Positions 1 to 41,266 of a DNA stretch of 41,266 bases are shown here, piece by piece. The notes beneath the pieces are model-generated. The model worked only from the letters and a program-made list of their open reading frames with translations, searched no databases and was not told where the DNA came from. The DNA comes from Geobacteraceae bacterium. Lineage in GTDB: Bacteria > Desulfobacterota > Desulfuromonadia > Desulfuromonadales > BM103. Within the stretch, counting starts at the first letter, position 1; every line of letters begins with the position of its first letter. The position numbers and the translations under genes were made by a program. The DNA lies in NCBI GenBank assembly GCA_024641085.1, contig JAHEDT010000027.1, positions 1-41,266 of the forward strand, in the 5' to 3' direction.

Positions 1-869
1 ATCAGGGTCGGGTGCGGGTTGAGCATCCAGTGCCGGCAGATCTTGCCCTTCAGCCCAAGGCTCTCCGCATAGGTCGGCAACAGAAGCTCGATCGCGGCCG
101 CGTCGAAGCCCACGCCGTGATTGAGGCGATTGATGCCGTATTCGGCATAAATCCCCCTGATGACCATCATGGCCATGAGGATCTTGATTTCGCCGACCTG
201 GGCCGGGTCCCTGGTGAAGAGAGGCTCGATGAAGTGGGGCGTGGGGGCCTCGGTGACGTAATCGACCCAGTCCGCCGGGATGTCGACGCGCGGCAGCCGG
301 TCGACGATCCGGTTGACCTGGGCGATGACGATGCCGCTCTTGAACGCCGTGGCTTCGACGATGGTTGGCGTATCTTCGGTATTCGGGCCGGTGTAGAGAT
401 TCCCCTCGCGGTCGGCGCTGTGCGCGACGATTAACGCGACCTGCGGGGTCAGGTCGATGAAATAGCGGCCGAACAACTCGAGGTAGGTATGGATGGCGCC
501 GATCTGGATTTTGCCGGCGGCGACCAGCTGCGCCATGCGCACTCCGACCGGTCCGGAAAAGCTGAAGTCGACTTTTCGAGCAATGCCGCGCTCGAAGAGT
601 TCGATATGTTCGGGCAGCGCGATGACCGACTGCACCATGTGCAGGTCGTGAACCCGCTCCGGGTTGACCCTGGCCAGGCAGCCGGCCAGAAAGTCGGCCT
701 GCTTCTGGTTGTTCCCTTCCAGGCAGACCCGGTCGCCCGGTTCGAGCACCGCCTCGAGCAGCTCCTGCATGCGGTTGGCCGGCACGACCTTCTCTCTGCA
801 TACTGCCGATGCGCGCCTCAACCGCGCACGGCGATTCTCAACCTGCTTGTCCCACTTTTTCATGCCCAT
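1..869 (-). CDS. mdcA: Malonate decarboxylase alpha subunit (malonate:ACP transferase), partial
   Basis: This subunit exchanges acetyl for malonyl on the acyl-carrier subunit of malonate decarboxylase, the first step in turning malonate into acetate and CO2 in the cytoplasm. Reading the minus strand gives about 289 residues before the window edge cuts off the C-terminal half. The family block LEGNNQKQADFL is near residue 50, followed by HDLHM, FERGIARKVDFSF, YTGPNTEDTP and, near the edge, LNHGVGFDAAAIELLLPTY and CRHWMLNPHPTL, all hallmarks of MdcA/MadA. Two starts are possible (869 or 863, GTATCC upstream is a poor ribosome site). It lies 73 bases after the TRAP permease gene, so transport and catabolism look co-transcribed. 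Whether the enzyme is the biotin-independent Mdc type or the biotin- and sodium-dependent Mad type known from Malonomonas rubra cannot be told, because the remaining subunits lie outside the window. Confidence 0.9.
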   Translation of the reverse strand, partial: MGMKKWDKQVENRRARLRRASAVCREKVVPANRMQELLEAVLEPGDRVCLEGNNQKQADFLAGCLARVNPERVHDLHMVQSVIALPEHIELFERGIARKVDFSFSGPVGVRMAQLVAAGKIQIGAIHTYLELFGRYFIDLTPQVALIVAHSADREGNLYTGPNTEDTPTIVEATAFKSGIVIAQVNRIVDRLPRVDIPADWVDYVTEAPTPHFIEPLFTRDPAQVGEIKILMAMMVIRGIYAEYGINRLNHGVGFDAAAIELLLPTYAESLGLKGKICRHWMLNPHPTL

Positions 870-942
870 CAGGATACCCTGTGAATTCTGTCTTGATTGA
901 CGGCGACGATTCCTGTCGATGCGAATGGCTATGGCATGATGC

Positions 943-2262
943 TCAAGAGATTGCTGTGCCCATCAGGGCGGTTGGCAACCAGGTCGCAATTCCGGGGAAA
1001 ATACACAAGATGACAATGGCCAGAACCATGCATAAAACGTAGGGTATGGCCCCCTTGAGGACGGTTGTCAATGGGACATCCGGGGCGATCCCGTTGATCA
1101 CGTAGAGGTTCAGTCCCACCGGCGGCGTAATGAGTCCGATTTCCATGTTGATGGTGAAGATGACCGCAAACCAGTAGGGATCGAATCCGGCAATTTCGAT
1201 AATCGGCAAAAGGATCGGCGCGGCCATGACAATAACTGCAACGGGCGGCAGAAAAAAGCCGGCGACCAGCAGGAATAGGTTGATCAGCACCATCAGAGCC
1301 CAGCGGTTGACATCCAGGGCCGCAATGTATTCTGCGATCGACTGGGTCACATAAAGACTGGACAAGGTGTAGGCAAACAGCGCCGATGCAGCAATAATCA
1401 TCATGATCATCACGCTCTCCTTCATCGAGCTGTTGATGATCGCCCAGATTCTTTTGGGTTGCCAGACCTTGTAGATAATCGCGACCAGAACCAGCACAAA
1501 CAGTGCGGCGACCCCTGCTGCCTCAGAGGGGGTCGCAACTCCGCCGTAAAGCACGAACAGCACGCCGGCAATGATGAGCAGAAACGGCAGAACACGCGGC
1601 ATGACCTCCAGCTTCTGCTTCAGGGTGAACCCCTGTCCGGTGAGGTCGAAGCTGAATCCGTTGCGCCAGGCCGTGAAGAGCGACCAGGCAACGAACAGCC
1701 CGGTCAGCATGAGCCCGGGAAGCAGGCCGGCAATGAAGAGTCGGCCGATCGACGTCTCCGTCGCGATGCCATAAACGATCATGGTGACCGATGGCGGAAT
1801 GAGGATGCCCAGGGTCCCGCCGGCGGCAATGGAACCGGTCGCCAGACCGTCCGGATAGCCGCGCTTGCGCATCTCCGGGATCCCCATCTTGCCGATCGCC
1901 GCACAGGTTGCCGGCGAGGAACCGCTGAGGGCGGCGAAAATCGCACAGGCCCCGATATTGGACATGATCAACCCCCCGGGGATGCGGTAGAGCCAGCGGT
2001 CCAGGGCTTCGTAGAGATCTTTGCCGGCAGGCGACGAAGCAACGGCCGCACCCATGACAATAAACATCGGAATGGAGACCAGGGAGAATTCGGCAATCCC
2101 GGCAAAGAATGTATCTGCCAGGATATCCAGGGAGCCGAATCCATCGAAGATCATCAGGAACGTGATCGACACCAGTCCGAGGCCTAGGGCAATCGGTATT
2201 CCGCACGCCAGGATGATCACAGTGACCAGCGCGATGAGCAGGCCTATTGCTAGAGGGGACAT
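943..2262 (-). CDS. TRAP transporter large permease subunit (DctM family)
   Basis: This is the large membrane subunit of a tripartite ATP-independent periplasmic (TRAP) transporter, the channel that moves a carboxylate inward using an ion gradient. The 439-residue product is almost wholly hydrophobic, with about 12 membrane segments, and has the DctM signatures FIVMGAAVASSPAGKDLYEALDRW, the SGSSPATCAAIGKMGIPEM loop near residue 115, and GGTLGILIPPSVTMIVYG near 150. The C-terminal half has the second such re-entrant region (NMEIGLITPPVGLNLYVI). The ATG at 2262 lies only 3 bases after the stop of the small permease gene, so the two are translationally coupled. Next to mdcA the substrate is most likely malonate, as for the Sinorhizobium MatPQM system; this is inference from context, not from the protein itself. 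Confidence 0.93.
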   Translation of the reverse strand: MSPLAIGLLIALVTVIILACGIPIALGLGLVSITFLMIFDGFGSLDILADTFFAGIAEFSLVSIPMFIVMGAAVASSPAGKDLYEALDRWLYRIPGGLIMSNIGACAIFAALSGSSPATCAAIGKMGIPEMRKRGYPDGLATGSIAAGGTLGILIPPSVTMIVYGIATETSIGRLFIAGLLPGLMLTGLFVAWSLFTAWRNGFSFDLTGQGFTLKQKLEVMPRVLPFLLIIAGVLFVLYGGVATPSEAAGVAALFVLVLVAIIYKVWQPKRIWAIINSSMKESVMIMMIIAASALFAYTLSSLYVTQSIAEYIAALDVNRWALMVLINLFLLVAGFFLPPVAVIVMAAPILLPIIEIAGFDPYWFAVIFTINMEIGLITPPVGLNLYVINGIAPDVPLTTVLKGAIPYVLCMVLAIVILCIFPGIATWLPTALMGTAIS

Positions 2263-2265
2263 GCC

Positions 2266-2793
2266 CTATTCTCCTTCGCTCGTGCTATGGGGTTCCATGC
2301 CAAATGGCATCCCTTCTCCGCTGACCAGGTCCAGAATGTCAGCGACATATTGCAATGACATGAGACCGATACCGAGTGGCAGGGCAAGATAAGGGATCCA
2401 GAGCGGCAGGGCCCAGATGGTGTCAGTTGTCCATCCATTGACCAGGGCCTCGTGAAAAAGCTCATAGCCCTTCCAGGCCAGCAGCGAGCAGAACAGCAGA
2501 CCCAGCAGGCTGGCGATCATGGCCAGGATAAAACGGCCTTTCTGGCCAAGATAGTTGGGCAACAGGTCGACATTGACATGCCCCTTGAGCTTAAGGACAT
2601 AGGGACAGCCGATAAAGGTGGAGGCGACCAGCGAGAAGATCACGAACTCGGTCTGCCAGACCGTCGATCCATTGAGGAAATAGCGAATCACAACCATTTG
2701 GCAGACGACCAGAATAGCCATCCCGACCAGTGCGGCTGCGACTATCCCGCACGCATCTGAAATCATGCCGACCAACTTGCTGAATGTTCTCAT
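2266..2793 (-). CDS. TRAP transporter small permease subunit (DctQ family)
   Basis: This 175-residue protein is the small membrane subunit of the same TRAP transporter; it partners the DctM channel. Four membrane segments are visible (about residues 12-34, 48-66, 87-108 and 128-150). The conserved DctQ stretch RYFLNGSTVWQTEFVIFSL, with its W-E pair, lies near residue 37, and LKLKGHVNVDLLP follows, matching the usual G-H-V-xx-D motif. The reading frame is open upstream to a TTG at 2823, but the ATG at 2793 has TGAGG six bases ahead of it and begins MRTFSKLVG, so it is preferred. The gene sits between dctP and dctM in the usual P-Q-M order. Confidence 0.9.
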   Translation of the reverse strand: MRTFSKLVGMISDACGIVAAALVGMAILVVCQMVVIRYFLNGSTVWQTEFVIFSLVASTFIGCPYVLKLKGHVNVDLLPNYLGQKGRFILAMIASLLGLLFCSLLAWKGYELFHEALVNGWTTDTIWALPLWIPYLALPLGIGLMSLQYVADILDLVSGEGMPFGMEPHSTSEGE

Positions 2794-2900
2794 ATGAACC
2801 TCATGCCCCAGGAGTGGTAGCAAGCAGCGTCAAATCTGCCGACGGGGAGAACCCCGGGAACGCTGGGAGACAGCCGTTCCCGGGGATAGTGGGAATGGCG

Positions 2901-3899
2901 TTATTCGACAGAGAGAGCTTTTTCGATCAGCTCTTTGCCGCCGGGAACCTTCTCGGCAAAGTTCTTGTAGGATGTCTTGTCGGCGATGGCTTTCCATGCC
3001 GCCGCCTGTTCGGCGTTCATGGTCACAACTTCCACGCCGGCTTTCTTGAAGACCTCAACCATCTTATCGTCGAGACCCTTTGCTTCGGCGAACATGTACG
3101 CCTCGGCAACCTTGCCGGCCTCCATCAAGGCATCCTGCTGGGCCTTGTTCAGCTTGTTCCAGCTTTTCTTCGACATCAGGACCGGCTCATACATGAACCA
3201 CAGGGCATAATCTCCGGGAGCCGTCAGGCACTTGACCTGTTCGTAGAGACGATACGAGACGAAGCTACCCGAGCTGGTGTTCGCAGCATCGAGGACTCCG
3301 GTCTGCATGGCCTGGTAGACGTCGGCACTCGACATCGAGGAGATCGAGGCCCCGGCGGCGGCCAGCATCTGCTCGAAAGCCGGGCCCGCGGCCCGGGTGA
3401 CCTGACCCTGCATGGTTTCAGGCCCCAGGATACAGTTTTTGGTCGAAGCAAAGCCGCCGGCCAGCCAGGCGTCGGCCAGAACAACGACTCCGGCATCGTT
3501 GATGATCTTTTTGATGTCAGCCATGAACGGCGAATTGTTCAGACGCTTGGCATGTTCATGGTTCTTGACCAACCCCGGCATCAGGGTCGAGCTGAACTGC
3601 GGGTGGCGTCCGCTGGCGTAATCGAGGGGGAAGGCAGAGATGTCAAGCTGCCCCTTGACCATGGCGTTCCATTGCTCTTTCGCCTTGAAAAGAGCCGCCC
3701 CCGGGTAAATCTTGATGTCCAGGCCGACGTTGGCTTTGGCGACCTCCCTGGCCATGATTTGCACCATCTCGTCTCGCACATCGCCCTTGCCGCCTGGCCA
3801 CTGGTGCGAGGCTTTCAAGGTTTCGGCGCCGGCTGAAGCGGTAATGCTGACAAAAGCCAAAGCTGCAGTCCAAACAACAGTTTTTTTGAGTAACGACAT
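2901..3899 (-). CDS. TRAP transporter substrate-binding protein (DctP family)
   Basis: This 332-residue protein is the periplasmic binding component that captures the substrate and delivers it to the DctQ-DctM permease. It begins with a Sec signal peptide (MSLLKKTVVWTAALAFVSIT, probable cleavage after ASAGA, about residue 25). The mature part starts TLKASHQWP and has the typical DctP features: LDIKIYPGAALF, a GQLDISAFP strand, the EQMLAAAGAS region, and DVYQAMQTGVLDAANTS, the equivalent of the family's E-x-Y-x-A-L-Q-x-G-x-x-D. AGGAGG lies five bases before the ATG. It is first of the three transporter genes, downstream of the GntR regulator with an 85-base gap. A malonate-like dicarboxylate is the inferred ligand. 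Confidence 0.92.
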   Translation of the reverse strand: MSLLKKTVVWTAALAFVSITASAGAETLKASHQWPGGKGDVRDEMVQIMAREVAKANVGLDIKIYPGAALFKAKEQWNAMVKGQLDISAFPLDYASGRHPQFSSTLMPGLVKNHEHAKRLNNSPFMADIKKIINDAGVVVLADAWLAGGFASTKNCILGPETMQGQVTRAAGPAFEQMLAAAGASISSMSSADVYQAMQTGVLDAANTSSGSFVSYRLYEQVKCLTAPGDYALWFMYEPVLMSKKSWNKLNKAQQDALMEAGKVAEAYMFAEAKGLDDKMVEVFKKAGVEVVTMNAEQAAAWKAIADKTSYKNFAEKVPGGKELIEKALSVE

Positions 3900-3984
3900 T
3901 TTGTGCCTCCTTCAGATAGTAAAGGATTCCTTCCGCCCAGGGGTTGCGCCGACGGCGCTGCCACTTGACCGCCCCCTTGAGGCG

Positions 3985-4650
3985 CTACTTTTCAAGCGAA
4001 TCGTATTCGCGTAAAGCTAACCACTGGTTGATCAGGTGATCGTGCATGATCTTTTCGGCCGCGGCGGGATTGCGGTTCTGAAACGCTGCCAGCAGCATGC
4101 GGTGTTCAGCGAGGGATTGCTGTAGACGGCCGGGGAGGTGCAGCTGGCGGCCGCGCATCAGCTTGAGCAGTTTGCGCAAGTCGCTGGTAATCCGTTCCAG
4201 CCAGTGGTTGCCCGCCAGCTTCTGCACGTACTCGTGGAAGACGCAGTTGAGCTCGAAATATTTCTCGATATCGTTGGTTGTTGCCTGCTTCTCGAGCCGG
4301 GCGTGCAGTTCTTCAACCTTTTTGATGTCAGCCGACTTGGCTTTTTTAACGGCCTCGTAAGCGCAGCGGCCTTCGAGCAGTGCCATGATCGGAAACACCT
4401 CGTCGATATCCTGCTGTGTCAGTTCCGTCACTGTGCAGCCGCGGCGCGGCTCGAGACTGACCAGCCCCTCGGCATGCAGGACCTTGAGAGCCTCACGCAT
4501 CGGCGTACGGCTGATACCGTATTCGTCTGCAAGAGCCATCTCGTCAATCGCCTCGCCGGGTTTAAGCTCCTGAGAGTAAATCCTCATGCGCAGTCGGGAA
4601 GCGACTTCCTGATAAAGGGCCGGGGTCGTTATTCTGGAAGGTTTTGCCAT
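3985..4650 (-). CDS. GntR-family transcriptional regulator, FadR/FCD subfamily
   Basis: This 221-residue protein is a DNA-binding regulator, probably controlling the malonate genes next to it. Residues 9-75 form the winged helix: YQEVASRLRMRIYSQELKPG, then DEMALADEYGISRTPMREAL, the recognition helix, and GLVSLEPRRGCTV. Residues 80-215 form the all-helical FCD effector domain, with FHEYVQKLAGNHWL and EHRMLLAAFQNRNPAAAEKIMHDHL supplying the histidines that usually bind a metal next to a carboxylate ligand. The usual first aspartate of the motif is asparagine here (ELNCVFHEY), which may alter the metal site. It is first in the same-strand series regulator-dctP-dctQ-dctM-mdcA. Dyads in the upstream region are candidate operators. 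The effector is inferred to be malonate or malonyl-CoA. Confidence 0.9.
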   Translation of the reverse strand: MAKPSRITTPALYQEVASRLRMRIYSQELKPGEAIDEMALADEYGISRTPMREALKVLHAEGLVSLEPRRGCTVTELTQQDIDEVFPIMALLEGRCAYEAVKKAKSADIKKVEELHARLEKQATTNDIEKYFELNCVFHEYVQKLAGNHWLERITSDLRKLLKLMRGRQLHLPGRLQQSLAEHRMLLAAFQNRNPAAAEKIMHDHLINQWLALREYDSLEK

Positions 4651-4689
4651 AAACTGTTCTCGGACCAGACCAAAGCAGGGAGAATAGTT

Positions 4690-4711
4690 GTAATTTATAA
4701 TTATAAATTAC
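4690..4711. promoter_or_regulatory. Perfect 22-bp palindrome over the GntR regulator promoter
   Basis: The two half-sites are GTAATTTATAA and its exact reverse complement, with no spacer, centred between 4700 and 4701. It lies 40 bases ahead of the regulator start and includes TATAAT-like sequence, so a bound protein would cover a -10 element. The outer GTAA/TTAC ends resemble the GTN-NAC core seen in FadR-type operators. Autoregulation is inferred. Confidence 0.6.
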
Positions 4712-4758
4712 GGTGTTCGTTAACCCTACTCGGATATTTGCTGGGCTGTCAACAAAAA

Positions 4759-4771
4759 ATAACATCGTTAT
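4759..4771. promoter_or_regulatory. Candidate operator, copy 1 (ATAACATCGTTAT)
   Basis: This 13-base dyad has one mismatch from perfect symmetry and differs by one base from the site at 4900-4912. It lies seven bases ahead of a TTGACA (4752-4747 on the minus strand) that may serve as a -35 for the regulator gene. The repeat of the same short dyad in one intergenic region suggests a binding site. Confidence 0.5.
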
Positions 4772-4828
4772 AAGTTCTTTTTAATCCTGGCCTGCTCAAA
4801 TAGGGATATCTGATCTTTTCTGGACTCA

Positions 4829-4847
4829 TTCGGAAAGTGTTTCCGAA
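4829..4847. promoter_or_regulatory. Dyad TTCGGAAA-GTG-TTTCCGAA
   Basis: This is a perfect 8-base inverted repeat with a 3-base spacer, between the two ATAACAT dyads. A T-run precedes rather than follows it in the minus direction, so it is not a terminator for minus-strand genes. It is a possible operator for a second regulator; no partner is identified. Confidence 0.4.
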
Positions 4848-4899
4848 AAAACCATTATGGAACAAGTGGTTATTTTTGCGAGAAATCACATTAAATTAA

Positions 4900-4912
4900 A
4901 TAACATTGTTAT
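4900..4912. promoter_or_regulatory. Candidate operator, copy 2 (ATAACATTGTTAT)
   Basis: This is a perfect 13-base dyad and nearly the same as the copy at 4759-4771, about 141 bases away (centre to centre), close to 13.5 helical turns. The surrounding 40 bases are A+T rich. No gene starts to the right on the plus strand, so both copies most likely serve the regulator gene, perhaps by looping. Confidence 0.5.
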
Positions 4913-5104
4913 ATTTAGTGGATTGTCGCAATAGCTCGTGGAGCTTTTACAGCTCCGGGCGTGGATGACTCCGGGCGGGGTTTTGGTCGGTCAAGCTGAG
5001 TATTGCGGTAAGTTGACTAGCGGATTGCTTCGGTAATCCCCGGACTCTCTTGAAAGCAGCCAGGCACGTGTCATTTTACGGAGGGCAGGCTGATTGAAGG
5101 TCTA

Positions 5105-5215
5105 CAGGATCAAGTACCCGGAATCCAGAATCCGGAATAAGTTCCCGCCACCAGGTGGTCCACGAGTTCATTCTGTCTACTGGATACTGAATTCTGGATA
5201 CCCCGCGGCAAGCCA
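5105..5215. repeat. Imperfect inverted-repeat block in the 4651-5251 intergenic region
   Basis: The left part (CCGGAATCCAGAATCCGG, about 5119-5136) is related in inverted orientation to the right part (CTGGATACTGAATTCTGGAT, about 5180-5199), and CCACCAGGTGG plus CCCCGCGGC/GCCACGGGG dyads lie within or beside it. It follows the stop of the DUF362 gene on the minus strand, so it may end that transcript, but no U-run is present. The rest of this 600-base gap holds only the operators listed and a small GGAGCT/AGCTCC hairpin at 4940-4956. Confidence 0.4.
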
Positions 5216-5251
5216 CGGGGCAGTTCAATCTTTTACTGAAGGGCTGGTGAA

Positions 5252-6379
5252 TTACCATTTCTCCCGTTCCGGCATTAACTTTACCAGCTCGTAAACTCTT
5301 TGACCCAGGCCGACTCGCTCGCCATGCTCCAGTTGGATTTCCCAGTCGATCTGTGGATGGACGCCCCGGAACTTGTCGCAGCCCGGTTCATGGCCGGTCT
5401 GCATGGCGGTGTCGGGAAGACCACGAGCCTGGTTGACCAGGTCGGCGCAGGCCTGGTCCAGGGCCACCGGGTCCGTCGAGGCGAGAATCCCGATGTCGGG
5501 GACGATCGCTGCATCGGAGTGGCCGTAGCAGTCACAGGCCGGCGAAACCTGGGTGACGAAGTTGACGAACAGCCGTTTCCGGTCTTTCCCCGAAAGAGCG
5601 CCCAGGGCATACTCGGCCATTTTTTTCATGACCAGCGCGGATTCTTCGTTCCACTGGATGCGGACCGCCTGGGGCTCGCAAATGGTGATACAGCGGCCGC
5701 AGCCGCTGCAGAGGGCGGCATCGATCACCGCCTTGCCGCTGCCGAGGTCGATAGCCCCGTGAGCGCAGGCCTTGAGGCAGGCGCCGCAGGTGGTGCAGTG
5801 CTTTGTGGAGACGGTCGGGGCCACCGTGGAATGCTGTTCGAGTTTCCCCTGGCGGCTGGAACAGCCCATGGCGAGGTTTTTGATAGCGCCGCCGAAGCCG
5901 GTCAGCTCGTGGCACTTGAAATGGGAGAGCACGATCAGGGCATCCGCTTCGAGGATTTCAAGCCCGATATCGACCTCATCGAGGAGTTCTCCGGGAACCG
6001 CCACCCGGCGGGCCGAATGCCCGCGCAGACCGTCGCTCATGATCAGTGGTGCATTGACGACCGCGTAGGCAAAGCCGTTTTCTATGGCGCAGTTCAGAGC
6101 GGAGACAGCCTCTTTGCGCTCGCCCGGGTAGAGCGTACTCGAGTCGGTCAGGAACGGCTTGCCGCCGATCTTTTTAACTTGGTCGACAATCCGGCGCACG
6201 AAGGTCGGCCTGATATAGGCGTGACCGCCCTTCTCGCCAAAATGCATCTTGATGGCGACCAGCTCCCCGGGACGGACCATGGTCGCCAGCCCGGCCATTT
6301 CCGTCAGTCTCTCCAGCTTGGTATGCAGGTTTTCGTGCTGGCCGGTCCGCATGTCAGTAAAAAAAACCTGTGTGACCAT
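5252..6379 (-). CDS. DUF362 iron-sulfur protein with two 4Fe-4S ferredoxin motifs
   Basis: This 375-residue protein joins a DUF362 domain (residues 1-180 and the C-terminal part) to a two-cluster ferredoxin insert. The cluster ligands are C195, C198, C201, C205 (CTTCGACLKAC) and C224, C227, C230, C234 (CSGCGRCITIC). DUF362 blocks include VAIKMHFGEKGG near 42, KPFLTDSSTLYPG near 74, SHFKCHELTGFGGAIKNLAMGC near 152 and, near the end, PDIGILASTDPVALDQACADLVN. The family is electron-transfer-like but has no assigned reaction. The ATG at 6379 is chosen over 6382 and 6403 because AAGGAG lies six bases before it. It stands alone, with dyad-rich sequence after it and the MscS gene upstream on the same strand; a role in anaerobic redox chemistry is inferred. 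Confidence 0.85.
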   Translation of the reverse strand: MVTQVFFTDMRTGQHENLHTKLERLTEMAGLATMVRPGELVAIKMHFGEKGGHAYIRPTFVRRIVDQVKKIGGKPFLTDSSTLYPGERKEAVSALNCAIENGFAYAVVNAPLIMSDGLRGHSARRVAVPGELLDEVDIGLEILEADALIVLSHFKCHELTGFGGAIKNLAMGCSSRQGKLEQHSTVAPTVSTKHCTTCGACLKACAHGAIDLGSGKAVIDAALCSGCGRCITICEPQAVRIQWNEESALVMKKMAEYALGALSGKDRKRLFVNFVTQVSPACDCYGHSDAAIVPDIGILASTDPVALDQACADLVNQARGLPDTAMQTGHEPGCDKFRGVHPQIDWEIQLEHGERVGLGQRVYELVKLMPEREKW

Positions 6380-6525
6380 CATCGTCTCCTTGGTGGCACC
6401 CACCCTTTACCGGTGCTGTTCGGACGGCATCCCCCGTCGCATAGCAGCACAACCAACACCAGGAAAACAGCCCCTCTGCAGATCAGGTTCCTCCCTCTCA
6501 AGGCCATGCCGGTCCGGCAGTCCAT

Positions 6526-7632
6526 TCATGATTCCGCCGACCTTGGCCGGGCCGGCTCCGGGTCGTCATGACGCAGGTAGACCGTGGTACTTGGGAACGC
6601 GATCTCCAGGCCAAGCCCTTCGAGAATATCCATGATCTTCAGGCAGACATCCTCTCGGGCGTCGAGATAATCCCCCCAGACGATTGTGCTGGTAAAGCAG
6701 TAGACCATGATGTCGAGGGAAGAGGCGCCGAAGTCCGTGAAGTTGACCAGGAAAAATTCCTGGTCGATGGCCGGGTGCGATCTCAGCAGTTCGCGAATTC
6801 GGCTGACGGCCTCCCGCATCAGGGCCGGTGTGGTGTCGTAGGACACCCCCACGGTGAGACGGATGCGGCGCTTGGGCATGCGACTGTAGTTGTCGAGAGC
6901 CATGTTGGCAATAATGTTGTTCGGTACGGAAATGAGTGTTTTGGCAAAGGTCCGGATCTTGGTCGAGCGAAAACCGACTTCCTCGACGGTCCCCTCGAGA
7001 TCGCCGGCCTTGATCCAGTCGCCGACCTGGAAGGGCCGGTCAAAGATGATCATCAGCGAACCGAAGATATTGGAGACCGAATCCTTGGCAGCCAGGGCGA
7101 AGGCCAGCCCGCCGATTCCAAGCGAGGCAAGCACCCCGGTCACCGGGTAGCCGAAGGTCTGGATCGCCATGAGAACCGCCATGACCACAATGAAGACGCG
7201 CAGGGTCTTGCGCAGCAGGGGAGCGAGGTGGTCGTCGAGGGTCGATTCGGTTCTGGTCGCCCATTGGCTCAGGTAGTGGTCAACCATGTCGACCAGGTTG
7301 AACAGGAACCAGGCGATATCGATGATGACCACGGCCTTGAGTATGGCGGTCATGAGCCCGGCGAAATCATACGGCTGCGAGGGCAACTGCAGGATTTGCA
7401 GGGCGATGAAAAGCCCGATCAGGAGGATCAGGAACTCGGCCGGTTTCTGCAGGCAGAGCAGAAGCCGGTCATCGAGTTCCCGTCTGGTCTTTAGCGCCAG
7501 CGGCAGGATCACCCGGCTAAAGAAGTAAGCGAAAATCTTCTTGCAGATATAGGCCGCGAGAATGATGCCAAGCGCCGTGGCATAGCGCCCGATGCTGATA
7601 CCAAGAAAATCGTTGTTGAACCACTCCGTCAT
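6526..7632 (-). CDS. Small-conductance mechanosensitive channel (MscS family)
   Basis: This 368-residue inner-membrane protein should release solutes when the membrane is stretched during osmotic down-shock. Four or five hydrophobic segments occupy about residues 13-180; the last, GVLASLGIGGLAFALAAKD, is the pore helix with the family's alternating G and A. The beta domain follows at once: SVSNIFGSLMIIFDRPFQVGDW, then GTVEEVGFRSTKIRTF and SVPNNIIANMALDNYSR, all typical. It is longer than E. coli MscS (286 residues) because of extra N-terminal helices. The ATG at 7632 has AAGGAG seven bases ahead, which decides it over the longer frame beginning at 7659. It is divergent from acnA. Confidence 0.92.
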   Translation of the reverse strand: MTEWFNNDFLGISIGRYATALGIILAAYICKKIFAYFFSRVILPLALKTRRELDDRLLLCLQKPAEFLILLIGLFIALQILQLPSQPYDFAGLMTAILKAVVIIDIAWFLFNLVDMVDHYLSQWATRTESTLDDHLAPLLRKTLRVFIVVMAVLMAIQTFGYPVTGVLASLGIGGLAFALAAKDSVSNIFGSLMIIFDRPFQVGDWIKAGDLEGTVEEVGFRSTKIRTFAKTLISVPNNIIANMALDNYSRMPKRRIRLTVGVSYDTTPALMREAVSRIRELLRSHPAIDQEFFLVNFTDFGASSLDIMVYCFTSTIVWGDYLDAREDVCLKIMDILEGLGLEIAFPSTTVYLRHDDPEPARPRSAES

Positions 7633-7758
7633 GCCGCTCTCCTTCGTGAGACTTTCCAACTAAATCAACGTCTTAAGCTAACAGATGAAATTGTCAAAAG
7701 CAAGACTGCGGGCCGTGCCCGTGAAATTGTGCTAGAACCGAGTACTTCTGATAGTTTA

Positions 7759-7767
7759 TGGTAGAAT
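7759..7767 (+). promoter_or_regulatory. Possible extended -10 promoter element for acnA
   Basis: TGGTAGAAT matches an extended -10 (TGN plus TAGAAT) 55 bases before the acnA start. No good -35 is visible at 16-18 bases upstream, which is common for extended -10 promoters. The rest of the 7633-7821 divergent gap shows nothing else clear. Confidence 0.35.
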
Positions 7768-7821
7768 GGATACGACAAAATGACCTGAACAGCGTTTCAG
7801 AACGAAGGAGAGTGAGGACTT

Positions 7822-10488
7822 ATGGGTATCAACAGTCAAAACAGCTTCAAGACCCGGCAAACCCTCGAAGTTGCGGGGACGGCTTATGAATATTACAGTC
7901 TGAAAAAGTTTGCTGCGCAGCGCAGCGATGTGGCGCGCCTGCCGCTGACCCTCAAGGTCTTGCTGGAAAACCTCCTGCGCAATGAGGATGGTGATTCCGT
8001 GACTGTCCAGGACATCAACGCCGTGGTCGACTGGCTGCAGCAGCGCAGTTCCGATCATGAAATCGCCTTTCGCCCGGCGCGGGTCCTGATGCAGGATTTT
8101 ACCGGTGTACCGGCGGTCGTCGATCTGGCGGCGATGCGCGATGCCGTGGCCCGGGTCGGAGGCGATCCTCAGGCAATCAACCCGCAAATCCCGGTCGACC
8201 TGGTGATCGACCATTCGGTCATGGTGGACAAGTATGCCATGCCGGAGGCGTTCGCTTTTAACGTCGACAAGGAAATGGAGCGCAACTTCGAGCGTTACGC
8301 CTTCCTGCGCTGGGGGCAGCTCGCCTTCGACAACTTCCGCGTGGTCCCGCCGGGCACCGGCATCTGTCACCAGGTCAACCTTGAGTATCTGGCCCGCACC
8401 GTCTGGTCGGAAGACGCTGGCGGAAAAAAGGTCGCCTACCCGGACACCCTGGTCGGCACCGACAGCCATACCACCATGATCAACGGCCTGGCCGTGCTCG
8501 GGTGGGGGGTCGGCGGTATCGAGGCCGAGGCTGCGATGCTTGGCCAACCGGTCTCGATGATCATTCCCGAGGTCGTTGGCTTCCGTATGACCGGACGACT
8601 GCGCGAAGGGGTGACGGCTACCGATCTGGTGCTGACTGTTACCCAGCAGCTGCGCAAGTTCGGCGTGGTTGGCAAATTCGTCGAGTTCTTCGGCGACGGC
8701 CTGGCCAAGCTGCAGTTGGCCGACCGCGCGACGATCGCCAATATGGCCCCCGAATACGGTGCCACCTGCGGCTGGTTCCCGATCGATGACGTGACCCTCG
8801 ACTACCTGCGCCTTTCCGGCCGGGACAGTGCCACCGTTGCCCTGGTGGAGGCTTATGCCAAGCAGCAGGGCCTGTGGCGGTTCGAAGGCATGGCCGACCC
8901 CGAGTTCACGGCCGTCCTGGAGCTTGATCTCGGCACTGTCAAACCGAGCCTGGCGGGGCCCAAACGGCCCCAGGATCGCGTCGATCTCGAGGCGCTCAAG
9001 CAGTCCACCGCTGCGGTGATCCCTGCGGATGCGACTGACCTCAGTGCCGCCGTCGCCGGGGCCGACTATCAACTGAAGCAGGGGGCTGTGGTGATTGCGG
9101 CGATCACCTCCTGTACCAATACCTCCAACCCGGCGGTGATGATGGGCGCCGGACTGCTGGCAAAAAAAGCTGTAGAAAGGGGCCTCAGGCAGAAGCCGTG
9201 GGTCAAAACGTCGCTGGCCCCGGGTTCCAAGGTCGTCACCGACTACCTGGAGAAGGCCGGCCTGCAGACTTATCTCGACCAGACCGGCTTCAATGTCGTC
9301 GGCTACGGGTGCACCACCTGTATCGGCAACTCCGGCCCCCTGACCGGACCGATCGCCGATGCCATCTCGGAAGCCGACCTGACCGTTTGTTCGGTGCTCT
9401 CCGGCAACCGCAACTTCGAGGGTCGGATCCACGCCCAGACCAAGGCCAACTGGCTGGCTTCGCCGCCCCTGGTGGTGGCTTTCGCACTGGCCGGCACGAC
9501 CCTGATCGACCTGACCAAGGATCCGCTTGGAGTCGGTTCTGACGGCAAGCCTGTCTATCTCAAGGATGTCTGGCCAAGCGATGCGGAAGTCGCTGAACTG
9601 GTCAAGCTGGTCTCCGCCGACATGTTCCGCGAGAAATATGCCGATGTCTTTGCCGGTGAGGAGAGCTGGCAGAGGCTGCCGGTGCCCGAGGGGCAGACAT
9701 ATGAGTGGGCCGCAGAGTCCACCTACGTCAAGGAGCCTTCCTTCTTCGAGGTTCGCGAACAGACGGAGGTTGGTCTGCAGGGCTTTTCCGGGGCCAGGCT
9801 GCTGGCCGTGCTCGGCGATTCGATCACCACCGATCACATCTCTCCGGCCGGATCGATCCTCGCCAGCAGCCCGGCCGGCATCTACCTGCGCGAACGCGGC
9901 GTCGGCCCGGCGGATTTCAACTCCTACGGTTCGCGGCGCGGCAACCACGAAGTGATGATGCGCGGCACCTTTGCCAACATCCGGCTCAAGAACGAGCTGG
10001 TCCCGGGGGTCGAAGGGGGCTTTACCCGCATGCTTCCTGGTGACGAGCAGTTGAGCATCTTCGACGCCGCCATGCGCTATATCGAGGCGGGGACGCCGCT
10101 GGTGATCATGGCGGGCAAGGAGTACGGTACCGGTTCCAGCCGCGACTGGGCCGCCAAGGGCACCCTGTTGCTCGGCGTCAAGGCGGTGGTCGCCGAAAGC
10201 TACGAGCGTATCCATCGCTCGAATCTGGTCGGGATGGGCATCCTGCCGCTACAGTTCAAAAAGGGTGATGACCGGAAGGCCCTGGGGATTGACGGCAGCG
10301 AAACCTTCGACCTGGTCGGCCAGGCCACGGCGATCGAACCGGGACAGGATGTCACCCTGCACATCAAGCGCGCCGACGGGCGCAGCCAGAAGCTGGTGGT
10401 GACCTGTCGCATCGACACCGCCAACGAAGTGCAGTACTACGAGAGTGGCGGGATTCTCAACTATGTGCTGCGCAACCTGATGAATTAA
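7822..10488 (+). CDS. acnA: Aconitate hydratase A
   Basis: Aconitase interconverts citrate and isocitrate in the TCA cycle using a labile 4Fe-4S cluster. The 888-residue length and overall order match the AcnA/IRP1 type. The cluster cysteines are C431 (in [10 protein letters not shown]), C497 and C500 (in [12 protein letters not shown]), nearly the same numbering as in E. coli AcnA. Other hallmarks are [25 protein letters not shown] near residue 213 and, in the swivel domain, [13 protein letters not shown] and [15 protein letters not shown] with the catalytic serine and arginine. AAGGAG precedes the ATG by about 12 bases, with GTGAGGA closer. It is the only plus-strand gene in the first 16 kb and appears to be monocistronic, ended by the hairpin at 10535-10564. 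Confidence 0.98.
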
Positions 10489-10534
10489 CCTCTACCCAAG
10501 GGGGGGCATGTTCGTGTTCCCCCTGGTTACAAAT

Positions 10535-10564
10535 GAATCGGCACTCTCTCTGGAGTGCCGATTC
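10535..10564. terminator. Perfect 12-bp hairpin between two convergent genes
   Basis: The arms GAATCGGCACTC (10535-10546) and GAGTGCCGATTC (10553-10564) pair fully around the loop TCTCTG. It lies between the converging ends of acnA and the lactate dehydrogenase gene, 46 bases after one and 85 after the other. There is no clear U-run on either side, so it may need Rho or act as an RNA-stabilising stem. A G7/C5 pair at 10500-10523 lies just before it. Confidence 0.65.
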
Positions 10565-10648
10565 GGCTCGAAAACCTACAGGATCTATCAATACATACGG
10601 CCGTAAACGGTGAAACGGTTGTCACCTGTGGCTGCTGGCGGCGGCCAC

Positions 10649-12046
10649 CTACAGTTTCGCGGTAACCACCATCTCTTCTTTTATGTCGGCGACGGTTGGA
10701 CACCCCATCATCATGAGGCACGTCGCAAACTCGTCACGAAGCATCGTAATGGTTTTGACGACGCCAGCTTCACCATAGGCGGCCAGGCCGTGCAGAACAG
10801 GCCGGCCGATGCCGACACCAGCTGCGCCGAGTGCGAGACATTTAAAGATGTCGGTGCCACGGCGGATGCCGCCGTCGACAAAAACCGTGATCTGCCGGTC
10901 AAGGGCGGCCTCCCGCAACGCGGCCATCACTTCAATAAGCACTTCCACACCGCTGCGCGCATAGTCGAGCTGCCGTCCCCCGTGGTTCGACACCACTATA
11001 GCCTTTGCTCCGCGTTTGGCCGCGAGCACGGCATCCTGTCCCGATTGTATCCCTTTGAGACAGACAGGAAGCTTTGTGACACCCGCAATCCATTCGATGT
11101 CTGACCACGAGAGCGAGGGATCAATAAAGGAAGAGAGTGCGTTGGACGTCCCCCGGGAGGTGTCAACCTGCGCATCCCCTTCTTGTACTGAGCTTTTCTG
11201 TGGCGCCTTGAAACGCATGTCCCGTTCGCGGCGACCGAGTTGTGGTGCGTCGACGGTCACGAACACCGCTTTGCAGCCACCCGTCTCTGCCCGTTGCAGC
11301 AGGTCCTTTGCGACGGCGCGATCTTTGTTCACGTAAAGCTGAAACCACTGTGTCTGCTCGGGTGAGCGGGCCGATGTCATCTCTTCAAGCGAACACGAGG
11401 AGAGCGTTGGACACATGTACGGGACATGCGCTTTGGCGCATGCCCGCGTGATGGCAACTTCTCCTTCCGGGTCGGCGAGTTTTGCGAGCGCCGTGGCCGT
11501 AACATAGAGGGGGAAGGAACTCGGAACGCCAAGGAGTTCTGCGGAGGTGTCGACCTTCGAGACATCCACGAGCACGCGGGGCCGCAGCCACAACCTGCCA
11601 AAGGCCGTTTCGTTCTCGCGAAGGGTGACCTCATCGTCCGCTGCTGAAGCGTAATATGCCCAACCAGGCGGATCCATTGCCGATTCCGCAACCTGTGCCA
11701 TATCCCGAGTGTTGAGGATGTGGGCCATCGGCGCAAGCTTCGCGCGCCGTGCCAAAAGGCTGTTGTCGGTGGCGCGCTCCTTTGACGCCTCACGCTCCTG
11801 TTCCCATTCCTCATCATCCCTGTCTATGACGCCGACCAGGTTTTTCTCCACAATCGCGAGCATATCGAGGTTGTGTTGACTGAGAAACGCAGCCGTTGCG
11901 TCTCGGCCGAGGTACGGTTCAAGCACTTCGAGCCCACCGGGATGAGAAAATTTACTGACGTCGTAGACGTTCTCGTTGATAACGATCCAGGCATCGCCGG
12001 GACGATTGTGGCGGGCAACGGTTTTGAAGGGGATCGGATCGGACAT
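10649..12046 (-). CDS. Flavocytochrome b2-type L-lactate dehydrogenase (cytochrome b5 + FMN domains)
   Basis: This 465-residue protein fuses an N-terminal cytochrome b5 domain to an FMN-dependent alpha-hydroxyacid dehydrogenase, the architecture of yeast Cyb2, which oxidises L-lactate to pyruvate and passes electrons through heme to a c-type cytochrome. Heme ligands are H35 (in FSHPGG) and H58 (in SQHNLDM). The flavin domain has WAYYASAADDEVTLREN, WFQLYVNKDR, TVDAPQLGRRERDMR, VVSNHGGRQLD with the catalytic histidine and arginine, and FVDGGIRRGTDI. The phrases NALSSFIDPSLSWSDIEW and GIQSGQDAV align closely with the yeast enzyme as I recall it. No signal peptide or mitochondrial-type leader is present, so it should be cytoplasmic. 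GGGAGGT sits six bases ahead of the ATG. Other 2-hydroxyacids such as glycolate or mandelate remain possible substrates. Confidence 0.88.
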   Translation of the reverse strand: MSDPIPFKTVARHNRPGDAWIVINENVYDVSKFSHPGGLEVLEPYLGRDATAAFLSQHNLDMLAIVEKNLVGVIDRDDEEWEQEREASKERATDNSLLARRAKLAPMAHILNTRDMAQVAESAMDPPGWAYYASAADDEVTLRENETAFGRLWLRPRVLVDVSKVDTSAELLGVPSSFPLYVTATALAKLADPEGEVAITRACAKAHVPYMCPTLSSCSLEEMTSARSPEQTQWFQLYVNKDRAVAKDLLQRAETGGCKAVFVTVDAPQLGRRERDMRFKAPQKSSVQEGDAQVDTSRGTSNALSSFIDPSLSWSDIEWIAGVTKLPVCLKGIQSGQDAVLAAKRGAKAIVVSNHGGRQLDYARSGVEVLIEVMAALREAALDRQITVFVDGGIRRGTDIFKCLALGAAGVGIGRPVLHGLAAYGEAGVVKTITMLRDEFATCLMMMGCPTVADIKEEMVVTAKL

Positions 12047-12428
12047 TAGTTACCTCCCAAAAGGGGACGTCTGGTTGCGATACGTTCCCTAAGAATGCGG
12101 ATTTCCTGCAGGACGCCTGCGGTGAGTTTTGCTGACTCCCTCCACGATACTTCCGTAGAAGGCCTCGGTTGATAAGGTAAATTATTGTTTTTAATGAAAA
12201 ATACAAAAAATTCTATCAAGGTAAAAGCGGGAAATCAAGCCCCTCCGCCACTGATCATCGGCCATAGTTTATTGTATAACAACATGCTGTCCTCAGACTG
12301 GCGTTCCACCGGCGCTTCACGCCAGCAGGTCATCATGAACGTTCATGTATTCAAAATATATCATGTAAATAGGGTCGGACCAGAGGACTTGTCCGAAAAT
12401 GCTCGGCAATATTAAAAAATACGGAAGG

Positions 12429-12444
12429 GCAGGAGACGTCCTGC
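12429..12444 (-). terminator. Likely terminator hairpin after tag, with notes on the 12047-12503 gap
   Basis: In the minus direction a GCAGGA-CGTC-TCCTGC stem is followed, ten bases later, by ATTTTTT. A second weaker stem (GGGCC/GGCCC) lies just before it at about 12455-12475. The remaining gap of 450 bases upstream of the lactate dehydrogenase gene is A+T rich from 12170 to 12370, carries no convincing gene, and should hold that gene's promoter, though I see no clean -35/-10 pair. Confidence 0.45.
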
Positions 12445-12503
12445 TCCTCTCGCGGGCCTGGCTGCAGGGCCCAGGTCACTGACGGACTGTATCAACTGCA
12501 GCT

Positions 12504-13106
12504 TTAAGTTATTGTCTGTGGCGGGTTCTCAGGCGCCATGGAACTTTTGAGGCCGAGATAGCGAAAGCAGTCGACGGTGTGGTCGTTGACTAGGCCGACG
12601 GCCTGCATGAAGGCGTAGCAGATGGTCGTGCCGACGAAGTTGAAGCCGCGTTTTTTTAACGCCTTGCTCAACCGTTCGGAGAGTGCCGTATGTGCCGGAA
12701 CGTCGTTTGCCGTTTGCCAGTTGTTGACTATCGGGACGCCGTCTACGAAACCCCAGAGATAGTTTGCAAAAGATGAATATTCTTCACGGATCGTCAAGAA
12801 TCCACGGGCGTTTCTGACCACGGATTCGATCTTCAGGCGATTGCGGACGATGCCGGCATCCTGCATCAGTCGGTGAATATCCGCACTGCCATAACGGGCG
12901 ATCTTTTCGGCATCGAATTGCTGGAACGCCTGGCGATAGTTGTCGCGTTTTTTCAAGATGGTCAGCCAGCTCAGGCCGGCCTGTGCACCTTCGAGGATCA
13001 GCATCTCGAACAGACGACGGTCATCGTGCACGGGAATTCCCCATTCATCGTCATGGTAGGCAAGGTAAAGTGGGTCTCTACCGCACCATGTGCACCGCTT
13101 GATCAC
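12504..13106 (-). CDS. tag: DNA-3-methyladenine glycosylase I
   Basis: This enzyme cuts 3-methyladenine from alkylated DNA as the first step of base-excision repair. The 200-residue product matches E. coli Tag along its length: CTWCGRDPLYLAYHDDEWG at the N-terminus, LFEMLILEGAQAGLSWLTIL, YRQAFQQFD, QDAGIVRNRLKI, SKALKKRGFNFVGTTICYAFMQAVGLVNDH and the C-terminal HTVDCF. The zinc-binding pattern (an early C and H, then H and C near 176-180) is complete. The frame is open to an ATG at 13136, but a GTG at 13106 is preferred because GGAGGT lies exactly six bases ahead and the protein then begins where the family does. It follows the nuclease gene closely on the same strand. Confidence 0.95.
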   Translation of the reverse strand: MIKRCTWCGRDPLYLAYHDDEWGIPVHDDRRLFEMLILEGAQAGLSWLTILKKRDNYRQAFQQFDAEKIARYGSADIHRLMQDAGIVRNRLKIESVVRNARGFLTIREEYSSFANYLWGFVDGVPIVNNWQTANDVPAHTALSERLSKALKKRGFNFVGTTICYAFMQAVGLVNDHTVDCFRYLGLKSSMAPENPPQTIT

Positions 13107-13139
13107 CTGCAAACCTCCAAGATTCATGCTGAGCAAACA

Positions 13140-13670
13140 CTAGTGAACTGTCTCCGGTTGAGGCCTGATTTCTGACCACATTCCTGCGCCGGCCTGTCTG
13201 GCCCGCGCTTCAGCCGCCAGGAAATCACCTTTCTCGGTAAACGAAAATCGTCTGTAGACAGCCGCCAGCCCTTGCTCGATCAGGACACGATTGAGTTGCC
13301 GCCCATCCGGAAGGTACACATAGGCCAGCAGTCGGCCATGTCGATCGCGGGGTGGACTGCCGAGGCTCAGGGTCACCTGCTGTCCTTTGACATGCTTGAT
13401 GTTGTAGTCCTTGGCGGCCCGATAAATCCTGCGTTGTACTGAGGCGGGGATGCCCTGGCCTGCAAGATACCGGTCGCGGCTGGAGTCTTCCCGCTCCGGG
13501 ACATCGATCCCGATCAGTCGAACTGTGCCGACAGGATCTACTTCCAAAGTATCTCCATCGTAGACCCAGCTCACGACACCCTGTTGAGTGGACGCCGGTT
13601 CTTCGGCGGAGGCAGGCAGAATCAGGATGAAAAACAGCCAGCAAAGCAGTTGGAAAATTCCGGGAGTCAC
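13140..13670 (-). CDS. Secreted thermonuclease-family (SNase-like) nuclease
   Basis: This 176-residue protein has a signal peptide or anchor (FQLLCWLFFILILPASA, residues 6-22) and a staphylococcal-nuclease fold, so it should act in the periplasm or outside the cell on DNA or RNA. The fold's key parts are visible: SWVYDGDTLEV with the calcium-binding aspartate, VRLIGIDVPERED with the arginine and glutamate of the active site, DRHGRLLAYVYL with the second arginine, and LNRVLIEQGLAAVYRRF. The C-terminal AEARARQAGAGMW is the usual helix. Its ATG overlaps the stop of the upstream membrane-protein gene by four bases (ATGA), so the two are translationally coupled. Confidence 0.9.
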   Translation of the reverse strand: MTPGIFQLLCWLFFILILPASAEEPASTQQGVVSWVYDGDTLEVDPVGTVRLIGIDVPEREDSSRDRYLAGQGIPASVQRRIYRAAKDYNIKHVKGQQVTLSLGSPPRDRHGRLLAYVYLPDGRQLNRVLIEQGLAAVYRRFSFTEKGDFLAAEARARQAGAGMWSEIRPQPETVH

Positions 13671-14092
13671 CCGCGACCCCAGAGCAGGCGGCAGAAGATA
13701 CCGGTGCAGAAACCCCAGGCCAGGTTGTAGAGAAACACGAGGACCGGCGTGAGCTGCCCCAGGTCGAGGCCCAGCACACTGTGGCTGGTCATATAGGGGT
13801 AGACGACGAAGAGCTGGAAAGCGGTCGGCAGCAGGCTGATCCAGAGGCCCTTGCGGGCCCAGTGACGGCGGGCCTTAAGGGGGGCGACCGCGAGGAAGTA
13901 GACCAGACCCCAGAGCCCCCCCCAGACCAGGCGTGAATAAAGCCAGCCGGAATCCAGGGCAGGTGTCATGCGGATGCCAGCCATTGCGGGCACTCCCATT
14001 TGACCGGCCTGCCAGGCAATCAGGCTGCTGCAGAGTGCACCAAGCATCCCGGCACAAAAACAGACGGTCATCAGCGTGCTGGTGCGTGACAT
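13667..14092 (-). CDS. Unidentified four-helix membrane protein
   Basis: I do not recognise this 141-residue protein. Four hydrophobic stretches are visible (about residues 8-28, 55-70, 82-100 and 112-135), with little exposed sequence. GGGAGA lies five bases before the ATG. It sits between larE and the nuclease gene, overlapping the latter by four bases, in what looks like one operon. On the coding strand the codons for VWGGLW include a run of eight G (13916-13923 on the plus strand as C), a possible slippage site; the frame is intact in this sequence. Confidence 0.75.
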   Translation of the reverse strand: MSRTSTLMTVCFCAGMLGALCSSLIAWQAGQMGVPAMAGIRMTPALDSGWLYSRLVWGGLWGLVYFLAVAPLKARRHWARKGLWISLLPTAFQLFVVYPYMTSHSVLGLDLGQLTPVLVFLYNLAWGFCTGIFCRLLWGRG

Positions 14093-14115
14093 AGCTTCTC
14101 CCGAATCGGCGGGGG

Positions 14116-14937
14116 TCAGGTGTGTTCCAGGGCCGCACCTTCGTTCATGCTGCCGGTCCGATATCCCTGCAGGTCCAGAGCGACGTAGGTGAAGCCGGCT
14201 GCTTTGAACACTGCCAGCAACTCCGTGCGCATCTTATCATCAATGATTCTAGTTAGTTCGTCAAGAGCAACTTCGATGCGGGCGGTTTCGTCGTGGTAGC
14301 GGACGCGGAAGGTGTGAAAGCCCTTCTGGCGCATGAAGGTTTCACATCGGTCGATTTGCCGTAAACGCTCCGCAGTAATTCGGGTGCCGTATGGGAAGCG
14401 CGAGGCAAGGCATGCAAAGGGCTGCTTCTCGGCCGTTTCAAGGCCACTTCGCCGGCTGAGCTCGCGAATATCCTCTTTGGAGAGGCCTGCTTCTAACAGG
14501 GGCGATCGGACCTTCAGTTCGGTAGCGGCCTGCCGCCCCGGGCGGTAATCACTCAAATCGTCGAGGTTCGAGCCGTCGAGGACCTCGGAGTAGCCGAGTT
14601 CCCTGGCCTTGTCCAGGCAGATCTGGAAGAGCTCTTTCTTGCAGTGGTAGCAGCGTCTCGGCGGGTTGTCGGCAAAGCCGGGAATCTCCAGCTCATTGCT
14701 GTCGACAACGACCTGCCGGACACCGAGCCCTTTTGCCAGCTTCACGCTCTCGTTGAATTCGTGGCTCGGGTAGGTCGGCGAGGTGGCCGTCAGGGCGATC
14801 ACCCGGTCGATGCCAAGCACATCGCGCGCGGTTTGCAGCAGGAAGGTTGAATCGACCCCACCGGAAAAGGCGACCACTGCCGAGCCCATTTCCGCGAGGA
14901 TGTTCTGGAGCTTTGTGAATTTGCTGTCAAGTTGCAT
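14116..14937 (-). CDS. larE: ATP-dependent sacrificial sulfur transferase LarE
   Basis: LarE adenylates a carboxylate of the pyridinium dicarboxylate precursor and inserts sulfur, helping to make the nickel-pincer nucleotide cofactor of lactate racemase. The 273-residue product has the PP-loop SGGVDSTFLL (residues 25-34), PPRRCYHCKKELF near 92, DGSNLDDLSDYRPG near 121 and ELKVRSPLLEAGLSK near 140. The cysteine in PFACLASRFPYGTR is residue 176, the same number as the sulfur-donating C176 of the Lactobacillus plantarum enzyme, so this appears to be the self-sacrificing kind rather than a three-cysteine 4Fe-4S kind. The ATG at 14937 fits the family start; the open frame further upstream overlaps cysK and is not coding. 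larA, larB and larC are not in the window. Its neighbour cysK suggests that cysteine supply is linked. Confidence 0.93.
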   Translation of the reverse strand: MQLDSKFTKLQNILAEMGSAVVAFSGGVDSTFLLQTARDVLGIDRVIALTATSPTYPSHEFNESVKLAKGLGVRQVVVDSNELEIPGFADNPPRRCYHCKKELFQICLDKARELGYSEVLDGSNLDDLSDYRPGRQAATELKVRSPLLEAGLSKEDIRELSRRSGLETAEKQPFACLASRFPYGTRITAERLRQIDRCETFMRQKGFHTFRVRYHDETARIEVALDELTRIIDDKMRTELLAVFKAAGFTYVALDLQGYRTGSMNEGAALEHT

Positions 14938-15001
14938 ATGCTGAAGCCGGCCCCTGCCTGTGAGCCTGAGGCCCCTGGCTGTTGTGCTTCGACTGGTTCT
15001 T

Positions 15002-15913
15002 TCAATCAAAGATATTGGTGGAGAGATAACGCTCACCGGTGTCACAGAGAATCGTGACGACATTTTGCCCGGGCTTGAGCCGCGCGGCGACCCGGCGGGC
15101 AGCGAAGACGTTAGCCCCGGCTGATATGCCGACGAAGACCCCCTCTGTACGGGCAAGTTCCCGGGCGGTCTGCATGGCTTGATCATTCGTGACCGTGAAA
15201 ATCTCGGAATAGATCTTCGTGTTGAGGACGTCGGGCACAAAGCCGGCTCCAATGCCCTGGATTTTATGCGGCCCCGGTTCGCCGCCGGAGAGCACCGGCG
15301 AGTCGCTTGGTTCCACTGCAACAATCAGTACTTTTGGGTTCTGCTGTTTGAGCGCCTGGCCAACCCCTGTGATCGTGCCGCCGGTGCCGACGCCGGCGAT
15401 AAAAGCATCGACCTGACTGGCGAGATCGCGCAGGATTTCGGGCCCGGTTGTCTCCAGGTGCACTCTGGGGTTGGCAGGGTTGCAGAATTGCTGCGGCATG
15501 AAGCCCTTGAGCTCGGCGGCGACCTCTTCCGCCCTTTCTATTGCGCCGCGCATCCCCTGGGCACCGGGCGTGAGAATAAGCTCGGCACCGAAGGCCCCGA
15601 GCAGACGGCGACGCTCTTGGGACATGGTGTCGGGCATGGTCAGAACGACCCGGTAGCCTTTGATTGCCGCGACCAGAGAGAGGCCGATGCCGGTGTTGCC
15701 GCTGGTCGGCTCAACGATGACGACTCCCGGTTTCAGCAAGCCGTCCTGCTCGGCCTGTTCGATCATGGCTTTGGCGATGCGGTCCTTGACACTGCCGCCG
15801 GGGTTGGCACTCTCAAGTTTGCCCCACAAAGTCGCAGCGTTCTGCGGCGAGGCGAGCTTGATCAGTGGAGTGTTGCCGATGCGATCGAGGGGTGATGAAC
15901 AGCGCTCTGCCAT
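15002..15913 (-). CDS. cysK: Cysteine synthase A (O-acetylserine sulfhydrylase)
   Basis: This pyridoxal-phosphate enzyme makes L-cysteine from O-acetylserine and sulfide in the cytoplasm. All key motifs are present in the 303 residues: [27 protein letters not shown] with the cofactor lysine K43, [11 protein letters not shown] (the substrate loop), [12 protein letters not shown] (the phosphate-binding loop), [15 protein letters not shown] and GISAGAN. The length is typical of CysK (about 310). AAAGGAGG lies eight bases before the ATG. It begins 25 bases after the Rrf2 regulator gene, an arrangement also seen for CymR and related regulators of cysteine metabolism, and is followed by larE. Confidence 0.96.
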
Positions 15914-15938
15914 GAGAAGACCTCCTTTAAACGGTCCG

Positions 15939-16406
15939 CTAAATGAAGTACATGAAACGGTGATCCAGTTCCTTTTCCATCCCCATGGCCTTGGCTTCCT
16001 CGCACAGGTCCTTGAGGGTTACGGAACTCAGATAGTCGTTGAGGCGCTTGCTGGCTTCCTTCCAGATTTTTTGGGTCACGCATTCGTTGTCGAACTCGCA
16101 TGCTTTTTTACACCCTTTGCCTGACTTTACGCAATCGACCAGGGCCATCTCGCCTTCGGCCGCCATGATGACCTGATGAACGGTGATTTCATGCGGTTTC
16201 CGGGAGAGAAAATACCCGCCCTGCGGACCCCGTCGGCTTTTCAGCAGCCCCCCGCGCTTCAAGTCCTGGAAGATCTGTTCGAGGTAGCGTGGCGAGATGT
16301 TCTGGCGGCGACTGATATCTTTGATCTGTGCGGGCAGAGTGCCGGCATGATAAGCCATGTCAAAGAGTGCGCGCAGACCATAGCGGCTTTTGGTAGATAA
16401 GCGCAT
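15939..16406 (-). CDS. Rrf2-family transcriptional regulator
   Basis: This 155-residue protein has the Rrf2 winged helix at its N-terminus ([18 protein letters not shown], then [33 protein letters not shown]). The C-terminal part carries four cysteines at about 92, 99, 103 and 109 ([19 protein letters not shown]), so it may hold an iron-sulfur cluster, although the spacing differs from the IscR pattern of three cysteines. The alternative is a CymR-like sensor of cysteine status. It lies just upstream of cysK and larE on the same strand and probably controls them and itself. AGGAG precedes the ATG by seven bases. Confidence 0.92.
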
Positions 16407-16436
16407 AGTAAACTCCTAAAGTCTTTGTTGGTTAAA

Positions 16437-16465
16437 TGTTTAGTAAAGTTTATTTAAGTTGTCAA
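16437..16465 (-). promoter_or_regulatory. Sigma-70-type promoter of the Rrf2-cysK-larE group
   Basis: On the minus strand TTGACA (16465-16460) is followed after 17 bases by TAAACA (16442-16437), about 31 bases ahead of the regulator ATG. The spacer and flanks contain repeated TTTACT/AGTAAA and GTTTA elements (16410-16450), which may form the Rrf2 operator over the promoter. Confidence 0.65.
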
Positions 16466-16684
16466 GAATTTACTGGCTATTAATTTTTTCCTGAAGCCAT
16501 TAATATCATATACTCGTAGAGGCTCAGTGATCATCGATGAGTCGGTTGTAACTCTGGCCGTTGGGTCCATAGTTCATCTGCTGATGTGAATCTGCCAATG
16601 GTCTACAACCTGATCCCCAATAACCAGGTTCTCGCCACGGTCCTATGGTTGTCTCCAGGCGATGAAACGCAAGGCCTACTGGAT

Positions 16685-17185
16685 ATGCTTGAAGACCCCT
16701 TAGCAATAAAAGCGCCGGTGCCTTGGCTGCCCGCAGCTTTGATCAGCTGGTATGCTCCGGGCGGTGTGGCTCTTGCCCTGGCGACCTCCTGGATTGCCCT
16801 GTTCGGGAGCCGACGACCGCGCATCAGGACGGTGTGGCACGGCAGTCATGAACCGATGTCACGTCACTGGATGGGGGGTGATTTCGTAGTGAACATACCC
16901 CATGAGAGTTGCCTGGCTAAAGTTCGTGACATCATGCGCCATGGGAAACTCTGCATGAAAACAGAAGATGAGTTGGGTCTGACCTGCGGTATGGGCGTTG
17001 CGGCTGTTGCCCCGCGATTGCTGGAATGTGCCGTTCATCTTGAATGCGTCAGTGGCAAACTCGTTGACGCCGGCTTTGATACGGAACTTTGTGGCGATGT
17101 GGTTCGAGTGCACCGGGGATCAGTGGTTATCGATCCGGAAGATATCCCCGATCTCTGCGAGATCCGGCCATTGAGCCCTTGCTGA
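16685..17185 (+). CDS. Flavin reductase-like (FMN-binding split-barrel) protein
   Basis: The protein resembles the flavin reductase/flavoredoxin family, which bind FMN and use NAD(P)H or accept electrons. Visible hallmarks are the early strand PWLPAALISW, the stretch around GGDFVVNIPHESCL, the helix of DELGLTCGMGVAAVAPRLL and ECAVHLECVSGKLVDAGFDTELCGDVVRVH, the typical final barrel strands. The start is uncertain: the frame is open back to a GTG at 16586, but the residues before M34 of that frame do not look like the family and no ribosome site is seen, so the ATG at 16685 (166 residues) is used. The protein is cysteine-rich for the family. It stands alone on the plus strand. Confidence 0.7.
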   Translation: MLEDPLAIKAPVPWLPAALISWYAPGGVALALATSWIALFGSRRPRIRTVWHGSHEPMSRHWMGGDFVVNIPHESCLAKVRDIMRHGKLCMKTEDELGLTCGMGVAAVAPRLLECAVHLECVSGKLVDAGFDTELCGDVVRVHRGSVVIDPEDIPDLCEIRPLSPC

Positions 17186-17269
17186 GTTTGTGAGCATGTT
17201 GATTCCAACCGGGCGGTGATACGAAAGGGCCTATAACCCTAAATCAAGGTGGCACAAAACTTAAGCTGT

Positions 17270-17299
17270 TGACTAACGCAAAGACGCGGAGTCGCAGAG
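17270..17299 (+). repeat. Dispersed 30-bp repeat, copy 1
   Basis: The sequence starts TGACTAACGCAAAGACGCGG and is matched at 29 of 30 positions, in opposite orientation, by 28349-28378. The repeat is built of near-tandem ACGC(A/G)(A/G)AG-like units. It lies between the flavin reductase gene and the terminator at 17405. Sequences of this kind are found widely in intergenic regions of several phyla; function unknown. Confidence 0.7.
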
Positions 17300-17404
17300 G
17301 ACCAGGTCATGGTCGTGCGATTTTCCTGAAGAATGATGAGCTTTTACTCTGCGATCTCAGCGTATCAGCGCTCAACTTTTCTGAGGTTACAGGACCGCAC
17401 GGAA

Positions 17405-17430
17405 AAGGGCCGGCAACAATGCCGGCCCTT
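17405..17430. terminator. Bidirectional rho-independent terminator
   Basis: AAGGGCCGGC pairs exactly with GCCGGCCCTT around the loop AACAAT. CTTTTG follows on the plus side and TTTTCC on the minus side, so it can end both the flavin reductase transcript and the convergent membrane-protein gene at 17461. Confidence 0.8.
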
Positions 17431-17460
17431 CTTTTGTTCTCGGTAAGTAGCTCTACGGGG

Positions 17461-17937
17461 TCAATCTTCGTCTTGTCCGGGCCAGTGCAGGTTGTCGACG
17501 AAAGAGGAGATGCCGAATGTCACCATGAAAGCCACCAGGGAGACGGCCAGGCTGGCGCCCGCCGGGATCAGGAATATTTTGTCTCCCAGGTAGTCCCAGC
17601 AGAACATGGTTCCGGCGATCCAGCCCAGAGTGAAACTGACGCCGACGACATGCTTGATCAGTTCGAGATAGATGACAAAGGTGTAAACCATGTCTCCGGC
17701 TGATTCTGAACAGACCCCTTCCAGTTCTAGCCGGCGGTTCAGGCTGGCAGCAAAGAGCCGGCAGGCAATCCACATGCAGAGGAAGAAGATACTGGTATAA
17801 ACGGCGTGGCGGGCAAGCAGACCTGCATGGGCGTCGATCTTCTGTACGCCGACGGCGAAAAACAGCGTAGACATCAGTCCGGCAAGGTAAACCGGGCGGG
17901 TATTTTTAACGACGGCGACTCTAATTTTCTGGAACAT
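17461..17937 (-). CDS. Unidentified membrane protein
   Basis: I do not recognise this 158-residue protein. It has four likely membrane segments (about residues 15-32, 44-64, 82-108 and 122-146), basic residues at the N-terminus (FQKIRVAVVKNTR) and an acidic C-terminal tail (HWPGQDED), consistent with an inner-membrane protein. GGGAGA lies five bases ahead of the ATG, supporting a real gene. It is flanked by the terminator at 17405-17430 and, upstream, by the A+T-rich block at 18026-18170, so it is probably transcribed alone. Confidence 0.75.
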   Translation of the reverse strand: MFQKIRVAVVKNTRPVYLAGLMSTLFFAVGVQKIDAHAGLLARHAVYTSIFFLCMWIACRLFAASLNRRLELEGVCSESAGDMVYTFVIYLELIKHVVGVSFTLGWIAGTMFCWDYLGDKIFLIPAGASLAVSLVAFMVTFGISSFVDNLHWPGQDED

Positions 17938-18025
17938 GTCGATCTCCCAAATCCGATGGGTGTGTTCCGCAAGATTCTTTTAAGCTGATCTTATTCTCTC
18001 CATTTAAGCCCCGCCAGTCCAGTTA

Positions 18026-18170
18026 GAAAAAAATAATTTAATCTTATTTAATTTGAGTATTAAAATTAAAATAAACAAATAAAAATAAGAGGTTATAATC
18101 ATAAATATCTGATTTTAATACTTAAAATATCTCTGAATTAAAATTATTTTTTATTAATTTTAATCATAAC
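18026..18170. other. Intergenic block of about 90% A+T
   Basis: Only about 16 of 145 bases are G or C, against more than half in the neighbours. Its ends carry related inverted arms (AAAAAAATAATTTAAT at 18027-18042 and the near-complement at 18137-18152). It holds no gene and lies 90-235 bases upstream of the membrane-protein gene, so it may be a curved promoter region or a site for nucleoid proteins. A CCCTCTC/GAGAGGG hairpin (18205-18223) follows rsmE just to its right. Confidence 0.6.
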
Positions 18171-18227
18171 GCTGTGTTTAATGTGTTCAGGATGACGTTC
18201 GATTCCCTCTCACCTTGAGAGGGGGTC

Positions 18228-18941
18228 TTATGAGGAGAACAGGCGACCAATCAGAGCCGGGACCGCAGTTTCGACGCGCAGGGGGCGTTTGCCAAGCCGA
18301 ATCGGGGTCAGGCCTGCTGCAGTCAGCTTCTCGATTTCGTAGGCGGTGAATCCCCCTTCAGGGCCTATGGCCAGGGTCACGGGCTGGTTGACATCGGCGG
18401 GGCAGGTTTGTGGCGCCATCGGGTGGGCGACCAGTGCATAGGTTCCTGATGCAATGGCGGGAAGGGCGTCTTCGACAAAAGGTTTGAAGCGCGGCTGTCT
18501 TTCCACTGTCGGCAGAACCGTGTCACGGGCCTGCTCCAGGCCGAGAATAAGCTGTTCCCCAATGGCACGTGGTTCAAGGGCGGGGCTTTGCCAGTAACTT
18601 TTGTCGACTCGCCAGGTGTTCAGCAGGATAATGCGCTTCACGCCCATGGCCGTCAGCCCCTGCAGGACTCGCTTGAAGACCTTTGGCCGCGGCAGGGCCA
18701 GGATGATGGTCATTGACAGAGGGCTCGGTGGTTCGTCCTCGAGCAGGACCTCCAGTTCAATGGTGTGCTCATCGGCTGCAACAACGGTTCCGAATCCGGT
18801 CTTGCCACCTATCAGCCCCACCTGCAGGATTCGGCCGTTTGCGGCATTCAAAATCTCGCGAGCGTGCTGACAACGTCGCCCCAGCAGCCTGACCCGGTTG
18901 CTGGCGATAAAATCCTCCTGGTACAGCAGAATGAGGTTCAT
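18228..18941 (-). CDS. rsmE: 16S rRNA (uracil-1498-N3)-methyltransferase
   Basis: RsmE methylates U1498 of 16S rRNA in the 30S subunit. The 237-residue product has an N-terminal PUA-like domain (RCQHAREILNAANGRILQVG is the family's H-L-x-x-VLR-like block) and a SPOUT methyltransferase domain: TIILALPRPKVFKRVLQGLTAMGVKRI, then AIGPEGGFTAYEIEKLTAAG and IRLGKRPLRVETAV, the trefoil-knot SAM-binding region. The ATG at 18941 (MNLILLYQEDF) matches the family start; the open frame runs back to 19004 without reason. No clear ribosome site is visible. The gene lacks its frequent partner prmA here and lies downstream of lysA on the same strand with a 214-base gap in which I see no gene. Confidence 0.92.
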   Translation of the reverse strand: MNLILLYQEDFIASNRVRLLGRRCQHAREILNAANGRILQVGLIGGKTGFGTVVAADEHTIELEVLLEDEPPSPLSMTIILALPRPKVFKRVLQGLTAMGVKRIILLNTWRVDKSYWQSPALEPRAIGEQLILGLEQARDTVLPTVERQPRFKPFVEDALPAIASGTYALVAHPMAPQTCPADVNQPVTLAIGPEGGFTAYEIEKLTAAGLTPIRLGKRPLRVETAVPALIGRLFSS

Positions 18942-19155
18942 AGTGAAATCAAGAGGCTGCTGCGCACAGTTCGTTGCCAGCAAGGTACAGACCGGACTGA
19001 TCACCTAAACAGGGAGCAGCCACAAGCGCCCCAAGACATGCAAGTAAGCCATGTTCAGTCTGACTGGTGTTTGCCTGGTATCTTTGCGTCTTACTGCGTT
19101 CCTCCGGTCCCAACAAACTTGAGAGCCCTGCCAACTTTGCGGCAAATTGATTTTC

Positions 19156-20424
19156 TCAGGGCCGTTTTGCCGAATAGACATCTTCTTTGAAATCCAACGT
19201 CTGGAAGTAGTCGGCATTGGTTTCGGCGCGGCGGATCAACTCAACGGAGCCATCGGTACGCAACAGCAGTTCCTTGGGACGCAGGCGGCCATTGTACTGG
19301 AAGCCCATGGCGTAGCCGTGAGCGCCGGTATCATGAATCGCCAGCAGGTCTCTCTCTTGAATCGACGGCAGGCTGCGCTGCACGGCAAACTTGTCGTTAT
19401 TTTCGCAGAGCGAACCGACCACGTCATAGACTTCGCTGGGGGGCTGGTCCTGTTTGCCGATCACGTCAACATGGTGGTAGGCGTCGTACATCGCCGGTCG
19501 CATCAGGGATGACATGCAGGCATCGACACCAATGTACTGGCGGTAAATGCTTTTATGGTTGATCGCCCGAGTGATCAATGCCCCGTGCGGTCCGGTCATC
19601 CAACGACCACTCTCCATGTAGATGCGCGGCGTATAGCCGTGGTCGGATTTGAAGTCGTCGATCAGTGCCGTGATCTCCTTGGTCATGGCATCCAGGTCGA
19701 GGGGGTTGTCTTCTGGCCGGTAGGGGATCCCCAGTCCACCGCCGATATTGAGGAACTCGAACCGTATGCCGAGCTCATTCTCAACCAGCTCGGCTATCTG
19801 CAACAGCATGCGGGTGGTTTCGACGATATAGGTGTAATCCCTTTCATTGGAGGCGACCATGGTATGCAGGCCAAAGCGTTTGGCGCCCCGTTCAAGTGCC
19901 AGTTTGTATGCCGAGATCACCTGCTCGTGGGTAATGCCGTATTTGGCTTCCACAGGATTGCCGATAATGATGTTGCCGGTGCGGCGCGGCCCGGGGTTAT
20001 AACGGAAGCAGACCAACTCGGGAAACACGGGGACCTTGGCAATCAACGAAATGTCATCGAGGTTCAGGATGCATCCGCCCTCTGCTGCTGCGGCCGTGAA
20101 CTCTTCCAGGGTCGTGTTGTTGGAGGTGAACATGATATCTTCGCCCCTCCCGCCAACCTGCCGACTCATAATCAGTTCCGGGATGGAACTGCAGTCAAAG
20201 CCAAAGCCCATGTCTTTCATCAGCGCCAGGATCTTAGGGTTGGGCAGCGCCTTGACGGCGTAGTATTCACGGAAACCCGTAACGCTTGCAAAGGCTTTTT
20301 TGAGCCTTTCTCCGGTGGCCAGGATCCCGGCTTCATCATAGATATGAAATGGAGTTCCGTAGTGCTCGGCCAGTTCGGCAGCTATGGGAAAAAGACGTTC
20401 TTTAAAAGATTGCGACATGGGCAT
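19156..20424 (-). CDS. lysA: Diaminopimelate decarboxylase family protein
   Basis: This 422-residue fold-III pyridoxal-phosphate decarboxylase most likely makes L-lysine from meso-diaminopimelate. The cofactor lysine is K58 (YYAVKALPNP). Other family blocks are FGFDCSSIPEL, FTSNNTTLEEF, LGIRFEFLNIGGGLGIPY (the phosphate loop), YMESGRWMTGPHGALITR and, with the active-site cysteine, VVGSLCENNDKFA. The variant ENNDKFAVQRSLP replaces the ETGD stretch of E. coli LysA, so it belongs to a divergent branch; a related amino-acid decarboxylase activity cannot be excluded. GAGGAG is eight bases before the ATG at 20424. It precedes rsmE on the same strand; no dapF or other lysine gene is near. Confidence 0.82.
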   Translation of the reverse strand: MPMSQSFKERLFPIAAELAEHYGTPFHIYDEAGILATGERLKKAFASVTGFREYYAVKALPNPKILALMKDMGFGFDCSSIPELIMSRQVGGRGEDIMFTSNNTTLEEFTAAAAEGGCILNLDDISLIAKVPVFPELVCFRYNPGPRRTGNIIIGNPVEAKYGITHEQVISAYKLALERGAKRFGLHTMVASNERDYTYIVETTRMLLQIAELVENELGIRFEFLNIGGGLGIPYRPEDNPLDLDAMTKEITALIDDFKSDHGYTPRIYMESGRWMTGPHGALITRAINHKSIYRQYIGVDACMSSLMRPAMYDAYHHVDVIGKQDQPPSEVYDVVGSLCENNDKFAVQRSLPSIQERDLLAIHDTGAHGYAMGFQYNGRLRPKELLLRTDGSVELIRRAETNADYFQTLDFKEDVYSAKRP

Positions 20425-20570
20425 GGTTCAAGCTCCTCGATTCCTTAAGTCAATGAGATCGATTGCGTTGTACGGAGAGTTGGTCTCCTGATTTGTCGGT
20501 TAATCCGCAAGATATAACTGATCAGGTAAGAAAAGACAAGCAGGTCAGGGAGGTTGGCTGCAGGAAAATG

Positions 20571-21812
20571 TTATTCGGTTGCCTGGAGAGACCTTTTGCG
20601 GCTTATGGTGGTTGAAAAATACCAGGCCGCGGCAGCCAGTTGCAGCACCACGATCAAGCCGAACCCGCTGCTGTAGCCGGCGGCTTCGTAACCGCCCGTA
20701 ACGGTCTGGGGCCAGAGGTTGATGATCAGGCCGATCACCCATTGCGCCGCAAAGGCAGCGAGGAAGACCATCAGGTTCAGGCCGGTGTTGGCGCGACCGG
20801 ACAGATGGGTCGGGAAACTCTGGGAGAGCGCGGCGTAAGGGAGAATGCATGAGGTGCCGCAGAAGCCGAACAACAGCCAGAGGGGGATGGCCAAGGGGGT
20901 GCACTGCAAGACCAGCAGGCATTGTACGACGATAAAAGTGAGCATCCCCGTCGCCGCCACGCTCATCGGTTTAACGTTGCGGCGTGCCAGGCGTTCGGCA
21001 ACGGCACCGAAGGTAAAGTAGCCGACAATCATGGCCAGGGAAACCCCCATCAGAGTGTTGGCCACGGCCATACGGTCGTAGCCGGCGATATCACGCAGCC
21101 ACGGCCCGGACCAGAGCCCCGCTATGGAGAGATAGGCGGCCTGGGCCGCCACCGCCCAGGGGGCAATGTCCCAGAATGTTTTATTGGTAAACACCCTCCC
21201 GACGCCGGCCAATTGTTCACGCAGGGTTTCCCCTGAATGAGTCCCCTCCTTTTCCGGGACCACCAGAAACACACAGACCGCCGTGGCAACGGTCAGTGCG
21301 GCCAGGATCAGGAATACTCCCCGCCAGTCCGTGAGCCGCAGCGACAGTTCAACGGGGGTTGTTGCCGCCAGGGCGCCGACGCCTCCGGAAATCATCTGGA
21401 TGCCATTGGCCAAAGGCAGGCGGTCTGCCGGGAACCAGAGCGTAAAGGCTTTGAAGGCGGCCATCAGGCAGGCGGAGACACCCAGGCCGATGAGGGCGCG
21501 GCCGAGCATCAAACCGCTCAGAGTTTCGGCCCGGGAGAAGACAAAGGCGCCTGCGGCTGCGAACATAAGCAGGGTTGCTTCCACGCGACGTGCACCAAAG
21601 CGGTCAAGCAGTACGCCCAAAGGTAACTGGAACGCTGCAAACGCAAGAAAATAGGCCGACGTCAAAAGACCGAGGCTGGCCGGATCGACTCCTATGTCGC
21701 GGACCAAATCCGGAGCGATGACGGCATTCACGGTGCGGAAGAGATAGGACAGGAAGAAGCCGAGGGCGAAGGGGATAAACACGCGCAGGAGCATGAGTGG
21801 GCGCAACGACAT
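20571..21812 (-). CDS. MFS transporter
   Basis: This 413-residue protein has 12 predicted membrane segments and belongs to the major facilitator superfamily, so it moves a small solute across the inner membrane. The loop between helices 2 and 3 has the superfamily motif A (GVLLDRFGARRV), and helix 1 ends YLFRTVNAVIAPDL, a pattern common in anion-type MFS members. The start at 21812 has GAGGAG seven bases upstream; the open frame to 22028 reads through non-coding sequence. The substrate is not evident. It lies between lysA (same strand, 146 bases downstream) and the divergent quinone oxidoreductase gene. Confidence 0.9.
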   Translation of the reverse strand: MSLRPLMLLRVFIPFALGFFLSYLFRTVNAVIAPDLVRDIGVDPASLGLLTSAYFLAFAAFQLPLGVLLDRFGARRVEATLLMFAAAGAFVFSRAETLSGLMLGRALIGLGVSACLMAAFKAFTLWFPADRLPLANGIQMISGGVGALAATTPVELSLRLTDWRGVFLILAALTVATAVCVFLVVPEKEGTHSGETLREQLAGVGRVFTNKTFWDIAPWAVAAQAAYLSIAGLWSGPWLRDIAGYDRMAVANTLMGVSLAMIVGYFTFGAVAERLARRNVKPMSVAATGMLTFIVVQCLLVLQCTPLAIPLWLLFGFCGTSCILPYAALSQSFPTHLSGRANTGLNLMVFLAAFAAQWVIGLIINLWPQTVTGGYEAAGYSSGFGLIVVLQLAAAAWYFSTTISRKRSLQATE

Positions 21813-22155
21813 TGATGAACTCCTCACTGCAGGGCTGCTGTCTCGGAGCCGGTGCTGCCGGATCCATCGATATTGATTAACGGAAAATTCATCAAAGTGA
21901 GGTCGCTGGACTCGAAGGCAGAGCACCCCCCCCCACTCCTGGATCAATGCCGGGATGTCGAGTGTGAATGTCTGCAGGCAGATAAAGGGAAGAAGCCCGT
22001 TAAGGCACCAGCCGAACTGCTCTGGCAATTTACGACTTGAAATTCTTATAACATGAAATCAACTCAAGACAGAATGCAAATTGCTGTAAAGGTTAAAGCG
22101 CCCGCTTGCGCTGCTGAAAAAAAAACATCATGCATCCTCAAGAAGTTAGCATGCG

Positions 22156-22166
22156 GTATAGTATAC
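22156..22166 (+). promoter_or_regulatory. Palindrome GTATAGTATAC in the divergent MFS/qor promoter region
   Basis: A perfect 11-base dyad overlaps the likely -10 (TATAGT/TATACA) about 60 bases before the qor start. It may be an operator. The rest of the 411-base gap (21813-22223) holds a run of nine C at 21926-21934, no gene and no other clear signal. Confidence 0.35.
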
Positions 22167-22223
22167 AATCATGCAAACCGCAGGTTCATCAAGCTGATGT
22201 TCATAATGAAAAGGAGCTCAAAA

Positions 22224-23201
22224 ATGTCTTCTGCAATCCGGATCCAACAATACGGCGGTCCTGAAGTCCTGCAGTTAGAAGAAGTTGCAGTCGGTCCTCC
22301 GGGGCCGGGCGAAGTGAAGTTGAAGCAGACGGCTGTCGGTCTCAACTACATCGATGTCTACCACCGTACCGGGCTCTACCCCTTGCCCAACCTGCCGGCG
22401 ACCCCGGGGTTGGAAGGCGCCGGCATCGTCGCAGAGGTCGGTGCCGGTGTACGGGAGGTGGCTGTCGGCGACCGGGTCGCCTACGCCGGTCTGCCGCCGG
22501 GGGCCTATGCCGAAGAGCGCCTGATCCCCGCCCATCGCCTGGTCAGGCTGCCCGATGCCATAAGTGATCAGCAGGCGGCCGGCATGATGCTGCAGGGGAT
22601 GACGGTTCAGTATCTGCTGCGCAGCACCTTTCACATCAAGAAGGGCGACACGATCCTTTTCCATGCCGCGGCCGGCGGCGTCGGCCTGATTGCCTGCCAG
22701 TGGGCCAAGCACCTCGGGGCCACGGTGATCGGCACGGTCGGGAGCCGGGAAAAGGCGGCGCTGGCCAAAGCCCATGGCTGTGATTATCCCATACTCTATC
22801 GGGAGGAGGATTGGGTAGCGAAGGTTATGGACATCACCGACGGTGCAGGGGTTCCGGTGGTGTATGACTCGGTCGGCAAAGACACTTTCCTGAAATCTTT
22901 TGATTGCCTGCGCCCGCTCGGTCTGATGGTCAGCTTCGGCCAGGCGTCGGGACCGGTTGCACCCTTGGAGACCGGACTGCTGGCTGCCAAAGGGTCGCTT
23001 TTTCTGACCCGGCCGACGCTGATGACCTACACGGCCCGGCGTGATGACCTGTTGGGCAGTGCTACGGAACTGTTCGACGTGGTCCGGTCAGGAGCCGTGA
23101 AGATCGAAGTCAAGCAGACCTATCCCCTGGGCGAGGCGGCACAGGCGCATCGCGACCTCGAAGCCCGTAAAACGACGGGATCGACGGTATTGATTCCTTA
23201 A
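22224..23201 (+). CDS. qor: NADPH:quinone oxidoreductase (zinc-free MDR family)
   Basis: The 325-residue product is a medium-chain dehydrogenase/reductase of the quinone oxidoreductase type, which reduces quinones in the cytoplasm with NADPH. It begins IRIQQYGGPEVLQLEEV, has NYIDVYHRTGLYP, the NADPH loop HAAAGGVGLIACQWAKHLGA near residue 148, and YDSVGKDTFLKSFDCLRPLG. No catalytic zinc ligands are present. The ATG at 22224 has AAGGAG seven bases ahead; a frame open back to 22053 adds residues unlike the family. It is followed at once by a strong terminator, so it is transcribed alone. Confidence 0.93.
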   Translation: MSSAIRIQQYGGPEVLQLEEVAVGPPGPGEVKLKQTAVGLNYIDVYHRTGLYPLPNLPATPGLEGAGIVAEVGAGVREVAVGDRVAYAGLPPGAYAEERLIPAHRLVRLPDAISDQQAAGMMLQGMTVQYLLRSTFHIKKGDTILFHAAAGGVGLIACQWAKHLGATVIGTVGSREKAALAKAHGCDYPILYREEDWVAKVMDITDGAGVPVVYDSVGKDTFLKSFDCLRPLGLMVSFGQASGPVAPLETGLLAAKGSLFLTRPTLMTYTARRDDLLGSATELFDVVRSGAVKIEVKQTYPLGEAAQAHRDLEARKTTGSTVLIP

Positions 23202-23246
23202 AACCCCAAGCCTTAGGTGCAAGCCGGGAGGGGCGCAGAAACAGCT

Positions 23247-23282
23247 GCGGCCGGAACCTGTTGTTGGTTCCGGCCGCTTTTT
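23247..23282 (+). terminator. Strong rho-independent terminator of qor
   Basis: GCGGCCGGAACC pairs fully with GGTTCCGGCCGC around the loop TGTTGTT and is followed by TTTTT. It ends the qor transcript 46 bases after its stop codon. Confidence 0.92.
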
Positions 23283-23303
23283 GTCCACTAATTTGTCGTC
23301 AGG

Positions 23304-24074
23304 CTATCCTTCTCCTGCCAGGTCCGCCTGGTGCCTGGCGACGTCCACATCGCTCAAGATCGGTTGTTTCTGCAGGCGCTTGTAATAGAAGTTCTGTCCG
23401 TAGAGCACCGCGGCCGGGTTGTGGCCGGTGACGCGGTCCTTGACCACCAGGGTGGTGACCGGCGCTTCGGAATACTTGTTGAAGAGCATGTCATGGCCAA
23501 CGCACAGCCCCATGATAATATTCATCTCCATGCCCTCGGCATTGAGGATGCGGGCCTGGGCGATCGGGTTGCACGCCGGTTCGAAGGTGCCTGGCCGGAT
23601 TTTGTCCTCCTCCTTCAGGTTGAGCGCCATTTTGTCGATGCTGCCCGCCTTGCAGCAGGCCGAGAAAGGTTCCATCCCCTGGGCGCGCAGAATGTCGCTC
23701 AGTCGGGCGCACTCTTCGAGCAGGCCGATGCAGGTGGCGATACCGATCTTTTTGTAGCCCATCAGCCGGGCCAGGGCGAGCAGGTCTTCGACCCGCGTCC
23801 AGCGGGCGTTGACCGCATCGGAGCCGGGGATGGGCTGGTAGCAGAGCCCTTCGACCTTGGCCGCCATCTTGGCCAGACGGGCATCGGCATCGTCTCCCTG
23901 GTACTGGCGGAAAGAATCGTCGATTACTCCTGCATGCGGTTCAGATGGACAATACGCGGGCTGGGGGGTACTGCTGCCGGGGGCGCTCCAGCAATTGGTG
24001 GTCCCCTGTTTTTGCCAGATTGAGCTGCAATTGGAGCAGGAAAGCTCTTTTTGGGCCGGTTTCGATAGCGGCAT
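23304..24074 (-). CDS. DUF1847 cysteine-rich protein
   Basis: The 256-residue protein matches the DUF1847 family, which is found mainly in anaerobes and has no known reaction. The N-terminus carries the family's metal-binding-like cysteines (C13 and C16 in CSNC, C28 in NCWS, C42 in YCPS). Central conserved blocks are RWTRVEDLLALARLMGYKKIGIATCIGLLEE, FSACCKAGSIDK, CNPIAQARILNAEG and NIIMGLCVGHDMLFNKYS, each with further cysteines. CGGAGG lies close before the ATG. It is downstream of the histidine kinase gene with a 69-base gap. A redox or metal role is plausible from the cysteines, but this is inference. Confidence 0.82.
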   Translation of the reverse strand: MPLSKPAQKELSCSNCSSIWQKQGTTNCWSAPGSSTPQPAYCPSEPHAGVIDDSFRQYQGDDADARLAKMAAKVEGLCYQPIPGSDAVNARWTRVEDLLALARLMGYKKIGIATCIGLLEECARLSDILRAQGMEPFSACCKAGSIDKMALNLKEEDKIRPGTFEPACNPIAQARILNAEGMEMNIIMGLCVGHDMLFNKYSEAPVTTLVVKDRVTGHNPAAVLYGQNFYYKRLQKQPILSDVDVARHQADLAGEG

Positions 24075-24143
24075 GGTTTCCTCCGGGGATGGGTTGATGG
24101 CCGAAGGATAACCTGCGGGCGGTTTTCTGTCCAGAGGGGAAGG

Positions 24144-25097
24144 CTACGGGCTGTAGTAGGTAAAGTAAATTGTGCCGCCGGCGCCTTGTATCCCTTCCGC
24201 CCAGATTTGCCCGCCGTGCCTGTGGACGATGTGGCGGGCGATTGCCAGCCTGATCGTATCCTTGGGAAGGTCCGGGTCCTGTCGACTGTCGCGGAACGCA
24301 TCGAACAATCTCTGAGCCTGGGCGTCGCTGAATCCTGTCCCATTGTCACGGACGAACAGGACTTTCTGACCGTCACGATCGAATGAGCCGAACTCTATGC
24401 ATCCCTGACGAGAGGCAGGAATAAAGTCACAGGCATTGCAGAACAGGTTGTAGATGACCTGGCGCAGCATTTTTGGATCACACCAGCCAATCATCCAGGG
24501 GTGAACCTTGAATTCAATCTGCCGCTCAACTTGCCTGCTCTGGACCTCTGCCACGACATCGAGCGCCAGCTTGTCAAGCTTCACCTGCTCGCGACGTGGT
24601 TCGCCAAAGGACAAGCCCGTGAGCGTCAGGCTCATCTCCAACTGGTTGCTCAGCCTGTTGCTCAACTTGCTCGCATTGTTTATGAGGAACCGGGTCTTTT
24701 CGTCAAGTTCGAGGTCGCACTGGGTTTTGAGCAGGTCGAGGGACGTTGCCACCTGTGCCGTTGTATTGCGCAAATGACGCAGCAGGTCGTCCTGCAGTTC
24801 CTCGAGATCCTTCCTGGCCAACGCCAGGTCCCTGTTGCGTTGCAGGAGAGAGGCTTCCTTCTGGGAGATATTGGCCAGATAGTGCATCCCCAGGTAGATC
24901 GCTGCCAGGATGAATATACTGAACAGAACGCGCGCCGCCAACTTGTGGTAGGAGGGAGTAAAGAGTAGCTCCTGAATGGTGCCGGCATGGAAGAACACGG
25001 CATCGAGCGCCGCGTCTGCTACAGCGGCACAGGGCACCAGCAGCAGGCCCCACAAGAACAACCGGTAAGACGATCTCTGTGCAAGGGTCTTGGGCAA
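24144..25097 (-). CDS. Membrane sensor histidine kinase
   Basis: The 317-residue protein has two membrane segments (about residues 12-31 and 55-75), a coiled coil (76-105), a dimerisation/phosphoacceptor region and an ATPase domain. The ATPase domain is well kept: N-box VIYNLFCNACDF, G1 VRDNGTGF, F-box-like RLFDAFR and the closing HRHGGQIWAEG-GAGGTIYF. The phosphoacceptor region is unusual: LLRHLRNTTAQVATSL has a histidine but lacks the acidic residue that normally follows it. No response regulator is adjacent, so it is an orphan. The start is a TTG at 25097 with AAGGA nine bases ahead, as an in-frame stop lies just upstream. The ligand is unknown. Confidence 0.8.
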   Translation of the reverse strand: MPKTLAQRSSYRLFLWGLLLVPCAAVADAALDAVFFHAGTIQELLFTPSYHKLAARVLFSIFILAAIYLGMHYLANISQKEASLLQRNRDLALARKDLEELQDDLLRHLRNTTAQVATSLDLLKTQCDLELDEKTRFLINNASKLSNRLSNQLEMSLTLTGLSFGEPRREQVKLDKLALDVVAEVQSRQVERQIEFKVHPWMIGWCDPKMLRQVIYNLFCNACDFIPASRQGCIEFGSFDRDGQKVLFVRDNGTGFSDAQAQRLFDAFRDSRQDPDLPKDTIRLAIARHIVHRHGGQIWAEGIQGAGGTIYFTYYSP

Positions 25098-25200
25098 AGC
25101 GGTTCATCCTTCTTATCAAAATTGACATAGTCTAATCATAAAATATTCATACTGCAAGGGTGAATCTGCGGTTGTGTGGCTTTCCATCTGGTCGGGAATG

Positions 25201-25232
25201 AAAATGCGGGCGCACTGTTCGCTGCGCCCGCA
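25201..25232 (-). terminator. Rho-independent terminator after the small 25266-25460 gene
   Basis: In the minus direction TGCGGGCGCA pairs fully with TGCGCCCGCA around an 8-base loop, then TTTTCATT follows. It separates the small gene from the histidine kinase gene. Confidence 0.75.
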
Positions 25233-25265
25233 CTCTGGTCTGTGGGTTGCTGGAAGGTTGGGAAA

Positions 25266-25460
25266 TCAATTGGTCATACGGCGTTCCGGCCCGCTGTAGC
25301 TGCCCTGCCTGTCCGGATAGCGAATTGGATCCTTGCCGACCATTGCCCACCCCGATGAACGGCGAAAGCGCTTTACCAGCTCGTGCCTGAGCAGCAGGTC
25401 GAGTCCCTTTGGGACCACGCGGCAAACGGTGCCGTCCAACATTTCAACCTGGATTGTCAT
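25266..25460 (-). CDS. Small basic protein with C-terminal GPERR motif
   Basis: I do not recognise a family for this 64-residue product. It starts MTIQVEMLDGTVCRVV, has an amphipathic basic stretch (LRHELVKRFRRS) and ends YSGPERRMTN. The GPERR ending resembles short proteins common in Geobacter relatives, as I recall them. Support for coding is the downstream terminator at the right distance and its position in a 500-base stretch that otherwise has no gene; the ribosome site is poor (GGGA 12 bases before the ATG). It could be a cytoplasmic regulator or binding protein; no function is claimed. Confidence 0.6.
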   Translation of the reverse strand: MTIQVEMLDGTVCRVVPKGLDLLLRHELVKRFRRSSGWAMVGKDPIRYPDRQGSYSGPERRMTN

Positions 25461-25603
25461 GACGTGCGATCGTCCCTTGTGCGGCCGTTGTCGCGGTTAA
25501 TCTGCTCGCCCCGAAGACTTCCTTCGTTGCATAACTATCACAAATTTTCAGGGCCCCGTCAATTCCTCGCGGTTTATGAATCGTCCGACAGCCCTCCTGA
25601 GCG

Positions 25604-26479
25604 TTAGATAATTTTGTTGAGGGGGTACTCGACGATCCCTTCCGCCCCCAGGCTCATCAACTCCGGGACGATCTTGCGCACTTCAATTTCCGGCATGATG
25701 GTTTCGATCGAAACCCAGTCGGACTGGTACAGGTGGGCAATTGTCGGGCGGTTGAGGCTTGGCAGCAGTTTGACGATTGCTTCGATCCTGTCTCCGGGCG
25801 CGTTCATCTTCAGGCCGACCATGCCCTCGGCCCGCAGGGCCGATTTCAACATGGTGTAGATGCGCTCAATCTTGGTCCGCTTCCATGGGTCTGCCCAGGC
25901 CTCCTTGTTGGCAATCAGCACAGGCACCGATTCCATCAGCTCACAGACGATGCGCAGGTTGTTGGCCTTGATGGTGGAGCCGGTCTCGGTGACCTCGACG
26001 ATAGCATCGCAAAGCCCCTTGAGAATTTTGGCCTCGGTCGCTCCCCAGGAGAACTCGACCTCAACGGGGATGTTGCGTTCGTCAAAGAAGCGCTTGGTGA
26101 AACCGACCAGTTCGGTCGAAATAGTGGCTCCGGCGAGGTCCTCAGGGGTTTCGACCTTCGAGTCGGGGCCGACTACGAGGACCCAGCGGGCCGGTCGCCG
26201 CGACACCTTGGAGTAGACCATTTCACCGACTTCGACCACATCGGAATTGTTTTCCCTGACCCAGTCGCGGCCGGCAATCCCGACGTCAAGCTTGCCGCGC
26301 TCGAGAACCTTGGCCATTTCCTGGGGGCGGACCAGGCTGAACTTCAACTCATCGTCGTCGCTGGTGGGAAAATAGCTGCGTGAAGATGTCTTGATCTTCC
26401 AGCCGGCTTTTGCAAAGAGTTCAACCGTCGCGTCTTCAAGGCTGCCTTTCGGCAGGCCGAATTTGAGATCTTGTTCCAT
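25604..26479 (-). CDS. hisG: ATP phosphoribosyltransferase, long form
   Basis: HisG starts histidine synthesis by joining ATP and PRPP. The 291-residue length and the extra C-terminal domain (from about residue 215, with [29 protein letters not shown]) show the long form, which carries its own histidine-binding regulatory domain and needs no HisZ. Visible motifs are [20 protein letters not shown] at the start, the GRDWVREN region near 75, and [21 protein letters not shown] near 160, the PRPP-binding loop. The ATG at 26479 has TGAGG six bases upstream, so it is chosen over the GTG at 26494. It follows hisI by 100 bases on the same strand; the rest of the his operon is elsewhere. Confidence 0.96.
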
Positions 26480-26579
26480 GATAAACCTCAGCACAGCTGC
26501 AGGCCGTGGGGCCCAGGCTGCAAGTTGGGATTAGGGTGAATTTTCTCGGAATTCAAGCTTGAGGGCTTACCCCTCAGCG

Positions 26580-26960
26580 CTATTTTTTCTTGTAAACCTC
26601 ATCGGGGTCGAACAGCGGGTTGGAATGCTCCACCCAACGATCGCCTTCCCAGTGCACGTAGAAACAGCTTCGGTTGCCGGTATGGCAGGCTGCGGGGCCA
26701 TTCTGCTTGACCTTGATTACCACAGTGTCGGCATCACAGTCGGTCAGGACTTCGACGACATCCTGGGTATTACCGGACTCCTCGCCCTTCATCCAGTACT
26801 TGTTGCGGGTGCGGCTGTAAAACCAGGTCTTGCCGTCACGCAAGGTGTTGGCAAGGGTTTTCTCGTCCATGAACGCGACCATAAGAATTTCGCCGCTTTC
26901 ATGATCCTGAATCACAGCGGGAATCAGGCCGCCCATCTTTTCGAAATTGATCTGCGTCAC
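26580..26960 (-). CDS. hisI: Phosphoribosyl-AMP cyclohydrolase
   Basis: This zinc enzyme opens the purine ring of PR-AMP, the third step of histidine synthesis. The single-domain form (126 residues, no fused HisE) has IPAVIQDHESGEILMVAFMDEKTL, FYSRTRNKYWMKGEESGNTQ, the metal site TDCDADTV with its three aspartates, and ACHTGNRSCFY with two cysteines. The GTG at 26960 is preferred because GGAGGT is eight bases ahead; an ATG at 26996 would add 12 residues including the translation of that ribosome site. It is paired with hisG downstream. Confidence 0.94.
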   Translation of the reverse strand: MTQINFEKMGGLIPAVIQDHESGEILMVAFMDEKTLANTLRDGKTWFYSRTRNKYWMKGEESGNTQDVVEVLTDCDADTVVIKVKQNGPAACHTGNRSCFYVHWEGDRWVEHSNPLFDPDEVYKKK

Positions 26961-27094
26961 AACTGCGTACCTCCCGGGTAAATTTGCGAAAGCCATTTAT
27001 TACCTGCTCGACAAGGCACTGTCAACTGTTTGCAAAAATTGTCCATCTGCAGGGTGCGGAGTTTGATCCGGGAGGGTTGCTCCGGCAGGGTGTG

Positions 27095-27520
27095 CTAACG
27101 AATGATATACTCGCGAATCGAGCATTCCGTGGAGGTGCTGCAGTCGAGTACGATGGTTTCCGTGGTTGCGGCTTTATGCTGAAAACTCGATTTGAACTGG
27201 ACGATTATGTACTCGCCATCGGGGGACAGGATGTAATGGTCGCGGTATTCAATGAGGAAAAACTCGCGAAATTCGAGTGCTCCGTAGGCGGCCCTGATCG
27301 CCTGCTGTCGATTATGCCATTGGGTCCGCGTTTCTATCGCCCTGAATATGGGTGACATCACCTGCCATGCCTCAGCAAAGCGGGCCTGGTCGAGCAACTC
27401 AAGGTAGCTGATCGCTTCCTCGCGCAACTGGTCTTTCGAAAAAGACTCCGCTCCAACCGGTATGGTCAGCACCATAAAAAACAATGTGCTGAACAGCACT
27501 CGCCGGAAGTGTCTACCCAT
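27095..27520 (-). CDS. Secreted DUF4019-like protein
   Basis: This 141-residue protein has a signal peptide (RRVLFSTLFFMVLTIPVGA, cleaved near residue 24) and should be periplasmic. The mature part matches the DUF4019 pattern: an early helix around YLELLDQARFAEAWQVMSP, then TQWHNRQQAIRAAYGALEFREF and a strand with YIIVQFKSSFQ. The family has no known function. Two cysteines near the end (DCSTSTEC) may pair. A purine tract (AGGGGG) precedes the ATG. It lies between the selenoprotein gene and hisI on the same strand, 99 bases after the former. Confidence 0.72.
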   Translation of the reverse strand: MGRHFRRVLFSTLFFMVLTIPVGAESFSKDQLREEAISYLELLDQARFAEAWQVMSPIFRAIETRTQWHNRQQAIRAAYGALEFREFFLIEYRDHYILSPDGEYIIVQFKSSFQHKAATTETIVLDCSTSTECSIREYIIR

Positions 27521-27619
27521 TTAGCCCCCTACTTAACAGTATAGATACCTTGCACCATATCAGCTGTTTCTCAAAATTTTCTCATACACTGGCACCTCCA
27601 GCGTTGTGCACAGACGTTG

Positions 27620-28270
27620 TTATTTGCAGAGGCTGTCCAGTTTGTTTAAAGTCTCCTCAGGGTCTGGGCGCGTGGTGTGGTCAACGTTGACGGCCGCATC
27701 GTAGACCAGGCCGTTCTGAGCTATGATGTAGCAGGCAGGCATCGGCAGCGTCCAGGAGTCATTGCCGTTGTATCGCTCGAGGTCGATTCCGAAGGAGCGG
27801 TAGATCTCACGCAATTCATCCGGCAAGGTGATCACCAGGCCGAATTTATCGGCGAGAGCATTGTCCTGGTCCACCAGGATCGGCATGGTCAGGTTATGCT
27901 TCTTGGCCTGTTGCCGGGCAAACTCCGGTCGTATCGGGGAGACCGCCAGCAGGGTGGCGCCGCGGTCAAGAATGGGCTGGTGAATCGCTTGCAGAGCTTC
28001 CAGCTCCGCGTTGCAGTAAGGTCACCAGGAGCCACGGTAGAAAGAGAGAATCAGCGGACCATGAGCCAGTATCTCCCTCGAGTTGTATTGCGTGCCCTGC
28101 CAATCGGGCAAGTTGAAATCGGGGGCTTTTCGGCCCGCTCCGAGCGCCATTCCGGTGACGCCGGAAGCCTTGAGCTGTTCGGTCGTACGGCTCATGGTGG
28201 CCGCGGTCTCTGCAGGCAGTTTCGTCCGGGAAGCCGATTTGATCTGCTGCAGGGTTTCCTTCAGAGTCAT
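27620..28270 (-). CDS. Selenocysteine-containing peroxiredoxin-like (AhpC/TSA) protein
   Basis: The gene reads through an in-frame UGA (28024-28022) as selenocysteine, giving a 216-residue thioredoxin-fold peroxiredoxin-like protein with U83. Around it lies LILSFYRGSW-U-PYCNAEL, which matches FYRGxWCPYCNxEL of this family, so the Sec replaces the catalytic cysteine in a UxxC motif (C86 remains). Upstream is MALGAGRKAPDFNLPDWQG; downstream are LLAVSPIRPEFARQQAKKHN, MPILVDQDNALADKFGL and a C-terminal CYIIAQNGLVYDAAVNVDHTTRPDPEE. The frame is the same and open on both sides of the UGA, and a bSECIS stem-loop follows. AAGGA lies six bases before the ATG at 28270. It should reduce peroxides with a thiol partner. 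selA, selB, selC and selD are not in the window. Confidence 0.9.
27991..28024 (-). promoter_or_regulatory. Bacterial SECIS element with the Sec UGA codon
   Basis: After the UGA (28024-28022) come 12 bases, then GCGGAGCU (28009-28002), the loop GGA (28001-27999) and AGCUCUGC (27998-27991), forming an 8-bp stem with one G-U pair. The loop begins 20 bases after the UGA and its first base is G, both within the known limits for bacterial SECIS elements. It lies inside the coding frame (NAELEALQ). SelB is expected to bind the loop. Confidence 0.8.
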
Positions 28271-28348
28271 ATGCAATCCTTTCACACGTTAATCGATGAG
28301 AGGGTAAATTCGCAAAACGTCAGAGAATATCCCGCCCTTGATATCGCT

Positions 28349-28378
28349 CTCTGCGTCTCCGCGTCTTTGCGTTAGTCA
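28349..28378 (-). repeat. Dispersed 30-bp repeat, copy 2
   Basis: This is the reverse-oriented partner of 17270-17299, differing at a single position. It lies 79 bases upstream of the selenoprotein start, between that gene and the next one. The rest of the 28271-28558 gap has no other signal that I can see. Confidence 0.7.
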
Positions 28379-28558
28379 TTGGCTTGAGTGCTGTTGTGAC
28401 TATGTTTAAGTTCTTGGCCGGTTTTTTAATCCTAACAGAACAATGCCGTCTTGCCACTCCAGGTTCTCAGTGCGCATGGGACTGATCCGCCCTGTCGAGA
28501 TATCGGAACATGCTGAATGAAATGCCGGTCGGCTGCTTGCTGCTTGAGAACGGCAGGG

Positions 28559-29122
28559 TCACTCCATCATGATGTAGATGAAAATGAGTGGGAAGAGGGT
28601 CAGGTTGACGCCGACCAGGGCGTTCATGGCGATGCGTATGATCATGGGCGTTTTGTCCAGGGCAGTCTCCTCGCCGGTTTGCAATTCAACAACCCCGACC
28701 GGTACCGGAAAGCCACAGTAAAGGAGCGATCGGCTCCCCTGGTAGAGATAAGTGGTCAACTTGTAACCAACGACGAACCCGCACAAGGTACAGCCTGCCA
28801 CAAGAAACAGCAGCGGGCCCTTGAAGGTGTGCTCGCCCTGCATCAGTCGATAGAGTCCGGTGAGGTTGAAATAGCTTATGATGAGGGTGTTGAACAATGC
28901 CAGCCAGCGGGCTGCTGCCCAGATTTTATAAGGCGGCGGCCTAAGAGAGCTGCGTCGCCGTTGTTGCTTCTGGTCAATCTCGTCCCTGGAGAAACCACGC
29001 TCCTGCAGGACCCAGTAGGCCGACTCGACGTCGATCCCTTCATCTTCCGCAATGAGATCGAACAGGTAGCTGGAAGGCAGGTCGCGGAGGCGCTCGAGGT
29101 ATTTCGGGTCAGCGATGTTCAT
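28559..29122 (-). CDS. Unidentified membrane protein with soluble N-terminus
   Basis: I do not recognise a family for this 187-residue protein. The first 65 residues are charged and helical (DPKYLERLRDLPSSYLFDLIAEDEGIDVESAYWVLQERGFSRDEI, with the look of a small helical domain) and are followed by a basic stretch (QKQQRRRSSLRPPPYK). Three or four membrane segments follow (about 70-92, 100-122 and 160-186). It could be an inner-membrane protein with a cytoplasmic head. The start is 29122, 29 bases after the HIT gene on the same strand; only a weak ribosome site (GTGAG) is seen. Co-transcription with the HIT and YkgJ genes is likely. Confidence 0.7.
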   Translation of the reverse strand: MNIADPKYLERLRDLPSSYLFDLIAEDEGIDVESAYWVLQERGFSRDEIDQKQQRRRSSLRPPPYKIWAAARWLALFNTLIISYFNLTGLYRLMQGEHTFKGPLLFLVAGCTLCGFVVGYKLTTYLYQGSRSLLYCGFPVPVGVVELQTGEETALDKTPMIIRIAMNALVGVNLTLFPLIFIYIMME

Positions 29123-29151
29123 GGCTGCTCACATGTCGCAAGGTTGACAAC

Positions 29152-29598
29152 TCAGCAGACCCTGGGAGGCACGGCACAGCTGCCATCAGGTGTAAAATCA
29201 ACCAAATGGTCAATAAGGCCGGCACAGGTTTCCTGGCGGGCTCTAGATGAGTAGGGGTGTGCGGGAAAAAGCCCCCAGACAGGATTCGGCCATGCCTGAT
29301 CGGACTGATAACGCACGATGTGATGCAGATGCAGTTGCGGAACCAGGTTGCCGAGGGCGGCAATATTCAGTTTATCGGCCTGAAATATCTTGCTGAGCAC
29401 TTCTGCCAACAGCGATGATTCTTTAAGCAGTTGCTGCTGGTCGCCATAGGTAAGTTCAAAAATTTCCCTGATCGCTGCGCGTCGCGGGACCAGGATGAAC
29501 CAGGGGTAGCTGGTATCGTTCATGAGGAGCAGGCGGCTGAGGGGAAAATCGCCGACCGGCCAGGTATCTTGCGCCAGGCGCGGGTGCAGTTCGAACAT
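29152..29598 (-). CDS. HIT-domain protein
   Basis: This 148-residue protein belongs to the histidine-triad superfamily of nucleotide hydrolases and transferases. It begins FELHPRLAQDTWPVGDFPLSRLLLMND, then WFILVPRR, ESSLLAEVLSKIF and KLNIAALGNLVPQLHLHHIVRY. The triad is Q-L-H-L-H-H: the first histidine of the usual H-x-H-x-H is glutamine, while the central histidine, which would be the nucleophile, is kept. This pattern is typical of a branch of proteobacterial HIT proteins. The ATG at 29598 has AGGAG four bases ahead. The physiological substrate is unknown; nucleoside phosphoramidates or dinucleotides are the family's usual ones. Confidence 0.87.
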   Translation of the reverse strand: MFELHPRLAQDTWPVGDFPLSRLLLMNDTSYPWFILVPRRAAIREIFELTYGDQQQLLKESSLLAEVLSKIFQADKLNIAALGNLVPQLHLHHIVRYQSDQAWPNPVWGLFPAHPYSSRARQETCAGLIDHLVDFTPDGSCAVPPRVC

Positions 29599-29644
29599 CG
29601 GCTCCTCGCTGGTCAACTGTAGGTTGTTGTGTGGTCTCTGTTCA

Positions 29645-30514
29645 TCAATAGCCTCCTGGACTCTGGCCGCTACCGGAGATTGTCAGCAGCAGGCTGCTGT
29701 CGATCGCTCTGGCGGCCAGGACCTCGCAAAGCTCTTTTGAGTCCATGTTGTCGCGTTCGCTTAACTGGCAGTTCAGCTCCAGCCAAACCATCAACGGAAA
29801 GTTGCCTGACAACGACCAGCCCTTTTTCTGCTGCATCTTCACCAGCAGAGTCTCCTCAAGCTCCCGACCGAGATCCTGGGTCGCTGCAACATAATGCGAT
29901 GGCCAGGCGACGACTTGCCGGTCGAGGCTGCTTTCGTAGGCCTGCTTGTCCCATGGGTCCAGTTCCGAAAAATCGACTGTACACCAGGCTGACGGTCGTG
30001 TCGACAGCAAGGCACGGCAGGAAAGCGGTCGCATGGGATAAATCGAGCATGCCCCTCTCTCGTTGAGGAAGGGGCAAGGGCCGAGTGTCTGGCGATGATA
30101 TCTGAGATAACTCTTGAGATCGGTCAGTTCCGGGAGGGCTTTGTTCAAGCGGTTGATATAGCCGGTTAAGTAGGTCGCCTGCTGTGCGGACAATATCCCG
30201 GCCACCGCTACGGCCTCCGGCCAGGTCCCGTGTACTGCCAGGTTGCAGCAGCCAGCACAACCTTCGCGGCAATAGATCGTTTTGCCTGATTCAAGGTAGC
30301 TCGCCAGCCACGCGCTGGCAAATATGTCGAACTGAGCGTGTTGCTTCAAGATCGATTCCCATCTATGAGAGAGCTTGCCATATTTCTGGTGGAAACATTT
30401 GGTAATATAAGTGTTTTTAGCCTTGCTTGCCAAAGAGAAATGTAAGGCCTCTGTTGGCTCCCGTGGGCCTGATTTTATAAAACATTGTTCTTCTCCAACG
30501 TTTAAAGCTTGCAT
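29645..30514 (-). CDS. YkgJ-type cysteine-cluster protein
   Basis: The protein contains the YkgJ zinc- or iron-binding cysteine cluster: CREGCAGCC near residue 84, GPCPFLNERGACSIYPMRPLSCR near 148, which gives about eight cysteines in the expected order. It is longer than most YkgJ proteins (289 residues) because of an N-terminal region of about 75 residues that resembles nothing I know, and a C-terminal region from about 200. The chosen ATG at 30514 has AGGG five bases upstream; its first 50 codons are lower in G+C than the rest, so a start further inside is possible. It overlaps nothing and leads the HIT gene by 46 bases. The family's role is unproven; some members have been linked to metal handling or redox. 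Confidence 0.78.
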   Translation of the reverse strand: MQALNVGEEQCFIKSGPREPTEALHFSLASKAKNTYITKCFHQKYGKLSHRWESILKQHAQFDIFASAWLASYLESGKTIYCREGCAGCCNLAVHGTWPEAVAVAGILSAQQATYLTGYINRLNKALPELTDLKSYLRYHRQTLGPCPFLNERGACSIYPMRPLSCRALLSTRPSAWCTVDFSELDPWDKQAYESSLDRQVVAWPSHYVAATQDLGRELEETLLVKMQQKKGWSLSGNFPLMVWLELNCQLSERDNMDSKELCEVLAARAIDSSLLLTISGSGQSPGGY

Positions 30515-30610
30515 TTGACCCTGCAATTGGTTTAATAAGAAAATCTCTTAGAAGTTTGTGTCCGGTCCAAAGGCTAGCAAAGCATGATAGACGCATCGTT
30601 CAGATGTCGC

Positions 30611-30650
30611 ACCGCACAGGCAAGAGGGCTCGTGCGGTAGTTTTGTTTTC
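30611..30650 (+). promoter_or_regulatory. Leader hairpin upstream of the cold-shock gene
   Basis: ACCGCAC (30611-30617) pairs with GTGCGGT (30632-30638) and is followed by TTTTGTTTT, a terminator-like layout 70-100 bases before the csp start. Cold-shock genes often have long structured leaders, so this may be an attenuator or thermosensor. No clear promoter is visible in 30515-30600. Confidence 0.4.
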
Positions 30651-30716
30651 AAGCCTGTCTTTCGGACACAACCACACAGAGCTCAAGGTATTGAGCAGAA
30701 AGAAGGAGAAGTAGAA

Positions 30717-30917
30717 ATGGCAGAAGGAACAGTGAAATGGTTTAATGATGCGAAGGGGTTCGGGTTTATTTCTCAGGATGACGGCCCGGATGTTTTTGTG
30801 CACTTCTCTTCGATCCAGGGGGATGGGTTCAAATCTCTGGCTGAAGGCGAGCGCGTCACCTTTGATGTGGAAAATGGCCCCAAGGGTCTCCAGGCGTCCA
30901 ATGTAACAAAAGCCTGA
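30717..30917 (+). CDS. Cold-shock domain protein
   Basis: The 66-residue product is a single cold-shock domain, an OB-fold that binds single-stranded RNA and DNA and melts structure in mRNA. RNP1 (KGFGFI, residues 13-18) and RNP2 (VFVHF, about 26-30) are both intact, as are the start [14 protein letters not shown] and the end [19 protein letters not shown] lies eight bases before the ATG. A strong terminator follows at 30940-30974, so it is a single-gene unit, probably with a regulated leader of well over 100 bases. Confidence 0.97.
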
Positions 30918-30939
30918 GGTTGCTAACCAATTAATCGAG

Positions 30940-30974
30940 ACGGGCCCCGCAGGTTGCTGCGGGGCCCGTTTTTT
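30940..30974 (+). terminator. Strong rho-independent terminator of the cold-shock gene
   Basis: ACGGGCCCCGCA pairs fully with TGCGGGGCCCGT around the loop GGTTGC and runs into TTTTTT. It begins 23 bases after the csp stop codon. Confidence 0.95.
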
Positions 30975-31205
30975 GTGAGGGGTCACAGCCATGCCGCTTT
31001 GCGGGCTTGACCCTGTATGGGGCAGGGTGACGTCTAGAATGAGAAAGTCTCCTGCAATGACTAAAGAAAAATGATGGTCTATATGAGGTGATGCAGGGTA
31101 GTATGACTCCAGGTCCTCATATATTTGTAAAGGATCTGATCTGTCGGAAACGGCGCCAGGGATCACGCGACGACCATTTTACTTGTGAAGACGGCTTGAT
31201 TGATC

Positions 31206-32087
31206 ATGAACATACCACTCCCTGGGTCTCCTCCCAAGGCGCCTCGTCAAGTCGTCGGCTGGCTTGCAGTTTTCGGTTCGGCCTTTTTCTTCTATCTGGC
31301 CACACTTATCATTCGCTGGGCCGCGCCCCATGTGGTCATTGAATCTTCCTATTTTGTTTTTGCCCGGTTTCTGCTTGGCTTCATGGTCGTCTGCCTGACC
31401 ATGATCCTGCAGAAGCAGAGACTGCACCCCAAGCGATACCATTATCTTATTGGCCGCACTGTGGCGAATACCATTGCCGTCTTCTGTTTTTACAAGGCTG
31501 TGGCAATGGGGTCGCTGGCCGAGGCCAATATCCTCAACATGACGTATCCTCTTTTTGTTGCCGTGTTTTCCTGGTTTTTTCTCCGGGGGCAACGTGATCT
31601 GATGTCGCTGATGATCGTGGTGGTGGCGTTCGCCGGGGTTTGGCTGGTCATCTCACCAGGTGACATTGAACCCGGTTGGGAGAACCTGTGGGGCCTCAGC
31701 TCAGGTATTTCAGCTGCGGCAGCGATTATTTATCTCAACATCAGTCGGCGTTATCACGATTCGCAGACCATCCTGTTCTTTATGTTCGGGCTGGGGACGC
31801 TTTTCATGCTGATATTTTTCCATGAGGCGATCTTTCTGCCGAATCCCTTGGAACTGTTTTTCCTCCTGAGTTGTTCGGTTGCCGGTGTACTCGGTCAATA
31901 CCTGCTCACCTACGGTTTTTTGTATGTCACTGCAGTGGAGGGTTCGATAATTTCTTCCAGCAGGATCTTGTTGGCCGCGCTGCTCGGCCCATTACTGGTC
32001 GCAGACCCGGCGTTGACCGCCTGGGGTTGGTGCGGTGCGTTGTTGATCTTTTTTGCCAACGCCACGCTCGCTCTGAGAAAAACTTGA
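31206..32087 (+). CDS. DMT-superfamily transporter (EamA domains)
   Basis: This 293-residue inner-membrane protein has ten membrane segments in two EamA repeats (about 16-150 and 165-290), the layout of drug/metabolite exporters. The first repeat contains ARFLLGFMVVCL and YKAVAMGSLAEANILNMTYPLFVAVFSWFFLR, the family's conserved helix 3-4 region; the second has the matching SCSVAGVLGQYLLTYGFLYVTAVEGSIISSSR. The substrate is unknown. Start 31206 (MNIPLPG) is chosen over a TTG six bases upstream; neither has a good ribosome site. It stands alone, with no gene in the 230 bases before it. Confidence 0.88.
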   Translation: MNIPLPGSPPKAPRQVVGWLAVFGSAFFFYLATLIIRWAAPHVVIESSYFVFARFLLGFMVVCLTMILQKQRLHPKRYHYLIGRTVANTIAVFCFYKAVAMGSLAEANILNMTYPLFVAVFSWFFLRGQRDLMSLMIVVVAFAGVWLVISPGDIEPGWENLWGLSSGISAAAAIIYLNISRRYHDSQTILFFMFGLGTLFMLIFFHEAIFLPNPLELFFLLSCSVAGVLGQYLLTYGFLYVTAVEGSIISSSRILLAALLGPLLVADPALTAWGWCGALLIFFANATLALRKT

Positions 32088-32139
32088 GACCTTTTCGCGG
32101 GAGGGCGTTTAAAATTTCCTATATTTTTGATGTTTTCTC

Positions 32140-32168
32140 TTGACTATATAAAAATCGTAATATATAAA
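32140..32168 (+). promoter_or_regulatory. Sigma-70 promoter immediately upstream of a terminator
   Basis: TTGACT (32140-32145), a 17-base spacer and TATAAA (32163-32168) each differ by one base from the consensus hexamers. The predicted start is about 32175, only 24 bases before the hairpin at 32199, and no gene follows on the plus strand. Confidence 0.7.
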
Positions 32169-32174
32169 ATAACC

Positions 32175-32232
32175 ACTCTTCAAACCCTCCCCACAAAAAC
32201 ATGGCGCTCCTAATGGGCGCCATGTTTTTTTT
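32175..32232 (+). ncRNA. Candidate small RNA of about 58 nt
   Basis: The promoter at 32140-32168 and the terminator at 32199-32232 would bound an RNA of about 58 nt. Its 5' part is an unpaired pyrimidine-rich leader with CCCUCCCCAC, which is complementary to Shine-Dalgarno sequences (GGGGAGG); its 3' part is a 9-bp stem with a U8 tail. This is the layout of Hfq-dependent trans-acting sRNAs. No known family is recognised. It lies 88 bases after the DMT transporter stop, so it could also be processed from that transcript. Confidence 0.55.
32199..32232 (+). terminator. Rho-independent terminator
   Basis: ACATGGCGC pairs with GCGCCATGT around a nine-base loop, with A5 before and T8 after, so it can act in both directions. 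It would end both the DMT transporter transcript and the candidate small RNA. Confidence 0.88.
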
Positions 32233-32304
32233 GCACCACCCACCGCATAGACCGGACTCTATACATTGGCCCCGACCTTTCCGGGTCGACTCTGTTCAGT
32301 TACT

Positions 32305-32430
32305 CTAGAATTGGTAGAGTTGAGCAGAGTTGTCCACCAAAATTCGCTTGCGAAGCGCTTGGTCAGAGGCGTAGCGCATGAGAGTGTCCGCGAGATGGCC
32401 GCCATCGGGCATGGTCTTCTTCATCTGAGC
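32305..32430 (-). pseudogene. Relic C-terminus of an amidohydrolase (PDC-hydrolase-like)
   Basis: The last 42 residues of a minus-strand frame, AQMKKTMPDGGHL, then RYASDQALRKRILVDNSAQLYQF, match the C-terminal end of the amidohydrolase family that includes 2-pyrone-4,6-dicarboxylate hydrolase (typical ending MPDDG..L...ILVDNPARLYGF). Nothing upstream in any frame continues the domain, and no metal-binding histidines are found, so it is a fragment. The surrounding 450 bases (32233-32687) hold no intact gene. It was probably left by a deletion or a past insertion. Confidence 0.6.
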
Positions 32431-32687
32431 CTTCCGGGAAGGGGCGAACGGGAGCGCCGGGATTGGGGTGGTAAGGGGCGCAATAGGGGGCCTCCGGGGT
32501 GCCTTGTTCACCTAGCTGGCCATGATCTACTCCAAAAAGTTCGGGTCGAAAAGCCCGGTTCTCCTGGTTAATTTGCACGATCATAAGAAAGTTACCAACC
32601 GTTGAGTCCGCCGTCTCGGTTACCGCCCACCCCGAAGTCAGCCTTATGACTGTGGGGCCACGGGTAGATCGCCCCGGTTGAAGCCGT

Positions 32688-33344
32688 TTACTCGAATTGG
32701 GCACGAAACGCCTGCAGCTGGCCACGCAGTTCGACTAATTCGGCGCGCAGTGCGGCGACCTCATCCTCAAGTTGACTGATCCGTTCGTGCTCTGCGGCAA
32801 CCTGCCGCCTCGCGGCTTCTTCCGGCGGTTGAAACGTTTCATCGATCTCCGGGGATCCTGACAGAAGGTGCGTAAAGCGATGCTCCTTGCGCCCGGGCTG
32901 GCGCGGGAGGCGCGTGACCAGCGGCTGCTCGCGCGCCATCAGGTTCTCGAGGAGTTCCTCGACCGCCTGCAGATCGCCCATCGAGGCCATGCGCTCGGCG
33001 CGGTTGCGCAGTTCGCCGACAGTCTGCGGCCCGCGCAGCAGGAGCTCGGCGAAAACCGCAAGCTCCTCGGGTTCCAGTTGCAGCTGTCCCTCCAGGTTAT
33101 GACAGTACTTGGCGGCGCGAACGCCTTCGGCGGACTGGTGGGCCAGCTGTTTTTTGCGCAGGCTGTCGAGCGCCCGGACCACGTCGGTCTCGTCCAGCGA
33201 CATGACCGGTTCGCGGTTCGATTTCTGGTTGCAGGCATTGGTCAGGGCATTGAGGGTCAGAGGGTAGTACTCAGGGGTTGCCAGGTCCTTTTCGACCAGA
33301 CAACCAAGAACCCGGACTTCGTTCGTATCAAGCATTCGATCCAT
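32688..33344 (-). CDS. YceH family (DUF480) protein
   Basis: This 218-residue cytoplasmic protein belongs to the YceH family, which folds as two winged helices and has no known function. The N-terminal signature is LDTNEVRVLGCLVEKDLATPEYYPLTLNALTNACNQKSNREPVM, followed by VVRALDSLRKKQL and, in the second domain, ELLLRGPQTVGELRNRAERM and LEPEELAVFAE. The C-terminus (from about residue 180) is a coiled coil, AEHERISQLEDEVAALRAELVELRGQLQAF, as in other members. Start 33344 is chosen over the TTG at 33350 because AGAGGT lies five bases ahead. It follows ygiQ on the same strand with a 111-base gap. Confidence 0.93.
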   Translation of the reverse strand: MDRMLDTNEVRVLGCLVEKDLATPEYYPLTLNALTNACNQKSNREPVMSLDETDVVRALDSLRKKQLAHQSAEGVRAAKYCHNLEGQLQLEPEELAVFAELLLRGPQTVGELRNRAERMASMGDLQAVEELLENLMAREQPLVTRLPRQPGRKEHRFTHLLSGSPEIDETFQPPEEAARRQVAAEHERISQLEDEVAALRAELVELRGQLQAFRAQFE

Positions 33345-33455
33345 GCACAACCTCTTTCGACATGAGGGATGTTTGGCTACACGGCAAACACAGGACCACG
33401 CCTTTGCAGACTATGGGCCGTCGGTATCTGTGCCGGTTCGCAGTTCCTTGCCTGG

Positions 33456-35294
33456 TTATCTCTTCCTCGTCCGGTCACCCTGTTTCCCGGCAGGTTTGCG
33501 GGGCTTCCCGGCCGGTCGGCTCATCTGGCCGGTCAACCTGCCGATCAAGTCCTCCCTGTGGCACTGTCTCAAGGCTGCGATGACGTCGCCACGGCTTTCT
33601 GGCAGGTGCCAGAGCAGCAGGGCCTTCTGAAGTCGCCGCTCGTTTGGCTGTCGTGGCACGTGTACGGCTTCACCGGTAAAAGGGTCTCGCCCGGTGTGGT
33701 AGATGCAGGTGGCCAGGCTGCCCGGGGTCGGTGTAAATTCCTGCACCTGCTCAACCCGCAGGTTGTGTTCCTGCAGGAAGAGGGCAACGTCGATCATGTC
33801 GGCCAGGGTGCTGCCGGGATGGGCGCTGATGAAGTAGGGGACGACCGATTGCCTTTTCCCAAGGTGCAGACTCTGTTCCCGAAAGCGCTGCAGGAACTGC
33901 TCGAAGACCTGCGGGCCTGGTTTGCGCATGATTCTGGTCACCCTCGGGCTGCTCGATTCGGGGGCCACTTTGAGCAGCCCGCCGACATGGTGTTTCAACA
34001 GGTCGGCAAAGTAGGCCGGCTGCCGGTTGAGCAGGTCGAAGCGAATACCCGAGGCGATGAACAGGTGCCTGACCGCCGGGTGGCTGCGCAACTTACTCAG
34101 CAGCTCCACGGCACGGTCGTCACGGGTGTCGAGATGCTTGCAGATCTGCGGGTAAAGGCAACTCTCGCGACGGCAGGCTGCCTGGGCCTGAGGGTTGCTG
34201 CACTGCATACCGTACATGTTCGCAGTTGGCCCGCCGACATCGCTGACCGTGCCGCGGAACTCCGGGTGGCGACTCAGACAATCCAGCTCCTCGAGCAGCG
34301 ACTGCTCGCTGCGCGACTGGATCGTTTTCCCTTGATGATGGGTAATCGCGCAGAAGGCGCACCCACCACAGCAGCCGCGGTGACTGGTAATTGAAAAGCG
34401 GATTTGCTCGTAGGCCGGGATCGGTTCTCGGTAGGCGGGGTGCGGCTGCCTGGTGTAAGGCAAAGCATAGATGCGATCGAGCTGGCCTTCTTCCAGGGGG
34501 AGTGCCGGCGGGTTGACCAGCAGTGCCCGGTTGCCGTGGGGCTGGCACAGGGGGCGACCGCTGAGCGGGTTGCCTTGTTCGGCAGCCAGTTTGAAGGCAC
34601 GGTTGTAGGCCTCGGGATTGCCGGCAACCTCGTCATACGAGGGGAGGGTAACGGCATCACCGGGACAATGCCCGGACAGGTAAGCGGAGCCGCGCAGGTC
34701 AGTGATCTGACCGATCGATTCTCCCGCCTGCATGCGCCTGGCCAGAGTGGTCAGGGCCGATTCCGCCATGCCGAACAGAAGCAGGTCCGCCTTGCTGTCG
34801 ATCAGCACCGAACGCCTGACCTTGTTATCCCAGTAATCGTAGTGCGCGAACCGGCGCAGGCTTGCCTCGAGACCACCGATTACCGTCGGCAGATCCTTAA
34901 AGGCACCTTTGACTGCAGCAGTGTATGCAATGACCGCCCGGTTCGGCCTGGCACCTGCTCGCCCCCCCGGAGTGTAGGCATCGTCATTGCGAACCTTCTT
35001 GGCTGCGGTGTAATGGTTGACCATCGAATCCATGGCCCCGGCGGAGATGGCGGCAAACAAGCGAGGGCGCCCCATAATCCGCAAGGCCTCCGGATTGCGC
35101 CAGTCCGGCTGCGCGATGATACCGACCCTCAGCCCCTCGTCCTCAAGCAGGCGAGCCAGCAGCGAGGTGCCGAAAGCCGGGTGGTCGATATAGGCATCCC
35201 CGGTGACGAAGAGCACATCGAGCTCGTCCCAGCCGCGGGCCGTCATCTCCGTACGGCTGCATGGAATGAATCTGATCGGGTCGGTCGCTGTCAA
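33456..35294 (-). CDS. YgiQ family radical SAM protein
   Basis: This 612-residue protein is a radical SAM enzyme of the YgiQ/UPF0313 family, whose reaction is unknown. The N-terminal domain has VLFVTGDAYIDHPAFG, GIIAQPDW and IGGLEASLRRFAHYDYW; the 4Fe-4S/SAM motif CxxxCxxC is in HRGCCGGCAFCAI, about residue 310, followed by QSRSEQSL and DVGGPTANMYGM. A further group of cysteines (CSNPQAQAACRRESCLYPQIC) follows, as in other family members. The C-terminus is basic and proline-rich (RPAGKPRKPAGK). The start is a TTG at 35294 with AGGA six bases before; residues FIPCSRTEM at once match FLPMSREEM of E. coli YgiQ, so a later ATG would cut the domain. Its gene begins 8 bases after the tesA-like stop. 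Confidence 0.95.
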   Translation of the reverse strand: MTATDPIRFIPCSRTEMTARGWDELDVLFVTGDAYIDHPAFGTSLLARLLEDEGLRVGIIAQPDWRNPEALRIMGRPRLFAAISAGAMDSMVNHYTAAKKVRNDDAYTPGGRAGARPNRAVIAYTAAVKGAFKDLPTVIGGLEASLRRFAHYDYWDNKVRRSVLIDSKADLLLFGMAESALTTLARRMQAGESIGQITDLRGSAYLSGHCPGDAVTLPSYDEVAGNPEAYNRAFKLAAEQGNPLSGRPLCQPHGNRALLVNPPALPLEEGQLDRIYALPYTRQPHPAYREPIPAYEQIRFSITSHRGCCGGCAFCAITHHQGKTIQSRSEQSLLEELDCLSRHPEFRGTVSDVGGPTANMYGMQCSNPQAQAACRRESCLYPQICKHLDTRDDRAVELLSKLRSHPAVRHLFIASGIRFDLLNRQPAYFADLLKHHVGGLLKVAPESSSPRVTRIMRKPGPQVFEQFLQRFREQSLHLGKRQSVVPYFISAHPGSTLADMIDVALFLQEHNLRVEQVQEFTPTPGSLATCIYHTGRDPFTGEAVHVPRQPNERRLQKALLLWHLPESRGDVIAALRQCHREDLIGRLTGQMSRPAGKPRKPAGKQGDRTRKR

Positions 35295-35302
35295 TCGTTG
35301 TC

Positions 35303-35914
35303 CTAGTGGCCCTGAGCCTTTTGAATGATGCTGTAAATCGCTTCGGCCATCAGGCGGTAGCCGGTTGCATTGGGATGAATGGCATCGCTTTTCATGCTGT
35401 TGTCACCCAATAGCTTCAGCAGGACCCCCTTCTCCAGGGGGATTCCAGCTTCCTGGGCGATGCTGACGTAAAATTTCGGCAGTTCGAAACCAAAACCCAG
35501 CCTCGGGACGCCGACCAGGACGACATCGGCGCCGTGCGAGCGAATCATGGTGATCATGGCTTTGAGGTTACTGCTGGTGTCATCCTGGTCGAGGCGCCGC
35601 AGGAAATCGTTGCCGCCGTGGCACAGAATGACCAGGGTTGGATGATACCTTTCGAGCATGGCGGGTAGTCGTGTAAGCCCTGCAGAGGAGACTTCGCCGG
35701 GGACACCGACGTTGACGATCGGCCTGCCGAGGAGGCTGCTCAAAACATCCGGGTAAGATTGCCCTGCAGGGGCTCCGGTGCCTGAGGTCAGGCTGTCGCC
35801 GAAAGCCAGCACTACCGCGTCCTCGCCAAAGGGTGCAATGCGCGGTCCCGAATCACAGCCTGCGCCCAGCAGGGTGAAAAAAAAGCAGCAGCACAGGAAA
35901 ATGTTTCGAATCAT
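35303..35914 (-). CDS. SGNH/GDSL hydrolase lipoprotein (TesA-like)
   Basis: This 203-residue esterase/lysophospholipase-type enzyme has the SGNH blocks in order: FGDSLTSGTGA with the catalytic serine, VNVGVPGEVSS with glycine, CHGGNDFLR with asparagine, and DAIHPNATGY with the catalytic aspartate and histidine. The N-terminus MIRNIFLCCCFFFTLLGAGC is a lipoprotein signal with a lipobox ending at C20, so it should be anchored in the membrane, unlike soluble E. coli TesA. TGAGG lies five bases before the ATG at 35914, deciding it over 35980. It is 8 bases ahead of ygiQ and divergent from yqaA. Confidence 0.93.
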   Translation of the reverse strand: MIRNIFLCCCFFFTLLGAGCDSGPRIAPFGEDAVVLAFGDSLTSGTGAPAGQSYPDVLSSLLGRPIVNVGVPGEVSSAGLTRLPAMLERYHPTLVILCHGGNDFLRRLDQDDTSSNLKAMITMIRSHGADVVLVGVPRLGFGFELPKFYVSIAQEAGIPLEKGVLLKLLGDNSMKSDAIHPNATGYRLMAEAIYSIIQKAQGH

Positions 35915-36033
35915 GTCAGCCTCATGCCAAGATGAGATACGGGTACGACAGGTCGTATCATGGCATATTTTGTCCTGCACGACTAGGAACCTGTAGCATA
36001 GACCCCGCGACGGTCCATAGAGGGAGACCCCCG

Positions 36034-36486
36034 TTGGAAACCTGGTTGATCGAACATGGCTACCCCGCGCTCTTTCTCCTCAGTTTCCTGGCCGCCACCC
36101 TGGTGCCGCTCGGCAGCGAATGGCTGCTGGCCGTCCTGCTGGTCAACGGCTTCGATCCGACTATCGTCGTCCCGGTCGCGACGCTCGGCAACAGCTGTGG
36201 AGCCCTGACGACCTATGCGATCGGCCTGTGGGGAGGTCCATTCCTGGTCCGCCGCCTCCTGCGCATCGATCCTGACCGCCAGCGCAAAGCAGAACGCACT
36301 TTCAACCGCTACGGCAGTTGGGCGCTGCTGTTCTCCTGGGTCCCCGTGCTTGGCGACCCGCTCTGCCTGGTGGCAGGCATCCTGCAGACCCGGTTCTGTT
36401 CCTTTCTTCTGCTGGTGGCCTCCGGCAAGTTTCTTCGTTACCTGGTGGTCGCAAAAATAATTTTGACAAGCCTCCACACGGTTTAA
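36034..36486 (+). CDS. yqaA: YqaA family inner-membrane protein (DedA-related)
   Basis: This 150-residue membrane protein matches E. coli YqaA in the DedA/SNARE-associated superfamily, thought to act in membrane lipid or ion homeostasis. Conserved parts are FLLSFLAATLVPLGSEWLLAVLLVNG, ATLGNSCGALTTYAIGLWGG, and FNRYGSWALLFSWVPVLGDPLCLVAGIL, ending GKFLRYLVVA. The open frame starts at 35932, but the first 34 residues are hydrophilic and unrelated, and a TTG at 36034 has AGGGAG seven bases ahead, so it is chosen. The stop codon overlaps the first base of the inverted repeat at 36486. Confidence 0.88.
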   Translation: METWLIEHGYPALFLLSFLAATLVPLGSEWLLAVLLVNGFDPTIVVPVATLGNSCGALTTYAIGLWGGPFLVRRLLRIDPDRQRKAERTFNRYGSWALLFSWVPVLGDPLCLVAGILQTRFCSFLLLVASGKFLRYLVVAKIILTSLHTV

Positions 36487-36557
36487 GGGGTCAGGTCTAC
36501 ACATTTCACTTTTTTTGCAAAAAAGCATTTTTTGTGAAATGTGTAGACCTGACCCCT
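36486..36557. repeat. REP-like element: perfect 24-bp inverted repeat
   Basis: The left arm (36486-36509) starts AGGGGTCAGGTC and the right arm (36534-36557) is its exact reverse complement, with a 24-base spacer rich in T and A (TTTTTTGCAAAAAA inside). It fills most of the gap between yqaA and tpm. The GACCTGACCCC ends are shared by many REP-type elements moved by RAYT (Y1) transposases; no such transposase is in the window. As RNA it would form a very stable stem that could protect or end the yqaA mRNA. Confidence 0.75.
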
Positions 36558-36580
36558 AACCACGGGAAGGGATGTGCTTT

Positions 36581-37237
36581 ATGGATGAAGAATTCTGGTT
36601 GAAGCGCTGGGAGAAGAATGACATCGGGTTTCATAAGGTTGAGCCGCACCGTTACCTGCTGAGACTTTTTGATTCACTGCACGTTCGGCCCGGGGACCCT
36701 TGCTTTGTGCCGCTCTGTGGCAAGAGCCAAGACCTGGTCTGGCTGCGAGCTCGGGATCTCCGTGTCGTCGGCATCGAGTTGAGTCGCATGGCCGTGGAGG
36801 CCTTTGTCAGCGAAAATAAGCTGCACGGGACCTGGCAGACCAGGAGTGGGATGCCCTGCTACCTTGCCGCCGGGTTCAAACTTTTCTGCGGAAATTTTTT
36901 CGAGCTGACGGCCGCGCATCTAAGCGGGGTCCGTGCTGCTTATGACCGCGGTGCGTTGGTGGCCATGCCGCCTGAAATGCGGGTGCATTATGCGCTGCAT
37001 CTGGCAGGATTGCTGCCTTCGGGCAGCCGTGTCCTGCTGGTCAGCTATGCCTATGATCAGATCGAGACCTACGGTCCGCCCTTTTCCGTCCCCGTCGATG
37101 AGATCAAGGTTTTGTTCGAGGAGCATTTCCAGGTCGACCTGCTGGAGACCGAGGATTCTCTATGGTCGCACCAGGGTCTGGCCGCGCGGGGTGTCACGCA
37201 GTTGAGCGAATTTGCCGTGCTGCTCAACCGCCGCTAG
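36581..37237 (+). CDS. tpm: Thiopurine S-methyltransferase family (tellurite/selenium methylation)
   Basis: This 218-residue SAM-dependent methyltransferase matches bacterial Tpm, which methylates thiopurines and, in Pseudomonas, selenium and tellurium compounds. Hallmarks are EEFWLKRWEKNDIGFHK at the start, PGDPCFVPLCGKSQDLVWL (the SAM-binding G-loop), VVGIELSRMAVEAF, AAYDRGALVAMPPEMR, and YDQIETYGPPFSVPVDEI. The ATG at 36581 has AAGGGA eight bases upstream; the ATG at 36572 is too close to it. The enzyme could help detoxify or volatilise selenium or tellurium oxyanion products, a role that would suit an organism with a selenoprotein, but this is inference. Confidence 0.93.
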   Translation: MDEEFWLKRWEKNDIGFHKVEPHRYLLRLFDSLHVRPGDPCFVPLCGKSQDLVWLRARDLRVVGIELSRMAVEAFVSENKLHGTWQTRSGMPCYLAAGFKLFCGNFFELTAAHLSGVRAAYDRGALVAMPPEMRVHYALHLAGLLPSGSRVLLVSYAYDQIETYGPPFSVPVDEIKVLFEEHFQVDLLETEDSLWSHQGLAARGVTQLSEFAVLLNRR

Positions 37238-37248
37238 CCCCCTGCCCG

Positions 37249-38208
37249 TTAGCGACTTTGTGTCGCCCCGCTCCGACTTTTCCAGAGGGCATCGCCAGAG
37301 TAGACGCCGAGACCCGCCCAGATGAAGAGGAAACTAAGCAGATGTCCCTGGGTGAAGGACTCGTTGTAGAGCCATATGGCCAGGATAAAATGCAGGCTGG
37401 GGGTGATGTACTGCAGAAAGCCGATGGTGGTCAGCTGTAGACGGCGTGCAGCACCGACAAAGAGCAGCAGGGGAACGGCCGTCACTACGCCGGAGAGGGG
37501 CAGGAGCAGATCCAGTCGCAGCGTCCCGGCAAGGAATGCGTTCTGCTGTTGTGTTGCCAGATAAATCAGGTAGCCAAGTGAGAGCGGGCCAAGCAGCAGG
37601 GTCTCTACAGCCAGACCAACCATGGCTTCGACACGCACCACTTTGCGCAGCAGACCGTACAAACCGAATGATGAGGCGAGGACCAGTGATATCCAGGGGA
37701 AGCTGCCGTGATGAAGGGCCAGGTTCAGAACCCCGATCATGGCGAGCAGGACACTGATCAGCTGCCACCGGTTAAGCCGCTCGCGTAGAAAAACGCAGCC
37801 GAGCAGAACGCTGATCAGCGGCGTCACGAAATACCCCATGCTCGACTGGAGAACATCATCATGCTGTACTGCGTATATGAAGACCAGCCAGTTGGTTGCG
37901 ATCAAAAGCGTTGTGCCGCACAGAGTCAGCAGGGTATGACGGTTGCTTAAGGTTGTTTTGATTTGCCCGAGCTGCCGGCGCGCGGTAACGAGCACAAACA
38001 GGAAGACGACCGACCAGACGATGCGATGGCAGATGATTTCCAGCGGCGTGGCCCCGTGCAAGGCTTTGAAAAAAATCGGGAAGGAGCCCCAGGTGCAGTA
38101 GGCCGCTAGGCCGTAGATCACCCCAAGCCGTGAGCGGTCGTGTTCCGCTGCTCGTAGAGCCTGGTTCTGCTCGGCGGGGGCTTGGGCAAATTTCATGGTC
38201 ACCATCAT
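37249..38208 (-). CDS. rarD: RarD-type EamA transporter
   Basis: This 319-residue protein matches RarD, a DMT-superfamily inner-membrane protein with ten segments. Visible hallmarks are GVIYGLAAYCTWGSFPIFFKAL at the first helix, EIICHRIVWSVVFL, ATNWLVFIYAVQHDDVLQSSMGYFVTPLISVLLG, and RRLQLTTIGFLQYITPSLHFILAIWLYNE. The substrate is not known. Start codons at 38208, 38205 and 38196 are all possible, with no good ribosome site; the longest is given. It lies downstream of the S1 gene with a 60-base gap filled by a perfect palindrome. Confidence 0.9.
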   Translation of the reverse strand: MMVTMKFAQAPAEQNQALRAAEHDRSRLGVIYGLAAYCTWGSFPIFFKALHGATPLEIICHRIVWSVVFLFVLVTARRQLGQIKTTLSNRHTLLTLCGTTLLIATNWLVFIYAVQHDDVLQSSMGYFVTPLISVLLGCVFLRERLNRWQLISVLLAMIGVLNLALHHGSFPWISLVLASSFGLYGLLRKVVRVEAMVGLAVETLLLGPLSLGYLIYLATQQQNAFLAGTLRLDLLLPLSGVVTAVPLLLFVGAARRLQLTTIGFLQYITPSLHFILAIWLYNESFTQGHLLSFLFIWAGLGVYSGDALWKSRSGATQSR

Positions 38209-38242
38209 TCAAGAGGGGCACTTGCGCAAGTGCCCCTCTTGA
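38209..38242. repeat. Perfect 34-bp palindrome between the S1 and rarD genes
   Basis: The 17-base half TCAAGAGGGGCACTTGC is followed directly by its exact reverse complement, ending one base before the rarD start. As RNA it would form a long hairpin right at the beginning of the rarD reading frame, so it may end most transcripts from the S1 gene or limit rarD translation. No U-run follows. Confidence 0.65.
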
Positions 38243-38268
38243 GTCTCATTGAGTTATCGCGGTAGTGA

Positions 38269-39450
38269 TTAGCGTTTTTTCTGGGCGTTTTTGAACAGAT
38301 CGGCAAAGGAGCCCATGCCGCCCGCAGTTTTCTCCTCGTACGAGGTTTCCGCCGCTTCTTCCGTATGGTCCTTGGCTTGGGCCAGGGATATCCGTTTCTC
38401 GCCCAGGTCGACCTTTTCCACGGTGACCTGCAGTTGCTGGCCAAGTTTGAGCACGTCTTGAGGGTGTTTGATCCGCTGATCGCCGCCGATCTTCGAGATG
38501 TGCAGCAGACCATCGATCCCCTCTCCCAGGGTGATGAACGCCCCAAAGGGGGCCAGGCGCGATACCGTGCCGGTGTGAGTCGAACCAACCGGATAGCTGG
38601 TCTCGACCTTGCTCCATGGGTTGGCCAGGGTGTCGCGCAGGCTGAAGGAGAAGCGTTCCTTCTCCCAGTCGCATTTCTTCACGGCGACCTCGAGCGTTTG
38701 CCCGACCTGCAAGACGTCTTCGACCTTGTCCACCCGGCCGTAGGAGATCTCCGAGATCGGCAAAAGGCCTTCCAGCCCGCCAATATCGATGAAGGCGCCG
38801 AAATCGCGGATGTTGGTGATGGTTCCGGAGACGACCATCCCCTCTTTGAGGGTCTGCATCAGCTCGGCCCGCTGCTGGCGCCGCTCCTCATCCAGAATGA
38901 CCCGGTGGGAGACAACGATATTGCGCCCCTGCTCGCTGAACTGGGTGATACGGAAAGCAAAGCTTTGGCCGGTCACGTCTTCCGGGTTGTCCTGGCGGCG
39001 CAGCCCCAACTGGGAGAAGGGGCAGAAAGCGCGCACATTACCGGGCAACTTGATTTCATAGCCACCCTTGATCTCCTTTTCAATGCGACCCTCGACCGGG
39101 ATCTCACTGCGCCAGGCTTCTTCGAGCTGGGCCGTGCCGGCCGAGCCGCCGCCGAGACGGGTGGTAAAGCGCAACTCGCCGCCTTTGCGCGACATGAAGT
39201 AGGCGCTGACCCGGTCGCCGACCGCAACGGTCAACTGCCCCTCGTTGTCGAGCAGCTCCCTGGTGTCGAGAATCCCTTCACCCTTCTGGCCGACATCGAG
39301 GAAGATCCACTCGCCGCCGATCTGCAGTACGGTGGCGTCGATCTTCTGCCCCGGTTCAAGTTCGGTCTTGCCGACCATGCTCTGCTCGAACAGTTCGGCA
39401 AAGCTGCCGTCCTCAGTCATGTCCTGATCATCGAATGTCTCGTCATTCAT
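38269..39450 (-). CDS. Four-S1-domain RNA-binding protein
   Basis: This 393-residue protein has four S1 (OB-fold) domains, about residues 34-100, 116-183, 200-270 and 290-358, with the clear examples GMVVSGTITNIRDFGAFIDIGGLEGLLPISEISYGRV and GSTHTGTVSRLAPFGAFITLGEGIDGLLHISKI. The N-terminus is acidic (NDETFDDQDMTEDGSFAELFEQS) and the C-terminus (GSFADLFKNAQKKR) partly repeats it: GSFAELFEQ against GSFADLFKN. Ribosomal S1 of E. coli has six domains, so this is a short S1 homologue, not certain to be RpsA; a translation or RNA-binding role is likely. GAGG lies six bases before the ATG. A near-consensus promoter is upstream. Confidence 0.87.
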   Translation of the reverse strand: MNDETFDDQDMTEDGSFAELFEQSMVGKTELEPGQKIDATVLQIGGEWIFLDVGQKGEGILDTRELLDNEGQLTVAVGDRVSAYFMSRKGGELRFTTRLGGGSAGTAQLEEAWRSEIPVEGRIEKEIKGGYEIKLPGNVRAFCPFSQLGLRRQDNPEDVTGQSFAFRITQFSEQGRNIVVSHRVILDEERRQQRAELMQTLKEGMVVSGTITNIRDFGAFIDIGGLEGLLPISEISYGRVDKVEDVLQVGQTLEVAVKKCDWEKERFSFSLRDTLANPWSKVETSYPVGSTHTGTVSRLAPFGAFITLGEGIDGLLHISKIGGDQRIKHPQDVLKLGQQLQVTVEKVDLGEKRISLAQAKDHTEEAAETSYEEKTAGGMGSFADLFKNAQKKR

Positions 39451-39486
39451 TGCTTGCCTCGTCTTGGTAAATGGATATGAGCGGGT

Positions 39487-39515
39487 ATTATAGGACTCTT
39501 TGGCAGGACTGTCAT
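39487..39515 (-). promoter_or_regulatory. Strong sigma-70 promoter of the S1-domain gene
   Basis: On the minus strand ATGACA (39515-39510), a 17-base spacer and a perfect TATAAT (39492-39487) precede the start codon by about 36 bases, giving a short leader. It is among the best-matching promoters in the window, as expected for a well-expressed RNA-binding protein. Confidence 0.8.
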
Positions 39516-39630
39516 GGCATAAGATGGGTCACATCCAGATAATCCGACGAATTATGCCGCAAACCTGCTATCCTGCCAGCGGAATTGGAGTGAATCACCG
39601 GCAGGCCGCCGGCAAGGAAATGGTTAGAGC

Positions 39631-40872
39631 ATGCAACGTTATGACGTCATCGTGGTCGGCGGCGGTCCGGCCGGATTGTTCGCCGCCGGGTTTGCCGCGC
39701 GCCGAGGGGCCCGGGTACTGCTGCTTGAAAAGAATGCGCGCTGTGGCGCGAAGCTCCTCATTACCGGCAAAGGACGCTGCAATGTCACGCACAGCGAGGA
39801 TGACCCGCGCAAGTTCGTCGAGCATTTCGGCCATAATGGCCGGTCTTTGCTGACTGCGCTCTATGCCTTTGGTGTCAAGGAGCTGGTGACATTTTTCGAG
39901 GAGCGGGGCGTGCCCTTGACGATCGAGCGGGGCGGACGCATTTTCCCGCAAAGCGGTGAAGCGCGCGATGTCCAGAGAGCCCTGGAGTCCTTTGTGCGTG
40001 ACGCCGGCGTCGAATTGCGCACTTCATGCACAGTGAAGCAGCTGCAGATTGAAGGCGGGCTGGTGCAGGCGCTCGAGACGACCGCCGGGCATTTCGCCGC
40101 CGGCAATGTGGTGCTGGCAACCGGTGGGCTTTCTTACCCGGAAACCGGTTGCACGGGCGATGGTTATGCCTGGGCCGGAGCCTGCGGTCACCGCCTGGTT
40201 CCTCCCGAACCGGCCCTGGTCCCGGTGCATCTGCGCGAGAGCTGGACCGCCGAAGTCAGTCATTTCAACCTGAGAAATGTCAGGGTGACACTGACCGTGG
40301 AGGGGAAAAAGGTCGATGAGCGCTTCGGCGAAGCGTTTTTCACCTCTTCCGGAATCGGCGGCCCGATCATCCTCGATATGAGCAGTCGGATCCGCGAGGC
40401 CCTCAAGCAGGGAGAGGTGAAACTGCTCCTGGATCTCAAGCCGGCCGTTGCGACCGAACTTTTCGACAAGCGCCTGCAGCGCGAGCTGGCCGAACACAGC
40501 AACCAGGATTTCGGCAACTCGTTGGGTTCCCTGCTACCGCGTGACATGATCCCGGTCTTTTTGCGCCTGGTCGGTATCGACCCGAAGAAGAAGTGTCACT
40601 CGGTGAACCGTGCGGAGCGGCAGCGACTGCTGAAACTTTTCAAGGAACTGGAACTCGAGGTTACCGGTTGTGAAGGGTTCCGCCGGGCGATCATCACCTC
40701 GGGCGGAGTCTCGCTGCTGGATATAGACATGCGCAGCATGCGTTCGAAGCAGGTGGCGAACCTGTTTTTTGCCGGAGAGATCATTGATCTGGACGGCCCG
40801 ACCGGCGGCTTCAACCTCCAGGAGTGCTGGTCGACCGGTTACCTTGCCGGGGTCAACGCGGCCACGCATTAG
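39631..40872 (+). CDS. HI0933/YhiN family FAD-dependent oxidoreductase
   Basis: This 413-residue flavoprotein belongs to the HI0933/YhiN (BaiN-like) family, whose natural reaction is mostly unknown; one relative acts in bile-acid dehydroxylation. The FAD-binding Rossmann motif VVGGGPAGLFAAGFAARRG opens the protein, then LLEKNARCGAKLLITGKGRCNVTH, the family's signature. Later blocks are GGRIFPQSGEARDV, VLATGGLSYPETGCTGDGYAWA, FFTSSGIGGPIILDMS and, at the C-terminus, AIITSGGVSLLDIDMRSM and FFAGEIIDLDGPTGGFNLQECWSTGYLAG, the second FAD contact. AAGGAA lies 11 bases before the ATG. It is divergent from the S1 gene and is followed by a 130-base gap before hflK. Confidence 0.93.
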   Translation: MQRYDVIVVGGGPAGLFAAGFAARRGARVLLLEKNARCGAKLLITGKGRCNVTHSEDDPRKFVEHFGHNGRSLLTALYAFGVKELVTFFEERGVPLTIERGGRIFPQSGEARDVQRALESFVRDAGVELRTSCTVKQLQIEGGLVQALETTAGHFAAGNVVLATGGLSYPETGCTGDGYAWAGACGHRLVPPEPALVPVHLRESWTAEVSHFNLRNVRVTLTVEGKKVDERFGEAFFTSSGIGGPIILDMSSRIREALKQGEVKLLLDLKPAVATELFDKRLQRELAEHSNQDFGNSLGSLLPRDMIPVFLRLVGIDPKKKCHSVNRAERQRLLKLFKELELEVTGCEGFRRAIITSGGVSLLDIDMRSMRSKQVANLFFAGEIIDLDGPTGGFNLQECWSTGYLAGVNAATH

Positions 40873-41004
40873 GCATGCCGCGACATAAACTTTGTTTCAT
40901 CACGCAAATCTGTTATAAATATTTTAATGTTGGCATCTGCGCTGGTGGGCATAAGTCCCTGGTATAAGGATGTGTGTTTTTCACAAACCATTAAGGAGTC
41001 CATA

Positions 41005-41266
41005 ATGCAGGATTGGGGCAGCGGTCCCTCAGCTGAGGATCTGGAAAAGAAGGTCATCGAGATCAAGAATCATATCAAGAACAAGTTCGGGCCGCAGAAG
41101 GGCCTCCTGCCGATTCTGATCGTCATCCTGCTGCTTGTGGTCGGCGGCTACAGCAGCATGTACGAGGTGGACACCGAAGAGACCGGCGTGGTGCTGCGCT
41201 TCGGCAAGTTTTCAGCCTTCGCCGAGTCGGGGCTGCACTTCAAGCTGCCGTTCGGCATCGACCAGG
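41005..41266 (+). CDS. hflK: FtsH protease modulator HflK, partial
   Basis: Only the first 87 residues are in the window. HflK is an inner-membrane protein of the SPFH/band-7 family that, with HflC, surrounds FtsH and limits its action on membrane proteins. The product starts MQDWGSGPSAEDLEKKVIEI, has one membrane helix (LLPILIVILLLVVGGYSS, about residues 35-52) and goes straight into the SPFH domain (YEVDTEETGVVLRFGKFS, then GLHFKLPFGIDQ), which matches HflK. AAGGAG is six bases before the ATG. hflC is expected to follow beyond the right edge. Confidence 0.93.
   Translation, partial: MQDWGSGPSAEDLEKKVIEIKNHIKNKFGPQKGLLPILIVILLLVVGGYSSMYEVDTEETGVVLRFGKFSAFAESGLHFKLPFGIDQ

Follow-up and report, generated by a model that had tools for sequence, protein, structure and literature searches.

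Two adjacent open reading frames in the window (the whole analysed stretch of DNA, 41,266 nt) very probably form one gene, which encodes a 216-residue selenoprotein of the peroxiredoxin-like (Prx-like) family with selenocysteine (Sec) at UGA codon 83. The coordinates of the gene, its active-site codons and the downstream hairpin are listed in Table 1. This reading draws on the continuous frame, the conservation of the UGA among relatives, the codon constraint on the hairpin and the Sec genes of the host genome.

Table 1. Features of the selenoprotein locus in the window
Feature	Position	Strand	Details
UxxC peroxiredoxin-like selenoprotein gene (probable)	27620..28270	(-)	216 residues; ATG 28270..28268, TAA 27622..27620; Pfam PF00578 1.2e-25; model pLDDT 97.0
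AGGA, likely ribosome-binding site for the ATG at 28270	28277..28280	(-)	Letters read directly; probable role
UGA codon, selenocysteine 83 (probable)	28022..28024	(-)	TGA; same column in 21/22 relatives read and 73/79 named loci
Cys86, second residue of the UxxC site	28013..28015	(-)	Invariant (alignment A3, 49 rows); aligns with the peroxidatic Cys of peroxiredoxins
Putative bacterial SECIS hairpin	27991..28009	(-)	8-bp stem, 28009..28002 with 27998..27991; GGA loop 28001..27999

A reading frame that continues across the UGA

The ORF listing gave two fragments, 28285..28022 (87 aa) and 27886..27620 (88 aa), which the original prediction had joined into one gene, with no strand given. Both are located on the minus strand and in the same frame, and translation of the TGA as Sec yields a single protein with one internal stop, so the proposed fusion is borne out. 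Counted from the ATG at 28270, the frame has exactly the predicted 216 codons, and its sole internal stop is the TGA at codon 83 (residue 88 if numbered along the longer translation), in the context FYRGSW-U-PYC. The third-position GC content is 0.71 before the UGA and 0.75 after it. The PF00578 (AhpC-TSA) match runs across the UGA with 90.3 bits, against a cut-off of 26. The 133 stop-free codons after the UGA have a probability of about 0.008 under a base-composition model; the open frame is not due to chance, and conservation adds far more to this than the composition P value. The gene neighbours include HisG, PRA-CH, DUF4019 and HIT, among others, and no functional link was found from this neighbourhood. 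No tRNA or Rfam match was found inside the window.

A genome search covered 98 genomes, including the window's own, and 90 of them matched. Of these matches, 23 loci (L021-L043) were read: the window's own copy (L021) and 22 relatives. TGA occupies exactly the UGA83 column in 21 of the 22 relatives; the other one (L042) has TGC. Reading of ten further stretches around weaker matches showed paralogues, namely TxxU proteins, UPYC proteins with a leader, UPFC proteins and one Cys form. In the class, a profile search at E <= 1e-35 found matches in 60 of 277 genomes; the 20 further regions fetched from these 60 genomes comprised 15 with TGA and five with Cys. Named genomes were scanned with the peptide patterns C[NV]AEL[ESD]ALQ and G[IL]DL..., and 79 loci were found, 73 with TGA and six with Cys at the UGA column; this is no estimate of the true ratio, because the patterns were drawn mostly from Sec members. 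The scan shares some genomes with the 98-genome search, and at least two loci in it, L084 and L131, belong to a single bin. Its Sec loci include those of the cultured Geothermobacter hydrogeniphilus HR-1 and Desulfogranum mediterraneum DSM 13871. Five of the 73 Sec loci have URYC in place of UPYC. All five plasmid homologues fetched have Cys at this column, and so do all other non-TGA forms read. The Cys homologues anticipated at residue 83 in the original prediction therefore exist in every set: one of the 22 relatives, six of the 79 named loci, five of the 20 class members and five of the five plasmid homologues.

The 79 named loci fall under 14 phylum labels, and the Sec forms, judged by the codon at the site, under 11 of them, including Desulfobacterota, Rokubacteria, Planctomycetota, Acidobacteriota, Nitrospirota and Alphaproteobacteria. 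These labels were taken from the submitters' titles, for the most part those of metagenome bins, and contamination of the bins may affect them; among them is the NCBI label Myxococcota for 'Deltaproteobacteria bacterium'. A quick tree of 78 rows required two switches between the Sec and Cys states.

Purifying selection is similar on either side of the UGA. The pairwise comparison with a same-genus relative gave a dN/dS of about 0.17 before the UGA (dN 0.105, dS 0.623) and about 0.23 after it (dN 0.106, dS 0.458); none of the nine pairs tried reached a ratio of 0.4 on either side. Translation must go on past the UGA.

The downstream hairpin and the selenocysteine machinery

A hairpin (GCGGAGCU-GGA-AGCUCUGC) is located downstream of the UGA, with the stem arms GCGGAGCT and AGCTCTGC. 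The original prediction was correct on the 8-bp stem, the GGA loop and the agreement with SECIS limits; however, it had placed the stem 20 bases after the UGA, whereas the stem starts at 12 nt and the loop at 20 nt. The rules for bacterial SECIS elements in the legend of Fig 2 of PMC13188914 include a loop of 3-9 nt, an upper stem of 4-16 bp, a G in the first two loop positions, a spacing of 16-37 nt and an MFE <= -7.5. The window hairpin, with its 3-nt loop GGA, 8 bp, 20 nt and -13.7 kcal/mol (42-45 nt), agrees with all four published rules. It is a putative bacterial SECIS, for which SelB binding and UGA readthrough are predicted.

The hairpin also codes for A-E-L-E-A-L, and therefore the protein constraint had to be separated from the stem constraint. 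In 21 Sec orthologues, including the window's (L042 and the distant L043 were left out), 82 columns could be tested for codon freezing. The five with the strongest freezing are exactly those of the stem codons, whereas the loop codon that they enclose varies freely. For comparison with the 73 named Sec genes, codons were resampled in 1000 runs from the pooled usage of these genes, with the protein kept. The full stem is present in 43 of the 73, whereas the shuffles gave 0.6 on average and never more than 4, and the mean number of stem pairs is 7.44 against an expected 5.29. GCT is the rarest Ala codon in these genes (60/680), yet it is used in the stem of 67 of them. In 45 sequences (the window plus 44 named Sec loci out of the 73), the covariation of the stem was no higher than in column shuffles: the count of paired cells gave 54/500, and that of pairs with changes on both sides 358/500. 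Covariation is silent because the stem hardly varies, and codon freezing and protein-preserving shuffles were used in its place. The synonymous freezing, the shuffle and the slid controls all point to nucleotide-level selection on the stem that is separable from selection on the protein.

The core GAGCTG-N3-GCTCTG was found in 55 of the 73 Sec loci versus none of the six Cys loci. The mean folding energy of the 42 nt that follow the site is -13.5 kcal/mol in the named Sec loci versus -6.0 in the Cys loci. The five plasmid Cys homologues are likewise without this core; one of them (L186) has a weak fold at the same place (-4.9 kcal/mol), and another (L184) a fold of -12.2 kcal/mol with another shape. 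The hairpin also varies among the Sec forms. The exact core is absent from 18 of the 73 loci, and only 4-6 of the 8 stem pairs are kept in five of the 73. In 45-nt folds, L030 favours another structure, and L028 and L029 form 7 bp with a 5-nt loop. The hairpin differs in L113, in Phycisphaerae loci and in a second Sec clade; in some relatives it is different or shifted.

The window's genome (151 contigs, 99.5% complete) contains selA (618.6 bits), selB (397.2 bits) and selD (373.9 bits), all above the cut-off and all on one contig (C146). Its SelD has an in-frame UGA of its own, read as SSGUAAK. Among the 60 genomes holding the family, selA was found in 57; the remaining three genomes have a completeness of 70-78%, and only the Cys form occurs in one of them. 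In the 151-contig assembly, selC was not found by covariance model, pattern or blastn. The eight best loci of the Rfam tRNA-Sec covariance model, with 150 of 440 candidates scored, were Trp, Ser, Leu, Tyr, Gly, Thr and Arg tRNAs; blastn with a 119-nt selC of a relative gave five short partial matches only and no tRNA-Sec; and ARAGORN and Rfam found no tRNA-Sec on C146. A clear tRNA-Sec (66-80 bits) is present in nine of the ten relatives examined. The sole exception, in which selC was not found, is G001 of the same genus (87% complete). Of the genes that the original prediction proposed to look for, selA, selB and selD are thus present and selC was not found in the draft; the doubt it had attached to a genome lacking selB or selC is removed for selB, and not fully for selC.

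In the relative G008, an ORF that we take to be YedF-like, selC and selA lie in a row. The corresponding region upstream of selA in the window's genome (L051 11268-12553) holds other sequence, with neither selC nor the YedF-like ORF, and contig C146 ends 1.3 kb upstream of selA. The YedF-like protein of G008 was not found in the window's genome by a search without a positive control. The contig end 1.3 kb past selA and the missing YedF-like ORF fit an assembly gap, which is a likely, though not proven, cause of the missing selC. Between selD and selB, a repeated stretch with a run of N (L051 7446-7984) was observed, which is probably a scaffold gap or a repeat.

Two other explanations of the TGA have to be weighed against a selenoprotein. 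The objection raised with the original prediction, a sequencing error or recent nonsense mutation, here in a peroxiredoxin-like gene of the Cys type, would be consistent with the CPYC homologues in other bacteria and with the missing selC; however, it is contradicted by the identical TGA in the relatives and in the named loci, by the purifying selection that persists after the TGA and by a downstream hairpin kept against codon-usage expectation. The chance of such an error or mutation is negligible, and a pseudogene or sequencing error is ruled out by the conserved TGA. The UGA might also be decoded as an ordinary amino acid such as Trp, by readthrough or by reassignment. A continued frame alone does not identify the residue at the UGA, and the failure to find selC could be taken in the same way. 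Such decoding is very improbable in view of selA, selB and the UGA-containing SelD in the genome, and of a hairpin that fits the bacterial SECIS rules and whose core is absent from the six Cys loci. The non-TGA forms read at the column are all Cys and none is Trp, which rules out reassignment to Trp.

Predicted fold, active site and family placement

The AlphaFold2 model, built with 49 sequences, has a pLDDT of 97.0 and a pTM of 0.93, and places residue 83 just before the helix 84-95. Foldseek ranked Bcp proteins first among solved folds; the VIA-align search ranked AhpE first, with a Z-score of 21.6 and an rmsd of 1.4 over 152 residues (model residues 41-216). Residues 1-40 form a helical extension that is barely covered by the fold alignments. 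The protein is thus predicted to have a peroxiredoxin fold in which Sec stands where the active-site helix begins. In the sequence alignment, U83 falls on the Thr of the peroxiredoxin TxxC motif and on the first Cys of the thioredoxin-type CPYC motif, and Cys86 falls on what we take to be the peroxidatic Cys of peroxiredoxins. The original prediction had put the UGA at the catalytic Cys of FYRGxW-C-PYC proteins, leaving a UxxC site; the UxxC site is as described, but Sec replaces the thioredoxin-type first Cys, and it is Cys86 that aligns with the peroxidatic Cys.

The frame, the SECIS constraint, the exchange between Sec and Cys, and selA, selB and selD in the genome can be read from the sequences; the steps of synthesis and catalysis would be as follows. 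SelB with Sec-tRNA would read UGA83 as Sec, aided by the hairpin that starts 12 nt downstream; if Sec were not inserted, translation would stop at residue 82. In the presumably cytoplasmic protein, Sec83 would most likely be the nucleophile. Its target may be a peroxide, which has somewhat better than even chances, or a disulfide, which has rather lower ones. Cys86 would then resolve Sec83 as an intramolecular selenenylsulfide (Se-S), and thioredoxin or a similar dithiol might reduce the Se-S bond. We infer attack by Sec83 and resolution by Cys86 as the most economical mechanism.

Two other roles for such a selenoprotein might be considered. It could be a thiol:disulfide oxidoreductase (reductase or isomerase), in which Sec83 attacks disulfides of proteins or small molecules. 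The thioredoxin-type UxxC motif, the weak ResA and DsbE profile matches and the name in the literature, Prx-like thiol:disulfide oxidoreductase, favour this role; whereas the fold is closest to the peroxiredoxins AhpE and Bcp, and the top Pfam family is AhpC-TSA, neither of which is decisive for activity. It is a serious possibility, although its probability falls short of one half. It is improbable that Cys86 is the peroxidatic residue and Sec83 a fast resolving one: the alignment of Cys86 with the peroxidatic Cys and of Sec83 with Thr would agree with it; however, the TxxU selenoperoxiredoxins of the relatives carry Sec at the peroxidatic position itself, from which Sec is inferred to be usually the nucleophile.

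The gene genuinely belongs to a kind of selenoprotein that has been known in bacteria for about 20 years. The precedent claimed for the class in the original prediction is found in the literature: PMC1088965 describes, as 'Prx-like' from the Sargasso Sea, a peroxiredoxin homologue with a thioredoxin-like UXXC in place of TXXU, and PMC1794560 reports a Prx-like selenoprotein from Geobacter and other deltaproteobacteria. The window protein shares PF00578 and a UxxC site (UPYC) with the Prx-like thiol:disulfide oxidoreductase selenoproteins (PF00578, UxxC or UxxU; reference WP_010940744.1), and matches them on these two features. PrxU (TxxU) has the same fold class, but carries its Sec in the peroxidatic position (TPGU); identity with PrxU is ruled out by the UxxC site and the NCBIfam NF040737 score (23.5 bits versus a cut-off of 270). 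The SelL-related redox proteins are a related redox family with a weak profile match to the window protein, and were rejected (NF040769, 44.3 bits versus 120). No model of NCBIfam (release 20) reached its cut-off for the window protein, and the best E-value on 49 members was 7.6e-17.

The selenoprotein of the peroxiredoxin-like family (AhpC/TSA, cd02970) listed for an Olavius symbiont in Table 1 of PMC13188914 has the motif UxxS, and a 2022 review places an AhpC/TSA UxxS form under pfam13911 (PMC9312934). The window protein differs from the cd02970 selenoprotein in its UPYC motif, with Cys86 invariant in 49 rows. Among the 20 plasmid homologues listed (39.9-48.5% identity), the NCBI names are 'peroxiredoxin-like family protein' for 12 and alkyl hydroperoxide reductase for one, and seven are without a listed feature; the window protein thus has the family name of cd02970 in common with 12 of the 20, but not the motif. 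In Table 1 of this 2026 inventory, cd02970 is given only with UxxS (PMC13188914). A literature search for UPYC with selenocysteine found no paper. The FYRGxW-U-PYC proteins may, with a likelihood approaching one half, represent a subfamily not separately listed in the 2026 inventory, which is spread with a near-frozen SECIS under 11 phylum labels, exchanges Sec and Cys within one genus and changes its hairpin codons once Sec is lost. Gene calling that takes UGA as a stop splits such genes, and no NCBIfam model reaches its cut-off; they are therefore easily missed. The UPYC gene is a well-supported addition to selenoprotein lists.

Exchange of Sec and Cys and related selenoproteins

One genus of the class, within the second Sec clade, has 19 matching genomes; 15 loci were fetched (L188-L202), of which 12 are Sec and three are Cys forms. 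The codons CTT CAG TTG AGG follow the site in all 12 Sec loci and in none of the three Cys loci. Two of the Cys loci have CTG CAG CTG CGT, which encodes the same residues, and the third has TTG CAG TTG CAG, with one residue changed. The mixture of Sec and Cys in one genus is a natural experiment, in which the order of the Sec-to-Cys change and the loss of the SECIS becomes testable.

Other Sec-containing proteins were observed beside the UxxC protein. In one region (L151, G072:C120:38400-40400), two UPYC selenoprotein genes are in tandem, the first with a signal-like leader (FYRGGWUPYCNLQLGEL) and the next leaderless. Leader-bearing copies elsewhere are Sec (L043, L152) or Cys (L150) forms, with the leaders judged by eye. 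The shorter UPFC proteins in L154 and L155 (YRANWUPFC, FYRGHWUPFC) look like another Sec-containing Prx-like group. TxxU selenoperoxiredoxins (e.g. FTPGU, FTPVU) are also encoded in relatives with or without the UxxC protein (L146-L149, L153), and their genes were observed in G001, G005, G008, G013 and G040.
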